The notes below the pieces were generated by a model. That model made no database searches. It was not told the origin of the DNA and saw only the letters and a program-made list of their open reading frames with translations. This document shows, one piece after another, positions 1-64,000 of a DNA stretch of 64,000 nt (position 1 is the first letter of the stretch; every line of letters begins with the position of its first letter). The translations under genes and the position numbers were made by a program. The stretch comes from Gelidibacter gilvus (GTDB taxonomy: Bacteria; Bacteroidota; Bacteroidia; Flavobacteriales; Flavobacteriaceae): NCBI RefSeq assembly GCF_004115975.1, contig NZ_SDDZ01000003.1, forward strand, positions 62,001 through 126,000. The letters are read 5' to 3'.

Positions 1-98
1 CCAATGGTTTTTGCCATGGTCAGTTTTGCAAAGCTACCCTCTTGAATACTTGCTTTAACTTGATTCCAGAAAAGGTCGAAAACGTTTTGATAGGGCAT
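1..98 (-). CDS. 5' part of an unidentified gene running off the window
   Basis: The first 98 bases read on the minus strand as an open frame that starts at ATG 98, directly after an in-frame TAA, and runs off the window edge. The 32 visible residues begin MPYQNVFDLFWNQVKAS and include FAKLTMAKTIG. This resembles the start of a Bacteroidota class I methyltransferase-like family as I remember it, but the fragment is too short for a firm call. A TAnnTTTG-type box lies about 36 bases upstream on the same strand, which supports a real gene start. Function is not assigned. Confidence 0.45.
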   Translation of the reverse strand, partial: MPYQNVFDLFWNQVKASIQEGSFAKLTMAKTI

Positions 99-133
99 AA
101 ATTACAGATTGATGAGCGATTATTTTGAAGGTT

Positions 134-141
134 CAAAAATA
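134..141 (-). promoter_or_regulatory. Possible -7 promoter box for the gene at the left edge
   Basis: On the minus strand these bases read TATTTTTG, a match to the Bacteroidota -7 consensus TAnnTTTG. Transcription from it would leave a leader of about 30 bases before ATG 98. No TTTG -33 element is visible at the right distance, so the call is weak. Confidence 0.3.
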
Positions 142-217
142 ATATAAAAAAAGTTTGGGAAGCCTAAAACTCTTTTAATATAACCAAACCAATTATTAAT
201 GAAAGGTTAGGCCATTT

Positions 218-436
218 TTACTTTCTCTGATGGATATCGGTTTTTACCTCGCAAGATCCAGTGCTGCAATTTCCTCCTGCACAAGCCAATCCAAAAAGAC
301 CCATAGCGGCGGGCCAAGCCCCAAGAACAATCCCTATCCACTGACCTTCAATCGCACTTTGTACGATGACCCAGGTTCCTATAAGTAGGTAGGCTGCCCG
401 TGTAAAGTTCCATCCGGTAAAAATTCTGTTTAACAT
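218..436 (-). CDS. Small inner-membrane protein next to rhodaneses (DUF2892/YgaP-membrane-like)
   Basis: A 72-residue protein with two hydrophobic segments (about residues 12-30 and 33-52). A cysteine-containing tail follows (CAGGNCSTGSC, about residues 52-62). It looks like the membrane part of YgaP-type proteins, in which a rhodanese domain is joined to a short two-helix membrane anchor. Here that anchor is encoded separately, 7 bases downstream of a rhodanese gene, so the products may form one membrane-attached sulfur-transfer unit. The family assignment rests on size, topology and neighbours. The four cysteines in the tail are seen directly; a role in persulfide or metal chemistry is inference. 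Confidence 0.6.
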   Translation of the reverse strand: MLNRIFTGWNFTRAAYLLIGTWVIVQSAIEGQWIGIVLGAWPAAMGLFGLACAGGNCSTGSCEVKTDIHQRK

Positions 437-443
437 AGCGTCA

Positions 444-758
444 TTAAATTTTGTTATTAAGTGAATTCCAGCCTCCGCCGTTGTAGACCTCTGTGAATCC
501 CTTTGATTTTAAAAGGTTTTTTGCTGAAGCACTTCGCATCCCGGAAGCACAACAGGTAATTACTGGCTTATTTTTATTTTTCAGTAAGTTGAGGTTCGAA
601 CTTAATATTTGCAAAGGAATGTTTTTTGAGCCTTTAATGTGACCACCAGCGAATTCTTCTTTACTTCTTACGTCTACGATAATGCCGCCTTCTTTTAGAA
701 GCTGACTATAATTTGGCGCTGGTTTTATTCCTAAAAGCGCCTTTAGTTTTGAAATCAT
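444..758 (-). CDS. Single-domain rhodanese-like sulfurtransferase
   Basis: A 104-residue single rhodanese domain. The substrate-side motif IIVDVRSKEEF is at residues 26-36 and the active-site loop CCASGMRS at about 69-76. Cys70 is the expected persulfide-carrying residue (CxxGxR pattern, Arg75). No signal peptide is present, so it is expected in the cytoplasm. Such proteins move sulfane sulfur from persulfides to acceptors. It is the second gene of a tight minus-strand operon, starting 1 base after the upstream rhodanese stops and followed 7 bases later by the small membrane protein. The physiological donor and acceptor cannot be read from the sequence. Confidence 0.88.
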   Translation of the reverse strand: MISKLKALLGIKPAPNYSQLLKEGGIIVDVRSKEEFAGGHIKGSKNIPLQILSSNLNLLKNKNKPVITCCASGMRSASAKNLLKSKGFTEVYNGGGWNSLNNKI

Positions 759-759
759 A

Positions 760-1044
760 TTATACTTTTTGTGCAGTTAAATTATTTACTTCCAACCAAG
801 AGCCTCCGTTGAGACAGTTCACACCGTGATGGCTTAAAAAATCCTCTGCCTGGCCACTTCGCATTCCTGAGGCGCAACATAAAATCAATGGTGTTTTCAT
901 TGCTTTGAGCTCGCCTATTCTTTGTGGAATTTCATTAAGGGGGATATTCATAGCGCCAGCAACACTGCCTCCCATAAATTCCATTGGTGTACGCACGTCT
1001 ATAATTGTGCCTTCGCAATTTTTGATTGTTTCTTCTCTATTCAT
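760..1044 (-). CDS. Single-domain rhodanese-like sulfurtransferase (first of the operon)
   Basis: A 94-residue rhodanese domain with TIIDVRTPMEF near residues 13-23 and the loop CCASGMRSG from residue 56. Cys57 is the predicted catalytic residue and Arg62 completes CxxGxR. It shares the same active-site loop as the next gene but is otherwise clearly diverged, so the pair is an old duplication rather than a recent copy. It is the first gene of the operon: a -7 box lies about 127 bases upstream and a GTAACC/GGTTAC palindrome lies between them. This suggests regulated expression, perhaps by a Crp/Fnr-family protein. Confidence 0.88.
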   Translation of the reverse strand: MNREETIKNCEGTIIDVRTPMEFMGGSVAGAMNIPLNEIPQRIGELKAMKTPLILCCASGMRSGQAEDFLSHHGVNCLNGGSWLEVNNLTAQKV

Positions 1045-1133
1045 AATTGTGTTTAGATAAAATTATTTAAAATCAGCGTGAATAACCTACCGATTCATAC
1101 CCACAAAATTAAACCTAAAACACTCAACCCACA

Positions 1134-1147
1134 GTAACCTTGGTTAC
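1134..1147. promoter_or_regulatory. Palindromic operator candidate upstream of the rhodanese operon
   Basis: An inverted repeat of GTAACC and GGTTAC with a 2-base centre, fitting the GTA-N8-TAC type of site used by several Crp/Fnr-family regulators. It lies about 90 bases before the first rhodanese start and just downstream of the predicted transcription start, where a bound protein would block transcription. The repeat is seen directly; the regulator type is inference, and no regulator gene is in view. Confidence 0.5.
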
Positions 1148-1170
1148 ATAAGAAACTTACCTATATATTG

Positions 1171-1178
1171 CAAACTTA
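1171..1178 (-). promoter_or_regulatory. -7 promoter box of the rhodanese operon
   Basis: Reads TAAGTTTG on the minus strand, an exact match to TAnnTTTG. Predicted transcription start near 1165, giving a leader of about 120 bases that contains the palindrome at 1134-1147. No clear -33 TTTG was seen. Confidence 0.5.
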
Positions 1179-1632
1179 GGATTTTTTAAGAACGCGTAGG
1201 TAATCGACGACCTAGAAGAATTTAAAAGGAATTTTGAAGTTCCAAGGCAATGGAATTTATAGTCGGTAATTGCAGAAACGGGTTTTCTGTTTTTTAGACG
1301 GTCCTGAAGCATAAGGGCAATTCCCAATAAAAAAGCATCAGTATTTCTTAATAACCAGAAGAGGTTTTACCATGATCTAATTTTTGTTTTCGAAGATAAT
1401 GCCCTAATTTCATCGTTTGGATACCGATTTATTTTCAGTAAAGCTGATCCAAGAAAAATAACAATAAATTGGGCTATCACTCTGTCATGGATCCAAAAAT
1501 CACAAAACATAGTAAGTCTATCGGCCACCTCAATATTTTTAGGTCTGCATAACGAGAAATTACAAGTTTGGCTGTTGAGCGAGGTGGGGTGGGCATCCAG
1601 ATCATTTAAATCATAAATAATTAAATAAAAAC

Positions 1633-2025
1633 ATGGAAAAATCAAAACGCCATCAACAAGGGATGGACATTATAAAGAAATATGAAGATCCATCGGATAC
1701 TCCAGCATACTCTATCACTTTTGACAGTTTAATGGATTTAGATTCCGAGTTAGAAAATTATATTGTTGAATTTGCTTTCGGTGACATCTATTCAAGAGAA
1801 GGTCTGTCCGACAAGAAAAAAACACTGATTACCATTTCTTCTTTAGTAACCCAAAGTTTGGAACCGCAACTCAAATTGCACGTCAACATTGGCCTCACCA
1901 TTGGGTTGACCCAAAAGGAGATCGTAGGAGCCATCATTCACTTGCTGCCTTACATCGGTTTCCCGCGCGTGCTCAATGCATTAAAAGTCGCGAAGGAAGT
2001 TTTTACTGAAAGAGATCTTAAATAA
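1633..2025 (+). CDS. Carboxymuconolactone decarboxylase (CMD) family protein
   Basis: A 130-residue, mainly helical cytoplasmic protein. The middle and C-terminal parts (LSDKKKTLITISSL at about residues 58-71, LKLHVNIGLTIGLTQKEIVGAIIHL at about 79-103, then YIGFPRVLNALKVA) carry the CMD-domain pattern seen in gamma-carboxymuconolactone decarboxylases and relatives. The CxxC/CxxH redox pair of AhpD-type members is absent, so it belongs to the non-redox branch. In such proteins the real substrate is often unknown, and no aromatic-degradation genes lie nearby. The ATG at 1633 follows an AT-rich stretch with no Shine-Dalgarno, as expected for this phylum. Confidence 0.8.
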   Translation: MEKSKRHQQGMDIIKKYEDPSDTPAYSITFDSLMDLDSELENYIVEFAFGDIYSREGLSDKKKTLITISSLVTQSLEPQLKLHVNIGLTIGLTQKEIVGAIIHLLPYIGFPRVLNALKVAKEVFTERDLK

Positions 2026-2175
2026 TAGATTAAGTCATCTATTTTCATGAATTTCTCTAAAATAGAGGGGCAGATAAATCCTGAGAACTTAAGAGATTTA
2101 ATTAAAATAAAATCAATAATATGTAGGAATTAAAGAAGTAATTCAAGTTCTTTCACTAATGAAATCAATCAACGA

Positions 2176-2796
2176 ATGGATAACTTAGTTACATTTTCAA
2201 TTACAGTGTTTACAGGGTTTTTTGCGATTACCAACCCGATATCAAACATGACTGTTTTTTTATCCTTAACCCAAGGTGCAGATGAAAAAACAAAAAGAGA
2301 CATCAATAAAAGGGCAAATATTATTGCCTTTATCATTGTCGTCGTTTTTGTTTTATTGGGAAAATATATTTTCGAATTGTTCAATATTAGTATTCCTGCA
2401 TTTAAAATTACTGGAGGGATCCTGATATTTTATATTGGTTTTGAAATGCTACAATCAAAAAAATCGAATGTAAAAAACATTAAAGACGTACATATTGATG
2501 AGAATATTGCCGTTTCACCATTGGCCATTCCTATTTTAGCGGGACCTGGAACTATTGTTACAGCCATGAACTTTGTATCTAATGTTACGCCCATACAAGT
2601 GTTTTTGGTAATTGCTATTTTTGGATCGATGAGTTTATTGACTTATATAACTTTTAGACTCAGTAAATATATCGTGAAGGTTGTGGGGTATAATGTGATT
2701 TCTGTAATTGGTAAAATAATGGGATTGATCATTGCGATCATCGGAACAGGTATGATCATCGAGGGTATTAAAATTTCCTTTAATTTAATGTCTTAA
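2176..2796 (+). CDS. MarC (UPF0056) family integral membrane protein
   Basis: A 206-residue protein with about six membrane helices. It begins MDNLVTFSITVFTGFFAITNP, where the early NP motif is typical of the MarC family, and has ILAGPGTIVTAM around residue 125-136, a second family hallmark. A charged loop (KSKKSNVKNIKDVHIDEN) separates the two three-helix halves. Members sit in the inner membrane. An earlier link to multiple antibiotic resistance was not upheld, so transport function is undefined. It stands alone: 150 bases after the CMD gene and 205 bases before the fusion gene. Confidence 0.85.
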   Translation: MDNLVTFSITVFTGFFAITNPISNMTVFLSLTQGADEKTKRDINKRANIIAFIIVVVFVLLGKYIFELFNISIPAFKITGGILIFYIGFEMLQSKKSNVKNIKDVHIDENIAVSPLAIPILAGPGTIVTAMNFVSNVTPIQVFLVIAIFGSMSLLTYITFRLSKYIVKVVGYNVISVIGKIMGLIIAIIGTGMIIEGIKISFNLMS

Positions 2797-3001
2797 ACTT
2801 TAGAATGCTATGTTGGGACTCAATCGGATTAAGATGATTTAAGTAATGACAGCGTTGGATTGGTAAGTGAGCATGACAACTGCGATTTACGAAAGGAAAA
2901 TTCATTAGTGAAAACTATAATTCATTAGCGGGAGAAGCTTTAATCACTCAAAATTTTAGTTGGATTACAGCGCATCTCATTATGTTATTACAAACGACTA
3001 A

Positions 3002-6000
3002 ATGAACTACGACCATTTAAAAATATCAAATCAGCAGGCGGAAGAGATCCTCTTCAAATTGTTCCATATACAGGGAAAGGCAACAGCACTTCCTGGCGAA
3101 TTGGATTTTAATTTTAGAATTAAAGTTGATAATGAAATTGGCTATATTCTGAAAATTTCACGTCCCAACGAAAATGAAAACTATCTCGATTTTCAACAGC
3201 AACTTTTACAGTTCGTTGCAGATCATGGTAAAAATATTATCGCGCCGAAAGTCATCACTGATATTAATGGAAACGTCATTTCAAAAATCACTGATGATTT
3301 TGGAAAGGAACGCCAGGTGCGATTATTGAGTTGGGTTTCTGGACGTGTTTGGAGTGGTGTGAATCCACAATTAGACGATTTGCGCTATAGTTTAGGTGAG
3401 CAATGTGGGTTACTTACGCAAGCTTTGCAAGGGTTTGACCATCCAGAAGCCCATCGTAAATTTGATTGGGACGTAGCACAATCACTTTGGACAAAAGCCC
3501 ATGTCGAATTATTCAATGATAATGAGAAAAGCATCGTCAAATACTTTCAAAATCTATTCGAAAATTCCCAAACCACCTACTCAACTTTAAGAAAAGGAGT
3601 CGTTCATAATGATGCCAACGATAATAATGTGATCGTCTCTTCCGATTTAGTTCATCCTAAAGTTGAAGCGGTCATCGATTATGGCGACGCTGTTTATACC
3701 CAAATTATTAATGATATCGCCGTTGCCTGTGCCTACGCCATAATGAATCATAACGATCCTTTGGAAGCGTCCTTGCCGATTGTGGAAGGTTATAATTCCT
3801 CCTTTAAATTGCAAGAGGAAGAATTAGCGCATTTATATGATGCTATTGCCATGCGACTGGTGATTTCAGTGACGAAATCTGCCATCAATAAAATTGCAGA
3901 ACCGGATAACGCATACCTTTTAATCAGTGAAAAACCGGCTTGGGAAGTTCTTAGAAAATGGCGACATGTAAGTGCAGATTTTGCACATTTTAGTTTTAGA
4001 GATGTCTGTGGTTTCGAGGCGCATCCTAAATCGAAGTCATTTAAAGATTGGGCTGAAAAACAAAGTTTTGAACTTAACGACTTATTTCCAACTATTGACA
4101 AACAAGACCTACATCACATAGATTTAAGTGTATCGAGTAAGTGGATTGGGCACCAAGAAGAATTTAATGATTTAGATGTTTTTCAATTTCAAATTGATCA
4201 ATTTCAAAAGAAACATCCTGAAAAAATTATCGCTGGTGGTTATTTAGAACCTCGGGCTTTATATACGTCGGATGCTTATGATAAAATAGGAAATTCCGGA
4301 AAGGAAAGTAGAACCATTCATTTAGGTGTGGACTTTTGGTTGCCAAGCGGTACGGCTGTTCATGCATTATTTGATGGGGAAGTGGTGATTGCTGTAAACG
4401 ACGCTGGTAATAAAGAATACGGGGGATTGGTAGTTTTAAAGCACAAAACTGATGGTTTTAATTTCTACACACTTTATGGGCATTTATCGGCTGAAAGCGC
4501 TATTAGACCTAGCGTAGGTGATCGTATTAAAACAGGCGAAAAAATTGGAGAGTTAGGCAATTCAACTGAAAATGGTAATTGGGTGCCACATCTTCATTTT
4601 CAAATCATGTTATCACTTTTAGATTATAAAACTGATTTCCCTGGGGTGGCTTATTATAATCAAATAGACGTATGGAAAAGGATCTGTCCCAATCCTAATC
4701 TGTTATTTAAATCCGAAGCACTTCAAAAAACCGGTACTGTTCCCAACGCCGATTTAATCCATTACAGAAAACAACATTTGGGCAAAAGTTTAAGCCTTCA
4801 GTATAATGAACCCATCAAGATGGTTCGCGGTGCGGGTCAATATCTAATGGATCAATACGGACGTAAATATTTGGACACGGTCAATAACGTCGCCCATGTA
4901 GGTCATGAAAATTATGCTGTGGTCAAGGCTGGGCAAGAACAAATGGCTTTGATCAATACCAATTCGCGCTATCTTCACGACAATATCAACGACTTGGCAC
5001 AAGAACTTATTGAAACCTTGCCGCCAGAATTAAGCGTGTTGCATTTTGTCAATTCGGGTAGTGAAGCCAACGAGTTGGCCATCAGAATGGTCAAAGCGGC
5101 CACCGGCGAACGCGATATTATAGCCAGCGAAGTAGGTTATCATGGCAATAGTAATATGTGCATCGATATCAGTTCGTATAAATTTGATGGAAAGGGCGGC
5201 ACTGGAGCGCCTGAACACACCCATGTTTTCCCATTACCAGATGCGTTTAGAGGGAAATATAGAAGCAAGGATAGCGCAGAAAAATATGCAGAAGAGGTGC
5301 AAAAGCAAATTGATGTTGTCCATAAAAAAGGACGTGGTGTTGGTGCATTTATCATTGAACCTATTATCAGCTGTGGCGGACAAGTTGAGTTGCCAGAAGG
5401 TTTTTTAGCCAAAGCATATGAAAAAGTGAGAGCCGCTGGCGGGCTTTGTATTTCTGATGAAGTCCAAACAGGATGCGGCAGAATGGGGAAAACATTTTGG
5501 GGATTTCAATTACATGATGTTGTACCGGATATTGTCACCATTGGCAAGCCCTTAGGAAACGGTCATCCCGTTGCTGCGGTGGCTTGTACACGTGAGATTG
5601 CCGATAAGTTTGCCAATGGGATGGAATATTTCAACACTTTTGGCGGGAATCCAGTCTCCTGTGCGATTGGCGCAGAGGTGATCCGCACAGTAAAGCGCGA
5701 GAACTTACAAGAAAATGCCTTGAAAATTGGAACATTCTTAAAAGAGGAACTCCATAAATTGGCAAAAGAGTTTCCAATTATAGGAGATGTTCGCGGACAG
5801 GGCCTGTTTCTGGGGATTGAATTAGTAGATGCCGAAATGAATCCGTTGGCAGCCCAAACCGATTATTTAGCAGATAGAATGAAAGACCACGGTATTTTAA
5901 TGAGTACCGATGGTCCAGATCATAATGTATTAAAAATTAAACCTCCAATTATTTTTACGAAAGCAAACGCCGAAGAATTGCTCTTTTATTTAAGAAAAAT

Positions 6001-6028
6001 TATGGCGGAAGATTTCATGCAATTTTAA
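3002..6028 (+). CDS. Three-domain fusion: APH-type kinase, M23 metallopeptidase, class III aminotransferase/phospho-lyase
   Basis: A 1008-residue protein with three enzyme domains in one frame. Residues 1-345 are an aminoglycoside-phosphotransferase-fold kinase with the catalytic loop His202-x-Asp204...Asn209 and a metal-binding Asp226. Residues about 410-560 are an M23/LytM zinc peptidase with the full ligand set (His440...Asp444 and His530-Leu-His532). Residues about 585-1008 are a class III PLP enzyme with Schiff-base Lys849 in IGKPLGNGHP. The C-terminal part resembles AGXT2L-type phospho-lyases (ethanolamine phosphate, 5-phosphohydroxylysine). The kinase resembles hydroxylysine/choline-type kinases, so phosphorylation followed by phospho-elimination is a sensible inference. 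There is no signal peptide although M23 domains normally cut periplasmic peptides. An aminopeptidase gene follows 129 bases later. Substrates are not determined. Confidence 0.88.
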   Translation: MNYDHLKISNQQAEEILFKLFHIQGKATALPGELDFNFRIKVDNEIGYILKISRPNENENYLDFQQQLLQFVADHGKNIIAPKVITDINGNVISKITDDFGKERQVRLLSWVSGRVWSGVNPQLDDLRYSLGEQCGLLTQALQGFDHPEAHRKFDWDVAQSLWTKAHVELFNDNEKSIVKYFQNLFENSQTTYSTLRKGVVHNDANDNNVIVSSDLVHPKVEAVIDYGDAVYTQIINDIAVACAYAIMNHNDPLEASLPIVEGYNSSFKLQEEELAHLYDAIAMRLVISVTKSAINKIAEPDNAYLLISEKPAWEVLRKWRHVSADFAHFSFRDVCGFEAHPKSKSFKDWAEKQSFELNDLFPTIDKQDLHHIDLSVSSKWIGHQEEFNDLDVFQFQIDQFQKKHPEKIIAGGYLEPRALYTSDAYDKIGNSGKESRTIHLGVDFWLPSGTAVHALFDGEVVIAVNDAGNKEYGGLVVLKHKTDGFNFYTLYGHLSAESAIRPSVGDRIKTGEKIGELGNSTENGNWVPHLHFQIMLSLLDYKTDFPGVAYYNQIDVWKRICPNPNLLFKSEALQKTGTVPNADLIHYRKQHLGKSLSLQYNEPIKMVRGAGQYLMDQYGRKYLDTVNNVAHVGHENYAVVKAGQEQMALINTNSRYLHDNINDLAQELIETLPPELSVLHFVNSGSEANELAIRMVKAATGERDIIASEVGYHGNSNMCIDISSYKFDGKGGTGAPEHTHVFPLPDAFRGKYRSKDSAEKYAEEVQKQIDVVHKKGRGVGAFIIEPIISCGGQVELPEGFLAKAYEKVRAAGGLCISDEVQTGCGRMGKTFWGFQLHDVVPDIVTIGKPLGNGHPVAAVACTREIADKFANGMEYFNTFGGNPVSCAIGAEVIRTVKRENLQENALKIGTFLKEELHKLAKEFPIIGDVRGQGLFLGIELVDAEMNPLAAQTDYLADRMKDHGILMSTDGPDHNVLKIKPPIIFTKANAEELLFYLRKIMAEDFMQF

Positions 6029-6157
6029 AACAAGCCAATGCCATGGCTTAATTTATAGTTAGCAATTCGGAACTTGTATTAAAAAGATGTTAACAACTCT
6101 GATCTTTTTTTCAGTCCGACAGACTTTCTGTAACTTTCCACTTCAAAATAAATAGTT

Positions 6158-7927
6158 ATGACAGCCAAAGAAAAAGTAGCTTCCCTCAGATCGGAAATGA
6201 AGAAAAACGCTATAGACGCCTTCATCATCTATTCCGCCGATCCGCATATGGGAGAATATCTCCCAGCAGAATGGCAAGAACGAACTTGGTTGTCTGGGTT
6301 TACTGGGTCCGCTGGATTTGTGGTGGTGACCGCGGATAAAGCCGGACTATGGACCGATGGACGTTACTTTACACAGGCTCCAAAAGAGTTGAAAGGTTCT
6401 GGGATTGACTTGTTTAAGGATGGGATGGAAGGTACGCCAAATTATATTGATTGGATTATTTCTGAAACTGAGGAAAGTGCGACTATTGCGGTTAGCGCCT
6501 TGGTCACTTCTCATGCCAATTGGAAGGATTTGGATCAAAAACTAACCAAATCCAAACGCCATCTTAAGGATTTGCCACTACTCAATAATGTGTGGACCAA
6601 CCGTCCTGCACCAAGTAAAAACACTGTTTTTATCCATCCGATTGAACGTGCAGGCCAATCTGTAGCCGATAAGCTTTCGGCGATTCGTGAAAAGATGGCT
6701 TCAGAAGGCGCCACCATGCATATTATTGCGAGCTTGGATGATGTGGCTTGGACTCTAAATCTAAGAGGGAGTGACGTCAAATGCAACCCGGTGTTTTTAG
6801 GTTATATCATTTTGACCATGCAAGAATGCTTTCTTTTTGTGGATAAGGATAAAGTGAGTGAAGAAACCGAAAATATCATCCATAAATCGGGCGTTGGTGT
6901 TAAGCCTTATGGTCAATTTTTTGAATACCTCGCCAACGTGCAAAAGGCATCCATTTTAGTGGCGCCTAATAGTAATCACGCTATTTTTGAAGCCGTCCAA
7001 AAGGGCAACGACATCATAGAGCAACCTGTACCTGGAAACTTAATGAAGGCCATCAAGAATGACGCAGAGCAGAAGGGATTTGAAACCGTAATGGTTCGCG
7101 ATGGAGTGGCGATGGTGAAATTCTTACACTGGCTGACGCACGCCGTAGGAAAAGAAGAAATGGATGAATATAGTATTGGTGAAAAATTACACCAATTCCG
7201 GGCGGAAGGAAAAAATTTTATAGGCAATAGTTTTGATAGTATTGTGGGTTATAAAGCGAATGGTGCGATTATGCATTATTCAGCCAAACCAGAAGGAAGT
7301 GCTAAAGTGACCAAGGATGGCAGTATTTTGGTGGATTCCGGAGGTCAATATTTAGAGGGTACCACTGATATTACCCGTACGTTTCCTTTAGGTGACGTTT
7401 CCGACGAATTCAAATATGATGCGACAAGGGCTCTGCAAGGCTTGATCCAGTTGTCCATTGCAAAGTTTCCAAAAGGCACCAAAGGCGTTCAACTTGATGC
7501 TTTGGCCAGAATGCCGTTATGGAAAGAAGGAAAAGATTATAATCATGGTACCGGGCATGGTGTAGGAAGCTTTTTGAATGTGCACGAAGGACCACAGAGC
7601 ATCCGTAAAGAAATTAATCCTGTAGAATTGCAAGCCGGAATGGTCATGTCCAATGAACCTGGCTATTATTTAGAAGACAATTATGGGATTCGTCATGAGA
7701 ATCTCATCCTGGTCAAAACCTGGAAAAAAACGGAGTGGAATACGTTTTATGAATTTGAAACCTTAACCTTATGTCCTTTTTTTAAAAGTATTATGGTGAA
7801 GGATCTGCTTTCCCAAGAAGAAGTTGATTGGATTAATACCTACCACAAAATGGTTCGGGAAAAGCTGGCACCGCATTTAGAAGGAGAAGTTAAGGAATGG
7901 TTTGAGGAAATGGTTTCCCCGTTATAA
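6158..7927 (+). CDS. Xaa-Pro aminopeptidase, M24 family (AMPP type)
   Basis: A 589-residue, three-part aminopeptidase P of the long eukaryote/Bacteroidota type: two creatinase-like N-terminal domains (about 1-155 and 160-310) and a C-terminal pita-bread domain. The dinuclear metal ligands are all present: Asp393, Asp404, His467, Glu500 and Glu514. No signal peptide, so cytoplasmic. It releases an N-terminal residue followed by proline. It sits on the same strand as the kinase/M23/phospho-lyase fusion, 129 bases downstream, so the two may be co-transcribed. A TAACTTTC sequence about 30 bases upstream is a near match to a -7 box and could give separate expression. Confidence 0.93.
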   Translation: MTAKEKVASLRSEMKKNAIDAFIIYSADPHMGEYLPAEWQERTWLSGFTGSAGFVVVTADKAGLWTDGRYFTQAPKELKGSGIDLFKDGMEGTPNYIDWIISETEESATIAVSALVTSHANWKDLDQKLTKSKRHLKDLPLLNNVWTNRPAPSKNTVFIHPIERAGQSVADKLSAIREKMASEGATMHIIASLDDVAWTLNLRGSDVKCNPVFLGYIILTMQECFLFVDKDKVSEETENIIHKSGVGVKPYGQFFEYLANVQKASILVAPNSNHAIFEAVQKGNDIIEQPVPGNLMKAIKNDAEQKGFETVMVRDGVAMVKFLHWLTHAVGKEEMDEYSIGEKLHQFRAEGKNFIGNSFDSIVGYKANGAIMHYSAKPEGSAKVTKDGSILVDSGGQYLEGTTDITRTFPLGDVSDEFKYDATRALQGLIQLSIAKFPKGTKGVQLDALARMPLWKEGKDYNHGTGHGVGSFLNVHEGPQSIRKEINPVELQAGMVMSNEPGYYLEDNYGIRHENLILVKTWKKTEWNTFYEFETLTLCPFFKSIMVKDLLSQEEVDWINTYHKMVREKLAPHLEGEVKEWFEEMVSPL

Positions 7928-7958
7928 ATTGGCGATTCTTGTATTTATTTGAATCTAA

Positions 7959-8042
7959 CTAATCAAATTTATAGCTCACACCAAACAGAAATTTCCCTTT
8001 GGATTGACCAAACGTTATGCTGTTCCGAAAATTATTAATTTC
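7959..8042 (-). pseudogene. Remnant of the C-terminus of an outer-membrane beta-barrel protein
   Basis: On the minus strand, 27 codons after several closely spaced stops read a sequence ending GKFLFGVSYKFD and a TAG stop. The alternating pattern and final aromatic residues look like the last two strands of an outer-membrane barrel. No start or upstream coding part exists here, so only the gene tail appears to have survived. The reading is seen directly; the interpretation is inference from a short stretch. Confidence 0.4.
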
Positions 8043-8085
8043 TCATCACTATTTTTTTCTTAAAATCTGTTAAATAAACCTAAGT

Positions 8086-8118
8086 TTTGATACTTCTAAA
8101 TTTAAAAAATTAGATTTG
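8086..8118 (+). promoter_or_regulatory. Promoter of the RND efflux operon
   Basis: TTTG at 8086-8089, 21 bases, then TAGATTTG at 8111-8118, matching the Bacteroidota -33/-7 pattern. Predicted start near 8124, about 37 bases before the adaptor ATG. Confidence 0.6.
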
Positions 8119-8160
8119 TGAGACCATGAACTATCCTGAATTTATATAACCCATCTTTTA

Positions 8161-9219
8161 ATGAAAAAAAGATACATTATTGTCGCTATTATCATCCTCG
8201 GAATAATTGCGCTTATCGTCAATAGAATTACGGTAAATTCTAAAGCTAGTAGTCCGAGAAACGCACCGCGAACAGTTTCTGTGATGAGTGTAGAAGGGAA
8301 AATCCTCAAAGCTGAGAAATTTGCTGAAAATCTCACCCTATCCGGCACCTTGGAAGCCAATGAAGAAATTGAACTGCGAAGTGAAGTTTCTGGAATCGTA
8401 GAAAGTATTAATTTTGATGAAGGTGCGAAAGTTTCAAAAGGACAAATTCTTTTTCAAGTGAATGATATTGAACTACGAGCTCAATTATCACAAGTAAAAA
8501 CATCTCAGCAGTTGGCCTCTGAAAATCAAAGAAGAGCCAAACTTTTATTGGACAAACAGGCGATAAGTCAGGAGGAATTTGATGTAGCCAACGCCGATTT
8601 TGAATCTGCTCGTGCCCAATCCGATCTTATAGCTGCACAACTTTCAAAAACAACCGTTCGTGCACCTTTTTCAGGAACCATCGGTTTGCGTTCTATATCT
8701 AAAGGTTCTTATGTCACACCTTCAACACCAATTGCCAATCTGGTCAATACAAGTCAGCTAAAACTCACCTTTGCCGTTCCAGAAAAATATGTTTCCCGAA
8801 TGAAAGTTGGTACCGAATTGGTCTTTACAACCTCCGATTCCAAAGAAGAACATACTGCGAAAATTTACGCTATTGAGCCACAAGTGGATATTGCCACAAG
8901 AACTTTAAGAATGAGGGCTATTGCGGAGAATAAAGAAGGTAAATTATACCCAGGTACTTTTGCCAATGTCACCTTACCACTTGAAACCGTCAATAACGCT
9001 TTATTGGTGCCAACCGAAGCATTAATCCCGATCCAAAACGGAAAGAAGATTTTTGTAAAGGAGCATGGACTGGCCAAAGAAGTTGTGGTTGAAACTGGAG
9101 CGAGAACAGCCACTGATGTGCGTGTGCTTTCAGGAATTAAGGTAGGCGATACCATATTAACTTCTGGAGTCATGTCACTCAGAAATGGCACCCCAATAAA
9201 AGTGAATTTAAAGAATTAA
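8161..9219 (+). CDS. RND efflux pump periplasmic adaptor (HlyD/MFP family)
   Basis: A 352-residue membrane fusion protein. An N-terminal hydrophobic segment (about 5-22, IIVAIIILGIIALIV) anchors it in the inner membrane. Residues about 60-95 and 165-200 form the split lipoyl-like domain (VSGIVESINFDEGAKVSKGQ and VRAPFSGTIGLR), with a helical hairpin between them and beta-barrel and membrane-proximal domains after. It links the inner-membrane pump to the outer-membrane channel, and all three genes follow in order. The next start is 9 bases downstream. Substrate cannot be read from sequence. Confidence 0.93.
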   Translation: MKKRYIIVAIIILGIIALIVNRITVNSKASSPRNAPRTVSVMSVEGKILKAEKFAENLTLSGTLEANEEIELRSEVSGIVESINFDEGAKVSKGQILFQVNDIELRAQLSQVKTSQQLASENQRRAKLLLDKQAISQEEFDVANADFESARAQSDLIAAQLSKTTVRAPFSGTIGLRSISKGSYVTPSTPIANLVNTSQLKLTFAVPEKYVSRMKVGTELVFTTSDSKEEHTAKIYAIEPQVDIATRTLRMRAIAENKEGKLYPGTFANVTLPLETVNNALLVPTEALIPIQNGKKIFVKEHGLAKEVVVETGARTATDVRVLSGIKVGDTILTSGVMSLRNGTPIKVNLKN

Positions 9220-9228
9220 TCCTAACTG

Positions 9229-12200
9229 ATGAGTTTATCTACTTTAAGCATTAAACGTCCTGTATTGGCCATTGTCATGAATTTGACCATAATGCTCTTC
9301 GGGATTATTGGTTTCACCTATCTTGGAGTACGGGAATTTCCTTCTATTGATCCTGCACAAATATCTGTAAGTACGAGTTATTCCGGTGCCAATGCTGATA
9401 TCATCGAATCCCAGATTACAGAACCTCTTGAAAAAGCTATCAATGGTATTGATGGAATTAGAAATATAACCTCCTCCAGTAACCAAGGCTCCAGCCGAAT
9501 CAGTATTGAATTCAACCTTGATAAAGATCTTGAAGAAGCCGCCAATGATGTTCGTGATAAAGTGTCACAAGCCATACGTAGTTTGCCTCAAGATATTGAT
9601 GCCGCACCTGTAGTTTCAAAAGCGGACGCCGATTCTCGTGCCATTATTTCCATGACGGTTCAAAGTGATAATAGAAACATTTTGGAGCTGACGGATTATG
9701 CGGATAATGTTTTAGCACAGCGTTTGCAAACCATTCCGGGTGTGAGTAGTGTGCAAATTTGGGGACAGCGTAAGTATGCCATGCGCTTATGGATCGATCC
9801 CTTAAAATTAGCGTCTTACGGCGTCACCGTTGCCGAAGTGAGAAGAGCATTATTGTCGCAAAACGTCGAATTGCCTTCTGGTAAATTATCCGGTGCAAAT
9901 ACCGAATTGACCATAAAAACCATCGGTAATTTATCTACCGAAGAAGAATTTAACGATATTATCATCTCCTCTGAAGATGGCAAAGTGGTACGTTTCAGTG
10001 ATATTGGAAAGGCGACCTTGGAAGCTGAAAACATGGAAACCAAGTTGAGCGACTCTGGTCAGCCTATGGTAGCTTTGGCAATTGTACCACAACCTGGAAC
10101 CAATTATGTGGCCATCGCTGATGCTTTTTATGAAGAATTTGAAAAACTTAAAAAAGATTTACCCGCCGACTTCAAATTAAATATTGTGGTTGATGATACC
10201 TTATTCGTCAAACGTGCCATCACTGAAGTTGTTGAAACTTTAGGAATTTCTATTGTTTTGGTCATCTTGGTCATCTTTTTCTTTTTTAGAAACTGGTCCA
10301 TTGCCATGCGGCCATTGGTTGATATTCCGGTGTCCTTGATTGCGACCTTCTTTATTATGTGGATGTTTGGGTTTTCTATAAATGTATTGACCCTACTTGC
10401 TATTGTGCTGGCCACGGGATTGGTGGTTGATGACGGAATTGTGGTCACAGAAAACATCTATAAGAAAGTAGAAGAAGGCATGTCGCCTATTGAAGCCGCG
10501 ATAAAAGGGTCCAATGAGATTTTCTTTGCAGTCATTTCCATTTCGGTTACCCTGGCAGCAGTTTTTCTTCCTGTAATTTTCTTGGAAGGTTTTGTAGGCC
10601 GCTTGTTTAGGGAATTTGGGGTTGTTATAGGCGCCGCCGTTTTAATTTCGGCCTTTGTCTCTTTATCGTTAACGCCTATGTTAAATGCTTACTTGATGAA
10701 ACCAGGGAAGCAGAATCAAACACGGTTTTATCTCTACACGGAACCTTTTTTCGTAAAAATGAATAATGCCTATGCCAATTCATTAGGTAAATTCTTGAAG
10801 AAAAAATGGTGGAGTTTTCCGGTATTGGCTATTTGTATTGTGATGATTGGGGTGTTTTTTAATTTACTTCAAAAAGAAACGGCACCTTACGATGATCGAA
10901 GTTATATCGGACTTAACGTCACGGCGCCAGAAGGTGCTTCTTATGAATATATGGATCGGTTTATGACTGAGATCACCGATTTAATAAATGATTCCATTCC
11001 AGAGAAAAAGGTGAGTTTGATCATCACTTCTCCAGGTTGGGGATCTTCTTCAGTGAATAGTGGCCGTGCTACAATTTCATTGGTGGATCCAGGTGAGCGT
11101 GATCGTTCGCAAAAGGAAATTGCAGAAGATCTCTCCCGATGGACCCGAAACTATGAAAATGCCCGTGTGAGTGTTTCAGAAACTCCAACCATCGCTGTGA
11201 ATAGGCGAGGAGGGATGCCAATTCAATACATTATCCAAGCACAGAATTTCGAGAAATTACGAGAGGTAATTCCTGAGTTTATGGAAGAGGCCGAAAATAA
11301 TCCGGTTTTTTCTAACACCGATGTGAATTTGAAATTCAACAAACCTGAAATCTATGTCACCATTGATCGTGAAAAGGCAAAAAGTTTGGGCGTGTCCGTG
11401 TTGGATGTTGCGCAAACGTTGCAACTCTCATTAAGTGGCCAACGTTTTGGTTATTTTATGATGAATGGCAAGCAGTACCAAGTGATAGGACAGTTTGACA
11501 AGAAGGATCGCAGTAAACCGATGGACCTCACCTCAATGTACGTGAAAAATGATAAAGGCGAATTGATACAGATGGATAATTTAGTAACTACTGAAGAACA
11601 TAGTAGTCCGCCACAACTTTATCACAACAACCGTTACATGTCGGCCACGGTTTCGGCAAGTTTGGCACCAGGAATGAGTATTAGTGATGGTATTGATGCC
11701 ATGGAGAGTATTCGTGCGAAGGTTTTGGACGAAACATTCACGACTGATTTGGGTGGTGAATCACGAGATTTCGTGGAAAGTAGTTCAAATACCCTTTTTG
11801 CATTTGGATTGGCTTTACTGCTGATATTTTTAATTTTAGCCGCACAATTTGAAAGTTTCATAGATCCATTTATTATTATCCTTACCGTGCCGATGGCTGT
11901 TGCTGGAGCCCTATTTTCGCTTTGGTTATTTGGGCAGACCTGGAATATTTTCAGTCAAATTGGTACCATCATGCTAATTGGTTTGGTTACGAAAAATGGG
12001 ATTTTGATTGTGGAATTTGCCAACCAACTTAGGGAAGAGGGCATACCCAAATACGAAGCCATTCAGAAGGCTTCAGTATCCCGACTCCGTCCAATATTGA
12101 TGACAAGTTTAACTATTGCCTTGGGGGCGTTGCCAATTGCATTATCAATTGGAGCAGCTTCTACCAGTAGAATTGGCATGGGGGTCGTTATTATTGGAGG

Positions 12201-12318
12201 CACACTATTTTCGCTTGTTCTGACCTTGTTCGTTATTCCAGCTATTTATATGATGTGGTCCAGAAAGAGAAAACATCATCCAGAATTTGATAAAATTGAT
12301 ACTTATGGAACCGTATAA
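9229..12318 (+). CDS. RND family multidrug efflux pump, inner-membrane permease (AcrB/MexB-like)
   Basis: A 1029-residue proton-driven pump of the hydrophobe/amphiphile efflux family. It has TM1 near residues 13-30, a large periplasmic domain (about 35-330), TM2-6, a second periplasmic domain (about 555-860) and TM7-12. The TM4 proton-relay pair of aspartates is in ATGLVVDDGIVVTENIY at about residue 400. N-terminal SIKRPVLAIVMNL and late KNGILIVEFANQL are typical. The overlap with the channel gene and the 9-base gap after the adaptor indicate one transcript. The length is normal for the family and no defect was seen. Confidence 0.95.
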   Translation: MSLSTLSIKRPVLAIVMNLTIMLFGIIGFTYLGVREFPSIDPAQISVSTSYSGANADIIESQITEPLEKAINGIDGIRNITSSSNQGSSRISIEFNLDKDLEEAANDVRDKVSQAIRSLPQDIDAAPVVSKADADSRAIISMTVQSDNRNILELTDYADNVLAQRLQTIPGVSSVQIWGQRKYAMRLWIDPLKLASYGVTVAEVRRALLSQNVELPSGKLSGANTELTIKTIGNLSTEEEFNDIIISSEDGKVVRFSDIGKATLEAENMETKLSDSGQPMVALAIVPQPGTNYVAIADAFYEEFEKLKKDLPADFKLNIVVDDTLFVKRAITEVVETLGISIVLVILVIFFFFRNWSIAMRPLVDIPVSLIATFFIMWMFGFSINVLTLLAIVLATGLVVDDGIVVTENIYKKVEEGMSPIEAAIKGSNEIFFAVISISVTLAAVFLPVIFLEGFVGRLFREFGVVIGAAVLISAFVSLSLTPMLNAYLMKPGKQNQTRFYLYTEPFFVKMNNAYANSLGKFLKKKWWSFPVLAICIVMIGVFFNLLQKETAPYDDRSYIGLNVTAPEGASYEYMDRFMTEITDLINDSIPEKKVSLIITSPGWGSSSVNSGRATISLVDPGERDRSQKEIAEDLSRWTRNYENARVSVSETPTIAVNRRGGMPIQYIIQAQNFEKLREVIPEFMEEAENNPVFSNTDVNLKFNKPEIYVTIDREKAKSLGVSVLDVAQTLQLSLSGQRFGYFMMNGKQYQVIGQFDKKDRSKPMDLTSMYVKNDKGELIQMDNLVTTEEHSSPPQLYHNNRYMSATVSASLAPGMSISDGIDAMESIRAKVLDETFTTDLGGESRDFVESSSNTLFAFGLALLLIFLILAAQFESFIDPFIIILTVPMAVAGALFSLWLFGQTWNIFSQIGTIMLIGLVTKNGILIVEFANQLREEGIPKYEAIQKASVSRLRPILMTSLTIALGALPIALSIGAASTSRIGMGVVIIGGTLFSLVLTLFVIPAIYMMWSRKRKHHPEFDKIDTYGTV

Positions 12319-13624
12319 GCTCTGGCCACTATATCTGAGTCTGTGTTTGGGAATCCTTTCCTTAAACGCACACTCCCAAGAACTATTGACACTTGAAGAG
12401 GCGGTAGAAATTGCGTTGGAAAACAATTACGACATTCGTTTGGCAAAAAACGATTTAAAATCTGATTCTCTTGGTGTAAGTCCGGGATTTGCAGGAATGC
12501 TCCCGAGAGTTTTTGCCCAGGCCTCCACCAATAACAGTACTCAAAATATCTCCCAAACGCGCTCCAGTGGTGAGGTTATAGAATTGGACAATGCAAAAAA
12601 TAATAATCTAAGTTATGGCGTAGGATTGGACTGGACTATTTTTGATGGTTTAGGTATGTTTGCGCGCTATGACCAATTGAAGGAACTTGAGAAATTGGGA
12701 AAAGCACAATTACAGAGCACCATATTAAATCGGGTGAGTGATGTCATGATCACTTATTATGATTTGGTACAACATCAACAACAATTGGCGGCATTGGACA
12801 GTACTTTGGTAATTTCGCGGCAACGCTTAGAGCTTGCGGATAACCGTTTCAGTATTGGTAAAGCTTCAAAGTTGGAGGTCTTAAATGCGCAAGTGGATCT
12901 TAATACGGACAAGACCGAACATATCCGACAAAGCGAAGTCTATGCTAATACAAAAATTAGGCTTAACGAAATTATGGCACGAGATCCAGAAACCGATTTT
13001 AAAGTTAGGGACGAAGTGTTGATTGAAAGTAATTTGGAGCTTGCACAACTTGAGCGTTTGGCAACATCACAAAATCCTGAATTGCAGGCACAATTGATCA
13101 GTAAGCGCATTTCGGAATTGGAATTAAAGCAACTTAAAGGCAATCGCTATCCTAGAATTTCTGCATCAACAGGCTATAATTTCAGCGATTCAGAATCGAG
13201 CTTGGGGTTTACCACAAAAAATAATGCCCAAGGTTGGAATTATGGTTTCGCAGCTTCTATCGACATTTTCAACGGTTCCAATCAAAATCGGAATGAAAAA
13301 ATCGCCAAGCTTCAAATAGAAAATTCAACGCTTGCCATCGCGCAGCAATCTCAGACCATAAAAACGCAATTGCATACCGCATTTCAAACCTATCAAACCA
13401 ATTTGAGTTTAATTGACTTGGAAACAAGCAACCAGGAAATTGCCAAGGAAAACCTCGATATCACCCTCGCCAAATATAAAATTGGGACCATCCCAACCAT
13501 CGAGTTCAGAACCGCACAGCTCAACTATATACGCGCCACTTTGCGCATGGCGAATGCAATTTATCAAGCCAAGTTATCAGAAATCACCTTAAAACAACTG
13601 GCGGGTAGTTTGTCTTTAAATTAA
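12305..13624 (+). CDS. TolC-family outer-membrane efflux channel
   Basis: About 439 residues. The start was placed at ATG 12305 rather than 12287 because it gives a clean signal peptide (MEPYKLWPLYLSLCLGILSLN, cut near SQELL). It overlaps the pump gene by 14 bases. Two OEP repeats of long amphipathic helices follow, each opening with a family-like segment (LTLEEAVEIALENNYDIRLA near residue 33). The protein should form the trimeric outer-membrane tunnel that completes the tripartite efflux system with the two upstream genes. The end KQLAGSLSLN is typical of Bacteroidota members. Confidence 0.92.
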   Translation: MEPYKLWPLYLSLCLGILSLNAHSQELLTLEEAVEIALENNYDIRLAKNDLKSDSLGVSPGFAGMLPRVFAQASTNNSTQNISQTRSSGEVIELDNAKNNNLSYGVGLDWTIFDGLGMFARYDQLKELEKLGKAQLQSTILNRVSDVMITYYDLVQHQQQLAALDSTLVISRQRLELADNRFSIGKASKLEVLNAQVDLNTDKTEHIRQSEVYANTKIRLNEIMARDPETDFKVRDEVLIESNLELAQLERLATSQNPELQAQLISKRISELELKQLKGNRYPRISASTGYNFSDSESSLGFTTKNNAQGWNYGFAASIDIFNGSNQNRNEKIAKLQIENSTLAIAQQSQTIKTQLHTAFQTYQTNLSLIDLETSNQEIAKENLDITLAKYKIGTIPTIEFRTAQLNYIRATLRMANAIYQAKLSEITLKQLAGSLSLN

Positions 13625-13727
13625 AATAAATTTGATTTGATTTTCTATGAGATTACAAAGGTTCTAAAGACTTTGTTAAACTCCGTCTGAACCTGTCAAA
13701 ATAGTATGTCTTCCTTTTTCTTTTAAT

Positions 13728-13735
13728 TACCTTTG
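13728..13735 (+). promoter_or_regulatory. -7 promoter box of dsbD
   Basis: TACCTTTG matches TAnnTTTG exactly. It implies a start near 13741 and a leader of about 137 bases before the dsbD ATG, long for this genome. No clear -33 element. Confidence 0.5.
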
Positions 13736-13877
13736 CACCTTGATTTTAAAAGTTTCAATATTTTTAACATTTTATTATAAGGGCATTCCACATTAGCAAC
13801 GTCTTGTTATTAGAGAAGTTACATGTCATGTTTTTTTCTGTTATAAATATTGATAACACCCTAATTAAAACTACCAA

Positions 13878-15899
13878 ATGAGAATTTTCTTGCTTTCCTT
13901 TTTACTCGTGTCGTTAACATGGACAACGGTCAGTGCCCAAGTTTTGGAACCTGTAAAATGGTCCACTTCAGTTGAAAAAATATCTGATACTGAGTTTGAT
14001 CTGATTTCAAGAGCCACTATCGACAGAGGTTGGCACCTGTACTCACAAGATGTTCCTGAGGACGGCCCAATTCCAACGACGTTTACTTATGATACCGGTG
14101 CAAATGCTGAACTTATGGGTAATACCCTCGAAGAGGAAGGACGTACCGTTCATGATCCCGTATTCAATATGCGTATTAAGTTTTTTGATGACGCGGCCGA
14201 ATTCAGACAACGCATCACATTGCTCAACAAAGAACTTTCAATAGTTAAGGGTGAGGTGGAATTTATGGTTTGTGATGATATGCGATGTTTACCACCAAGT
14301 TATATCGACTTGAACTTCGATCTAACCAAAGCTAAAAGTTCCGCAGGAACAGACACCGCCGCCTCTGAGAATAGTAGTACATTTAATTTTCAGGAGCCTG
14401 TAATGATAGATAGTGATAAAGAAGTCATTGTTACAGAAAGGGAGGAGAAAGAAGCAGAAAACAGTGGTCTTTGGACAATTTTCATTCTTGGAATGGGCGC
14501 TGGACTTATCGCATTGTTTACCCCATGCGTTTTCCCATTGATACCCATGACGGTCAGTTTCTTTACCAAACAAAGTCAGAACAAAGCTGAGGGCGTGAAA
14601 AATGCCATCATCTATGGCCTTTGTATCATCGTCATCTATGTAATTTTGGGTACTGGTGTTGTGGCCATCTTTGGCGCGAGTGCCATTAATGAGTTCTCCA
14701 CAAGTGTCACTTTTAACTTACTGTTCTTTTTTATCCTTGTGATATTCGCGGTGTCCTTTTTAGGTGCTTTTGAAATCATGCTCCCACAATCATGGGCAAA
14801 TAAAATAGACAGTAAAGCTGGAAAAGGCGGATATACAGGTATATTTTTTATGGCCTTGGCGCTTGCGATCGTGTCATTTTCCTGTACCGGACCTTTCGTA
14901 GGTAATATTATTGTTCTTTCAGCTACCAAAGGCGGATTGGCACCAATGATTGGGATGTTGGGCTTTTCAATCGCCTTGGCATTGCCGTTTGGATTGTTTG
15001 CAGCATTTCCAGGATGGTTGAACTCACTTCCAAAATCTGGAGGTTGGTTAAACACGGTTAAAGTGGTTTTAGGATTTTTGGAACTGGCATTTGCCTTCAA
15101 GTTCCTTTCCCAAGCAGATCTGGTGCTACAATTGCATTTCTTGGAGCGTGAGGTTTTCATCGCCATTTGGATTGCTATTTTTGGAGCCTTGGCATTTTAC
15201 CTTTTCGGAAAGATCAAATTACCACATGATTCGCCGTTGACCCATATTTCCGTAGGACGTTTGAGCCTTGGTTTGTTGGTACTGAGTTTTACTATTTATA
15301 TGATCCCAGGCCTTTGGGGCGCGCCTCTTAATTTGATCAGTGCCTTCCCACCACCATTGGATTATTCTGAGTCGCCTTATGGTGTTGGTAATTCCAAAAC
15401 TGGAGGAGGGTTTAGTTCGGGTGATGCCCAGGTACTTCCTGATGGCGGACATCTTTTGGCACCACACCAAATTTTGGCCTTCAATGATTATGATAAAGGT
15501 ATGGCCTACGCCAAGGAAGTCGGCAAGCCAGTGATGTTAGACTTTACAGGTTGGGCCTGTGTAAACTGTAGAAGGATGGAACAGAACGTTTGGCCAAATG
15601 ACCAAGTGCTCAATATTCTTAAGAATGAAGTGGTGTTGATTTCCTTATATGTTGATGATAAGCGAAAGCTTGAGGACGATGAGATCGTGGAATCGCAATT
15701 GAGACCGGGCAAACAGTTGAAGTACATCGGGCAGAAATGGAGCGAGTTCCAGACTATAAGATATAAAACAAACACGCAGCCTTTCTATGTGTTGATAGGA
15801 CATGATGAGGAAAATCTTAATGATCCAGTGGGTTATACTCCAAATGCTCAGGAATACCTTGAGTGGATGAGAGAAGGCGTAGGTGCCTATGAGAAATAA
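13878..15899 (+). CDS. dsbD: Thiol:disulfide interchange protein DsbD (CcdA-type core with thioredoxin-like domain)
   Basis: A 673-residue transmembrane reductase. Signal peptide at residues 1-20. An N-terminal DsbD-alpha-like periplasmic domain follows, with the cysteine pair in [12 protein letters not shown] (about residues 131-142). Then come about eight membrane helices (about 195-480) with cysteines in [12 protein letters not shown] and [12 protein letters not shown]. The C-terminal thioredoxin-fold domain carries Cys561-Val-Asn-Cys564 in [14 protein letters not shown]. It moves electrons from cytoplasmic thioredoxin to periplasmic substrates. All three redox modules keep their cysteines. 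A strong terminator follows. Confidence 0.93.
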
Positions 15900-15980
15900 G
15901 GCATAAATCCGTTATTTTGAAAAGCAGCAACGTAGATTGATTTTCATGTTTCAATCAATTGCTATGCATATATAAATATC

Positions 15981-16014
15981 AAAACCACTTCATTTTAAAT
16001 GAAGTGGTTTTTTT
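15981..16014. terminator. Terminator after dsbD, probably serving both strands
   Basis: Perfect 15-base arms (15981-15995 and 15998-16012) followed by T residues on the plus strand; the A-rich left arm also gives T residues on the minus strand, where the FUSC gene ends at 16055. Confidence 0.85.
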
Positions 16015-16054
16015 AGTGAAATTCAAATCAGAATGATTAACCGAATGTTAACTT

Positions 16055-18295
16055 TTATAGAACCTCATGATATTTTGAAGTTGCTTTCCTTAGATTTTCA
16101 GAAAGCGTCTTTAACCAAATCAACTGATTGGCAATTAAATAAGCTTCCTGCAGATTGTGAAGCGTTTCTGTGTCCAATTCCGTGTGGCCATTTTGAATGT
16201 TTTCGTCACGCATTCTGGATAAGCTATAATAGGTTTCCATTAGCTTTTCTTGAGCTTCTTCAATATCGATAGTGATCGTTTCACAGTCGGCTTTAACCTC
16301 ATTTAAAATGGAACAGGAAGCTTCAAGCGTATTGGCTATTCTCAAAATTATGGCATCAAACTCTTTGGAGGCCGGAGTCGTTTGATGGTTGATGATAAAA
16401 CTGCCTATAGATGCAATAGCTGATACCATGGTTTGATTTAAGGTCACCATGCCATAGATCAGTTGAAATTCTTTTTGCTTCGATTTTGGATCTTGAGTCA
16501 ATCTTTGGAAGGCAGCGTTCAAATTACTGATGGCCAAAAAGGCTTCCTTTCGTGCTAATTTATAAGACAGTTCATTTTTAGTTTTATCATAATATAATTC
16601 TTGGGTGGCTAAAAGATATTTTCTATTCTTGTTCAAAGCATCCACAAGTACATTTTTTAAATTTGAGGCTTCCCAACTTGGCCATAAAGTATAATTGGCA
16701 ACAACGGCAATACCGGCACCAAGGATAGTGTCAATCACTCGGTATTGAATCACTTGAAACGCATCAGGATTGATAAGCGAATACACAAATATGATATTGA
16801 TGGTAATCAGGGCTGCTGCCGATTTAAAATTCTGCTGTATCAATGAAAAAGCCAAGGTTAACGAAATGATCGCTAAAATCGCATAAACGATTACATTTTG
16901 AGTCAGTAATACGATGCCAATAGCGATGGCGGCACCAATGAGCGTCCCAATAATTCGGTCTTTAGAACGCTCTTTGGTCAAGCCATAATTGGGTCGCATG
17001 ATCACAATAATGGTCAGGAGAATCCAATAGGTGTTTCTGATATCCAAAAGAGTTCCCAAGATAAAGGCGAAAATAATCGCCACTGTAAAGCGGAGGGCAT
17101 GCCTGAACAAGGTGGAATTCCAACTGAAGTTTTGAAAAATAACATTCAGGCGATACTCTTGAAGCGTTAAAAATTGACTCGTATTCTGACGTTTTAAGGA
17201 CACTTTTGATGCATCCTCAACATTTGCCATGACCCTTCGAATAGCGTTGATTTCATCGAAGATGTTTTCTTGATAATCATACAGATTTCGAAGTACTAAT
17301 GCACCATCACGAGCCTTTGGTAATTGGATATCCTCAACATATTCAGAAATTGCCTCTTTGGCTTTTGACAACGCATTTATTAAAGCGTCGCTTTCAGGGA
17401 TTTTGTCATTTTGAATCAGTAACTCAGATAAAGTGATCAAATGGTTTCCCATAACTTTATTGAGCTTTTTGGCAGAATTGAGATGTTTTCTGTCGCTAAA
17501 TAAACGGTCTATTTCATTATAATCTAAGTGTTTGGCTTCAATGATCTCGAAAATATTAACTGAAGAAATGAAGATTAAAAGATGTTTTTCATCATAATGG
17601 GAACGTCCGGAACGTTTACGTTCCAAAAGAAGTAGTTCCCTTAAAGTTTCGTGTTTTTCATTGATTTGGCTTTGCAGGACAAAGGCTTGCTGAATGAAAG
17701 CTTGTCGTTCTGTCCTTTTGGTTAACAACCGTGCTCTTAATTTTAAATACTCCCCAATTAGAGATAGGCTGTCAGACAAAAACTGGATTTCATCTTTTTT
17801 TGGCGATAGTTTCCTGAATAGATAAGAAATGAGCAAATACCAAAGTCCGCCACAACCAATCAGTAACACATGGGATAAAATTTCAATTGGCGTTTCTTTT
17901 TGAACCGCAAAAGCCAGCACCATGGCCAATAATCCAGAAAGAGATACCATAGACGCCCTAAATCCATAAACAGAAATAAAGGAAACAAAAAACGAAATAA
18001 CGGCCAAGGCTACAATAATAAGTGGGAGGTAAGGCTTACAGAATAGAATGGTTGCTGTAATGAGCATGGTTAGACCAGTGCTAATTAAAATAGCATTGAC
18101 TTTCCGTTTTAAACTTCCAGGGATGTCTCCAGGCGCATTTAAAAAAGCACCCATAACAATGGCAGGTGCAAACTCAAAATAGCCCAAAAGATATAGGACA
18201 ACTAAAGGCGTTACCACGGCAAAGGTCAGTCTTAGACCTCTGTAAAAATGGGAGCCTTTAAAAAAAAGTTCTATAGTTGTGAGAAGTGCTTTCAA
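16055..18295 (-). CDS. FUSC-family inner-membrane protein (YccS/YhfK-like)
   Basis: A 746-residue membrane protein with two hydrophobic blocks, each of about five to six helices (residues about 20-165 and 395-540), each followed by a long charged helical cytoplasmic region. The second block contains the FUSC-type run (LRNTYWILLTIIVIMRPNYG near residues 418-437). This arrangement matches YccS/YhfK-type proteins, related to aromatic-acid exporters and fusaric-acid resistance proteins. Transport of a small acid is a family-based inference. It stands alone between the dsbD terminator and the upstream gene at 18465. Confidence 0.87.
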   Translation of the reverse strand: MKALLTTIELFFKGSHFYRGLRLTFAVVTPLVVLYLLGYFEFAPAIVMGAFLNAPGDIPGSLKRKVNAILISTGLTMLITATILFCKPYLPLIIVALAVISFFVSFISVYGFRASMVSLSGLLAMVLAFAVQKETPIEILSHVLLIGCGGLWYLLISYLFRKLSPKKDEIQFLSDSLSLIGEYLKLRARLLTKRTERQAFIQQAFVLQSQINEKHETLRELLLLERKRSGRSHYDEKHLLIFISSVNIFEIIEAKHLDYNEIDRLFSDRKHLNSAKKLNKVMGNHLITLSELLIQNDKIPESDALINALSKAKEAISEYVEDIQLPKARDGALVLRNLYDYQENIFDEINAIRRVMANVEDASKVSLKRQNTSQFLTLQEYRLNVIFQNFSWNSTLFRHALRFTVAIIFAFILGTLLDIRNTYWILLTIIVIMRPNYGLTKERSKDRIIGTLIGAAIAIGIVLLTQNVIVYAILAIISLTLAFSLIQQNFKSAAALITINIIFVYSLINPDAFQVIQYRVIDTILGAGIAVVANYTLWPSWEASNLKNVLVDALNKNRKYLLATQELYYDKTKNELSYKLARKEAFLAISNLNAAFQRLTQDPKSKQKEFQLIYGMVTLNQTMVSAIASIGSFIINHQTTPASKEFDAIILRIANTLEASCSILNEVKADCETITIDIEEAQEKLMETYYSLSRMRDENIQNGHTELDTETLHNLQEAYLIANQLIWLKTLSENLRKATSKYHEVL

Positions 18296-18396
18296 TGGTT
18301 TGTACGATTCGCTGCAAAGGTAAACTAATTGATTTGTTCTAATTCAATGCTGAAGTTATTTTAAAGTTATCGGTTCTGGAATTCTAACAAAGAAAA

Positions 18397-18421
18397 AACC
18401 ACTTCTTGCTTGGAAGTGGTT
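18397..18421 (-). terminator. Terminator after the secreted protein gene
   Basis: AACCACTTC and GAAGTGGTT arms with a 7-base loop; read on the minus strand it is followed by T residues. It lies 44 bases after the stop at 18465. Confidence 0.75.
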
Positions 18422-18464
18422 ATAAATGTTTATTTTTTTCGATTATGATTGAAATGCAATTAGA

Positions 18465-19031
18465 TTAATCTGTGCTTCCCCATGGTGCACCTGGTGATTC
18501 TACTTCCTTGGTAAGATCAAATTTTACAGAAAACAATCTGTCGGAACCTATCCTGCGTAGATTGTAGGTGAGAGAACTGTCATCTACCGTTATCCACCAC
18601 ACGTTATTAGCGGCATGAGCCAAGAGATTTGCGGTAAACTGATCTGCCGGAAAGAATTGGATATCAGCTCGACCTGTGTTTGGACTGAGCCCGCCGTATT
18701 GGGTAACATCATCATCAGAGCCGTCAGTCTTTCTATGGTCGTGTTTTAAAAGGATTAAATTATCGTCGCCCATCGTCAAAACCCAAGTACGCGATTTGTC
18801 ATCGCCTACAAAAAATGGAATTCTGAGTACATTGTCCTCACAACTACGTACGTTCATGACTAATTTTTCTCCTGTAAAACCATCGCCTTCTTTTCCTCCA
18901 GCTATAATTTCGCCTTCATAAGATTTTCCGCAGTGAGTTTTAAGGGTGTCCCAAAATTGAACAGATCCCGGTGCCTCCTGTGCCATCATATGGAACGGTA
19001 CCACCAATAAAATAAAAAGTAATTTTTTCAT
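18465..19031 (-). CDS. Secreted protein of unknown function
   Basis: A 188-residue protein with a signal peptide (MKKLLFILLVVPFHMMAQ). The mature part has two cysteines (THCGKSYEG and VRSCEDN) that could form a disulfide, and a conserved-looking run VLTMGDDNLILLKHDHRKTDG with several His and Asp residues. It ends in SPGAPWGSTD. I do not recognise a named family. The gene stands 61 bases downstream of pyruvate carboxylase on the same strand and has its own terminator, so it may be the last gene of that transcript. Periplasmic or surface location is inferred from the signal peptide only. Confidence 0.75.
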   Translation of the reverse strand: MKKLLFILLVVPFHMMAQEAPGSVQFWDTLKTHCGKSYEGEIIAGGKEGDGFTGEKLVMNVRSCEDNVLRIPFFVGDDKSRTWVLTMGDDNLILLKHDHRKTDGSDDDVTQYGGLSPNTGRADIQFFPADQFTANLLAHAANNVWWITVDDSSLTYNLRRIGSDRLFSVKFDLTKEVESPGAPWGSTD

Positions 19032-19092
19032 GCTTCCAAGATATGTAATTAATTTTAAGTTGGCAATCCAATTAAATTTTCAATCCCCAAAA

Positions 19093-22000
19093 TTATTCCA
19101 CCGTTAAAATCAAATCATCCTGCATCACCATCGTGCCTTCTTTAATGGTGATGGATTTTACTTTTCCTGCCTTAAATGCCGTTACTGTAGTTTCCATTTT
19201 CATTGCTTCAATGATGAACAATGGATCATTTTCTTTGACTTTTTGTCCTCTTTTCACCAACACTTTATATAATGAACCTTGTAAAGGTGCACCGATTTGA
19301 GTGGTATCTGCTGGATCAATCTTCTCATGGGTTTCTTTTTTGATATTGAGTGATCTGTCCAAAACTTCTACCAAGCGGTTTTCACCATTTACTTTAAAGA
19401 AAACAATTCTGACACCTTCCTCATTCGGAATACCTACAGAAAGTAATCTGACAATAATCGTTTTTCCAGGTTCAAGCTCAATTAGAATTTCTTCACGCTG
19501 CTTCATGCCATAGAAGAAATTCTTGGTGGGCACCAAACTTAAATTACCATACAGTTTATAATTCTCGTGCGCCTGTTCAAAGACTTTCGGATATAAGGTG
19601 TAGGATAAGAAATCTTCAATTTCAATGGCTCTGGTAAAGCCTTTTTGGAATTTCTTTTTGAAGGCATCATATTCCGCATCAAAATCTATGGGCTCCAAAT
19701 GGGCATTCGGTCTATCGGTATAAGGCTTGTGATTTCGTAAAATGATTCTCTGTAATTTCTTTGGAAAGCCACCGGTAGGTTGACCTAAATCGCCTTTAAA
19801 GAAATTGATGACTGATTCTGGGAATGAAATTTCCCCACCGCGTTCCATCACATCCTCTGGGGTGAGGTTATTGGTGACCATAAAAATCGCCATATCACCA
19901 ACCACTTTAGAACTTGGGGTAACTTTTATCAAGTTCCCAAACATGGTATTCACCTTGGCGTACATTTTTTTGACCTCGTCAAACCGATCTCCTAAACCTA
20001 AAGCAATTGCCTGTGGTCGTAAATTGGAATACTGACCGCCAGGAATCTCGTGTTGAAATACTTCGGCTGTTCCTGCTTTTAATCCTGATTCAAAAGGATA
20101 ATAGAGTTCACGGGTATCTTCCCAAAAGTTTGAGAACTGGTTTAAGGTATTCATATCAAAGTCGTGCGCCCTTGGTTGACCTTTCATCATCTCCACAACG
20201 GCGTTAAAATTTGGTTGTGAAGTCAATCCCGACAAGCCTCCCAAAGCCACATCAACCACATCTACGCCAGCTTCGATGGCTTTAAGGTAAGTTGCGGTTT
20301 GTAAAGACGAAGTGTCATGCGTATGCAAATGGATGGGCAGCTTGACCGTATCTTTTAATGCGCCCACCAATTCCGTTGCTGCATAAGGTTTCAGCAATCC
20401 CGCCATATCTTTAATGGCAATCATATGTGCTCCAGCATTTTCAAGGTCTTTCGCTAATTGGGTATAGTATTTAAGCGTGTATTTGGTTTCGTTGACATCT
20501 AAAATATTGCCTGTATAACTGATAGCAGCTTCCGCAATCCCTCCAGTTTTATTTCTCACATAATTGATGCTTGGTTCCATGGCTTTGACCCAATTAAGGG
20601 AATCAAAGATTCTGAAAATATCGACACCATTTTCCCAAGATTTTTCTACAAATTTTTCAATGAGATTATCTGGGTAAGCTTTATACCCAACGCCATTACT
20701 GCCACGGAGCAACATTTGAAACAAAATGTTTGGAACGGCTTTTCGCAATTCGCGCAAGCGTGTCCAAGGACTTTCATGTAAAAAACGAAGACAGACATCA
20801 AATGTCGCACCTCCCCAAACTTCCATGCTAAAAGTGTTGGGATGATTTTTTGCAAAACTTTCGGCAACTTTCATCATATCAAAAGTTCGCATACGTGTAG
20901 CGAGCAGCGATTGGTGTGCATCGCGCATGGTGGTGTCCGTATAATGAATTTTTGTATCGTTTTTGATCCACTCACAGAATTTCTCAGGACCCATTTCCGT
21001 TAACATATCTTTTGTGCCTTTCGGATGCGGTGCAGCCAGATTGAATTTTGGCACTTTCGGATTTCTGAAAACTTTATTATCCTCTTTATGTTTTACATCA
21101 GAATTACCGTTGACAATTACTTCAGCCAAAAACTGAGTGACTTTGGTTGTTCTGTCTTGTGGTAATTTGATCTGGAATAGGGAAGGCGTGTTCTGGATGA
21201 AATTGACCGTTACTTTTCCTTCTTTAAACGTATCATGTAGGATTACATTTTGTAAAAAGTGAATGTTGGTGTTTACGCCTCTAATCCGGAATTCTTTTAA
21301 GGCACGCACCATTTTACGAACGGCACCATCTAAAGTTCTACCGTGAGCAGAAACCTTAACCAGCATCGAATCAAAAAACGGACTCACGTTGTATCCCTGG
21401 TAAATACTTCCTGCATCCAATCGGATTCCCATTCCTGAGGCACTTCTATAAGTGGTTATCGTGCCGTAATCTGGTGTAAAATTATTCCCAGGGTCTTCTG
21501 TGGTCAGTCGGCATTGTAACGCAAAACCGTAAGTTTTTAAAGATTCTTGTTCGTAGATCTTGATTTGTTGGTCTGATAATTTATAGCCTCCAGCAATAAA
21601 AATCTGGGTTTTTACCAAATCAATTCCCGTCACCATCTCCGTAACGGTATGTTCTACTTGAATCCGCGGATTGACTTCAATAAAAAAGACATTATCTTCC
21701 TTATCTACCAAAAACTCGACGGTTCCGATATTATTATAATTGACTTCCGTAGCAATATCTACGGCGTACTTATAAAGTTCTTGTTTGACTTTTTCAGAAA
21801 CGTTATGAGAAGGTGCAATCTCCACCACTTTTTGGTGTCGGCGCTGTACCGAGCAATCGCGTTCAAACAAATGGCGGATGCTACCGTGATTATCGGCTAC
21901 AATCTGTACTTCAATATGTTTTGGATCTTCCACATACTTTTCGAGGAACATCGTGTCATCACCAAAAGCATTTTCCGCTTCATTTCGAGCAGAATCGAAA

Positions 22001-22545
22001 TTCTGCTCTAAATCCTCATCTTTTCTGATGATGCGCATCCCGCGTCCACCACCACCCGAAGCAGCTTTTAGCATCAAAGGATAGCCTATGCTTTTTGCTT
22101 CTGATAAAGCAACTTTTAATGAGGTCAATTTCTTTTTATTGCTTTCAATAATTGGTACTTTACATTTTACGGCAATTTTCTTAGCAGTAATTTTGTCGCC
22201 CAAGCTATCCATGACTTCCGGTGTTGGTCCGATGAAAATGATGCCGTTCTGTGCACATTTTCGGGCAAATTCTGAATTTTCAGAGAGAAAACCATAACCA
22301 GGGTGAATGGCATCAACGTTCTTGGACTTTGCCAAAGCGATGATCTCATCCATATCCAAATACGGTTTTAAAGGCTGATTATTTTCACCAATTTGGTAGG
22401 ATTCATCCGCTTTATTGCGATGTTGTGAATAGCGATCTTCATAGGTATAGACTGCAACTGTAGCGATGTTTAATTCTGTACAGGCGCGCATCACGCGAAT
22501 GGCAATTTCTCCTCTGTTGGCAATAAGTACCTTTTTTATTTTCAT
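19093..22545 (-). CDS. pyc: Pyruvate carboxylase, single-chain
   Basis: A 1150-residue biotin enzyme that makes oxaloacetate from pyruvate, bicarbonate and ATP, refilling the citric acid cycle. Order of domains: biotin carboxylase (about 1-455, with the ATP-grasp glycine loop KAASGGGGRGMR and FIEVNPRIQVEH), carboxyltransferase (about 530-800, DTTMRDAHQSLLATRMRT), the PC tetramerisation region, and a C-terminal biotinyl domain with the biotinylated lysine in EAMKMET (Lys1116). Length matches single-chain enzymes. No defect seen. It is encoded on the minus strand with the secreted protein gene downstream. Confidence 0.96.
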   Translation of the reverse strand: MKIKKVLIANRGEIAIRVMRACTELNIATVAVYTYEDRYSQHRNKADESYQIGENNQPLKPYLDMDEIIALAKSKNVDAIHPGYGFLSENSEFARKCAQNGIIFIGPTPEVMDSLGDKITAKKIAVKCKVPIIESNKKKLTSLKVALSEAKSIGYPLMLKAASGGGGRGMRIIRKDEDLEQNFDSARNEAENAFGDDTMFLEKYVEDPKHIEVQIVADNHGSIRHLFERDCSVQRRHQKVVEIAPSHNVSEKVKQELYKYAVDIATEVNYNNIGTVEFLVDKEDNVFFIEVNPRIQVEHTVTEMVTGIDLVKTQIFIAGGYKLSDQQIKIYEQESLKTYGFALQCRLTTEDPGNNFTPDYGTITTYRSASGMGIRLDAGSIYQGYNVSPFFDSMLVKVSAHGRTLDGAVRKMVRALKEFRIRGVNTNIHFLQNVILHDTFKEGKVTVNFIQNTPSLFQIKLPQDRTTKVTQFLAEVIVNGNSDVKHKEDNKVFRNPKVPKFNLAAPHPKGTKDMLTEMGPEKFCEWIKNDTKIHYTDTTMRDAHQSLLATRMRTFDMMKVAESFAKNHPNTFSMEVWGGATFDVCLRFLHESPWTRLRELRKAVPNILFQMLLRGSNGVGYKAYPDNLIEKFVEKSWENGVDIFRIFDSLNWVKAMEPSINYVRNKTGGIAEAAISYTGNILDVNETKYTLKYYTQLAKDLENAGAHMIAIKDMAGLLKPYAATELVGALKDTVKLPIHLHTHDTSSLQTATYLKAIEAGVDVVDVALGGLSGLTSQPNFNAVVEMMKGQPRAHDFDMNTLNQFSNFWEDTRELYYPFESGLKAGTAEVFQHEIPGGQYSNLRPQAIALGLGDRFDEVKKMYAKVNTMFGNLIKVTPSSKVVGDMAIFMVTNNLTPEDVMERGGEISFPESVINFFKGDLGQPTGGFPKKLQRIILRNHKPYTDRPNAHLEPIDFDAEYDAFKKKFQKGFTRAIEIEDFLSYTLYPKVFEQAHENYKLYGNLSLVPTKNFFYGMKQREEILIELEPGKTIIVRLLSVGIPNEEGVRIVFFKVNGENRLVEVLDRSLNIKKETHEKIDPADTTQIGAPLQGSLYKVLVKRGQKVKENDPLFIIEAMKMETTVTAFKAGKVKSITIKEGTMVMQDDLILTVE

Positions 22546-22952
22546 TTTTCGATAGTATATGATGATGTGTGGATCTTTTATGGATGTAGACTTCCTGAAG
22601 TAGAGCTGTCAGATATTATGTCCAAAACAGCTTTTAGGGAAAGTTGTTGTTTTGTTGGAACTGAGCTTTTCGTCCACCGAATCCTACGATTCCTTCGAAG
22701 ATAATTTTTAAATTATTCAAAAACAAAAAGTAGGCTTAAAAATAGCAGGTAATAAAATTTTGAAGTGGTTTGAGGTTGAGCTTATTATTTTCTGCATTAA
22801 GAGGAAAAATGTGTGGTTTACTTTAAAGCGATATTTAGCAAAATTGTAGAATTAATGCTGAGAGATAAAAAAAACCACTTCATTTGAGGTGGTTTTAATC
22901 TTAATTGAACGCGATAAGGTTGAAGATTGAATTGGTATTTATTTTAAGATGG
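22546..22952. other. Spacer between pyc and the serine hydrolase gene
   Basis: A 407-base spacer in which both flanking genes read leftward. It must hold the pyc promoter, but no exact TAnnTTTG box was found on the minus strand. The terminator of the serine hydrolase gene is at its right end (22871-22896). No open frame of note. Confidence 0.5.
22871..22896 (-). terminator. Terminator after the serine hydrolase gene
   Basis: AAAACCACTTC and GAGGTGGTTTT arms with a 4-base loop and T residues on the minus strand. It lies about 57 bases beyond the stop at 22953. Confidence 0.8.
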
Positions 22953-24608
22953 TCATTCAATTTTTTTGCCTGGGATTTCTCTCCCATTTTGAAATAAAAT
23001 TAAATCTATAATCTTGTCCTTCTCATTTCTATTGAACACCAATTGTGCGTCAACAACTTTAAGAAAAAAGACATCTGGTTTTTCTGCAAACATTTCAAAA
23101 GAAGGCTGTCCTGTGAGTTGACCAAAAATTCTGTTTTCCTTGGTGGTAATTTCCAAAACCATTGTGGGTGCCAGTCCATATTTTCCCACATACTGTTCTA
23201 AAGCCATAGGAGGTAAGGTTGTTTCTACTTTAACAGTAGGTGGTATTCGGTCCGTTATAATTCCGGGATAGGCGTTGCCATCCGTTATAAAATTGATCTC
23301 TTTAACGCCATTGTTATCGGAAAACGTGTAGGATTGCGTTCCGTCCTCAAAAATATAATGTGATGGCGTTAATGGATAAAGTTTAAATTTTGGTCTGCCT
23401 TCACGTTGACTATAAAGTTGGTCGCCTTCAAGGGTTATAAATCGGATCACGTCATTTTCAAATTTGTAAGTGCCAATCCACTTCTTAAGCTCGCTTTCAG
23501 AGAGTTTTATGGCATCTTTTTTATCTGGAAATGGTTTTCCAATAACAATGGATGCGATTTTAGCTGTTAATTTTGAAATGTTCTTACAATCGCAATTGGT
23601 AAGTCCTGTAACGAAAATATTCTCTTGAGGAAGAAAGATTCCCATTGAGGTATATCCAAAAATGCCGCCGCCATGGTGAATGCTGGGCGAACCGTTGATA
23701 TTGCCTTCTTCCAATCCGAATCCATATGGGATATGTGTGCCATCATTTAATGTGCTTCCGTGAATTGCCATTTCGTAGCTGTCACTTTTGATTAATGTAT
23801 GATTGGTGAGCGCATTTTGCCATTTAAGTAAATCTCCCGTGGTAGATAATATGGAGCCTGCTGAGTAAGGAATTGTCAAACTCAAATACTCAGCATTTTC
23901 GTAACCGTTTTCAATTTCAGAATATCCAGAGGCGCGGTTTATGATAATATCTTTTTTGCTGCCAGGGTTGGTGGCATTCATTTTTAGTGGTTTAAAAATA
24001 TTATTTTCTAGAAATTTGGCGTAGGTGTCGCCAGAAATAATTTCGATGATATAACCCAGCAACACATAGCCGGAGTTGTTGTATTTGTATTGATCTCCCG
24101 GCTCAAAATCCATAGATTCATTTTTGAATACTTCAATCAATTCCTTCGGAGTCATATCAATCTTAGCACGGGTTTTGAAATTTGGCATTCCTGTGTAACT
24201 CTTAATCCCTGAAGTATGATTTAATAAATGACGAATGGTGATTTTTTTTCCTTGCGTTGGATAATCGGGCATATACTTTGTAATCTCATCTTCAAGGTTA
24301 AGTTTGCCCTGTTCTGCCAGTATCAAAATGGAAACTGCGGTAAATTGTTTGGTCATGGATCCAATTTCAAACACGTTATTTGGGGTCATAGGAACATTCA
24401 ATTCCAAATTTGCCATTCCAAACGCTTTTTGATAAATAGGTTGACCGTCTTTGGAAACTAAAAAAGAAACGCCTGGACCATTAACAGGATATTCGGATTT
24501 GAGGTAATCATCTACCTCGTTTTTGAAATCTTGAGCGATTGTTGAAGACACGCTCATCAGCGTCATTGCAAAGGCAAAAAAGCCTTTAAGGATTCGTTTT
24601 GTTGTCAT
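22953..24608 (-). CDS. Secreted serine hydrolase with beta-lactamase fold (class C/S12 type)
   Basis: A 551-residue exported protein with a signal peptide (about residues 1-25, ending STIAQ). The catalytic domain has Ser84-x-x-Lys87 in EIGSMTKQFTA, a YNN motif in QYKYNNSGYVLLG and a C-terminal HHGGG motif in PSIHHGGGIFG. These are the three hallmark sites of S12 peptidases, esterases and class C beta-lactamases. A C-terminal region of about 150 residues contains two weakly repeated beta-rich segments (KKWIGTYKFEN and LEQYVGKYGLA), typical of the lipocalin-like DUF3471 extension. Substrate is open; drug resistance should not be assumed. Confidence 0.88.
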   Translation of the reverse strand: MTTKRILKGFFAFAMTLMSVSSTIAQDFKNEVDDYLKSEYPVNGPGVSFLVSKDGQPIYQKAFGMANLELNVPMTPNNVFEIGSMTKQFTAVSILILAEQGKLNLEDEITKYMPDYPTQGKKITIRHLLNHTSGIKSYTGMPNFKTRAKIDMTPKELIEVFKNESMDFEPGDQYKYNNSGYVLLGYIIEIISGDTYAKFLENNIFKPLKMNATNPGSKKDIIINRASGYSEIENGYENAEYLSLTIPYSAGSILSTTGDLLKWQNALTNHTLIKSDSYEMAIHGSTLNDGTHIPYGFGLEEGNINGSPSIHHGGGIFGYTSMGIFLPQENIFVTGLTNCDCKNISKLTAKIASIVIGKPFPDKKDAIKLSESELKKWIGTYKFENDVIRFITLEGDQLYSQREGRPKFKLYPLTPSHYIFEDGTQSYTFSDNNGVKEINFITDGNAYPGIITDRIPPTVKVETTLPPMALEQYVGKYGLAPTMVLEITTKENRIFGQLTGQPSFEMFAEKPDVFFLKVVDAQLVFNRNEKDKIIDLILFQNGREIPGKKIE

Positions 24609-24681
24609 AATAATTGAATTTTATTGGATACATCTTTTAGATATTATTATGACGATTAACGACGTATTTGGTTACAATAAA

Positions 24682-24712
24682 AAAACCATCCCGCTTTTGA
24701 CAGGATGGTTTT
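24682..24712 (-). terminator. Terminator after htpG
   Basis: AAAACCATCC and GGATGGTTTT perfect arms with an 11-base loop; T residues follow on the minus strand. It lies about 42 bases after the htpG stop. Confidence 0.85.
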
Positions 24713-24753
24713 GATCTTAAGAATTAATTGTAAAAGCGAAATGCTCTTGATTC

Positions 24754-26667
24754 TTACTTTATCATCTCATAAGAACGTTTGATGAATTCGCTCAGTTCTT
24801 TTCCTTTTAACAAGCCTTGAGACAGACGTGCTAGATCTAAACTTTGAGAAATCAATCGCTCTTGTTTTTTCTTGGTTTTGGTGCTTAATATTTCACCCAC
24901 CAATTCAGAGTTGGTGTTGACTACCAAGTTGTACATGTCTGGCATATTGCCCATTCCAAACATGCCGCCACCGCCAGTTGCTTGCATCTCTTTCATACGA
25001 CGCATAAACTCTGGTTGGGTGATGATGAATGGTGACGCATCACTATCCATAGCTTCCAATTGAACCATGAACTTTTCTGAAGGAATTGCTTCTTTCAAAA
25101 TAGTTTCTAATTCTTTTTGCTCGTCCTCAGATAGTTTTGAAATTTTAGTATCGTCTTTCTTGATCAAATTATCAATATGATCAGCATCCACACGTGCAAA
25201 AGTGATGTTCTCCTTAGTAGATTCCATTTTTTGCATCAAGTGACTGATGATTGGCGAATCCAATAACAACACTTCATACCCTTTGGCTTTAGCCGCTTCC
25301 GTGTAACTGTGTTGTGCATCTTCATTGGACGCATATAAAATGACCAATTTGCCATCTTTATCCGTTTGATTATCCTTGATTTTGTCAAATAATTCTTGAT
25401 ACGTGTAATATTTGCCATCAACCGTTGGATAGAGAGCAAATGCATCTGCTTTTTCAAAGAACTTGTCTTCAGAAAGCATCCCGTATTCAATTACAATCTT
25501 GATATCATTCCATTTTTTCTCGAAATCCTCACGGTTTTCATTGAATAATGATTTCAACTTATCTGCCACTTTACGGGTGATGTAGGAAGATATTTTCTTC
25601 ACAGCACCATCGGCTTGCAAATAACTACGTGAAACGTTTAATGGAATGTCTGGAGAATCGATTACCCCTCTCAACATGGTCAAGAATTCAGGAACGATAC
25701 CCTCTACATTATCCGTAACAAATACCTGATTTTGGTACAATTGGATCTTATCTTTTTGAATGTTCAAATCGCCCGTCATTTTTGGGAAATATAAAATCCC
25801 TGTCAAATTGAACGGATAATCTACATTTAAATGGATATGGAATAACGGCTCCTCAAACTGCATTGGGTACAATTCTCTGTAAAAAGAGTTGTAGTCCTTG
25901 TCTTCTAACTCGGTAGGCAATTTAGTCCACGCAGGGTTTGGATTGTTGATAATATTGTCAACAGTGATTTTCTTTTGAGGCTCCTTAGTTTCTTTTCCGT
26001 CCTTATCTTTTTTGGTTTCAGGTTTGTGATCTGGATCATTGACTTCCTTAGTTCCAAATTTGATTGGAATAGGCATGAACTTATTGTACTTGGTCAATAA
26101 CTCACGGATCTTAGATTCTTCCAAAAACTCAAGAGAATCATCTGCAATGTGAAGGATGATTTCTGTCCCGCGTTCTGTTTTGCTGTCTTTCTCTAAAGTG
26201 AATTCTGGAGAGCCATCACAAGTCCAACGTGCACCCTCTGTATCTTCTAAGTAAGATTTAGTTACGATTTCAACTTTCTCTGCCACCATAAAAGCGGAAT
26301 AGAAACCTAAACCAAAATGTCCGATGATCCCTGAATCTTTTCCAGCATCTTTATATTTGTCCAAGAACTCTTCAGCTCCTGAAAAAGCGATTTGGTTAAT
26401 GTACTTTTCAACTTCTTCCGCAGTCATCCCAATCCCTTGGTCAATGATGTGGAGTTTTTTGCCTTCCTTATCGATTTTGACTTCGATTTTTGGATTGCCA
26501 TATTCTACTTTTGCCTCACCAATATTGGTTAAGTGCTTTAATTTTAAAGTGGCATCTGTAGCATTACTGATTAACTCACGTAAAAATATTTCGTGATCAC
26601 TGTATAAGAACTTCTTAATCAGTGGAAAGATGTTCTCTACCGAAACATTAATATTCCCTTTTGTCAT
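24754..26667 (-). CDS. htpG: Chaperone protein HtpG (Hsp90)
   Basis: A 637-residue cytoplasmic Hsp90. The N-terminal GHKL ATPase contains LISNATDATLKL, IDQGIGMT and GHFGLGFYSAFMVAEKV. The middle domain has the conserved Arg-containing stretch DIPLNVSRSYLQ, and the C-terminal dimerisation domain follows. Length is typical of bacterial HtpG. A charged Lys/Asp-rich segment (about 220-245, DHKPETKKDKDGKETKEP) links N and middle domains and is longer than in E. coli. It is a single gene with a terminator downstream and a palindromic repeat just upstream. No heat-shock operator was recognised. Confidence 0.96.
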   Translation of the reverse strand: MTKGNINVSVENIFPLIKKFLYSDHEIFLRELISNATDATLKLKHLTNIGEAKVEYGNPKIEVKIDKEGKKLHIIDQGIGMTAEEVEKYINQIAFSGAEEFLDKYKDAGKDSGIIGHFGLGFYSAFMVAEKVEIVTKSYLEDTEGARWTCDGSPEFTLEKDSKTERGTEIILHIADDSLEFLEESKIRELLTKYNKFMPIPIKFGTKEVNDPDHKPETKKDKDGKETKEPQKKITVDNIINNPNPAWTKLPTELEDKDYNSFYRELYPMQFEEPLFHIHLNVDYPFNLTGILYFPKMTGDLNIQKDKIQLYQNQVFVTDNVEGIVPEFLTMLRGVIDSPDIPLNVSRSYLQADGAVKKISSYITRKVADKLKSLFNENREDFEKKWNDIKIVIEYGMLSEDKFFEKADAFALYPTVDGKYYTYQELFDKIKDNQTDKDGKLVILYASNEDAQHSYTEAAKAKGYEVLLLDSPIISHLMQKMESTKENITFARVDADHIDNLIKKDDTKISKLSEDEQKELETILKEAIPSEKFMVQLEAMDSDASPFIITQPEFMRRMKEMQATGGGGMFGMGNMPDMYNLVVNTNSELVGEILSTKTKKKQERLISQSLDLARLSQGLLKGKELSEFIKRSYEMIK

Positions 26668-26684
26668 AATTTATAATTTTTGTC

Positions 26685-26704
26685 ATTCCCCCGAAGGAGG
26701 GAAT
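26685..26704. repeat. Short palindromic repeat unit (ATTCCC type) upstream of htpG
   Basis: ATTCCC and GGGAAT arms around a CCGAAGGA-type centre. It resembles the ATTCCTGC units at 30477, 30653 and 44286 in size and ends (GGAATCT), and may be a diverged member of the same family. Confidence 0.45.
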
Positions 26705-26787
26705 CTTAGACAGTTGAACTTAAATTTTATAACCATGTAGTAGTCAACAAAAATGCCAATCCAACATTTATGACAAGATGGCATAAA

Positions 26788-26816
26788 AAAAGCCATTCCG
26801 TTTAAGAATGGCTTTT
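26788..26816 (-). terminator. Terminator after the S9 peptidase gene
   Basis: AAAAGCCATTC and GAATGGCTTTT perfect arms with a 7-base loop and a T run on the minus strand, 19 bases beyond the stop at 26835. Confidence 0.88.
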
Positions 26817-26834
26817 ATAGAATGATTGAGCTTT

Positions 26835-29285
26835 TTAATTTTTTATACTTTCCGTCGCTTTGATAGGATTATCTTTCTTTTTATTCTTCACATAGGTTTC
26901 CAACCATTGGTCTTGTTCCCATAACATGTGCATAACGGATTCCTTAGCGCTATAGCCATGACTTTCGTTAGGCAACATCACTAATCTTACAGGTGCTCCC
27001 AAACCTTTCAGTGCGTTGAAATAACGCTCACTTTGCATTGGGTAAGTACCGGCATTGTTATCTGCTTCACCGTGAATCAACAATAATGGCGTTTTCATGG
27101 TGTTGGCATTCATGAAAGGAGACATGGTGTTATAAACATCTGGAGCTTCCCAGTAGTTGCGCTCTTCACTTTGAAATCCGAAAGGCGTCAAAGTTCTATT
27201 ATAAGCGCCACTTCTGGCGATACCGGCAGCAAATAAATTGGAATGTGATAGTAAGTTTGCCGTCATAAACGCTCCATAAGAATGTCCGCCAACCGCCACA
27301 CGGTCACGATCAATATAACCCATGGCATCAACCGCATCAATGGCTGCTTTAGCATTGCCTACCAATTGTTTGACAAAGGTGTCGTTAGGTTGTTCATCGC
27401 CTTCTCCAACAATTGGGAATGCTGCATCATCTAAAACCACGTAGCCTCTGGCAACCCAAAATAAAGGTGAACCGTAAGATGGATAGGTGAATTCATTGGA
27501 GTTTGAAGTGTTTTGACCAGCACTGTTTTTGTCTTTATACTCACGCGGATATGCCCACATGATCATCGGATATTTTTCTCCTTCTTTATAATCTGTTGGT
27601 AAGTATAAAGTTCCAGTTAATGGCAATCCATCATCACGTTTGTAGGTGATGACTTCCTTATGGACGTCTTGCAAACTTTTGAATGGATTCTCAAATTGTG
27701 TCAAGGGTTGTAACCCGATACGTTTTTTGATGTTTCTGATATAATAGTTGGGATATTCGTTTTTGGATTCAATTTGAACAACGAATTCTCCTGCCTTGGC
27801 ATCTAAAGCAGAAACAATGTTCTCCACTTTTTCAGTCAACTTCGATTGGTAAAGACGTTCTGTTTTTTGCGATTTAAGATTTATTTCGTCAATAAAAGGA
27901 AATTGCCCTTCAGCACTAAAACCATCACCAATTAAATAAGCTTTTCCATCATTCAGGTCTAAAACTGATTCGTCATAAGCATTCAGAGTAGTTACGAAGT
28001 TTCCAGGATCACTATAGACATCTTGATAATTTCTATCCGATAGAACTTTTGGAGCCTTACTCGCATTTGATGGGTCGAACAAATAGGTTCTTGTATTTCT
28101 GCTGTTCCACCATCTATCATAAGCAATGGCGGTATTCTCGTTACCCCAACGGATACCTGCAAAACGGTCCTTAGTTTTTAAAATGGATTGTTTTTTTGCT
28201 GTAAACGGCGCTTTTTGTTGGAATACTTCATCTCTAAAAGGAACATCCTTAGCAGGGTCGCCTCCGTCCAAAGCTTCCGTCCACACCAAGGTTGAAGGGT
28301 GGTCATTACGCCAGTTTAAACTGCGCATCCCAGTGCGTTCTGCCATAAATCCTTGTGGTAAATCTTCAATAAGTGGTACTTCCAATACTTTCTTAACTAA
28401 GGTGCCATTGGCATCATATATAGTCGTGGTTGATGGGAATCTACTATAAGGTACCAAATAGGAAAATGGTTTGTTGATGGTGGTGATCATCACATATTTG
28501 CCGTCAGGAGAAAAATTTAGATTTTGGTAAATATCTGTAGATTTCCAGTTGGAAGACGATCCATCCAAATTCACTTTTTGAATCTCAGACAATGCCAATT
28601 GTTCAAAGTTATATTCGTCGTTTGGATTTTTTAGTAAATCTTGATAGGTTCTGTTTTGAGCTTTTACACCCGCTTCACTTACAGAAATTGTTGGTCCTTC
28701 AGGCACTGATTTTTTTGGGTCAATCAATTCCTTTTTTGACGAAGGAAGTGTTTGTACCAACAAATAATTGCTGTCTTTAGACCACGTATAAGGTCTCCCC
28801 ATATTGGCGTTGAGGTTGTCTTCTGTTATTTTCTTTGCCTGTGCAGTGTTGATATCTACATACCATAATTCAACTCCTTTTGATGTGGTATTTGTAAAGG
28901 CAGCGTAATTTTGGTTAGGAGACCATGATAAATAAGCATAGCGTCCGTTTTCTGGCATTCCTGAAATGTTTTGCGGATCCCCATCTCTACCTTTTCTTAT
29001 TTTAAAGTCGGTATAATAGGTCGTTCTACTCCCAATATTTGTTACCGGATTTATTCTCAATCCGCCAAGGCGCATTTCAGTCTCAGAAAGCTCCTCGATG
29101 GATTTGAAATTGCTTCTGTAAAGAAAAATAATGTTTTCGCCTTTGCGGTCCATGCTAATACGGGGTGCCAAAGGTGCTTCGGCAAGATTCAGGATGCTTG
29201 GATCAGGTTTTTGATAAGATAAATTGACTTGTCCATAACTAAATAGGGACAACAAAAAGGTAAAACTTAGTAATAATGCTCTCAT
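26835..29285 (-). CDS. Prolyl oligopeptidase family (S9) serine peptidase, exported
   Basis: About 816 residues. The start was placed at ATG 29285 because it opens directly with a signal peptide (MRALLLSFTFLLSLFSYGQ); the longer frame to 29333 would bury this behind 16 unlikely residues. The N-terminal two thirds is a seven-bladed propeller with Asp-rich blades. The C-terminal alpha/beta-hydrolase domain carries the triad Ser669 (GGHSYGAF), Asp742 (HGEADNNAG) and His776 (NESHGYS). Such enzymes trim peptides in the periplasm or at the surface. A role in protein scavenging is inference from the family and export signal. Confidence 0.92.
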   Translation of the reverse strand: MRALLLSFTFLLSLFSYGQVNLSYQKPDPSILNLAEAPLAPRISMDRKGENIIFLYRSNFKSIEELSETEMRLGGLRINPVTNIGSRTTYYTDFKIRKGRDGDPQNISGMPENGRYAYLSWSPNQNYAAFTNTTSKGVELWYVDINTAQAKKITEDNLNANMGRPYTWSKDSNYLLVQTLPSSKKELIDPKKSVPEGPTISVSEAGVKAQNRTYQDLLKNPNDEYNFEQLALSEIQKVNLDGSSSNWKSTDIYQNLNFSPDGKYVMITTINKPFSYLVPYSRFPSTTTIYDANGTLVKKVLEVPLIEDLPQGFMAERTGMRSLNWRNDHPSTLVWTEALDGGDPAKDVPFRDEVFQQKAPFTAKKQSILKTKDRFAGIRWGNENTAIAYDRWWNSRNTRTYLFDPSNASKAPKVLSDRNYQDVYSDPGNFVTTLNAYDESVLDLNDGKAYLIGDGFSAEGQFPFIDEINLKSQKTERLYQSKLTEKVENIVSALDAKAGEFVVQIESKNEYPNYYIRNIKKRIGLQPLTQFENPFKSLQDVHKEVITYKRDDGLPLTGTLYLPTDYKEGEKYPMIMWAYPREYKDKNSAGQNTSNSNEFTYPSYGSPLFWVARGYVVLDDAAFPIVGEGDEQPNDTFVKQLVGNAKAAIDAVDAMGYIDRDRVAVGGHSYGAFMTANLLSHSNLFAAGIARSGAYNRTLTPFGFQSEERNYWEAPDVYNTMSPFMNANTMKTPLLLIHGEADNNAGTYPMQSERYFNALKGLGAPVRLVMLPNESHGYSAKESVMHMLWEQDQWLETYVKNKKKDNPIKATESIKN

Positions 29286-29462
29286 TATGGATTGAATTTT
29301 AGTTAAAGCTTTAAAAATACTCAAAACAAGCATGGTTGATCGTCAAATAAATGTTAAAATGAGGTATGTGTTTCCGAATATGGTATTTAAAATCGGTAAT
29401 TTTATGAAAACTGCGAATATTGCTTAAATTGCAAATCTATTTAACGCTAAACAAATTAACTT

Positions 29463-30473
29463 ATGTATAACTCCAAAATAATTGGATTAGGGTATTACGT
29501 TCCTGATAATGTGGTGACTAACGACGATCTGTCTAAAATGATGGATACTAATGACGCGTGGATCCAAGAACGTACAGGTATAAAGGAACGCCGCTGGGCC
29601 ATTGAAAATTCTGAAGACACAACTTCAGGAATGGGTATAAAAGCCGCTAAAATTGCTATAGAGCGTGCAGGAATAGATAAGGATGATATTGATTTTATTG
29701 TGTTTGCTACCTTGAGTCCAGATATGTATTTTCCGGGTCCAGGTGTGCAGGTGCAACATGCTTTAGATATTAAAACTGTTGGCGCGTTAGATGTTCGCAA
29801 TCAATGTTCAGGGTTTGTATATGCTATTTCAATTGCAGATCAGTATATAAAAACCGGAATGTATAAGAATGTTTTGGTGATAGGTAGTGAGTTACATTCG
29901 CACGGCTTGGATAAAACCACACGAGGTCGCGGGGTGTCGGTAATATTTGGTGATGGGGCTGGGGCTGCTATTTTGACACGAGAAGAAGATAATACTAAAG
30001 GGATTCTTTCAACACATTTGCATTCACAAGGAGAACACGCCGAAGAATTGGTTTTGGTTGCTCCTGGGATGGGTAAACGTTGGGTGAATGACATCCTAAA
30101 AGATAATGACCCAAATGACGAAAGCTATTTTCCACATATGAATGGACAATTTGTATTTAAAAATGCAGTAGTCAGGTTCAGTGAAGTAATTATGGAAGGC
30201 TTGGCAAAAAATAATCTGGAAAAAGAGGCTATCGACATATTGATTCCACATCAAGCAAATTTGCGGATTTCTCAGTTCATTCAGAAAAGATTTGATTTGA
30301 GTGACGATCAAGTGTTCAATAACATTCAAAAATACGGTAATACGACAGCAGCGTCAATTCCTATTGCATTAACCGAAGCTTGGGAAGAAGGTAAAATAAA
30401 AGAAGGTGATGTGGTTGTATTGGCTGCCTTTGGAAGTGGATTTACTTGGGGGAGCGTCATCATTAAGTGGTAG
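29463..30473 (+). CDS. fabH: 3-oxoacyl-ACP synthase III (KAS III)
   Basis: A 336-residue condensing enzyme with the Cys115-His263-Asn293 triad (QCSGFVYA, IPHQANLR, YGNTTAAS). The N-terminal region (IIGLGYYVPDNVVTNDDLSK, then DAWIQERTGIKERRW) is typical of FabH. It condenses acyl-CoA primers with malonyl-ACP to start fatty acid synthesis; in this phylum branched primers are usual. It stands alone, not next to plsX, rpmF or acpP, so it may be an additional KAS III rather than the housekeeping copy. That point is inference from context. Confidence 0.92.
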   Translation: MYNSKIIGLGYYVPDNVVTNDDLSKMMDTNDAWIQERTGIKERRWAIENSEDTTSGMGIKAAKIAIERAGIDKDDIDFIVFATLSPDMYFPGPGVQVQHALDIKTVGALDVRNQCSGFVYAISIADQYIKTGMYKNVLVIGSELHSHGLDKTTRGRGVSVIFGDGAGAAILTREEDNTKGILSTHLHSQGEHAEELVLVAPGMGKRWVNDILKDNDPNDESYFPHMNGQFVFKNAVVRFSEVIMEGLAKNNLEKEAIDILIPHQANLRISQFIQKRFDLSDDQVFNNIQKYGNTTAASIPIALTEAWEEGKIKEGDVVVLAAFGSGFTWGSVIIKW

Positions 30474-30476
30474 TTA

Positions 30477-30496
30477 ATTCCTGCGCAGGCAGGAAT
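30477..30496. repeat. Palindromic repeat unit ATTCCTGC/GCAGGAAT
   Basis: ATTCCTGC and GCAGGAAT arms around GCAG, starting 3 bases after the fabH stop. The 20 bases are identical to the unit at 44286-44305. Confidence 0.8.
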
Positions 30497-30640
30497 CTCT
30501 AGATTAAACAAAGCAATTCTCTAATCTTTATGTCTTTATGTGGAATTGTCAACTGAAGAGAGAAATCATGTCTATTGAGATTTTAGTGCAAATAAAATGG
30601 TGGAATTTTACCATTTAAAACCAATAAAAAATTAGCTTTG

Positions 30641-30695
30641 AAAACCCGAAAGATTCCTGACTTTGCAGGAATAGCAGGAATTAAAAAACCCGAAA
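30641..30695. repeat. Palindromic unit flanked by 11-base direct repeats
   Basis: AAAACCCGAAA occurs at 30641-30651 and again at 30685-30695. Between them lie 33 bases with ATTCCTG (30653-30659) and CAGGAAT (30666-30672) plus a further AGCAGGAATT. The right-hand copy is the left arm of the fabH terminator. The layout looks like an inserted palindromic unit with a duplicated target. Confidence 0.6.
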
Positions 30696-30717
30696 CATTA
30701 TTCTGTCTCGGGTTTTT
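30684..30717 (+). terminator. Terminator downstream of fabH
   Basis: AAAAACCCG and CGGGTTTTT arms with a 16-base loop and a T tract on the plus strand. It lies about 210 bases after the fabH stop, beyond the two palindromic units. Confidence 0.75.
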
Positions 30718-30779
30718 CTACTATTAACCAACTTTAACTAACACTTACTTTGATTAAAATCTAAAACTTATCACTACAT

Positions 30780-30852
30780 ATTAGACGCAGAAACTTCTGT
30801 TTTATTTTGTCAAAATAAAACTTTAACTATCAATTAACAAAAAGCGTCTAAT
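30780..30852. repeat. Nested inverted repeats in the spacer
   Basis: Outer arms ATTAGACGC (30780-30788) and GCGTCTAAT (30844-30852) enclose a perfect 10-base inverted repeat GTTTTATTTT (30799-30808) and AAAATAAAAC (30812-30821) with a 3-base loop. The outer right arm overlaps TAATTTTG (30849-30856), a -7-like box. It could be a regulatory site or a folded RNA; no family recognised. Confidence 0.55.
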
Positions 30853-30980
30853 TTTGAAAGTCGATACTGTCAAATTTAACATCTATGCTTTTAATGTAGA
30901 GAAAGAAATGTTTTCTAATGGGCGGAATAAATTGAGCTTATGAAAACTGGAGAACCAAAAATCGACTATATTATATAAAA

Positions 30981-31008
30981 AAAATCCGAAGTCGAAACTC
31001 CGGATTTT
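30981..31008 (-). terminator. Terminator facing leftward, downstream of the broken TonB receptor gene
   Basis: AAAATCCG and CGGATTTT arms with a 12-base loop. On the minus strand the stem is followed by a run of eight T residues; on the plus strand only four. It lies 225 bases beyond the stop at 31233. Confidence 0.7.
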
Positions 31009-31232
31009 AATATATACCTAATTCCCGAATACTTCTTTTTTCAAAAAGTAGAAGGCTAATTCAAATCAATTTAAAATTAAGTACAGTTTGTTAGGTATTA
31101 TAAAACAAGGGTTTAAAAATCTATATTTCAAGAGAATGTTGAGATTTAACAAAAAATTAACACTATTTTAAGGTAAAAAAACAGTTGAATTGGATTAAGG
31201 CTTTCTTTTAAATAGCTCGCCGAGTGTTAGTG

Positions 31233-33699
31233 TTACATAAAACTTCCTCCAGATGATGTTTCGTTTTTGTCTCTATTTTTTCTTTGAATGGCGCGATATT
31301 TTCCACCGCCAAAACGGTAAGAGATTCCAATATACCAAGTGTTGCTTTCCCAGTTGAATTGGCCTATTTGTTTATATGGCCTTTCACTTTCAAAACCTGC
31401 TTTCATGGTATTAAAGATGTCGTTGTAATTAAAACTGAATGTGGCCGCATCATCCAAAAGAGAATATCTTAAGCCTGTATTGACAAAGTACATGGGTTTA
31501 CTTATAAATTGTAAACCTTTTTGTGTCGATCTGTACATTCCAAATGCTGAAAATGTTAGTTTCTTAGTGACCTTAAAGTTGTTGTTCATTCTTAAACTAT
31601 AGGCAATATTGTCCACTTTTATTTCTGTAATCAGGATGTCATCAACTGTTGGGTTCTCTCCAATAGGTGTATTCAAAATTTCAGTGATTCCTTTTTGGGT
31701 TTGTGAATATAGGTCAAAACTGGCATTGAAATTCCACCATTTTGTAGGTTTGTAGGTACTGGATAGTTCAACTCCATAAGCGGAAGTATTATCAAAATTA
31801 TCATAAGAAAGGATAACTTTATTTAAATCCAAACGGTCAATAAATACTGCGCGATTAATTTCATCTTCAATCATTCGGTAAAAAACACCTCCTGTAATCG
31901 AACCCTTTTCCAATGTTCGTGTATAATTCATTTCGATGGAATTGGTAAACTGCGGCTGTAATTCTGTATTGCCAAAGGAAGAGATTAACGGACTGCTCCA
32001 TTCTCTAATGGGATTGACTTTTCTTAAACTTGGGCGGTCCACACGTCTGCTCATACTTAGTTGATAAGAGTTTTTTTCCGAAGGTGCATAGGTTAAGAAT
32101 CCTGAAGGGTAAACTTGAAAATAATTATTTTTAAAAGGATTGGATTCAATTGTGATTTCTGAAATAGTCATGGCTTTTGCGTTTTCTGTAACAGTTTCCG
32201 CACGAGCTCCTAATTGATAACTCCATTTTTCAAAAGTTTGTCCATAATTGATATATCCTGAGTAAATATCTCTACCATAATTAAAATCTGTACTTGGGGT
32301 ATTAATTATCGTTCCCGTGGCGTCAAAAGACTTTCCAGTAGAATCATAATACACATCGGTATTATATAAGCGGACCTCAAAACCAACCTCCAGTTTTGCT
32401 TTTTCACTCAATGGGTTGACATAATCAAGGTTAATGGTGGTTTGCTCACGATTGGTATCTACTGAATCGATATAATTTGGAGGAAAAGGAATGTTTGAAT
32501 AGCTAAAATCAGAAGACTCAGTTTCTTCGAAAGTATTATAATCTACTTCCAAATCGATTTTTTCGCCTTCTTTGGCAAAATCATGTTTGAAGACCAGGTT
32601 GTATTGTGAAGAGAGATTATCCGAGTTACTCGTAAAGTCTTGTCCTTGCGGAGACATGTTTGGTCTTAATATACTAATCGTGCCTATACCTTTCCCATCA
32701 TAGGCGTTTTGATTTGTGAAGACGGAAATGGTATTGTTGTCATCTACATAAAAATCAATCCCGAATTTATAGAGATACGATTTGTTGTTATCGAAGAAAT
32801 TAAAAAATTGTTGTGAGTTATCATCAGGCCGTTCGATGGTGCCGTAATTGGTTTGTTTTCCAATATTATTGCCATAATTTCCATAAAAATTGAATTTTCC
32901 GTTTCTATAATTTAAATCGACAGAACTGTTAAAAGTTGCATTGATATCTTTGGTCAAACCGAGGTTGATATTCCCATTAAATCCAATGTTAGTGTTTTTA
33001 TGAAGGATGATGTTGATAAGGCCACTCATACCTTCGGGATTGTATTTTGCAGATGGATTGGTGATCAATTCAATCTGTTTAATGGACGTGGACGGTATTT
33101 GTTTTAATAACTGGTCCACTGGAACATTAGATAATTTGCCATCCACCATCACACGTACGTTATCATTGCCTCTCAAGCTCAAGTTACCCGTTTGAGGATC
33201 CACGCTTACGGATGGAATATTATTCATAATGTCAGAAGCTGTCGGGCCAGAAGTGGTTAAATCTTTTCCTACGGTAATGACTTTTCTATCCACTTTTTGC
33301 TGAATGCTAGAAACTTCTGCAATTACAGTAACTTCATCCAACGCGGCAACATTTTCTTCTAAAAGAACCTTGCCTAAATTCACATCGTACGATCCTTTTC
33401 CAATTAAGAACGGTTGTATAATGGTTTTATAACCAATGTACTGAAATGTACTGAATTGTTGCGGAGTATTGGCCTTCTAAAAGTTTAGAGATTTTAAAGC
33501 TGCCATCTTCTTGGGTAATGGAGCCGGTAATGGTTTCGTCTTTGCTGTTTTTAATAATAATTGTCACATAGGGCAATGGTTCATTCAGGTGGGCATCAAT
33601 GATGGTTCCTGAAATTGAACCTTCTTTTACTAAGTTAACTGACGGCTGAGCATATAATGTGGAACACATTAACATGCAAATTAAAATTAATGATTTCAT
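31233..33699 (-). pseudogene. TonB-dependent receptor / outer-membrane beta-barrel protein, frameshifted near its N-terminus
   Basis: Two frames together make one receptor. The first (33699-33427) gives a signal peptide (MKSLILICMLMCSTLYAQ) and a carboxypeptidase-regulatory-like domain. It runs out of frame after TIQYI and stops as SVHWL. The second resumes as IGYKTIIQPFLIGKG and continues through a plug domain (DIMNNIPSVSVDPQTGNLSL) and an OMP_b-brl_3-type barrel ending at 31233. The break coincides with a 10-base tandem duplication at 33436-33455. Removing one copy restores a single 818-residue frame reading TIQYIGYKT. The second part has only a GTG at 33383 as an internal start and no signal peptide. 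The product should therefore be non-functional unless the repeat reverts. Confidence 0.87.
33436..33455. repeat. 10-base tandem duplication that breaks the TonB receptor frame
   Basis: ATGTACTGAA occurs twice in direct succession (33436-33445 and 33446-33455) on the plus strand. On the coding strand it adds 10 bases and shifts the frame by one. It could revert by slipped-strand mispairing. Confidence 0.9.
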
Positions 33700-33713
33700 T
33701 GGTGATTGTTTTT

Positions 33714-33744
33714 TTTGATTTGATTGATGAATTTGATTTGATTG
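33714..33744. repeat. 13-base direct repeat at the divergent promoter region
   Basis: TTTGATTTGATTG occurs at 33714-33726 and 33732-33744, a spacing of 18 bases, in the short gap between the TonB receptor start and the CoA-binding gene. The TTTG of the -33 element lies inside the second copy, so the repeat could affect transcription. Confidence 0.6.
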
Positions 33745-33768
33745 TTAATAGAGAGACGATTACTTTTG
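33737..33768 (+). promoter_or_regulatory. Promoter of the CoA-binding protein gene
   Basis: TTTG at 33737-33740, 20 bases, then TACTTTTG at 33761-33768: a good Bacteroidota promoter. Predicted start near 33775, 44 bases before ATG 33819. This supports the later start codon. Confidence 0.65.
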
Positions 33769-33818
33769 CAATGTGTTACGCCCATTTATCAATTTTTAAA
33801 AATAAAACTCTTGAAATT

Positions 33819-34187
33819 ATGCAAACGAAGAAAAAAACCTTGGTGTTCGGTGCCTCTTTAAATCCGAGTCGTTATTCCAATACAGCAATGCACAGGCTAG
33901 TTGCCAGCGGACATGACGTTGTGGCTTTCGGATTAAAGGAAGGTGAGGTTGCAGGGATCAAGATCGATACAGAGTTGATATCTTACAATGGTATTGATAC
34001 CGTTACGTTGTATATGAATCCGACTAGACAGGAGCCGTTTTATGACCACCTCATTTCTTTAAAACCAAATCGCGTGATTTTTAATCCGGGAACAGAAAAT
34101 CCAGAGTTTTTCGAATTGTTAAGTCAAGCGAAGATTGAGTTTGAAACGGCCTGCACCTTAGTGTTGCTTGGTACGAATCAGTATTAG
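33819..34187 (+). CDS. CoA-binding domain protein (YccU-like)
   Basis: About 122 residues. The start was set at ATG 33819 because the upstream part of the open frame has no family resemblance and contains the promoter. The protein is a single Rossmann-fold CoA-binding domain like that of succinyl-CoA synthetase alpha: KTLVFGASLNPSRYSNTAMHRL at the N-terminus, then GIDTVTLYMNP and NRVIFNPGTENPE. Its end overlaps the end of the convergent symporter gene by 30 bases. Such free-standing domains are cytoplasmic and of unknown role; binding of CoA is a family inference. Confidence 0.85.
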   Translation: MQTKKKTLVFGASLNPSRYSNTAMHRLVASGHDVVAFGLKEGEVAGIKIDTELISYNGIDTVTLYMNPTRQEPFYDHLISLKPNRVIFNPGTENPEFFELLSQAKIEFETACTLVLLGTNQY

Positions 34188-35600
34188 TCCTAAAAATGTC
34201 AAGAGGCCATTTAGGATCAGAATAAAAAAACCAAATTCGAATCCTAGCCATTTTAAGCTGTTGACACTGATTAAATACGATAAAATTGGTGACAGAATGG
34301 CAATAACAGGCACCCATTTATCTTTTACCTGCCACTTGGTGAACAGGCCAAAAGCATAGAGGCCAAGTAAGGGACCATAGGTGTATCCTGCAAAGAGTAA
34401 GAGTTTTGCAATGACACTTTCATCCTTGATAGCGTATTTAAATGCGATAATGACCAAGATCAAAACAAACGACATCATGACGTGAACACGTTTTCTAATT
34501 GTAATTTGTTTGGTGGCTTCATGCTTTTTCTCAATACCTAAAATGTCAATGCTGAAGGAGGTGGTCAAAGATGTCAACGTGCTATCGGCACTACTATATG
34601 CTGCAGCGATCAGTCCCAATAAGAAGAATACAAAAACACCAATTCCTAAATGTTCTTTTGCCAAAATAGGGAAGAGCTCATCTTTATGTGCATCAATGCC
34701 ATTTTGTTGTGCGTAGACCGTTAAAAGAAGGCCCAAGCTTAAAATCATAAAGTTCACTAAAGTTAATATGATCGTAAACCAGAACATGTTTTTTTGTGCA
34801 TCCTTCAAACTTTTACAGGTGAGGTTTTTTTGCATCATATCTTGATCCAATCCGGTCATTACAATGGCAATGAACGCTCCAGATATAAACTGGTTCCAGA
34901 AATAATCACTCGACTTAAAGTCGTCGAAGAAAAAGGTTTTGGATAAATCGCTGTCTAGGACATAGCCTAAAAGATTGCCGCCACTAATACCTAAGTCATC
35001 ACTTACATAATAAATTGCAACGCCAATTGATATCAGCATAAACAGGGTTTGCAGGGTATCTGTCCAAATAATGGTTTTGATTCCAGATCTGAAGGTGTAC
35101 AACCAAATTAAAAAAACAGTCATGGTTACAGTTTGCCAAAAACTGATCCCTAAATCATCAAAAAGAAGCACTTGAAGTACATTGGCCACTAAAAACAACC
35201 TGAAACTTGAACCCACAATTCGGGATATGAGAAAAAATGAGGCACCGGTTTTATAGGAAGCATTTCCAAAACGCTCTTCTAAATAGGTGTAAATAGAGGT
35301 GAGATTTAGTTTGTAATAGAGTGGAAGTAGAACCGTGCCAATAACGAGATAGCCCACAATATAGCCCAATACCATTTGCATATAGCTAAACTGAGAGAAT
35401 TCTATCCAACCAGGAACTGAAATAAAGGTCACTCCAGAAAGTGAAGCACCAATCATCCCAAAGGCCACAACATACCAAGGCGCTTGTTTGTTCGCTTTAA
35501 AAAAAGTGTTGTTATCTGATTTTTTTCCGGTGAGATAGGATATCAAAATAAGAATTCCAAAATAGGAAAGGATCAGTAGGATGATGGTTGTTGAATGCAT
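34158..35600 (-). CDS. Sodium:solute symporter (SSS) family transporter
   Basis: A 480-residue inner-membrane protein with about 13 helices, starting MHSTTIILLILSYFGILILISYLTG. FMISIG-like and GTDVL-like stretches of the sodium site are diverged but the architecture holds: WYVVAFGMIGASLSGVTFISVPGW (about 42-65) and AAAYSSADSTLTSLTTSFSIDI (about 330-351) are family-typical. It imports an unknown solute with sodium; close relatives carry sugars, amino acids, sialic acid or proline. It is convergent with the CoA-binding gene and ends inside it. Substrate cannot be inferred from neighbours. Confidence 0.9.
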   Translation of the reverse strand: MHSTTIILLILSYFGILILISYLTGKKSDNNTFFKANKQAPWYVVAFGMIGASLSGVTFISVPGWIEFSQFSYMQMVLGYIVGYLVIGTVLLPLYYKLNLTSIYTYLEERFGNASYKTGASFFLISRIVGSSFRLFLVANVLQVLLFDDLGISFWQTVTMTVFLIWLYTFRSGIKTIIWTDTLQTLFMLISIGVAIYYVSDDLGISGGNLLGYVLDSDLSKTFFFDDFKSSDYFWNQFISGAFIAIVMTGLDQDMMQKNLTCKSLKDAQKNMFWFTIILTLVNFMILSLGLLLTVYAQQNGIDAHKDELFPILAKEHLGIGVFVFFLLGLIAAAYSSADSTLTSLTTSFSIDILGIEKKHEATKQITIRKRVHVMMSFVLILVIIAFKYAIKDESVIAKLLLFAGYTYGPLLGLYAFGLFTKWQVKDKWVPVIAILSPILSYLISVNSLKWLGFEFGFFILILNGLLTFLGLILIRTKQH

Positions 35601-35711
35601 AAATAATAAAATAAGGGGGAAAATTACTTATTAAAGTTTTCAATTTTCAAATAACGTGACTTAATGTGAAATAAGAATATGTTAAAGCCTCAAAATTATG
35701 TACTAAAATCG

Positions 35712-35719
35712 TAAATTTG
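35712..35719 (+). promoter_or_regulatory. -7 promoter box directly before recR
   Basis: TAAATTTG matches TAnnTTTG; the recR ATG is only 5 bases after the box, so transcription would begin at or next to the start codon. No -33 TTTG at the right distance. Confidence 0.45.
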
Positions 35720-35724
35720 CACCC

Positions 35725-36342
35725 ATGGAATTTTCTTCAAAACTACTCGAAAAAGCGGTCAATGAAATGTCGCAACTCCCTGGAATTGGGAAAAGAACAG
35801 CGTTGCGCTTGGTGTTGCATTTACTCAGACAGCCAAAAGATCAAACCATGTTGCTTGCTTCGGCATTGCAACACATGAGGAATGATATTAAATTCTGTTT
35901 AAGTTGCCATAATATCAGCGATACTGAACTTTGTGAGATTTGTTCAAATCCGCGCAGGACAGAAGAAATCATCTGTGTAGTTGAAGATATTAGAGATGTC
36001 ATGGCAATTGAAAACACAAGTTCATTTAAAGGGTTGTATCACGTATTGGGAGGGAAAATATCACCTATGGATGGTATTGGACCTAATGACCTCAATATTT
36101 CTTCGCTTGTTGAAAAAGTGAACAAAGGAACTGTAAAAGAGTTGATTTTCGCATTAAGCTCTACTATGGAAGGGGATACGACCAACTTTTATATCTTTAA
36201 GCAAATTCAAGATTGTAAAATTATTACCTCCACAATTGCAAGAGGTATTTCAGTAGGCAACGAATTGGAATATACCGATGAGGTCACCCTTGGAAGAAGT
36301 ATTTTGAATAGAATCCCTTTTGAATCCTCTTTAAAATCCTAA
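35725..36342 (+). CDS. recR: Recombination protein RecR
   Basis: A 205-residue recombination mediator that works with RecO (and RecF where present) to load RecA at gaps. It contains an N-terminal helix-hairpin-helix ([17 protein letters not shown]), a zinc finger with Cys58, Cys61, Cys70 and Cys73, and a Toprim domain ([15 protein letters not shown]...[16 protein letters not shown]). Length is standard. The predicted promoter lies almost on the ATG, so the mRNA may be leaderless or nearly so. The next gene begins 6 bases after the stop, so recR and the glycosyltransferase are probably co-transcribed. Confidence 0.96.
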
Positions 36343-36348
36343 TGTTTT

Positions 36349-37440
36349 TTGAAGTTATCTATTGTCATATTAAACTATAATGTGCGCTACTTCTTGGAGT
36401 TGTGCATCAAAAGTGTGCAAGCTGCAACAGCAGATTTGGATGCTGAAATTATTGTTGTTGACAATCAGTCGTCAGACGATAGCTGCCAGATGGTGAAAGA
36501 GCTCTTTCCAGAGGTCATTTTAATCGAAAACAAGGAGAATTTTGGTTTTTCAAAAGGAAATAATATCGGCGTCACCAAAGCAAAAGGCGAATATCTATGC
36601 ATTCTGAATCCCGATACCGTTGTTGCGGAAGATACTTTTGCAAAGTCATTGGCATATGCAAATGATAATCCAAAGATGGGGATTTTGGGATGCCAACTTA
36701 CAGATGGACGTGGCCAATTTCTACCAGAAAGCAAAAGGAATATCCCCACGCCAATGGTTTCCATTAAAAAAATATTGGGATTTCCCAATGCTTATTACGC
36801 AAATCATTTATCGCCAACTGATACTGGCAAGGTTGATATTCTTGTAGGTGCATTCATGTTTCTCAAAAAAGAGATTTACGACGAAGTTGAAGGTTTTGAT
36901 GAAGATTACTTCATGTATGGCGAAGATATAGATCTTTCTTATAAAGTACTGAAAGCAGGTTATCAAAATATATATTTTGGTGAAACTGCCATCCTTCACT
37001 ATAAAGGAGAAAGTACCTTGAAAGATAAAACCTATGCGAAACATTTCCATGGAGCGATGCAGATTTTTTACAACAAACATTTTAAATCGAATCTTGTTTT
37101 TGATGTTATCGTCTGGTCTGGAATTCTCTTTTCACGGTTTTTATTGAGAAAGCCATCGGAAATCAAGCAAAATGTATCCTCTCATATGTTGATGACCAGA
37201 AGTTTGGACTTTATTACAGATCTCCCTTTTAATACCGCAACTGTTCAAAGTTTAGCTGAGGTTGCTGCACATTCACAAGTAGTATTGGACGGCAACACTA
37301 TTGATTACAAGTCGGTTATTGAATGTATAATGTTTTCAGATAAGGACAAAGAATTGACATTTAGAATTTTACCTAGAAACTCCCAGTTTATAATTGGAAG
37401 CGATAGCTCAGAACATCGAGGAGAAGTGGTTTTGTTATAA
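36349..37440 (+). CDS. Family 2 glycosyltransferase
   Basis: A 363-residue GT-A enzyme. It has SIVILNYNVRYFLELCIKSV at the N-terminus, VDNQSSDDS near residues 37-45, FGFSKGNNIG, a CILNPDTVV motif containing the metal-binding Asp, and FMYGEDIDLSYKV at about 188-200. The last 100 residues contain a hydrophobic stretch and probably attach to the membrane. The start is uncertain. The frame opens with TTG at 36349, whereas an ATG at 36342 overlaps the recR stop (TAATG) but is out of frame because of six T residues. Likely roles are cell-surface polysaccharide or glycolipid synthesis; sugar and acceptor are unknown. Confidence 0.9.
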   Translation: MKLSIVILNYNVRYFLELCIKSVQAATADLDAEIIVVDNQSSDDSCQMVKELFPEVILIENKENFGFSKGNNIGVTKAKGEYLCILNPDTVVAEDTFAKSLAYANDNPKMGILGCQLTDGRGQFLPESKRNIPTPMVSIKKILGFPNAYYANHLSPTDTGKVDILVGAFMFLKKEIYDEVEGFDEDYFMYGEDIDLSYKVLKAGYQNIYFGETAILHYKGESTLKDKTYAKHFHGAMQIFYNKHFKSNLVFDVIVWSGILFSRFLLRKPSEIKQNVSSHMLMTRSLDFITDLPFNTATVQSLAEVAAHSQVVLDGNTIDYKSVIECIMFSDKDKELTFRILPRNSQFIIGSDSSEHRGEVVLL

Positions 37441-37514
37441 AAACCCCAATGAATATATGCGCCATGAATTCGGAAAATATAAAGGATTATGTAATGAAGT
37501 ATGGCAATTTTAAC

Positions 37515-37522
37515 TAATTTTG
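37515..37522 (+). promoter_or_regulatory. -7 promoter box of the E2 gene
   Basis: TAATTTTG, an exact TAnnTTTG match, predicts a start near 37528 and a leader of about 32 bases. Confidence 0.5.
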
Positions 37523-37559
37523 CAAGAGCAAATAAAAATTTTAGCATCAGAATAATAAT

Positions 37560-38942
37560 ATGGCAAAATTTGAACTGAAACTCCCGAAAATGGGTGAAAG
37601 CGTAGCAGAAGCAACCATTACCTCTTGGTTGAAAAATGTTGGTGACACTATTGAAGCTGATGAAGCAGTATTGGAAATTGCAACCGATAAGGTAGATAGC
37701 GAAGTGCCCAGTGAAGTGGATGGCGTCTTGACCGAAATCCTTTATAATGTTGATGATATTGTAAAAGTGGGGCAAGTAATAGCAATCATTGAAACTGATG
37801 CAAGTGCTGTCCAAGCACTTGGTGCACCAAATCAAGACTCTGCTCCAGCGCGAATGGTTGAAACTCCGGAAGTTGCTCAAGTAGCACAAACAGTGGAAGC
37901 AGCTAAAACCGCAGTGGCAGCTCCTGTGACTTCTACCGAAGATCGTTTTTATTCGCCTTTGGTTAAGAATATAGCTAAAGAAGAGGGCATTTCGCAATCT
38001 GAATTGGACAGTATCTCTGGTACTGGAAAAGATGGGCGTGTCACTAAAAATGACATTTTCGAATATCTTGAAGCTAAGAAATCAGCTCCAGTATCGGCGC
38101 CACAAGCGTCTACACCAGAGCCTGTGAAAGAAAATATAGCAGCAGCATCTCCTCAACAAGAACCAGTAGCGGTACAGCCAACTAAAGAGAAAGCTCCTGA
38201 AAAACCGAAAGCGGCTCCTGTAATTGCGAGTAATGGCGATGAGATCATTGAAATGAGCAGAATGGGCAAGCTGATTGCACATCACATGGTGGAATCCATA
38301 CAGAAATCAGCTCACGTACAAAGTTTTATTGAGGCCGATGTGACCAATATCTGGAACTGGCGCAATAAAGTCAAGAATGATTTTGCGAAACGTGAAGGTG
38401 AAAATCTCACTTTTACACCAATATTTTTGGAAGCTGTTGCGAAAGCGCTTAGAGAATTCCCAATGATGAATATTTCGCTTCAAGATGATAAAATCATCAA
38501 AAAGAAACATATCAATATAGGGATGGCTGCGGCACTTCCTGATGGAAATCTTATTGTACCTGTTATTAAGGATGCAGATCAACTGAACCTGATCGGGATG
38601 ACCAAACGTGTCAACGATTTGGCAAACAGAGCCCGTTTAAACCAATTGAAACCCGACGATATTCAAGGAGGTACTTACACTGTAACTAACGTGGGTACTT
38701 TTGGAAGCATCATGGGGACGCCAATTATCAATCAACCACAAGTGGGGATTTTAGCCCTTGGCGCCATAAGAAAAGTTCCTGCAGTTGTAGAATCTCCTGA
38801 AGGCGATTTTATCGGCATCCGTTACAGAATGTTCTTATCACATTCTTACGACCATCGTGTCGTTAATGGTGCATTGGGTGGACAATTTGTAAAAGCCGTC
38901 AAAGACTATTTGGAAGCTTGGGATGTAAATCGCGAGATTTAA
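37560..38942 (+). CDS. 2-oxoacid dehydrogenase E2 component (dihydrolipoamide acyltransferase)
   Basis: A 460-residue E2 enzyme. It has one N-terminal lipoyl domain with the lipoylated Lys44 in IATDKVDSEVPSE and an Ala/Pro/Glu-rich linker. A peripheral subunit-binding domain follows (YSPLVKNIAKEEGI...GTGKDGRVTKNDI, about 130-168), then a second linker. The catalytic domain (about 230-460) has His432 in SYDHRVVNGALGG. It transfers an acyl group from the E1 product to CoA. No E1 or E3 gene is adjacent, so the sequence does not show whether it belongs to a branched-chain, pyruvate or oxoglutarate complex. Branched-chain is my guess from the single lipoyl domain and separate location. Confidence 0.9.
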   Translation: MAKFELKLPKMGESVAEATITSWLKNVGDTIEADEAVLEIATDKVDSEVPSEVDGVLTEILYNVDDIVKVGQVIAIIETDASAVQALGAPNQDSAPARMVETPEVAQVAQTVEAAKTAVAAPVTSTEDRFYSPLVKNIAKEEGISQSELDSISGTGKDGRVTKNDIFEYLEAKKSAPVSAPQASTPEPVKENIAAASPQQEPVAVQPTKEKAPEKPKAAPVIASNGDEIIEMSRMGKLIAHHMVESIQKSAHVQSFIEADVTNIWNWRNKVKNDFAKREGENLTFTPIFLEAVAKALREFPMMNISLQDDKIIKKKHINIGMAAALPDGNLIVPVIKDADQLNLIGMTKRVNDLANRARLNQLKPDDIQGGTYTVTNVGTFGSIMGTPIINQPQVGILALGAIRKVPAVVESPEGDFIGIRYRMFLSHSYDHRVVNGALGGQFVKAVKDYLEAWDVNREI

Positions 38943-38948
38943 TATATC

Positions 38949-38989
38949 AATCAGACCTGATAGGTTTTAAAAACCTGTCAGGTCTGATT
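38949..38989. repeat. 20-base inverted repeat after the E2 gene
   Basis: Arms 38949-38968 and 38970-38989, one mismatch (a G-T pair in RNA), with no T tract. The core GACCTGACAGGTTTT type is, as I recall, common between genes in this phylum. It may be a dispersed repeat rather than a terminator. Confidence 0.75.
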
Positions 38990-39013
38990 AAATTCAAAAC
39001 CTAAACAAATCTT

Positions 39014-39044
39014 AAACCTAATCTTAAAACAGTTAGGTTTTTCT
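39014..39044 (+). terminator. Terminator of the E2 gene
   Basis: AAACCTAA and TTAGGTTT arms with an 11-base loop followed by T-rich sequence on the plus strand. Confidence 0.65.
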
Positions 39045-39159
39045 ATTTTTACGTTAAATAATTATAAATCAGTAACAAACATTACGCTGAGCTTTTCTGC
39101 CTTGCGCTTAGTCGAAAGGTGGAAGTGAGCAATAACAAACAATAAACAACAAAACAAAA

Positions 39160-39936
39160 ATGACTCTTAATCTCACAAAACCCATCTGCTTTTTTGATCT
39201 TGAAACTACCGGTATTAATATCACCTCGGACCGCATTGTGGAAATTGCAGTTTTGAAAGTGTTTCCCGGTGGTAAGGAAGATCGCAAAACATGGTTGGTA
39301 AATCCAGAAATGCCAATTCCAGCTGAGGTGACAGAAATTCATGGAATTTCGGATGCTGATGTTGCAGATAAACCAACGTTTAAAGAATTGGCCAATGAGA
39401 TCAATACTATGGTTAAAGATTCAGATTTGGCAGGGTTCAACTCCAACCGATTTGATATTCCATTGTTAGCAGAAGAAATGCTACGGGCTGGGATCGATTT
39501 TGATATGAAAGGTCGTGTGGCAGTTGACGTACAAACTATTTTCCATAAAATGGAACAGCGCACCTTGGCGGCAGCGTATAAGTTTTATTGCGATAAGAAT
39601 TTGGACGATGCACATAGCGCAGCTGCAGATACCGAAGCTACCTATGAAGTCTTAAAAGCTCAAATTGCAAGATATGACGAGTTGGAAAATGACACCAAGT
39701 TTTTAGCGGAATTCAGTTCGCGCAAGAAATTTGCCGATTTTGCCGGGTTCATCGTTTATAATAAATATAATGAAGAGTGTTTTTCTTTTGGGAAACATAA
39801 AACCAAAAGAGTAGAAGATGTGTTGAACGAAGAGCCAGGGTATTTTGGTTGGTTGCTAAATGCTGATTTTCCACTGTACACTAAAAAAGTGCTGACTGCC
39901 ATTAAATTGAGAGCTTTTAATAACAAATTGGCCTAA
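39160..39936 (+). CDS. DnaQ-like 3'-5' exonuclease (DEDDh family)
   Basis: A 258-residue nuclease of the DNA polymerase III epsilon type. The four acidic residues and general base are visible: ICFFDLETTGIN (Asp and Glu, near 11-18), FNSNRFDIPLLAEE (Asp, about 94) and DDAHSAAADTEATYE (His and Asp, about 153-160). A C-terminal extension of about 70 residues (FAGFIVYNKYNEECFSFGKHK...) ends with a small domain often seen in Bacteroidota members. It could proofread or degrade nucleic acid; whether it partners the replicative polymerase is not shown. It stands alone. Confidence 0.9.
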   Translation: MTLNLTKPICFFDLETTGINITSDRIVEIAVLKVFPGGKEDRKTWLVNPEMPIPAEVTEIHGISDADVADKPTFKELANEINTMVKDSDLAGFNSNRFDIPLLAEEMLRAGIDFDMKGRVAVDVQTIFHKMEQRTLAAAYKFYCDKNLDDAHSAAADTEATYEVLKAQIARYDELENDTKFLAEFSSRKKFADFAGFIVYNKYNEECFSFGKHKTKRVEDVLNEEPGYFGWLLNADFPLYTKKVLTAIKLRAFNNKLA

Positions 39937-39979
39937 ATTCCTGCGTGGTTGCTGAGCTTGTCGACGTAAAGGCAGAAAT
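39937..39979. repeat. Degenerate palindromic unit with a second repeat in its loop
   Basis: ATTCCTGC (39937-39944) and GCAGAAAT (39972-39979) are diverged arms of the ATTCCTGC family. The loop holds GCTGAGCTTGTCGA, which is the reverse complement of the loop sequence in the large repeat at 43203-43217. Confidence 0.5.
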
Positions 39980-40070
39980 CCATTAGAATCAATAAAGTAT
40001 ATCTTAAAGTCTCGATGCCATCAGAATCTCTGTTAAATAGTACTCCAAGCATATAAAAAAATAAGCGTTC

Positions 40071-40682
40071 ATGAAAATCATCTGCATAGGTCGAAACTAC
40101 ACAGAGCATATCAAGGAATTGGCCAACGAAAAGCCAACAGAACCAGTAGTGTTTTTAAAACCTGACTCTGCAATTTTATTAAAAAAACAACCGTTTTATA
40201 TTCCTGATTTCTCTAATGATGTCCATCATGAAGTGGAGGTCTTAGTGAAAATATCTAAGGTTGGTAAGTATATCGATAAGAAATTCGCGCATAAATATTA
40301 TGATGATATCGGGCTTGGCATCGATTTTACTGCGCGAGATTTACAACAAAAATTAAAGGAGAAAGGCTTGCCCTGGGAAAAAGCCAAAGCTTTTGATGGT
40401 GCTGCAGTAGTTGGTAAATGGTTGCCAAAATCCGATTTTGAATCGGTAGATGCCATTAATTTTGGGTTAGAAAAAAATGGAGTCCTTGTGCAACAAGGCA
40501 ACACAAGTCATATGCTCTGGAAAATTGATGAACTTATAGAATATGTGTCAAAATATTTTACTTTAAAGATTGGAGACATTATCTTTACGGGAACGCCATC
40601 AGGAGTTGCTAAGGTAGAAGCTAATGATGAACTTAGAGGATTGATTGAAAATAACGAAATGTTTAAATTAACAATCAAGTAA
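40071..40682 (+). CDS. Fumarylacetoacetate hydrolase (FAH) family protein
   Basis: A 203-residue single-domain FAH protein. It contains IICIGRNYTEH at the N-terminus, EVEVLVKISKVGKYI (metal-binding Glu pair, about 45-59), GLGIDFTARDLQ and the C-terminal FTGTPSGVAKV. Such enzymes cleave or decarboxylate beta-diketo acids, for example oxaloacetate or acylpyruvates, in the cytoplasm. No aromatic-degradation genes are near, so a housekeeping role such as oxaloacetate or acylpyruvate removal is more likely than tyrosine breakdown. The next gene begins directly after its stop, indicating an operon with the HPt gene and cinA. Confidence 0.9.
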   Translation: MKIICIGRNYTEHIKELANEKPTEPVVFLKPDSAILLKKQPFYIPDFSNDVHHEVEVLVKISKVGKYIDKKFAHKYYDDIGLGIDFTARDLQQKLKEKGLPWEKAKAFDGAAVVGKWLPKSDFESVDAINFGLEKNGVLVQQGNTSHMLWKIDELIEYVSKYFTLKIGDIIFTGTPSGVAKVEANDELRGLIENNEMFKLTIK

Positions 40683-41024
40683 ATGGAAGAAAATTATAAA
40701 CTTTATCGCATTCGTGAATTAGCCGATGGCGATGAGGATTTTGTCATGGCGATTGCTGCGGCATTTTTGGAAGAAGTTCCAGAAGATGCGGCACGACTTA
40801 AAAAGGCTGTTGGAGAAGCTGATTATTATACTACCTATCAGGCGGCCCACAAAATGAAACCAACTATTGATCTGTTTGAACTTGGGGTCTTAGACGATTT
40901 AATAACCGTTCAGGATTGGGGTAAATTGGAAAAGAAGGACGAGGATGTTTCGAAGGAATTAAGATCAGTTTTAGAAGCCATAGAAAGAACCTCCGAAGAA
41001 ATTAAAAACGATTTCAATCTCTAA
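40683..41024 (+). CDS. Free-standing HPt (histidine phosphotransfer) domain protein
   Basis: A 113-residue four-helix protein with His56 in YQAAHKMKPTIDLF as the expected phosphorylated histidine. An acidic N-terminal helix precedes it (MAIAAAFLEEVPEDAARL). HPt proteins carry phosphate between response-regulator receiver domains and hybrid kinases. No kinase or regulator is in this window, so the partners are elsewhere. It starts at the base after the FAH stop and its TAA overlaps the cinA ATG (TAATG), so translation of the three is coupled. Confidence 0.82.
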   Translation: MEENYKLYRIRELADGDEDFVMAIAAAFLEEVPEDAARLKKAVGEADYYTTYQAAHKMKPTIDLFELGVLDDLITVQDWGKLEKKDEDVSKELRSVLEAIERTSEEIKNDFNL

Positions 41025-42271
41025 TGTTAGCTGAAATTATAACTATTGGAGACGAAATTCTTATTGGACAGATCGTCGATACCAATTCTGCATTTATAGC
41101 CAAACAACTTAATAAGATTGGGGTGTCTGTGTACCAGATTACTTCTGTGCAAGATGATAAAGAACACATCTTAAAGTCTTTTAGGGAAGCTGAAGAGAAT
41201 GCTAATATTATCATTATCACTGGCGGTTTGGGACCAACTAAAGATGATATCACGAAAAGAACCATTGCAGAATATTTTCATGACACGCTTGTCAGAAGTG
41301 ATGCGGTCACAGAAAATATCTGGCGAATTTGGCGAGATAACGTTGATACAACACCAACACAAGTCAATTTAGATCAAGCTTTAGTGCCGTCAAAAGCACA
41401 AGTGCTAATGAATCTCCATGGGAGTGCTCCGGGAATGTGGCTTGAAAAGGAAGGAAAGATATTTATCTCGCTCCCAGGCGTGCCTTATGAAATGCGCGGA
41501 CTCATAGATAATGCAGTGATTCCTAAGCTCGCAAAGCAGTTTAAGTTTCCTTATATCCAACATGAAACGATATTGACTTACGGTCTTGGCGAAAGTGCTT
41601 TGGCAGAACGCATCGAAGCTTGGGAAGACCATTTGCCATCCTATATAAAGTTGGCCTATTTACCCAGTTTAGGAAGGGTGCGTTTACGTCTTTCGGGTAA
41701 ATCTATGGACAAGCATTTGATCCAGATAGAAATAAAACATCAGATCGAATTGTTGTTACCCCAAATTGAAGACATTTTTGTTGGATTTGAACGTGATGAA
41801 TCTATTGAAGCCGTAATTGGGCAACAATTAATTGCTTTGGGTAAAACCGTTGCCACGGCAGAAAGTTGTACAGGAGGTAAAATTGCTGAATCTTTTACAG
41901 CTATTGCTGGAGCGTCTCAGTATTTTAAAGGAAGCGTGGTCAGTTATGCCACACAGTCTAAGGTAGATGTTTTAAAAATAGATCCAAAATTGATTTCTGA
42001 GTTTTCTGTAGTGAGTGGAGAAGTCGCAGAAGCCATGGCCAAAGCGGTTTTGAAACTATTTGATTCCGACTATGCGATTGCCACCACAGGAAACGCGGGA
42101 CCAACTAAAGGTGATGCAGATGCTGACATTGGCACCGTCTTTATAGCCATCGCTTCTAAAGATAAAGTGTTATCGGAACGCTTTACTTTTGGTGATCATC
42201 GTCATAAAGTCATTAACAGAGCGTCAAACAAAGCTTTTGAAATGCTACAGAAAGAAATTTCAAAAAAGTAA
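41024..42271 (+). CDS. cinA: CinA family protein (competence/damage-inducible, NMN amidohydrolase type)
   Basis: A 415-residue protein with both CinA modules. The N-terminal MoCF-like (COG1058) domain begins MLAEIITIGDEILIGQIVDTNS and contains IIITGGLGPTKDDITK. The C-terminal domain (about 255-415) contains VATAESCTGGKIAESF and AIATTGNAGPTKGDADADIGTV. Characterised members deamidate nicotinamide mononucleotide or hydrolyse ADP-ribose in pyridine nucleotide recycling; which activity this one has is not shown. It is the third gene of the FAH-HPt-cinA group. The ribosomal protein genes start 78 bases later under their own promoter. Confidence 0.93.
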   Translation: MLAEIITIGDEILIGQIVDTNSAFIAKQLNKIGVSVYQITSVQDDKEHILKSFREAEENANIIIITGGLGPTKDDITKRTIAEYFHDTLVRSDAVTENIWRIWRDNVDTTPTQVNLDQALVPSKAQVLMNLHGSAPGMWLEKEGKIFISLPGVPYEMRGLIDNAVIPKLAKQFKFPYIQHETILTYGLGESALAERIEAWEDHLPSYIKLAYLPSLGRVRLRLSGKSMDKHLIQIEIKHQIELLLPQIEDIFVGFERDESIEAVIGQQLIALGKTVATAESCTGGKIAESFTAIAGASQYFKGSVVSYATQSKVDVLKIDPKLISEFSVVSGEVAEAMAKAVLKLFDSDYAIATTGNAGPTKGDADADIGTVFIAIASKDKVLSERFTFGDHRHKVINRASNKAFEMLQKEISKK

Positions 42272-42280
42272 CAATTTAAG

Positions 42281-42312
42281 TTTGTAGGTATTGTAAAGTT
42301 TTACTAAATTTG
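42281..42312 (+). promoter_or_regulatory. Promoter of the rpmB-rpmG-DUF4295 operon
   Basis: TTTG at 42281-42284, 20 bases, then TAAATTTG at 42305-42312: the best match to the Bacteroidota consensus in this window. Predicted start near 42318, 32 bases before rpmB. Confidence 0.75.
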
Positions 42313-42349
42313 CAAACTGTTTTAAATAACATTATTAAAGTTAGAAAGA

Positions 42350-42586
42350 ATGTCAAGAGTTTGTGAACTTACTGGAAAAAAAGCGATGGTTGGAAACAAC
42401 GTATCTCACGCTATGAATAAAACGAAGCGTAAATTTGATGCAAATTTGATCAAAAAACGTTTTTACATTCCTGAGGAGGATAAATGGGTAACTTTAAAAG
42501 TTTCTACATCTGCGTTGAAAACCATCAATAAAATTGGTATTGCTGCGGCAATAAAAGAAGCGAAATCTAAAGGATTTTTAAAATAA
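42350..42586 (+). CDS. rpmB: Large subunit ribosomal protein bL28
   Basis: A 78-residue basic protein beginning MSRVCELTGKKAMVGNNVSHAMNKTKRKF, the standard bL28 N-terminus. It is a core component of the 50S subunit. It opens a three-gene ribosomal operon with a strong promoter. The single early Cys is normal for the zinc-free form. Confidence 0.97.
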   Translation: MSRVCELTGKKAMVGNNVSHAMNKTKRKFDANLIKKRFYIPEEDKWVTLKVSTSALKTINKIGIAAAIKEAKSKGFLK

Positions 42587-42612
42587 TAGCCACAAGCTAA
42601 AAAGTAAAGATA

Positions 42613-42795
42613 ATGGCAAAAAAGGGTAATAGAATACAAGTTATATTAGAGTGTACTGAGCACAAAGAGTCTGGACAAGCAGGAACGTCTCGTTACATCA
42701 CTACAAAAAATAAAAAGAATACGCCAGACAGAATGGAGATTAAGAAATTTAATCCTATCCTTAAGCGAATGACAGTTCATAAAGAGATAAAATAA
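42613..42795 (+). CDS. rpmG: Large subunit ribosomal protein bL33
   Basis: A 60-residue basic protein ([17 protein letters not shown], then [20 protein letters not shown]) matching bL33. It lacks the CxxC pairs of zinc-binding forms, so it is the zinc-independent type. It lies 26 bases after rpmB and 46 bases before the DUF4295 gene in the same operon. Confidence 0.97.
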
Positions 42796-42841
42796 ATGTA
42801 GGATTCCCATTGATATGGGAATTATAAAAAGAAACTATACA

Positions 42842-42994
42842 ATGGCAAAGAAATCAGTAGCATCGTTACAAAAAGGATCTAAGAGATTAACCAAAGCAAT
42901 AAAGATGGTTAAATCTCCAAAAACAGGAGCTTATCAGTTCGTTGAAACTGTTATCGCACCTGAGTTTGTTGACGACTTTTTAAATAAAAAATAA
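42842..42994 (+). CDS. Small basic DUF4295 protein, probable Bacteroidota-specific ribosomal protein
   Basis: A 50-residue lysine-rich protein starting MAKKSVASLQKGSKRLTKAI and ending DDFLNKK. Its place directly after rpmB and rpmG, its size and its charge fit a ribosomal protein. DUF4295 proteins occur in Bacteroidota; I recall that a small phylum-specific large-subunit protein (named bL38) seen in a Flavobacterium ribosome structure corresponds to this family, but I cannot confirm the match here. A terminator follows 22 bases after the stop. The TAA, frame and start were read directly from the bases. Confidence 0.85.
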   Translation: MAKKSVASLQKGSKRLTKAIKMVKSPKTGAYQFVETVIAPEFVDDFLNKK

Positions 42995-43015
42995 ATATAT
43001 TCACTATATTTTATA

Positions 43016-43045
43016 AAACTGCTTTCATTTGAAAGCAGTTTTTTT
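43016..43045 (+). terminator. Terminator of the rpmB operon
   Basis: AAACTGCTTTC and GAAAGCAGTTT perfect arms, 4-base loop, then a T run. Confidence 0.92.
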
Positions 43046-43118
43046 ATGTCTATATTTGAGTGAAATCTGACAATTTAGCAGTTTGAATCTTAAGGACTGA
43101 AATTTGTTGTTTGATTTT

Positions 43119-43255
43119 GGCGTTACCTCTTAAACTCATAAGGCAAAAGCCTTATGAGTTTAAGAGGTCGGGCTTTACGCTATATCTTTTTAATTTGGTG
43201 GCTTCGACAAGCTCAGCCACCAAATTAAAAAGGATGCCGCTGCAATCCCTAACGC
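43119..43255. repeat. Large composite inverted-repeat element upstream of ftsY
   Basis: Outer arms GCGTTA (43120-43125) and TAACGC (43250-43255) enclose two hairpins. The first is a perfect 19-base stem (43126-43144 with 43149-43167) with an AAAA loop. The second is a 19-base stem with one bulge (43184-43202 with 43216-43235) and a 13-base loop. Between and after them are unpaired GTCGGGCTTTACGCT and GCCGCTGCAATCCCT. I recall similar skeletons between genes of other flavobacteria. A dispersed repeat or structured RNA is possible. Confidence 0.65.
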
Positions 43256-43307
43256 AACTCCGTTTTTGATCTATAAAAACGGCTTAATAATTAATACAGC
43301 AACACAA

Positions 43308-44261
43308 ATGAGCTTTTTTAAAAAAATATTCACTTCAGAAAAAAAGGAAACTTTAGATAAAGGTTTGGAAAAATCCAAAACCTCATTTTTCACCAAGCTA
43401 AACAAGGCAGTTGCCGGAAAATCTAAAGTAGATGAAGATGTTCTTGACAATCTTGAAGAAATTTTAGTGTCGAGTGATGTCGGGGTCAACACGACTTTAA
43501 AAATCATTGATAGAATAGAAGAGCGTGTTGCTAAGGATAAATATTTAGGTACTTCAGAGCTCAATCAAATCTTACGGGAAGAAATTGCAGGCTTGTTGTC
43601 CGAGGTTGATAGCGGAAATGCTACAGAATTTACCGTCCCAAAAGAGATTAAGCCTTATGTCATCATGGTTGTAGGCGTGAACGGTGTGGGGAAAACAACA
43701 ACTATTGGTAAGTTGGCGTCACAGTTCAAAAAACAAGGCTTAAAAGTTGTCCTTGGAGCCGCAGACACCTTTAGAGCTGCTGCCATAGATCAGTTACAAA
43801 TTTGGGCAGACCGTGTAGATGTGCCTATGGTGCGCCAAGATTTTGGTAGTGATCCAGCATCTGTCGCTTTTGATACCTTAAAGAGTGCTGTTAACCAAAA
43901 TGCCGATGTGGTGATCATTGATACCGCTGGTCGTTTGCACAATAAGGTCAATTTAATGAATGAGTTGACAAAAATCAAACGCGTAATGCAAAAAGTCATT
44001 GCTGATGCACCTCACGATGTGTTATTGGTATTGGACGGATCTACAGGACAAAATGCTTTTGAACAAGCAAAACAGTTCACTGCTGCTACAGAAGTCACCT
44101 CATTAGCCGTTACAAAGTTGGACGGAACTGCCAAAGGTGGCGTGGTCATAGGAATATCTGATCAATTTAAAATTCCAGTAAAATATATTGGCGTAGGAGA
44201 AGGTATCGATGATTTGCAAGTCTTCAATAAATTTGAATTTGTAGATTCCTTTTTCAAATAG
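43308..44261 (+). CDS. ftsY: Signal recognition particle receptor FtsY
   Basis: About 317 residues. The start was set at ATG 43308 because it gives the usual MSFFKKIF N-terminus and avoids reading through the repeat spacer. Order: short lysine-rich N-terminus, N domain helices, then the SRP-type GTPase with G1 GVNGVGKTTT (Lys129), ADTFRAAAIDQL, DTAGRLHNKVNLM and TKLDGTAKGGV, ending in the GEGIDDLQVFNKFEF motif. The acidic A domain is very short, as in many members of the phylum. It docks ribosome-SRP complexes at the inner membrane. Confidence 0.96.
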   Translation: MSFFKKIFTSEKKETLDKGLEKSKTSFFTKLNKAVAGKSKVDEDVLDNLEEILVSSDVGVNTTLKIIDRIEERVAKDKYLGTSELNQILREEIAGLLSEVDSGNATEFTVPKEIKPYVIMVVGVNGVGKTTTIGKLASQFKKQGLKVVLGAADTFRAAAIDQLQIWADRVDVPMVRQDFGSDPASVAFDTLKSAVNQNADVVIIDTAGRLHNKVNLMNELTKIKRVMQKVIADAPHDVLLVLDGSTGQNAFEQAKQFTAATEVTSLAVTKLDGTAKGGVVIGISDQFKIPVKYIGVGEGIDDLQVFNKFEFVDSFFK

Positions 44262-44265
44262 CTTA

Positions 44266-44305
44266 ATTCCTGCGAGGGCCTCCTAATTCCTGCGCAGGCA
44301 GGAAT
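44266..44305. repeat. One partial and one full ATTCCTGC palindromic unit
   Basis: ATTCCTGC at 44266-44273 without its partner arm, then a full unit at 44286-44305 identical over 20 bases to the one after fabH. As there, the units lie just after a gene stop. Confidence 0.75.
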
Positions 44306-44584
44306 CTTAATCTTCCATGCCCACTTTTTCTTTGAACAGTGTATCATGTTGTTGCTGTTTTCCACTCATAGGATTTACGATGATCCAAACCACGTTCATG
44401 TAACACTGATGATAGGAAATCCCATATGAAATTAGTGATTAAAACGTCCTTTGTTTTCTTAGACTACCATCAAAAACTAAAAACTTTGAATAATGTATCT
44501 TAAGTTTTTCGGATAATCCTTATTGAGGCTGCTATTCAAAGAGTGCTGTATTTACTTTTCAGTAAATAATAAAATAACACGAAA

Positions 44585-44618
44585 AAAAAGAGGCTGCCTT
44601 TTCAGGTAGCCTCTTTTT
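44585..44618. terminator. Two-way terminator between ftsY and the anti-sigma gene
   Basis: AAAAAGAGGCTGCC and GGTAGCCTCTTTTT arms with one G-T pair and a 6-base loop; runs of T on both strands. Confidence 0.85.
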
Positions 44619-44664
44619 AATTTAGAGTTAATTAAAACATCAAGTTATTTGTGTTTTAATTTAG

Positions 44665-45468
44665 CTAATTATTTTTTAGTGTGATTTCTGCAACTGAATT
44701 TTCAGCGTGCGCTTTGTTGATCTTAGATCCCACCTTTTGTTCAATTGTAATACTCAGCCCAAGTGCATCTTCCATATAAGGAATGGTCTTTAATTTGCGC
44801 TCTGACTCATCTAATATACCGAGGTTTACCATCCTGTCTTGTAATTCTGCCCAAATTTGATACGTCTGATTCTCAGGAAGTTTAGGTAATGAGACTACAT
44901 CAATCATAGATGTTTTGTCTACCGCATTAATGTATGCCACTGTCTTTAGGTCCTTAGCTCTTGAATTTCCTCTTAAAACGTACTTTTCAGTTTCTGGATT
45001 GTTCAATTTCATAAACTGAAGCATCACATTCTCTAATCTCTGGTTGTTGTCTTCTATGTCACTTCTAAGGTCAAAAATCTCTTCTACAACCACTTGGTTT
45101 TCGTGATTTAATGAGACATTTTGTTCGTAAAGCATAGAAGCGGTACCAGCAAAAATAAGAGCTGCGATACTTGCTGCTATACTAAACCATGGCGTGCGTC
45201 TATGCGTGGGAGATGCGTGCATTTGTATGACAGGTACATCCTCGGTGATTTCTTTAATGACGGCATTCAAAATATATCTTGGAGCTTCTACCGTATTTGC
45301 CTTCGCTAAAATTTCTAAATTATCTTGAAGTCTCTCATACTCAGCTTTTACTTCAGGAAATTCAGCAATAAAGCTTTCAACTTCTAAATTTTCATTAGGA
45401 GTTGTGGTACCTAGGATATAGTTATCCAGCAGGCCCGAATCCATAAAAATTTGTAAATTTTTTTCCAT
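44665..45468 (-). CDS. Anti-sigma factor, RskA-like
   Basis: A 267-residue single-pass membrane protein. Residues 1-75 are the cytoplasmic sigma-binding part (DNYILGTTTPNENLEVESFI). A transmembrane helix follows at about 94-113 (WFSIAASIAALIFAGTASML), then a coiled region and an anti-sigma-K-like periplasmic domain (LPKLPENQTYQIWAELQDRM). It should hold the sigma factor encoded 24 bases upstream at the membrane until a signal releases it. The N-terminal zinc-binding HxxxCxxC pattern of many anti-sigma factors is absent, as in RskA. The signal is unknown. Confidence 0.88.
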   Translation of the reverse strand: MEKNLQIFMDSGLLDNYILGTTTPNENLEVESFIAEFPEVKAEYERLQDNLEILAKANTVEAPRYILNAVIKEITEDVPVIQMHASPTHRRTPWFSIAASIAALIFAGTASMLYEQNVSLNHENQVVVEEIFDLRSDIEDNNQRLENVMLQFMKLNNPETEKYVLRGNSRAKDLKTVAYINAVDKTSMIDVVSLPKLPENQTYQIWAELQDRMVNLGILDESERKLKTIPYMEDALGLSITIEQKVGSKINKAHAENSVAEITLKNN

Positions 45469-45492
45469 TTTTTGTATACTTTATACTGTTCT

Positions 45493-46020
45493 TTAGTTGA
45501 AGAGTTTTCGTAAATCTCTCAAACCAATTTTCAACCTAGATTTTATAGTACCTAATGGAATATCTAATTCATCACTAGCTTCTTGTTGTGTCATGCCTTC
45601 AAAAAATAAGGCATTTAAAACGATTTGATACTTCTCTTCTAGTTTGGTAACGTGCTCTTTTAAATCAATGACATCCTGATTTAAACTTGTACTTGGTAGA
45701 ATATATACGTCTGATTTGTCAATTTGGACTTCCCTGTTAAAGCGATTGTTGAAACTTCTTAGTTTATCAATAGCCGTATTGCGTGCAATTCTATAGAGCC
45801 ATGTAAAAAGTTTTGCCTTTTTTGAATCGTATTTTTTTGCATTTTTCCAGATTTTTACGAAACTTTCCTGCAAGGCATCTTGGGCAAGTTCCTCGTTCCG
45901 TGTTATTTTTAAAATGACGCCATAGAGGCTGTCAGAATAATTTTCATAAAGTAAATTAATCGCAGCTTTATCTCCTTTTTCAAGAAGTTCGACAATATGT
46001 TCTTCCAATGAATAGCTCAA
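45493..46020 (-). CDS. ECF RNA polymerase sigma factor (sigma-70 family)
   Basis: A 175-residue sigma factor with region 2 (AQDALQESFVKIWKNAKKYDSKKAKLFTWLYRIARNTAID, about 45-84) and region 4 (GMTQQEASDELDIPLGTIKSRLKIGLRDLRK, about 140-172). It is paired with the anti-sigma gene just downstream, so it is probably held inactive until release. The promoters it reads are not visible. Lack of a starch-utilisation receptor nearby argues against a Bacteroides-type glycan sensing system. The RskA-like partner suggests an envelope or redox stress role, which is inference. Confidence 0.92.
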   Translation of the reverse strand: MSYSLEEHIVELLEKGDKAAINLLYENYSDSLYGVILKITRNEELAQDALQESFVKIWKNAKKYDSKKAKLFTWLYRIARNTAIDKLRSFNNRFNREVQIDKSDVYILPSTSLNQDVIDLKEHVTKLEEKYQIVLNALFFEGMTQQEASDELDIPLGTIKSRLKIGLRDLRKLFN

Positions 46021-46212
46021 AAAGTTAAAATTTATTTTAATGTAAGGTTAAAAAGTCCAAATTTGATTTTTGGACGTATATCATATTAAGATAGTAAAAT
46101 TACAAACTACTTTATTATTAAAATATTGTTTTTATATCGGTAGTGTCGAAATATCTTCTTTCTAAGAATATTGATTAATAGCTTTTTCATTTGACACTGC
46201 AGTAATTATTTC

Positions 46213-46245
46213 AAGGCTCCAGCATATTTGTTGGAGCCTTTTTAT
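46213..46245 (+). terminator. Hairpin with a T tract on the plus strand only
   Basis: AAGGCTCCA (46213-46221) and TGGAGCCTT (46232-46240) followed by TTTTA on the plus strand. On the minus strand, where murB ends at 46242, the stem is not followed by T residues. It may still end murB transcripts, or end an unseen plus-strand transcript. Confidence 0.55.
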
Positions 46246-47255
46246 ATAATATTTACTTCGGTTTCAATAGTAATTCCGAAAATCTGTTGGATTGTTTTTT
46301 GAATGAGTTTCGCTAAGTTGAGTATGTCTGATCCTTTGGCATCTCCATAATTGACCAGTACCAAGGCTTGTTTTTTATGAACGCCATAGTTATTAAAGGT
46401 CTTGCCCTTGAAGCCTGATTTCTCAATCAGCCAGCCTGCGGGCACTTTCACTTCATTTGGAGATACAACATAACTTGGAATATCAGGAAAGTTAATTTTG
46501 AGTTGTTCAAAAAGGGCATTAGCAATCACAGGATTTTTAAAGAAACTGCCACTATTACCAATCTCTTTCGGATTTGGAAGTTTGCTTTCCCTAATTGCGA
46601 TCACGGCTTTTGAAATGTCCTGAATGGTTGGGTCAGTGATGCCCATAGCTTCTAATTCTTTAGTAATGGCACCATATTCTGTGTGCAGTTGATGCTGATG
46701 CTTGCTCAATCTCAACGTCGTGCTTACAATAACGTGGCTGTGCTTTTTGTCTTGTTTGAAAACGGATTCACGATATCCAAAATGACACGCATCTTTCGTA
46801 AACGTTTCAACTGTCTTTGATTTTATGTTCAGCGCTTCACAAGATTCGAAAACGTCTTTTAACTCAACGCCATAGGCACCAATATTTTGGATGGGAGCGG
46901 TTCCCACATTTCCTGGAATTAGGGATAAATTTTCGATACCTCCAAAATTATGTTCCAAACACCATAAAACAAATTGATGCCAATTTTCACCTGCATATGC
47001 CTTGACAAGGACTTCATCTTCGTCTTGATCAATAATTTCAATGCCTTTGAGTGCCAAATGAATGACCAAACAATCTAAATCTTTTGTGAGCAACATATTG
47101 CTACCGCCACCCAGAATGAATTTATCAGGATAGGCATCCCAGCTTAAAACTTCTTTTAGGTCTTGAATGCTCTCAACCTCCACAAAATATTTTGCATGAG
47201 CATTCAGCCCAAATGTATTATAGGGTTTTAATGATATGTTTTCTTGGATTCGCAC
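46242..47255 (-). CDS. murB: UDP-N-acetylenolpyruvoylglucosamine reductase
   Basis: A 337-residue type I MurB that reduces enolpyruvyl-UDP-GlcNAc to UDP-MurNAc with FAD and NADPH. Markers: LKPYNTFGLNAHAKYFV at the N-terminus, the FAD-binding FILGGGSNMLLTKD, LSLIPGNVGTAPIQNIGAYG and the catalytic Ser in NSGSFFKNP. The start is GTG at 47255, which overlaps the TAG stop of the aminotransferase by one base (TAGTG), so the two are translated together. The family-typical N-terminus supports this non-ATG start. Confidence 0.95.
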   Translation of the reverse strand: MRIQENISLKPYNTFGLNAHAKYFVEVESIQDLKEVLSWDAYPDKFILGGGSNMLLTKDLDCLVIHLALKGIEIIDQDEDEVLVKAYAGENWHQFVLWCLEHNFGGIENLSLIPGNVGTAPIQNIGAYGVELKDVFESCEALNIKSKTVETFTKDACHFGYRESVFKQDKKHSHVIVSTTLRLSKHQHQLHTEYGAITKELEAMGITDPTIQDISKAVIAIRESKLPNPKEIGNSGSFFKNPVIANALFEQLKINFPDIPSYVVSPNEVKVPAGWLIEKSGFKGKTFNNYGVHKKQALVLVNYGDAKGSDILNLAKLIQKTIQQIFGITIETEVNII

Positions 47256-48445
47256 TAGTTTGGGTAAACTTTTAAGGCTTCTTTTAAAATAAAGACGGCT
47301 CTAATCAAGCTTTCTTCATTGAGCACGTAGGCTATTCTAACTTGATTCAATCCTACATTGGGGGTTGAATAAAACCCTGCTGCTGGAGCTACCATGACGG
47401 TTTCCTTATTATAGTCATAGCTTTCCAATAACCATTGCGCAAAATGATCGGCACTTTTAACCGGTAATTCCACAATGCAATAGAAGGCACCTTTTGGTTC
47501 GGCAACCTTAATTCCATCAATTTTTTTCAATTCTCTTATGAGTGTGTTTCTTCTTTTCACATATTCCTCAATAACATCATCGAAATAACTTTGAGGTGTT
47601 TCCAATGCTGCCTCACTGGCAATTTGTGCCAAGGTAGGAGGGCTTAATCGTGCCTGTGCAAACTTTAAAGCTGTTGCAATAAAGTCCTTGTTTCTCGAAA
47701 CTAAGTAACCAATTCGCGCACCACACATGCTATAGCGTTTTGATACAGAATCAATCATAATTGCATGATCCTCGAGTCCTTCTTCTTGCATAATGGAATA
47801 AAACTCATTACCATCATAGACGAACTCTCTGTAAACTTCATCGGCAATCAAAAACAGGTCATGTTTTTTTACAACAGCCGCCAATTGTTTAATTTCTTCC
47901 TTGGAATAAAGGTATCCTGTAGGATTTCCGGGATTGCAAATTAAAATGGCTTTCGTTTTATCTGTAATCAGTTTTTCGAATTCCTCAATGGGAGGCAAAG
48001 CAAAATTATCTTCTATTTTCGAAATTACGGGAACCACTTTAATATCAGAAGCTGTTGAAAATCCGTTATAATTAGCGTAGAATGGCTCTGGGATAATAAT
48101 TTCATCGTCAGAATCCATGATACTGCCAAAAGCGAACAACAAAGCTTCGCTACCACCAGTGGTTACAATAATATCACTGTGGTCTACATTGATGTTATTT
48201 TTAGCGTAGTATTGGGCTATTTTTTTTCTATATCCTTCAGATCCTTCAGATCTTGTATATGCTAAAATATCCAAAGAATGCACTCTAACCGCGTCCAAGG
48301 CAACTTCGGGAGTTTTGATGTCAGGTTGTCCAATGTTTAAATGATATACGGTTTTGCCTTCTTTATAGGCTTGTTCTGCGTAAGGAACTAACTTTCTTAT
48401 AGGCGATGATGGCATCATCTGTCCCTTTTTTGAAATTTTTGGCAT
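47255..48445 (-). CDS. Class I/II PLP-dependent aminotransferase (aspartate/aromatic type)
   Basis: A 396-residue fold-type I aminotransferase. It has YHLNIGQPDIKTPE (substrate loop), AYTRSEGSEGYR, ILICNPGNPTGYLYS, the PLP-binding Lys236 in DSVSKRYSMCGARIGY and a C-terminal NQVRIAYVLNEE with the carboxylate-binding Arg. It should exchange amino groups between an amino acid and 2-oxoglutarate; aspartate or aromatic amino acids are the likely range. It is the first gene of a two-gene unit with murB and has its own -7 box about 40 bases upstream. Confidence 0.92.
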   Translation of the reverse strand: MPKISKKGQMMPSSPIRKLVPYAEQAYKEGKTVYHLNIGQPDIKTPEVALDAVRVHSLDILAYTRSEGSEGYRKKIAQYYAKNNINVDHSDIIVTTGGSEALLFAFGSIMDSDDEIIIPEPFYANYNGFSTASDIKVVPVISKIEDNFALPPIEEFEKLITDKTKAILICNPGNPTGYLYSKEEIKQLAAVVKKHDLFLIADEVYREFVYDGNEFYSIMQEEGLEDHAIMIDSVSKRYSMCGARIGYLVSRNKDFIATALKFAQARLSPPTLAQIASEAALETPQSYFDDVIEEYVKRRNTLIRELKKIDGIKVAEPKGAFYCIVELPVKSADHFAQWLLESYDYNKETVMVAPAAGFYSTPNVGLNQVRIAYVLNEESLIRAVFILKEALKVYPN

Positions 48446-48484
48446 GAGCTTAATGTTTAAGGGGTAAAGTTCTGAAAATTATCG

Positions 48485-48492
48485 CAAAGATA
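48485..48492 (-). promoter_or_regulatory. -7 promoter box of the aminotransferase-murB unit
   Basis: Reads TATCTTTG on the minus strand, matching TAnnTTTG. Predicted start near 48479, leader of about 34 bases. Confidence 0.5.
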
Positions 48493-48573
48493 TTTGAAAT
48501 TCATCATGTAAAAAACTAATATAGACCCAAAGATTTGTAAATTGAGATGACTCTAGCTCCGTTTCAGATAATT

Positions 48574-49893
48574 ATGAGATATTTTACTTTTTTTTGCATC
48601 GTGTTCTTATGCGGACAGTCCTTTTCGCAGAGCGGTTTTCGTTTGGTTCAAACGGAACGCACAAAAGTTAAATTTCAACTTATTGACAATCTCATTATTA
48701 TTCCTGTGGAAATAAACGGCAGTAAGTTTTCTTTTATTTTAGATTCGGGAGTTAGTAAACCAATTCTGTTCAATATCATCAGTTCTTCAGATTCATTGAA
48801 ATTCAAAAACATAGAAAGTATTTATATAAGAGGTTTGGGAGATGGAGAGTCCACTGAAGCGTTAAAATCAAGAAATAACATTTTTAAGATTGGCGATGCT
48901 GTAAATATCAATCAGGATGTGTTCATCATCTCTGATCAAAATATAAACTTCACACCCAGATTAGGCATTCCAGTACATGGCATTATTGGTTATGATGTAT
49001 TTAGGGATTTTATTGTCGAAATTAATTATGGTTCAAAGTTTATCAGGTTGAATGATCCGGAAACCTTTAAATATAAGACATGTAAAAAATGTGAAACCTT
49101 AGATCTAACTCTATATAACAATAAACCATTTATTGACGCCATAGTGGAAGTAAAAGGAGGAGACGTTCCGGTAAAATTGTTGATGGACTCTGGTGGGAGT
49201 GATGCTTTGTGGCTTTTTGAAGATGATTCCTTAGGGCTGGTCCCTGAAATTGACAACTACTTTGTAGATTTCTTGGGCAAAGGATTAAGTGGCAGTGTGC
49301 ATGGGAAAAGATCAAAATTAAAGCGGTTTTCCATAAAGGGTTTTCATATCAATAATCTTAATGTTGCCTATCCAGATTCCGCAGCAGTTAGTTTCGCAAG
49401 AAAATATAAGGAACGGAGTGGGAGTATGGCTGGAGAATTATTAAAACGTTTTAATATCATTATGGATTATAAAAACACAACAGTTACTTTTAAGAAGAAC
49501 AGACATTTTAATGATCCTTTTGAGTACAATAAAAGCGGTATAGTATTAGAGCAGGACGGTGTTAGGATAGTTAAGGAAAGAGATCAGGGTTCTCAATATA
49601 AAAATGAACAGTCTCATGAACAGACGTCCAGACTGTCTGTAATAGAAGCGTTCAAATTCACACTTAAACCAGCATTCAGGATTGTGGAGTTGAGACCAGG
49701 CTCGCCGGCCGAAACAGCGGGTTTAAAGTTGGGAGATATTATCCTGAGAATTAACAATAAGGAAGTACATACTCTTATACTTCAAGAGGTCAATTCGTTT
49801 TTCAGGGATAAAGAAGGCAATCTCATTAAGCTCAAAATAGACAGAGATGGTGTGATTATGAGCTTTCATTTTAGATTGGAAAGTTTATGGTAA
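48574..49893 (+). CDS. Secreted retropepsin-like aspartic protease with C-terminal PDZ domain
   Basis: About 439 residues. The start was set at ATG 48574 since it opens with a signal peptide (MRYFTFFCIVFLCGQSFSQ). Two retropepsin-like units follow. The first has Asp57 in SFILDSGVSKPILF and the second Asp205 in LLMDSGGSDALWLF, so one chain holds both catalytic DSG motifs. The C-terminal 100 residues are a PDZ domain (FRIVELRPGSPAETAGLKLGDIILRINN). Such proteins are common in Bacteroidota and are presumed periplasmic peptidases; substrates are unknown. It ends at a two-way terminator shared with the convergent DUF1573 gene. Confidence 0.88.
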   Translation: MRYFTFFCIVFLCGQSFSQSGFRLVQTERTKVKFQLIDNLIIIPVEINGSKFSFILDSGVSKPILFNIISSSDSLKFKNIESIYIRGLGDGESTEALKSRNNIFKIGDAVNINQDVFIISDQNINFTPRLGIPVHGIIGYDVFRDFIVEINYGSKFIRLNDPETFKYKTCKKCETLDLTLYNNKPFIDAIVEVKGGDVPVKLLMDSGGSDALWLFEDDSLGLVPEIDNYFVDFLGKGLSGSVHGKRSKLKRFSIKGFHINNLNVAYPDSAAVSFARKYKERSGSMAGELLKRFNIIMDYKNTTVTFKKNRHFNDPFEYNKSGIVLEQDGVRIVKERDQGSQYKNEQSHEQTSRLSVIEAFKFTLKPAFRIVELRPGSPAETAGLKLGDIILRINNKEVHTLILQEVNSFFRDKEGNLIKLKIDRDGVIMSFHFRLESLW

Positions 49894-49896
49894 TAA

Positions 49897-49922
49897 AAAA
49901 GCCCTCAAAAATGAGAGCTTTT
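49897..49922. terminator. Two-way terminator between convergent genes
   Basis: AAAAGCCCTC and GAGAGCTTTT arms (one mismatch) with a 6-base loop; A and T runs serve both strands. Confidence 0.8.
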
Positions 49923-49944
49923 AAATTGTAAAAAACATACAGAA

Positions 49945-50373
49945 TTATTGTTCCATGATGCTTCTGTCTCTTTTGTCTAAAACACTTGTTTTAGTTGAGT
50001 CAACAACTTCACCTTTAATTTTAAGGGCAACCGTTGGTGTGTCCGCATTTGATAAGACCGTGATGGTCTTTCTAATAGGATTGACACGTTGGGTATCATA
50101 TTTCACCTGTATTTCACCTGTTTGTCCTGGTAGGATTGGTCCTTCAGGTTTTTTAGGCACTGTACATCCACATGTTGATGTGACTCTTGTAATAATTAAT
50201 GGGGCATTACCCGTGTTAGTAAATTCAAAAACACGAACACCGTCAGCGCCTTTCTCGATTGTGCCGTAGTCAATTACGTCAGTTTTAAATTCGATTTTGG
50301 CTACTTTTTCTTGTGCAAAAGCAGAAATGCTTAACATTCCTACAAATACAATTGCTATTAAATTTTTCATCAT
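49945..50373 (-). CDS. DUF1573 domain secreted protein
   Basis: A 142-residue exported protein with a signal peptide (MMKNLIAIVFVGMLSISAFAQ) and one immunoglobulin-like DUF1573 domain. The hallmark TRVTSTCGCTVPKKPEGPILPGQ holds the conserved Cys-Gly-Cys. The family is abundant in Bacteroidota and often periplasmic; no biochemical role is established. The first two codons are both ATG, so the start could be one residue later. A good promoter lies directly upstream. Confidence 0.9.
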   Translation of the reverse strand: MMKNLIAIVFVGMLSISAFAQEKVAKIEFKTDVIDYGTIEKGADGVRVFEFTNTGNAPLIITRVTSTCGCTVPKKPEGPILPGQTGEIQVKYDTQRVNPIRKTITVLSNADTPTVALKIKGEVVDSTKTSVLDKRDRSIMEQ

Positions 50374-50399
50374 TTTAATTTTTAAAATTGATAGGGGGT

Positions 50400-50430
50400 C
50401 AAAATTACTTACTTTTCACCATTTCACAAA
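50400..50430 (-). promoter_or_regulatory. Promoter of the DUF1573 gene
   Basis: On the minus strand TTTG (50430-50427), 19 bases, then TAATTTTG (50407-50400). Predicted start near 50394 and a leader of about 20 bases. Confidence 0.65.
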
Positions 50431-50523
50431 ATATATTAGTTGAACGGTATGATTCTGTTTTAATGAGTACCCATATTTGGGTTAATATTTCTTTTTATAA
50501 TTTCACCAAAACAGAATTATAAG

Positions 50524-50531
50524 TAACTTTG
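50524..50531 (+). promoter_or_regulatory. -7 promoter box of valS, deciding its start codon
   Basis: TAACTTTG matches TAnnTTTG. Transcription would start near 50537, at or before ATG 50538, so a start at ATG 50562 leaves a leader of about 25 bases and is preferred. Confidence 0.5.
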
Positions 50532-50561
50532 CCTGTTATGATACAAAAACAGTACCAAAGT

Positions 50562-53192
50562 ATGCAGATCCCAGCAAAATACGCCGCTACCAATGTAGAA
50601 GATAAGTGGTATTCCTATTGGATGGAACACAAGTATTTTAAGTCCGTTCCTGATGATCGAGAGCCTTATACCATAGTCATTCCGCCACCTAATGTGACGG
50701 GGGTTTTACATATGGGACATATGTTGAATAATACCATTCAGGATGTGCTCATTCGTCGCGCTCGTTTACAAGGTAAAAACGCTTGTTGGGTGCCGGGTAC
50801 AGATCACGCATCAATTGCTACGGAAGCTAAAGTCGTAGCTAAGTTGAAAGAACAAGGTATTGACAAAAATAAATTGTCTAGAGAAGAATTCTTAAGCCAT
50901 GCGTGGGATTGGACTCATGAATATGGTGGGGTGATTTTGGAGCAGTTAAAAAAACTGGGCTGTTCTTGTGATTGGGATCGGACGAAATTCACCATGGATG
51001 ATGATATGAGTGAATCGGTCATCAAAGTCTTTGTGGATCTTTACAACAAAGGCTTAATCTATCGCGGTTATCGCATGGTCAATTGGGATCCAGAAGCTAA
51101 GACTACGTTGTCTGATGAAGAAGTGATCCATGTAGAGCGCACCGATAAATTGTACTATGTCAAGTATCAAATAGAAAACCAAGACGATTTTGTAACCATT
51201 GCCACCACGCGTCCTGAAACTATTTTGGGTGATACTGCAGTTTGTGTGAATCCTAATGATGAACGCTTTCAACACCTTATCGGTAAAAACGTTATTGTGC
51301 CAATATGCAATAGGATTGTGCCAATAATTGCTGATGATTATGTAGATATGGAATTTGGTACGGGCTGTTTGAAAATCACGCCTGCACACGATGTCAACGA
51401 TAAGGAAATTGGTGACCGACATCAATTACAAGTTGTAGATATCCTAAATGATGATGCCACTTTAAATAGTTTCGGTCTTCACCATCAAGGAAAAGATAGA
51501 GAAGTTGCTAGAAAAGATGTGACCCAAGAATTGAAAGATTTGGGTATTCTTGCAAAAATTGAGGATATTACGCATAAGGTTGGAACAAGTGAGCGTACCA
51601 AGGCTGTGATAGAGCCAAGACTTTCTGACCAATGGTTTTTAAAAATGGAAGATCTTGTGAAACCAGCTATTAAAGCGGTTTTGGAAGATGAAGAAGTGAA
51701 GCTATTTCCAAAACGATTTAATAACACCTACCGTCATTGGATGGAAAATATCCGTGATTGGAATATTTCACGTCAATTACTTTGGGGACAACAGATTCCT
51801 GCCTATTTCTATGGTGATGGAAAAGATGACTTTGTAGTGGCCGAAAATAGTGATGAGGCGCTGAAGCTAGCTCAGCAAAAAACAAACAACGCTCAACTCA
51901 CTTTAGCTGATTTAACTCAAGATAAAGACGCTTTAGATACTTGGTTTTCATCATGGTTATGGCCTATTAGTGTTTTTGATGGGATTCGGAATCCAGATAA
52001 CCCTGAAATTGAATATTATTATCCAACCAATGATTTGGTGACGGGTCCGGATATTCTGTTCTTTTGGGTGGCACGTATGATTGTTGCTGGTTATGAATAC
52101 AGAGATGAAAAACCTTTTGAAAATGTCTATCTGACAGGATTGGTACGCGACAAACAACGTCGAAAAATGAGTAAATCGTTGGGGAATTCTCCTGATGCTT
52201 TAAAATTGATTGAAGATTATGGTGCTGATGGCGTGCGCGTGGGATTGTTGTTAAGCTCTGCCGCTGGAAATGACTTGATGTTTGAGGAAGAATTGTGCAA
52301 CCAAGGAAAAGGATTTGCCAATAAAATATGGAATGCCTTCAGACTGGTGACAGGTTGGGAAGTTGCAGAAATAGAGCAACCAGAAGCTTCAAAAATTGCA
52401 GTAGAGTGGTATCAGTCTAAATTTCAACAAGCATTAGTTGAAATAGAAGATCATTATAGCAAGTACAGATTATCTGATGCCTTAATGGGGATATACAAGT
52501 TGATTTGGGATGATTTCTGCTCTTGGCTATTGGAGATGATCAAACCAGAATACCATCAGCCTATCGATTCAAAAACATTTAAAAGTGTGATTGAAATCTT
52601 TGAATCTAATTTAAAAATACTACATCCCTTCATGCCATTTCTGACCGAAGAAATTTGGCACTTTATTGCAGAGCGAACTCCGGAAGAAGCATTGATCGTT
52701 GCAAAATATCCAAAATTTGAAGCATTTGATGCCCAATTAATCTCCGATTTCGAAAAAGTCAAAGAAGTGGTTTCGGGAATTAGAACCATCCGAAAAGATA
52801 AAAATATTTCATTTAAAGATACTATTGAACTATCGGTCATCAATAATGAAAAGTTGTCGGAACGCTACAACTCGGTTATTGAAAAGATGGGAAATATCTC
52901 AAAAATGGAATCAGTTAAGGAAGCTGTGGACAGCGCTTTAAGTTTTAGGGTACATTCCAATGAATATTTTATTCCTATTTCTGGTGCCATCAACGTGGAA
53001 GAAGAGATCAAGAAATTGAATGACGAATTAAAATATACCGAAGGTTTTCTAAAATCTGTACAAAACAAATTGTCCAATGAGCGATTTGTGAACAACGCAC
53101 CGGCTCAAGTTTTACAAAACGAACGCAATAAGGAAGCGGATGCTTTGGCTAAAATAGAGACGATTAAATCGAGTTTGGCAAATTTGAAGTAG
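50562..53192 (+). CDS. valS: Valyl-tRNA synthetase
   Basis: About 876 residues from ATG 50562 ([17 protein letters not shown], the usual N-terminus). Upstream in-frame starts at 50529 (TTG) and 50538 (ATG) are disfavoured because the promoter box overlaps them. It is a class I enzyme with His50-Met-Gly-His53 (HIGH motif) and Lys535-Met-Ser-Lys-Ser (KMSKS). The editing domain lies at about 200-340 ([16 protein letters not shown]), followed by an anticodon-binding domain and a C-terminal coiled coil ([21 protein letters not shown]). It charges valine onto tRNA. It is a single gene. Confidence 0.97.
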
Positions 53193-53252
53193 GTTAGATG
53201 TTAAGTTGACGACCTTCTTTGGAGGAAGTATTTAATAAACTTCGTAAGTAAT

Positions 53253-53288
53253 AAAATCTCAGGTTAAATTATTAATCTGGGATTTTTT
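53253..53288 (+). terminator. Terminator of valS
   Basis: AAAATCTCAG and CTGGGATTTT arms with G-T pairs, extendable inward through TTAA/TTAA, then six T residues. About 60 bases after the valS stop. Confidence 0.7.
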
Positions 53289-53388
53289 ATTTGGAATCGT
53301 CACGTATGATTGCTTTGTGAACCTTTGTTTCATAGCTAAAGATTTTCCTCAAATTCTCCTAGAATTAAAGTTGTTCTCTATGATTTTA

Positions 53389-53544
53389 TTACACAGAGAT
53401 GCACTGAGATAAAAGAGTTTCACAGAGGGTTTTGATAGTTTAAACGAAATTCTTTGAATCCTTTCTTACTAGTTTTATTTGGGGTTTTTATCTAAAATAC
53501 AACTTTGTGAAACTTTATGTTTTACTTTGTGGAACTCTGTGTAA
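53389..53544. repeat. Imperfect 150-base inverted repeat of the ACACAGAG/CTCTGTGT type
   Basis: TTACACAGAG (53389-53398) pairs with CTCTGTGTAA (53535-53544), and GTTTCACAGAG further in pairs with CTTTGTGAAAC. Sequences of the form ACACAGAGATGCACTGAGA are, as I recall, widespread between genes in Bacteroidota. It may be a folded remnant of a mobile or repeat unit. Confidence 0.6.
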
Positions 53545-53619
53545 CAGCTGTTGTTGGACATGAATTACCACAAACTGACTTATTGGAATTTGGTTCTTTG
53601 AATTTAAAACTTTAAGAAT

Positions 53620-54897
53620 TTACCATTCATTAATCCTATTCGAATCTAATTTCACAAAAATAAAGAGCAAAATAGTAAATGCCCAAAGTGCGGAACCACC
53701 ATAACTAAAGAACGGTAGTGGAATACCAATAGTGGGAATCAAGCCCATCACCATCCCGATATTTATTAGAAAATGAAAAAACAACAGGGAAGCAACACAA
53801 TACCCATAAACCCTGCTAAACTGTGATTTTTGCAATTCTGCTAAATATAATATGCGAAGCAGCAACGCAACAAAAAGCAGTACCACGAGCGCACTTCCAA
53901 GAAAGCCCCATTCTTCTCCAACAGTACTAAAAATATAATCTGTATGCTGTTCGGGCACAAATTTACCAGTGGTTCTTGTGCCTTGCAAAAAACCTTTTCC
54001 TGTCAATCCTCCAGAACTGATTGCCTTTTCTGATTCGTTCAGATTGTAAAGAATGGTCTGTTTCATTTCATGGAGTTTGTCAGGGTCACTCTCTAAGCGC
54101 AACCATATGCTAATCCTGTCCTTTTGATGAAACTGTAAAATATTGTTGTAGAAATATTTGATCCCAAACGAGACTGCGACACACGCCAAAAGGACGGCAA
54201 TAGGTTGTATGATCTGTGGTCGTTTCCTCTGTCCAAAAAAATGATGCCCAAAGATTAGAGCTGCAGCAACGAGCACCGCAACCACCACATTGAATTTAAG
54301 TGCCAATACCGCTAATAAAATAAGAAAAATAGCAATGACAAGATAAATTTGCTGTAACCCTTCTCTATAAAACACAAAAAAGAAAGCAGCATAAACAACG
54401 GTACTCCCTGCATCGTTTTGCAATAAGATCAAGACAGCAGGAAGCACAATAATGCCCGCAGCTTTAATCTGATCTTTAAAGGTCTTCATATTGGTTTGAA
54501 GGTCACTTATGTATTTAGCCAAAGCCAAGGAGGTTGCAAATTTGGCAAATTCACTGGGTTGTAAGGTCATGCCGCCTATGCTATACCACCCTAAGGCACC
54601 ATTAACATTTTTTCCGAAAAGGAATAAGCCCAATAAAGATAATATGGAAATGAAATAGATGATACTGGCAAAACGTTCGTAAAATTTGGCATCTAAAGCC
54701 AAAATGAGAATGATGAGACCAAAAGTAAATATTATAAATACGGATTGCTTTCCGTAAGGATGGTTCATATCAAAATAACTCGTAATATCGCCAGAATGGG
54801 AGGCAGACATAATGTTGAGCCACCCAAAACCAACAAGCAATAAAAACAAAGCAATGGTGATCCAATCAAAATTTAATCCTCTAAAATCTCTTTGCAT
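53620..54897 (-). CDS. rodA: Rod shape-determining protein RodA (SEDS glycosyltransferase)
   Basis: A 425-residue SEDS protein with about ten membrane helices. Markers: GWYSIGGMTLQPSEFAKFATSLALAKY (about 105-131), VLILLQNDAGSTVVY and the C-terminal GIPLPFFSYGGSALW. It polymerises glycan strands for cell elongation, pairing with PBP2 from the gene 6 bases upstream. A long hydrophilic loop at about 255-320 is usual for the family. It is the last gene of the mre-mrd operon. Confidence 0.95.
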   Translation of the reverse strand: MQRDFRGLNFDWITIALFLLLVGFGWLNIMSASHSGDITSYFDMNHPYGKQSVFIIFTFGLIILILALDAKFYERFASIIYFISILSLLGLFLFGKNVNGALGWYSIGGMTLQPSEFAKFATSLALAKYISDLQTNMKTFKDQIKAAGIIVLPAVLILLQNDAGSTVVYAAFFFVFYREGLQQIYLVIAIFLILLAVLALKFNVVVAVLVAAALIFGHHFFGQRKRPQIIQPIAVLLACVAVSFGIKYFYNNILQFHQKDRISIWLRLESDPDKLHEMKQTILYNLNESEKAISSGGLTGKGFLQGTRTTGKFVPEQHTDYIFSTVGEEWGFLGSALVVLLFVALLLRILYLAELQKSQFSRVYGYCVASLLFFHFLINIGMVMGLIPTIGIPLPFFSYGGSALWAFTILLFIFVKLDSNRINEW

Positions 54898-54903
54898 TTA
54901 TTC

Positions 54904-56844
54904 TTACTTAAACGGTGATGTTCGTGTACTTAAAGGATTTACAACCGTGTCTTTGGTTATTTTGTCAATGACCTGCAATGCGGATTGCCTGTTAATGCCA
55001 AATTCTTTTCCTGAATACGGTTTTGCGTATTCGTTTTCCAAACTGTGTGTGAGAATCCAATTCTCCATAGAGGTCATTGTCACCTCTCCTTTGATATATT
55101 TTTCTATCATTAAACTTGCAATCCGACCTGCAAATCGACTGCCCCAATACCCGTTTTCGACAAAAACAGCAATGGCAATTTTTGGATTGTCCTTAGGTGC
55201 AAAAGCAACAAAAATGGAATGATCCGTCAATTGTGTGCGTTTACCATCTATCCTCATAAAATTTTCAGCAGTACCGGTTTTACCACAGATATCAATCCCA
55301 GGTACGCGCAGACTATAAGCCGTTCCTCCGTTGTAAACGTCAAACATGCCCTGCACCACCGGTTCAAAATTCTCTTTATCGATGGTGGTGTAATTAGGGG
55401 TGGTGTATTTTTCGTCTATTTTTTCTCCTTCAATGTTTTTTATGATATGAGGTGTGTAATAAAAACCTCTATTGCTGATGGCGGCCACCATATTTGCTAA
55501 TTGGATAGGTGTAGTCTCAACTTCACCTTGGCCAATGGCATTAGAAATATTGTAGGTAGAAGACCATCGGTTTGCTCCATACCACTTATCATAGAAATCG
55601 CCATCTGGAATACGTCCTTTGTTTCCAATCTTAAGATCATATCCTAAATAGTCACCAAGTCCAAAACTTTTAACGTGGTTGCTCCAAACATCCATTCCTT
55701 CAGCTGGTTTGGGGTATTTATCTATAATACGTCTATACACGTTAACAAAATAAGCGTTGCAAGATTGTGCGATACCTTGGTTCATTGACAAGGGACTTGC
55801 ATGGCTATGACATCCTGTCAAGCGTCTGTTGCCAAGATAGTATCCGTGTCTACAGGTGAATTGATCCTGAGTGGTCACTACTTTTTCCTGGAGACCTATC
55901 AAAGCACTTAACACTTTAAAAGGAGATCCAGGAGGATATTGTGCTTTTAGACTTCTATCGAATAATGGTTTTGCAATGGTATCGTTGTAAAGCTTCGTGA
56001 AATTTCGAGAACGTTGTCGTCCAACCAATAAATTTGGATTGTAAGAAGGAGCCGAGACCATAGCAATTATTTCACCTGAACTTGGTTCTATGGCAATAAT
56101 ACCGCCATGTTTATGTCGCATTAAAAGTTCACCGTATTCCTGAAGTTCAGAATCAATGGTTATCGTAATATCTTTTCCGGGTTCCGGCAAAGTGTCATAA
56201 ATACCATCTTTATAAGCGCCAATATCTCTATTGAATCGGTCTTTTTGGGTGAATTTTATTCCTTTTACACCTCGTAAGACCTCCTCATAGGACAATTCAA
56301 CACCTTGTTTACCAATTAAATCACCACTTTTGTAATAGGGATCGTTTTCAATGATATAATTATTGACTTCTCCAATATCTCCCAAAACATTGGCTCCAAT
56401 GGTCGTTTGGTAATCTCTTAATGAGCGTTTTTGAATATAAAATCCTTCATATTTCCGGATTTTTTCCTGTAGAACGGCATATTCCATTCTTGAAAGTTGC
56501 GGAATAAAAACAGAAGGCAATCGTGGGGAATAACGATAGGCCTTATCGTAGAAGTTAATAAAATCCTCCTTGGTAATTTTTAAAAGATTGCATAGTTCTA
56601 AAGTATCCAATGGCTTTACTTCCCTAGGAATAAACATCACATCATAGGATGGTTGGTTAGCTACCAATAATTTGCCATTTCTGTCATAAATATAGCCTCG
56701 TTTAGGATAGTCATAAACCTTTCGGATGGCGTTATCATCTAATAAGCTGTAGGGATCTTCATTATACACTTGCAGATAAAACAAGCGCGCAATAAAGACC
56801 AAACCTACAAAAGCTATAGTTGAAAGGAGTAGTAATTTTCTCAT
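54904..56844 (-). CDS. mrdA: Penicillin-binding protein 2, peptidoglycan transpeptidase
   Basis: A 646-residue class B PBP anchored by one N-terminal helix (LLLLSTIAFVGLVFIARLF). A dimerisation (pedestal) domain follows (about 50-215), then the transpeptidase domain with Ser307-Pro-Phe-Lys310 (nucleophile), Ser361-Cys-Asn363 and Lys522-Thr-Gly524. All three catalytic motifs are intact. It crosslinks the wall during elongation together with RodA. The start ATG overlaps the mreD stop by 4 bases (ATGA type). A C-terminal tail of about 50 residues extends past the domain. Confidence 0.95.
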   Translation of the reverse strand: MRKLLLLSTIAFVGLVFIARLFYLQVYNEDPYSLLDDNAIRKVYDYPKRGYIYDRNGKLLVANQPSYDVMFIPREVKPLDTLELCNLLKITKEDFINFYDKAYRYSPRLPSVFIPQLSRMEYAVLQEKIRKYEGFYIQKRSLRDYQTTIGANVLGDIGEVNNYIIENDPYYKSGDLIGKQGVELSYEEVLRGVKGIKFTQKDRFNRDIGAYKDGIYDTLPEPGKDITITIDSELQEYGELLMRHKHGGIIAIEPSSGEIIAMVSAPSYNPNLLVGRQRSRNFTKLYNDTIAKPLFDRSLKAQYPPGSPFKVLSALIGLQEKVVTTQDQFTCRHGYYLGNRRLTGCHSHASPLSMNQGIAQSCNAYFVNVYRRIIDKYPKPAEGMDVWSNHVKSFGLGDYLGYDLKIGNKGRIPDGDFYDKWYGANRWSSTYNISNAIGQGEVETTPIQLANMVAAISNRGFYYTPHIIKNIEGEKIDEKYTTPNYTTIDKENFEPVVQGMFDVYNGGTAYSLRVPGIDICGKTGTAENFMRIDGKRTQLTDHSIFVAFAPKDNPKIAIAVFVENGYWGSRFAGRIASLMIEKYIKGEVTMTSMENWILTHSLENEYAKPYSGKEFGINRQSALQVIDKITKDTVVNPLSTRTSPFK

Positions 56845-57347
56845 TTACATTTTTGGCTAAAAAGGATTGTAATAATCAAACAAAGTATAATAGTGAAAAT
56901 CCCTGAGAATAACGTTTTTTGAACTATTAAAATTACTTTAGAAATGTTAAAAATTTCTAAGGAATACATAATCAGATGATGGATGAAAACCAGAGCCGAA
57001 AAATAGATCAATTTGCTGCCAAAATCTATTTGATTGAACTTTATGGATTGATAGTCGTAAACCGTTCCAAAGGAAAACTTCAAAAACACCGGTCTTATAT
57101 ATGCCAAAGTAACGCAAGCCGCAGCATGGACACCTCCCGAATCAGAAAATACGTCCACACAAAAACCCAGTAAAAATGCCAAGAAAACAAATAACGTCCG
57201 GTTATTGTTTGCCGGGAATATGATGATAAATAGGATATAAATATACGGATTGATATACCCCATAAAATCGATGTGGTTAAAGATCAATACTTGAACCAAA
57301 ACCAAAATGATAAACCTTGCGGCCAATGTTAGGGTTACCTTAGTCAT
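56841..57347 (-). CDS. mreD: Rod shape-determining protein MreD
   Basis: A 168-residue inner-membrane protein with five to six helices. It contains NPYIYILFIIIFPANNNRTLF and FLLGFCVDVFSDSGGVHAAACVTLAYIRP, the latter resembling the conserved MreD loop. Sequence conservation in this family is low; the call rests on size, topology and position between mreC and mrdA, with which it overlaps by 8 and 4 bases. It is part of the elongation complex. Confidence 0.9.
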   Translation of the reverse strand: MTKVTLTLAARFIILVLVQVLIFNHIDFMGYINPYIYILFIIIFPANNNRTLFVFLAFLLGFCVDVFSDSGGVHAAACVTLAYIRPVFLKFSFGTVYDYQSIKFNQIDFGSKLIYFSALVFIHHLIMYSLEIFNISKVILIVQKTLFSGIFTIILCLIITILFSQKCK

Positions 57348-58164
57348 CTTTCGGTTTTTGTAGCGATTTTATTTCGGCGGCTTGCAAATTTTCAATCACA
57401 TAAACATGGCCAATATTGGTCATATCATTAAATAATTTGACGTTCACAATGTACGAATCGCCACCGCCGTCAATTTTATAGGAGTTAACTGTACCAATTA
57501 AAATGCCCTTGGGGAAAATGGTGGATTGACCACCGGTAATAATGGTGTCGCCAATAGCTACCGGTGCAAATTTTGAAATGTCAACGAGTTGTGCAAATTC
57601 TGAGGATTCCGTATCCCAGACTAAAGAGCCAATATGATTGGTCTTTTTTAATTGTGCATTGATCCGGCTACGCGTGTTTAGAATCGACAATACCGAAGAA
57701 AAATTCTGCGAGGTGTTCTCTATAATACCAACAATCCCTTGGGAAGTTATCACACCGTAATCAACTTTAATGCTATCTTTTCTTCCTTTGTTTATGGTCA
57801 AATAGTTGGTGGATTGCGAATAACTGTTTTTATAAACATCAGCAGTTCTAAACTTGAAATGCGCATTCAATCTAAGGCTGTCTCTGAGGTTGTTTTTCAT
57901 AGTATCCACATCTAAGTTGTGGACTATGGATTTTAACATGCGGTTTTCTTCCAACAACGCCTCGTTTTCCTTAATTAAGTTGAAGTATTGACCAATACCG
58001 TTTGCCGTTTTATAAACGGTACCCGTTACCACATTAGAAGAGTTAATGAACTTACTTTTGTGATAAGAGTGCGATTGAATTGTAAAAAAAAGTGACAGTC
58101 CCAAAAGCAACAAAAAGACAAGAAAAGTTTTGTTCCTAAGGACAAAGTTTATGATTTGTTGCAT
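57340..58164 (-). CDS. mreC: Rod shape-determining protein MreC
   Basis: A 274-residue bitopic protein. It has an N-terminal membrane anchor (about 10-28), a periplasmic coiled coil (about 60-95, EALLEENRMLKSIVHNL) and two beta-barrel domains with TINKGRKDSIKVDYGVITSQGIVG and GDTIITGGQSTIFPKGILIGTV, which are typical. It links MreB and MreD to PBP2. It starts 9 bases after mreB and overlaps mreD by 8. Confidence 0.93.
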   Translation of the reverse strand: MQQIINFVLRNKTFLVFLLLLGLSLFFTIQSHSYHKSKFINSSNVVTGTVYKTANGIGQYFNLIKENEALLEENRMLKSIVHNLDVDTMKNNLRDSLRLNAHFKFRTADVYKNSYSQSTNYLTINKGRKDSIKVDYGVITSQGIVGIIENTSQNFSSVLSILNTRSRINAQLKKTNHIGSLVWDTESSEFAQLVDISKFAPVAIGDTIITGGQSTIFPKGILIGTVNSYKIDGGGDSYIVNVKLFNDMTNIGHVYVIENLQAAEIKSLQKPKDD

Positions 58165-58173
58165 TTAGATTTA

Positions 58174-59202
58174 CTATTTTATCAATATACTTTTGAATTT
58201 AGGAAGGTTTTTTAATACAATTCCCGTTCCTCTAACAACTGCTCTTAAAGGATCTTCAGCAATATACACAGGTAAATCTGTTTTTTGGGACAAACGTTTG
58301 TCCAAGCCTCTAAGCATAGATCCTCCACCAGCAAGATAAATTCCGGTATTGTAAATATCTGCAGCCAATTCTGGCGGTGTTTGAGATAAGGTTTCCATGA
58401 CAGAATCTTCAATACGTAAAATGGATTTGTCAAGTGCTTTTGCAATCTCTCGGTAAGAAATTTGAACTTGTTTAGGTTTTCCAGTTAAAAGGTCACGTCC
58501 TTGAACGCTCATTTCTTCTGGTGGTAATTCCAAATCTTCGGTTGCTGCACCAATTTGTATTTTGATTTTTTCTGCGGTGCGCTCACCCACATATAAATTG
58601 TGCTGTGTACGCATATAATATACAATGTCGTTTGTAAACACATCACCAGCAACTTTAACTGATTTGTCGCATACAATTCCGCCTAAAGCAATCACGGCTA
58701 TTTCTGTAGTACCTCCGCCTATATCCACAATCATGTTCCCTTTTGGTTGCATGATGTCAATACCAATCCCAATAGCTGCTGCCATTGGCTCATGGATTAA
58801 ATAAACTTCTTTCCCGTTAACGCGTTCACAAGATTCTTTTACGGCACGCATCTCTACTTCGGTTATTCCTGAAGGAATACAGACCACCATACGTAAAGCA
58901 GGTGAGAAAAATTTCTTCTTTAACGCAGGAATGTTTTTTATAAACAAATTGATCATTTGTTCAGACGCATCAAAATCGGCAATAACTCCATCTTTTAACG
59001 GTCTTATTGTTTTGATGTTTTCATGCGTTTTACCTTGCATCATGCTGGCTTCTTTTCCAACGGCAATTATTTTTCCTGAAATTCGGTCTCTTGCAACTAT
59101 TGAGGGGCTATCTACAACTACTTTATCGTTGTGGATAATTAAGGTGTTTGCGGTTCCTAAATCTATGGCTATTTCTTCTGTTAAGAAATCAAAAAATCCC
59201 AT
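58174..59202 (-). CDS. mreB: Rod shape-determining protein MreB (actin homologue)
   Basis: A 342-residue bacterial actin. It has an N-terminal amphipathic MGFFDFLTEEIAIDLGTANTL with phosphate-1, IVDIGGGTTEIAVIALGG (phosphate-2), IHEPMAAAIGIGIDIM and the adenosine motif GIYLAGGGSMLRGLD. It forms filaments that guide wall elongation. It is the first of the mreBCD-mrdA-rodA run; purH lies 148 bases upstream on the same strand. Confidence 0.97.
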   Translation of the reverse strand: MGFFDFLTEEIAIDLGTANTLIIHNDKVVVDSPSIVARDRISGKIIAVGKEASMMQGKTHENIKTIRPLKDGVIADFDASEQMINLFIKNIPALKKKFFSPALRMVVCIPSGITEVEMRAVKESCERVNGKEVYLIHEPMAAAIGIGIDIMQPKGNMIVDIGGGTTEIAVIALGGIVCDKSVKVAGDVFTNDIVYYMRTQHNLYVGERTAEKIKIQIGAATEDLELPPEEMSVQGRDLLTGKPKQVQISYREIAKALDKSILRIEDSVMETLSQTPPELAADIYNTGIYLAGGGSMLRGLDKRLSQKTDLPVYIAEDPLRAVVRGTGIVLKNLPKFKSILIK

Positions 59203-59350
59203 GCGTATTGTTGATTATTTAGGTTGATATTAGTTTGTTTGTTGATATTGTTGTAAATGTAATAAAACTTCATAAATAACAAAGGTTATATTACATACGT
59301 ATTTAATCCTATTCGCGGATGCTTAAAATAACTTTCTGCCTCAATTTTAT

Positions 59351-60880
59351 TTAGTGCTTAAAATGACGTGTCCCGGTAAATACCATAGCCACGTTATTTG
59401 CATTACAATAATCAATGCTCAATTCATCCTTAATTGATCCTCCTGGCTGAATTACCGCCGTAATACCTGCATCTTTTGCGATTTCCACGCAGTCGGGAAA
59501 CGGAAAAAACGCATCACTTGCCATAACGGCTCCTTTCAAATCAAAATTAAAAGACTGTGCTTTATGAATGGCTTGATTGAGGGCGTCCACACGGCTGGTT
59601 TGCCCAGTTCCACTGGCAAATAATTGCTTGTTTTTTGCCAAGACAATAGTGTTCGATTTGGTATGCTTGCAAATCTTTGAAGCAAAGATCAAATCATCTA
59701 ACTCGTTTTGTGAGGGTTTATTGTTGGTGGTATAGCTTAAATCTGATAAAGCATCTGTTTTATTGTCCTTGTCCTGCACTAAAACGCCGTTCAAGCAAGT
59801 TCTCACAGATGTTTGTGGAAGTTCTACCTCTTTTTGAATTAAAAGGATTCTGTTTTTCTTGCCCTCTAAAATTTCTTTCGCTTCCGCAGAAAAGCTTGGC
59901 GCTATGACCACTTCACAGAATAAACTGTGGATTTCTTCGGCTGTTGTCTTATCTATTTCAGTGTTTGCAATTAAAACTCCGCCAAATGCCGATACAGGAT
60001 CGCCTGCCAAAGCATCCACATACGCTTGGCGTAATGTGTCTCTTTGTGCAAATCCGCAAGCATTGTTATGTTTCAAAATGGCAAAGGTTGGTGATTCGCC
60101 TTTAAATTCATTCATCAAATTAACTGCAGCATCAACATCTAACAGATTGTTATAACTTAATTCCTTGCCATGAAGTTGGGTGAACATGGCTTCAAAATTT
60201 CCAAAGAAAAATCCTTTTTGATGAGGGTTTTCTCCATATCGCAACACTTTTCCGTTGGTTTCGCTGATTTTTAAAACAGTTTCCTCTTGATTTTTGTTGA
60301 AATAATTAAAAATTGCAGTGTCGTAATGTGAAGACACATTGAAAGCCTTAGCAGCAAAACGTTTTCTGTCTTCATCTGATGTTTCACCTTTTTTAGATTT
60401 TAAAATTTCCAAAAACTCACTGTAATCGTCAACAGAAGAGACACAAACCACATCCGAATAGTTTTTGGCTGCAGCTCTAATTAAAGAAATTCCTCCAATA
60501 TCAATTTTTTCGATGATATCTTCATGGCTTGAGTCAGAAGCCACTGTTTTTTCAAAGGGATATAGATCCACAATCACCAAATCAATTTGTGGGATTGAAA
60601 ACTCAGCCAATTCCGCCACGTCTTGAGTGTTATTTTGACGGTTCAAAATGCCTCCAAAAACTTTTGGATGCAAAGTTTTGACACGTCCGCCCAAGATGGA
60701 AGGGTAGGAGGTCACATCTTCTACAGCAATGACGCTAATGCCTAAATCTTTGATGAATTTTTCAGTGCCTCCAGTAGAGTAAATCGTAACGCCTAACTGG
60801 TTTAATTCTTTTACAATTGGTTCTAATCCGTCTTTACTGAAAACAGAAATTAAAGCAGATGAAATGGTTTTGTTGTGCAT
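59351..60880 (-). CDS. purH: Bifunctional AICAR transformylase / IMP cyclohydrolase PurH
   Basis: About 509 residues from ATG 60880 (MHNKTISSALISVFSKDG); an ATG at 60913 would add 11 residues with no family resemblance. N-terminal IMP cyclohydrolase (MGS-like fold, about 1-200) has SVFSKDGLEPIVK, VKTLHPKVFGGIL and IGGISLIRAAAKN. C-terminal AICARFT follows, with RYGENPHQKGFF, LKHNNACGFA and SDAFFPFPDCVE. It performs the last two steps of inosine monophosphate synthesis. It stands upstream of mreB in an order common in flavobacteria; co-transcription is possible. Confidence 0.95.
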   Translation of the reverse strand: MHNKTISSALISVFSKDGLEPIVKELNQLGVTIYSTGGTEKFIKDLGISVIAVEDVTSYPSILGGRVKTLHPKVFGGILNRQNNTQDVAELAEFSIPQIDLVIVDLYPFEKTVASDSSHEDIIEKIDIGGISLIRAAAKNYSDVVCVSSVDDYSEFLEILKSKKGETSDEDRKRFAAKAFNVSSHYDTAIFNYFNKNQEETVLKISETNGKVLRYGENPHQKGFFFGNFEAMFTQLHGKELSYNNLLDVDAAVNLMNEFKGESPTFAILKHNNACGFAQRDTLRQAYVDALAGDPVSAFGGVLIANTEIDKTTAEEIHSLFCEVVIAPSFSAEAKEILEGKKNRILLIQKEVELPQTSVRTCLNGVLVQDKDNKTDALSDLSYTTNNKPSQNELDDLIFASKICKHTKSNTIVLAKNKQLFASGTGQTSRVDALNQAIHKAQSFNFDLKGAVMASDAFFPFPDCVEIAKDAGITAVIQPGGSIKDELSIDYCNANNVAMVFTGTRHFKH

Positions 60881-60963
60881 GGTGTTTGTGTTTGGTTTGG
60901 CATCATTTGGCAATGAATGCTATGGAATAATCGAAATTTAATGAAATGCTATTTTTTAAAGCG

Positions 60964-60971
60964 CAAAAGTA
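60964..60971 (-). promoter_or_regulatory. -7 promoter box of purH
   Basis: Reads TACTTTTG on the minus strand, an exact TAnnTTTG match. Predicted start near 60958; leader about 78 bases to ATG 60880. No -33 element at the right spacing and no purine riboswitch recognised. Confidence 0.5.
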
Positions 60972-61085
60972 CATATTATTGAAGACAATTTGAGGCTGCC
61001 GTAGATAGTTTATTTCAGTTTTTTGTAACAAAAAATTGTTAAAAACGTCCTATCCTTAAAATCATCCTAAAACCACAAAATTTAG

Positions 61086-62333
61086 ATGTTACTTTACTTA
61101 CGTTTATTTAAAGAAAGTTTTTCATTTGCCATAAATGCACTTACCAACAATAAGTTGCGTACGTTTTTGTCATTGTTGGGAGTTACTATTGGCATTTTTT
61201 CCATTATTGCGGTTTTGGCTGCGGTAGATTCGTTGGATAGAAATATCCAGGATCAACTTTCCGGATTGGATAAAAACACCATGTACTTGACAAAATTTTC
61301 ATTTTTAACAACCGACGTTCCCAGATGGCAGCGTGATAATTTTCCACAAACAGATTCTAATGATTTTGATTTTATAAGACGAAATGTGCCGGACATAGCA
61401 GCCTCGGCTTATCTTATTTTTGGAAGTCCCCAAACGGTCAAGTATGAATCGGAAACCATTTCTGGAGTCAATATTAGTCCAGCATCGAATGGAATTTATG
61501 ATATTGATAATATAAAAATAGAAGAGGGGCGTTTTTATACAGAACCCGAATCCATCAACGGTGCTCCTGTAATTGTTTTGGGTTATTCAGTTGCAGAAAA
61601 TTTATTTGGGAATGTCAATCCTTTAGGAAAGCAAATCAGGGCTTATGGTCGCAAATTGACAGTGATTGGGGTGATTAAAAAAATGGGAGGTCTTGCTGGC
61701 AATTCAGATGACAGTGCTTATGTGCCGGCTAACTTTGTCAGGCGTTTTCAAAGTGGTGGCATTAATGGTATTCCGGGAGCTATAATGATCAAGCCCGAAA
61801 AAGGTATAGATATAGGTGCTTTTGAGGGTGTTTTAAAACAGAAATTCAGGGCATATAGAGGATTAAAAGCAGGAGATCCTGATAACTTTTTTGTCAACAA
61901 AATGTCTGGTCAAACTGATCAAATTGACGCCATTATTGGTTCCATGAACCTGATGGGATGGATCATCAGTGGTTTTTCACTGTTAGTTGGTGGTTTTGGT
62001 ATTGCAAATATCATGTTCGTTAGCGTAAAGGAACGTACAAATTTGATTGGTATTCAAAAGTCTTTAGGAGCCAAAAACCGATTTATCTTGTTTCAGTTTT
62101 TGTTTGAAGCTGTGATTTTAGCAGTTATTGGTGGTCTTATTGGTCTTTTCTTTGTGTGGGTAGTTTCTTTGATTGCTTCTCAATTTACAGGCGATTTCGA
62201 GTTCGTTCTTTCAGCTGGTAATATGTTCTTAGGTTTTATGTTATCTTCCATTATAGGGTTGGTCTCTGGAGTGATTCCTGCTATTTCTGCATCAAAATTA
62301 GATCCGGTGGAGGCTATAAGAACGGGAATGTAA
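61086..62333 (+). CDS. ABC transporter permease, MacB/FtsX type (copy 1)
   Basis: A 415-residue type VII ABC permease. The N-terminal helix (LRTFLSLLGVTIGIFSIIAVLAAV, about 25-48) is followed by a MacB-type periplasmic core domain (about 50-280). Three C-terminal helices form the FtsX domain (WIISGFSLLVGGFGIANIMFVSVKERTNLIG...). The tail PVEAIRTGM is typical. These permeases transmit mechanical force from a cytoplasmic ATPase to periplasmic partners rather than moving solutes through a channel. No ATPase gene is in view. It is a near-duplicate of the next gene; see the findings. Confidence 0.92.
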   Translation: MLLYLRLFKESFSFAINALTNNKLRTFLSLLGVTIGIFSIIAVLAAVDSLDRNIQDQLSGLDKNTMYLTKFSFLTTDVPRWQRDNFPQTDSNDFDFIRRNVPDIAASAYLIFGSPQTVKYESETISGVNISPASNGIYDIDNIKIEEGRFYTEPESINGAPVIVLGYSVAENLFGNVNPLGKQIRAYGRKLTVIGVIKKMGGLAGNSDDSAYVPANFVRRFQSGGINGIPGAIMIKPEKGIDIGAFEGVLKQKFRAYRGLKAGDPDNFFVNKMSGQTDQIDAIIGSMNLMGWIISGFSLLVGGFGIANIMFVSVKERTNLIGIQKSLGAKNRFILFQFLFEAVILAVIGGLIGLFFVWVVSLIASQFTGDFEFVLSAGNMFLGFMLSSIIGLVSGVIPAISASKLDPVEAIRTGM

Positions 62334-62555
62334 ATTGCAGTTGAAATCTCAAGAATTATAAATTCCAAATCCCAATGGATAAGAAAAACTAGTTTGGGTT
62401 TTATCCAATTTCTCTTAGATAGAGGTTTTTTTACATGAGTAGTTATTATATAATAATGCTCTCTGCGTCTTCGCCATCTGCGAAATGTTTTAATACCTTG
62501 TCAATAGATTTTGAGAACGGATATCTTTAACGTAATTATTTTTCAATTGAAAAAA

Positions 62556-62563
62556 TATTTTTG
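62556..62563 (+). promoter_or_regulatory. -7 promoter box before permease copy 2
   Basis: TATTTTTG matches TAnnTTTG; predicted start about 42 bases before the copy 2 ATG, so the second permease can be transcribed on its own. No -33 element at the right spacing. Confidence 0.4.
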
Positions 62564-62611
62564 CAGAAAAACACCTTATCTTTAAATCGTTTTAAAACAT
62601 CAAAAAAATAG

Positions 62612-63862
62612 ATGCTGCTTTACTTACGGTTATTTAAAGAGAGTTTTTCATTTGCCATTAACGCGCTTACCAATAATAAACTTCGCACGTTTTTATCCTT
62701 ATTGGGGGTCACTATTGGCATTTTCTCCATTATTGCAGTTTTGGCGGCGGTGGATTCTTTAGACAGAAACATCCAAGATCAACTCTCAGGATTGGATAAA
62801 AACACCATGTATTTAACCAAGTTTTCCTTTGGGCCAACTGATGTTCCACGGTGGCAACGCGATAATTTTCCTCAAACGGAATACGGCGATTTCGATTTTA
62901 TTAGACGAAATGTGCCAGACATTGCAGCTTCGGCCTATGTTATTTTTGGAAGTCCCCAAACGGTCAGATATGGCGCAGAAACCATATCTGGAGTTGATAT
63001 CACTCCGGTATCCAATGAAATTTATGAGATTGAAAACATAAAAATTGAAGAGGGTCGCTTTTATACAGAATCAGAATCGATTAATGGCGCTCCTGTTATT
63101 GTTTTGGGGCATTCCATAGCTGAAAATTTATTTGGAAAATCAAACCCTATCGGAAAGCAAATTAGAGTCTACGGTCGGAGATTAACGGTCATCGGTGTCA
63201 TAAAGAAAATGGGTGCGGGTATGGGCGGAAGCCCTGATGATAAAGGTTATGTGCCTGCCAACTTTGTCAGACGTTTTCAAACTGGTGGGGGGGACGGTAT
63301 TCCTGGAGCAGTGATTATTAAACCAGAAAAAGGCGTCGATATGGGTGCCTTTGAAGGGATTTTAAAGCAACGATTTAGAGTTTATAGAGGCTTAAAAGCT
63401 GGAGAGCCGGATAACTTTTTTGTAAATAAAATGTCTGGTTTTACTGATGCCATTGACGGAATTATCGGAATGATGAATATTATGGGGTGGATCATCAGTG
63501 GCTTTTCTTTATTGGTTGGTGGTTTTGGGATTGCAAATATCATGTTTGTGAGCGTGAAGGAACGTACAAACCTAATTGGAATACAAAAGTCGCTAGGAGC
63601 CAAAAACCGATTTATTTTGTTTCAGTTTTTATTTGAAGCGGTCATTTTAGCGGTCATTGGTGGACTCGTTGGACTGTTTTTTGTATGGATTGGATCTTTG
63701 ATCGCCTCGCAATTTACGGGCGATTTCGAGTTTGTCCTTTCCGCAGGAAATATGTTTTTAGGGTTTATTCTATCTACCATCATCGGATTGATTTCTGGCG
63801 TAATTCCTGCTATTTCTGCATCACGGTTGGATCCTGTTGAAGCGATTCGTACAGGAATGTAG
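62612..63862 (+). CDS. ABC transporter permease, MacB/FtsX type (copy 2)
   Basis: A 416-residue paralogue of the preceding gene, with about 53 differences counted by eye (about 87% identity). The first 73 residues are identical while the DNA differs at many synonymous sites. Differences cluster in the periplasmic domain (for example LTTD/GPTD, TDSND/TEYGD and GGLAGNSDD/GAGMGGSPDD). The two proteins could form a heterodimeric permease or serve different partners. The 278-base gap and its own -7 box argue for some independent expression. No ATPase gene is adjacent in the window. Confidence 0.92.
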   Translation: MLLYLRLFKESFSFAINALTNNKLRTFLSLLGVTIGIFSIIAVLAAVDSLDRNIQDQLSGLDKNTMYLTKFSFGPTDVPRWQRDNFPQTEYGDFDFIRRNVPDIAASAYVIFGSPQTVRYGAETISGVDITPVSNEIYEIENIKIEEGRFYTESESINGAPVIVLGHSIAENLFGKSNPIGKQIRVYGRRLTVIGVIKKMGAGMGGSPDDKGYVPANFVRRFQTGGGDGIPGAVIIKPEKGVDMGAFEGILKQRFRVYRGLKAGEPDNFFVNKMSGFTDAIDGIIGMMNIMGWIISGFSLLVGGFGIANIMFVSVKERTNLIGIQKSLGAKNRFILFQFLFEAVILAVIGGLVGLFFVWIGSLIASQFTGDFEFVLSAGNMFLGFILSTIIGLISGVIPAISASRLDPVEAIRTGM

Positions 63863-63890
63863 GTGACAAAATGGAATAAATAAATAAATG

Positions 63891-63944
63891 CCAAATTCCA
63901 ACAGATTATGCCTTATCTATTGGAATTTGGTATTTGGAGTTTTT
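63891..63944 (+). terminator. Inverted repeat after permease copy 2, terminator-like
   Basis: CCAAATTCCAA (63891-63901) and TTGGAATTTGG (63920-63930) with an 18-base loop, then a T-rich stretch. Variants of CCAAATTCC are, as I recall, common between flavobacterial genes, so it may also be a repeat. Confidence 0.5.
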
Positions 63945-64000
63945 AGATCGGTATTTATGATAGGACAGTAGCCACTTGAGCACATACAAACTCCAAAAAG

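What the first reader, a model, noticed from the sequence alone, without database searches (positions are those of the whole stretch)
3002..6028. Kinase, zinc peptidase and phospho-lyase fused in one 1008-residue protein
Three complete catalytic sites are present in one frame: APH-type (His202/Asp204/Asn209/Asp226), M23 (His440, Asp444, His530-x-His532) and PLP-type (Lys849). In animals, hydroxylysine kinase and the AGXT2L2 phospho-lyase act in sequence (known), so the outer domains suggest phosphorylation then phosphate elimination of an amino alcohol such as hydroxylysine or ethanolamine. The M23 domain in the middle normally cuts glycine-containing peptides outside the cytoplasm, yet no signal peptide is seen. 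One idea: the peptidase releases modified amino acids, or recognises wall-derived peptides, that the other two domains then degrade. The Xaa-Pro aminopeptidase downstream fits a peptide-catabolism theme.
Basis: partly seen in the sequence, partly recalled or inferred. Interest (0 to 1): 0.75.

Follow-up and report, generated by a model that had tools for sequence, protein, structure and literature searches.

The report
Three-enzyme fusion, probably for hydroxylysine
One bacterial protein joins a kinase, a zinc peptidase and a phosphate-removing lyase; some relatives keep the same gene beside genes that fit the breakdown of collagen's sugar-bearing and hydroxylated amino acids, so it probably lets bacteria use hydroxylysine.

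Summary
The ORF, the three domains and the named active-site residues are real. The fusion is not new as a family: it passes the full-length NCBIfam model NF004799/PRK06148, named only "hypothetical protein". I found it in 27 of 296 Bacteroidota genomes and in contigs labelled as eight other phyla. M23 zinc and catalytic residues are identical in 115 of 115 aligned fusions, so the middle domain looks kept as an enzyme, yet it is separable: two-domain forms lack it, and the same M23 subfamily outside the fusion was seen in 0 of 27 fusion genomes but 5 of 7 two-domain genomes. Gene context points to collagen 5-hydroxylysine: a YgjK-type alpha-glucosidase, beta-galactosidases, galactokinase, hydroxyproline catabolism or Xaa-Pro aminopeptidase genes lie within 5 kb in 25 of 99 fusion loci and 0 of 30 controls. 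The window keeps a 34-codon relic of that glucosidase just upstream. Most likely: kinase makes 5-phosphohydroxylysine, lyase yields 2-aminoadipate semialdehyde, and the M23 domain frees hydroxylysine from small peptides (least certain). No assay or structure model was available.

The parts
3002..6028 (+). APH-type kinase / M23 zinc peptidase / class-III PLP phospho-lyase fusion, 1008 aa (PRK06148 family)
3080..3754 (+). APH-type kinase domain (Pfam span, residues 27-251; H202, D204, N209, D226)
4316..4609 (+). M23 core (Pfam span, residues 439-536; H440, D444, H494, H530, H532); the subfamily region is about residues 350-580
4811..6001 (+). Aminotran_3 / phospho-lyase domain (residues 604-1000; PLP lysine K849)
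2892..2993 (+). 34-codon relic of the C-terminus of the operon alpha-glucosidase; the stop of its frame overlaps the fusion's start codon
   Evidence: 56-67% identity to five operon glucosidases; best E 5e-8 over the whole window; 0 of 200 shuffled queries reached 1e-3 in the two flanking regions searched
6158..7927 (+). Neighbouring M24 (APP-type) Xaa-Pro aminopeptidase, 130 bp downstream; association with the fusion is loose

Best explanation
A cytosolic, single-polypeptide 5-hydroxylysine catabolic enzyme. Outside the cytoplasm, in some relatives, a lipoprotein-like YgjK-type alpha-glucosidase and a beta-galactosidase strip Glc-alpha-1,2-Gal from collagen hydroxylysine (inferred from family and N-termini). 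The N-terminal APH domain phosphorylates the 5-hydroxyl with a nucleoside triphosphate; the C-terminal PLP domain eliminates phosphate and ammonia to give 2-aminoadipate-6-semialdehyde (inferred from homology and from the known animal pathway, recalled). The M23 domain is a working cytosolic zinc peptidase that probably releases hydroxylysine from small, glycine-containing peptides before phosphorylation (inferred; least certain). Shown by sequence: domains, active residues, lack of an export signal, gene context, relic. Not shown: any activity. My estimates: hydroxylysine as substrate about 0.75; M23 as an active peptidase on such peptides about 0.4.
For: (1) Operons: alpha-glucosidase, fusion and GH2 beta-galactosidase within 1-88 bp of each other in L069, L089, L094; L091 adds galactokinase, aldose 1-epimerase, a sodium:solute symporter, a Pro_racemase-family gene and an ornithine-cyclodeaminase-family gene. 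(2) The operon glucosidase's nearest solved structure is E. coli YgjK, 2e-71. (3) Different beta-galactosidase families fill the same slot: GH2, GH42 (L042-L044; a GH42-like gene on S. meliloti pSymB, L058/L059), GH1 (L157). (4) In Lutimonas (L103) the fusion lies between a trans-3-hydroxyproline-dehydratase-like gene (381 bits, below its cut-off of 540) with a pyrroline-2-carboxylate reductase (347, cut-off 322), and a 4-hydroxyproline epimerase (576, cut-off 376) with D-amino-acid-dehydrogenase-like, ALDH and DHDPS-family genes: candidates for all three hydroxylated amino acids of collagen. (5) One of three gene groups (sugar, hydroxyproline, Xaa-Pro aminopeptidase) lies within 5 kb in 25 of 99 fusion loci and 0 of 30 control loci (Fisher 0.001; singly 14 of 99, p 0.04; 10 of 99, p 0.12; 6 of 99, p 0.33). 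(6) The window keeps a relic of the glucosidase directly upstream. (7) Five rhizobial copies (Shinella x3, Phyllobacterium, Pararhizobium) have a divergent Lrp/AsnC regulator and a solute- or amino-acid-binding transporter protein close by. (8) M23 zinc and catalytic residues invariant in 115 of 115.
Against: 74 of 99 fusion loci have none of the three gene groups within 5 kb (many contigs are short). The window genome has no Pro_racemase, no further match to the operon glucosidase, and its GH2 matches lie on other contigs at 30-42% identity. No M9 collagenase link: 0 of 27 fusion genomes over the cut-off, 1 of 296 overall; weak sub-cut-off matches in 5 of 27 and 26 of 296. The genome-level Pro_racemase association (22 of 27 vs 51 of 269 strong matches) is not seen inside the window's family (4 of 6 vs 12 of 24, p 0.66). 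The best-matching solved lyase acts on phosphoethanolamine; the hydroxylysine-specific animal enzymes were not available for comparison. For the M23 step: forms without it are scattered on the tree, and 2 of 7 two-domain genomes show no M23 of this subfamily.
Confidence: 0.62

Rival explanations
1. Amino-alcohol catabolism: the kinase and lyase act on ethanolamine or 1-amino-2-propanol, giving acetaldehyde or propionaldehyde.
For: Nearest solved structures are ethanolamine-phosphate phospho-lyase (6tor) and phospholyase 5g4i. An SDR gene in S. meliloti and ALDH-like genes in L162 and L163 lie next to the fusion. An amino-alcohol kinase plus phospho-lyase route in Pseudomonas/Erwinia is known from old enzymology (recalled).
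Against: Recurrent neighbours are glycosidases, galactokinase and hydroxyproline genes; no ethanolamine genes were noticed, though none were searched for specifically. Split kinase+lyase pairs sit in other contexts and may be the amino-alcohol branch.
Confidence: 0.17
2. The M23 domain is not a peptidase here: it is a structural or ligand-sensing module that holds or regulates the other two enzymes.
For: A paralogous group (L038-L040, 963-967 aa; L038 is closest to PRK06149, 911 bits, cut-off 973) keeps the middle region but has lost the M23 ligands; two-domain and split forms exist without it.
Against: Five zinc/catalytic residues identical in 115 of 115 fusions; the same subfamily occurs outside the fusion in 60 of 296 genomes, 59 of them in short frames of 196-297 codons, which a mere spacer would not need.
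Confidence: 0.2
3. The M23 domain acts on D-amino-acid or cell-wall-derived peptides, and the fusion salvages such peptides.
For: Stand-alone members in L173, L186-L188 sit with an ornithine-racemase-like gene and a sodium:solute symporter, in L173 and L187 also with M20 peptidase and alanine racemase genes; a fused copy in Shinella (L065) lies near D-aminopeptidase, M55 and P1/S58 peptidase genes; S58 genes also lie by the stand-alone M23 in L056 and L180.
Against: That context belongs mostly to the stand-alone form; fused copies more often sit with collagen-type genes.
Confidence: 0.15
4. The fusion is an assembly or frameshift artefact joining neighbouring genes.
For: None found.
Against: Same order and similar length in 27 Bacteroidota genomes and in named contigs of other phyla; a curated full-length model exists.
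Confidence: 0.01

Closest known systems
NCBIfam NF004799 / PRK06148 (subfamily, 'hypothetical protein')
   Same: Full-length match over all three domains above the cut-off.
   Different: The database entry gives no function; the gene context, substrate proposal and M23 pattern are what is added here.
Animal hydroxylysine kinase (HYKK/AGPHD1) plus 5-phosphohydroxylysine phospho-lyase (PHYKPL/AGXT2L2); Veiga-da-Cunha et al. 2012, seen only as a reference entry in PMC8154272
   Same: Same two enzyme families acting in sequence (pathway and family membership of the animal proteins: recalled).
   Different: Two separate animal proteins; here one polypeptide with an M23 domain between them. I recall that paper mentioning bacterial fusions but could not open it. 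Direct sequence comparison was not possible.
Ethanolamine-phosphate phospho-lyase (6tor) and phospholyase 5g4i
   Same: Closest solved structures of the lyase domain.
   Different: A different substrate is proposed here; the match of those chains covers the lyase domain only (residues 583-1001 and 583-999).
Lysostaphin/LytM-type M23 peptidases
   Same: HxxxD, third His and HxH; LytM at 7e-9.
   Different: No export signal; subfamily invariants (E416, R418, Y421, R437, N524, mostly W527) and an N-G-x-W/Y stretch before H530.
NF004800 / PRK06149 (972 aa)
   Same: Same overall layout.
   Different: The window scores 686 against a cut-off of 973. L038, a relative nearest to that model (911 bits, also below the cut-off), has lost the M23 ligands.

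Membership tests
NF004799/PRK06148 | Full-length score above curated cut-off (1128) | tested here: met
   1156 bits, profile 10-1010 of 1015
Peptidase family M23 | Zinc ligands HxxxD and HxH plus catalytic His | tested here: met
   H440, D444, H494, H530, H532; invariant in 115 of 115
Peptidase family M23 | Exported to periplasm or cell surface (typical, not defining) | tested here: not met
   No hydrophobic N-terminus in the window protein; 2 of 108 fusions and 0 of 30 stand-alone forms exceed the 1.9 hydropathy threshold
Peptidase family M23 | Peptide bond cleavage | not testable with these tools
   No assay
Class-III PLP phospho-lyases (ETNPPL/PHYKPL type) | Class-III PLP family with PLP lysine, closest to phospho-lyases | tested here: met
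   K849; 6tor 1.8e-132 and 5g4i 7.7e-94 are the top two of 215 matched PDB sequences, 60 of which were shown
Class-III PLP phospho-lyases (ETNPPL/PHYKPL type) | Activity on phosphohydroxylysine rather than phosphoethanolamine | not testable with these tools
   No assay; no PHYKPL sequence was at hand
Hydroxylysine kinase (APH superfamily) | APH catalytic residues | tested here: met
   K51, H202, D204, N209, D226; in 115 rows KHDND 100, KYDND 12, KFDND 1, two rows truncated there
Hydroxylysine kinase (APH superfamily) | Phosphorylates 5-hydroxylysine | not testable with these tools
   No assay; the kinase domain has no PDB match at E 0.01
NF004800/PRK06149 | Score above cut-off (973) | tested here: not met
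   686 bits

The most novel reading that the evidence does not exclude
A bacterial pathway for the collagen glycoside glucosyl-galactosyl-hydroxylysine in which one cytosolic polypeptide does peptide release, phosphorylation and phosphate elimination, with a cytosolic M23 subfamily (fused or free-standing) as a new kind of intracellular peptidase for hydroxylysine/glycine peptides.
Probability: 0.3. Interest if true: 0.8.

Novelty: new variant of a known kind. Interest (0 to 1): 0.62.

Why it matters
If right, it gives a function to a widespread unnamed family, links bacterial use of animal connective tissue to hydroxylysine and its sugars, and supplies a genetic test system (for example S. 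meliloti pSymB). It would also show M23 peptidases working inside cells, unusual for a family known for cutting cell walls outside them.

Tried and rejected
Assembly artefact: rejected. Secreted M23: rejected by hydropathy. M9 collagenase link: tested, absent. Generic amino-acid-catabolism confounder: the histidine ammonia-lyase family shows no association (19 of 27 vs 190 of 269). Pro_racemase co-occurrence as proof: downgraded because it is a between-family effect. Context of the stand-alone M23: no single theme over 30 loci. Neighbours such as RmuC, helicases, an OmpA-like protein, PNPase and a sigma factor were judged unrelated. Promoter-like and terminator-like sites were not clearly above shuffles.

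Limits of the counts: the reference genes were picked because they recurred in the same set, so its p-values are post hoc. Its 114 loci (108 three-domain, 6 two-domain) were thinned by 10 at 85% identity, leaving 99 three-domain loci; all 6 two-domain loci were counted, and the seventh (L036) was not in that set. The first gene calling missed fusions in GC-rich loci and was replaced; L085 fell out there although one search had shown Pro_racemase- and DAO-cluster genes beside its fusion. Flanks are short on many contigs. The 115-row census was not made non-redundant and holds truncated rows. 'Strong' Pro_racemase (73 genomes) was my own cut at about E 1e-80; the family cut-off itself gave 78 of 296. 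In one search at most 9 first-look candidates per genome were scored, so a second copy could have been missed; one of the 60 non-fusion matches (G033) lies in a 425-codon frame that I did not examine. Two-domain genomes are the seven I recognised in a capped list. Fisher and Poisson figures ignore phylogeny.

Literature: nothing on bacterial glucosyl-galactosyl-hydroxylysine or hydroxylysine kinase-lyase catabolism was seen in the listings (open-licence papers; several listings were capped). One search found PRK06148 in one paper, PMC8249566; the passage is a table label on a Mycoplasma lipoprotein and says nothing on function. Passages only were read of PMC8154272 and PMC8626586 (one search found none of its terms). 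No paper was read whole.
Full report
OBSERVATION. The 1008-aa ORF at window:3002-6028 is intact and holds APH, Peptidase_M23 and Aminotran_3 domains, all above Pfam's gathering scores. The gene is the only match over the family cut-off in its genome.

KNOWN FAMILY. NCBIfam already has a full-length model, NF004799/PRK06148, and the window passes it (1156 vs 1128 bits). In 296 Bacteroidota genomes I count 27 with the three-domain form (the same 27 stand out by frame length); 19 genomes are over that cut-off.

THE M23 DOMAIN LOOKS KEPT AS AN ENZYME. In 115 aligned three-domain proteins H440, D444, H494, H530 and H532 are identical in all; nine further positions (G412, E416, R418, Y421, R437, G474, H481, N524, W527) are kept together in 113. 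The nearest solved structures are LytM and relatives, at about 7e-9. By hydropathy neither the fusion (2 of 108 above threshold) nor the free-standing form (0 of 30) has an export signal.

BUT IT IS SEPARABLE. Seven of the 296 genomes have a two-domain kinase-lyase without M23. A model of this M23 subfamily gives exactly one match in each of 87 genomes: 27 fused and 60 outside a three-domain fusion (59 in frames of 196-297 codons). No genome showed both, and 5 of 7 two-domain genomes show the free form (Fisher 0.002 and 0.007, no phylogenetic correction). Three genomes (L038-L040) carry a second paralogue whose middle domain has lost the ligands; for L038, Pfam's M23 match is below its gathering score and the nearest model is PRK06149 (911 bits, cut-off 973). 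On a tree of the lyase domain (71 rows; quick method, 27 of 68 inner branches open) the three-domain label needs five changes, but well-supported branches force only one, and gain cannot be told from loss without a root. My reading: the M23 function is useful together with the kinase-lyase but can be supplied in trans or lost.

GENE CONTEXT POINTS TO COLLAGEN HYDROXYLYSINE. In L069, L089 and L094 an alpha-glucosidase, the fusion and a GH2 beta-galactosidase follow each other within 1-88 bp; the glycosidases have lipoprotein-like N-termini (my reading). The glucosidase belongs with YgjK (MGH1-like_GH and YgjK_N in Pfam; YgjK 2e-71 in the PDB). I recall, from no call, that YgjK's known product complex is Glc-alpha-1,2-Gal. 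That disaccharide sits on collagen hydroxylysine, and animals remove its glucose with a GH65 enzyme (PMC8626586, passages). The same slot holds GH42 in L042-L044 (two-domain fusions); an MGH1-like glycosidase plus a GH42-like gene and sugar and amino-acid ABC transporters on S. meliloti pSymB; and GH1 in L157. L091 adds galactokinase (TIGR00131 326 bits, cut-off 227), aldose 1-epimerase and a symporter. In Lutimonas (L103) the fusion is flanked by candidates for trans-3- and trans-4-hydroxyproline breakdown. The Pro_racemase family lies within 3.5 kb in 10 of the 112 loci. Counting all three groups within 5 kb: 25 of 99 fusion loci, 3 of 6 two-domain loci, 0 of 30 free-M23 control loci. Singly only the sugar group passes 0.05 against these controls (p 0.04; hydroxyproline 0.12, Xaa-Pro aminopeptidase 0.33). 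Against a rough genomic expectation of 0.4 in 99 loci, ten loci hold a Pro_racemase-family gene within 5 kb. Five rhizobial copies have a divergent Lrp/AsnC regulator and a binding-protein gene close by instead.

THE WINDOW ITSELF. Just upstream of the fusion, window:2892-2993 encodes 34 residues that are 56-67% identical to the C-terminus of five operon glucosidases, and those queries give no other hit in the whole window at E 1; the frame's stop overlaps the fusion's ATG. No other match to that glucosidase was found in the genome at E 0.001. I infer that an ancestor had the glucosidase-fusion arrangement and this lineage lost most of the glucosidase. The genome also has no Pro_racemase. Today's organism may use free or peptide-borne hydroxylysine.

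WHAT SPEAKS AGAINST. Most loci (74 of 99) show none of these neighbours; M9 collagenase shows no link; the genome-level Pro_racemase association is a between-family effect, although a control family shows none at all; the closest solved lyase acts on phosphoethanolamine. No structure model could be made.

VERDICT. Kinase plus lyase for 5-hydroxylysine: about 0.75. M23 as a cytosolic peptidase feeding them: about 0.4. The family is known, its function is not; the pathway reading, the relic and the fused-or-free pattern of the M23 subfamily are the new parts.

Noticed in passing
L038:4986-7889, L039:4983-7886, L040:4983-7874: Second paralogue (963-967 aa) with kinase and lyase residues kept but M23 zinc ligands lost; found in genomes that also hold the active three-domain form.
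   Followed up: partly
L173, L186, L187, L188: Free-standing M23 of this subfamily next to an ornithine-racemase-like gene and a sodium:solute symporter cluster (all four loci), plus M20 peptidase and alanine racemase genes (L173, L187); families were searched in L187 and in part L173, the rest is by clustering.
   Followed up: partly
L056, L180, L065: S58/P1-family peptidase genes near the M23: by the free-standing form in L056 and L180, by the fused form in L065; L056 also has a PALP-family (dehydratase-like) gene.
   Followed up: partly
L058, L059 (S. meliloti pSymB): LacI regulators, amino-acid ABC transporter, SDR, fusion, sugar ABC transporter, MGH1-like glycosidase and a GH42-like gene in one run: a candidate glycosyl-hydroxylysine uptake locus.
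   Followed up: partly
L132: A fusion copy in a Thorarchaeota MAG contig, placed among bacterial copies in the tree; gene transfer or misbinning.
   Followed up: no
L066, L067, L068: Adjacent separate kinase and lyase genes without M23, in other transporter/regulator contexts; possibly a different amino-alcohol substrate.
   Followed up: no
L189, L190 (window genome, contig C39): Two neighbouring GH2 genes, 41-42% identical to the operon beta-galactosidase of L089.
   Followed up: no
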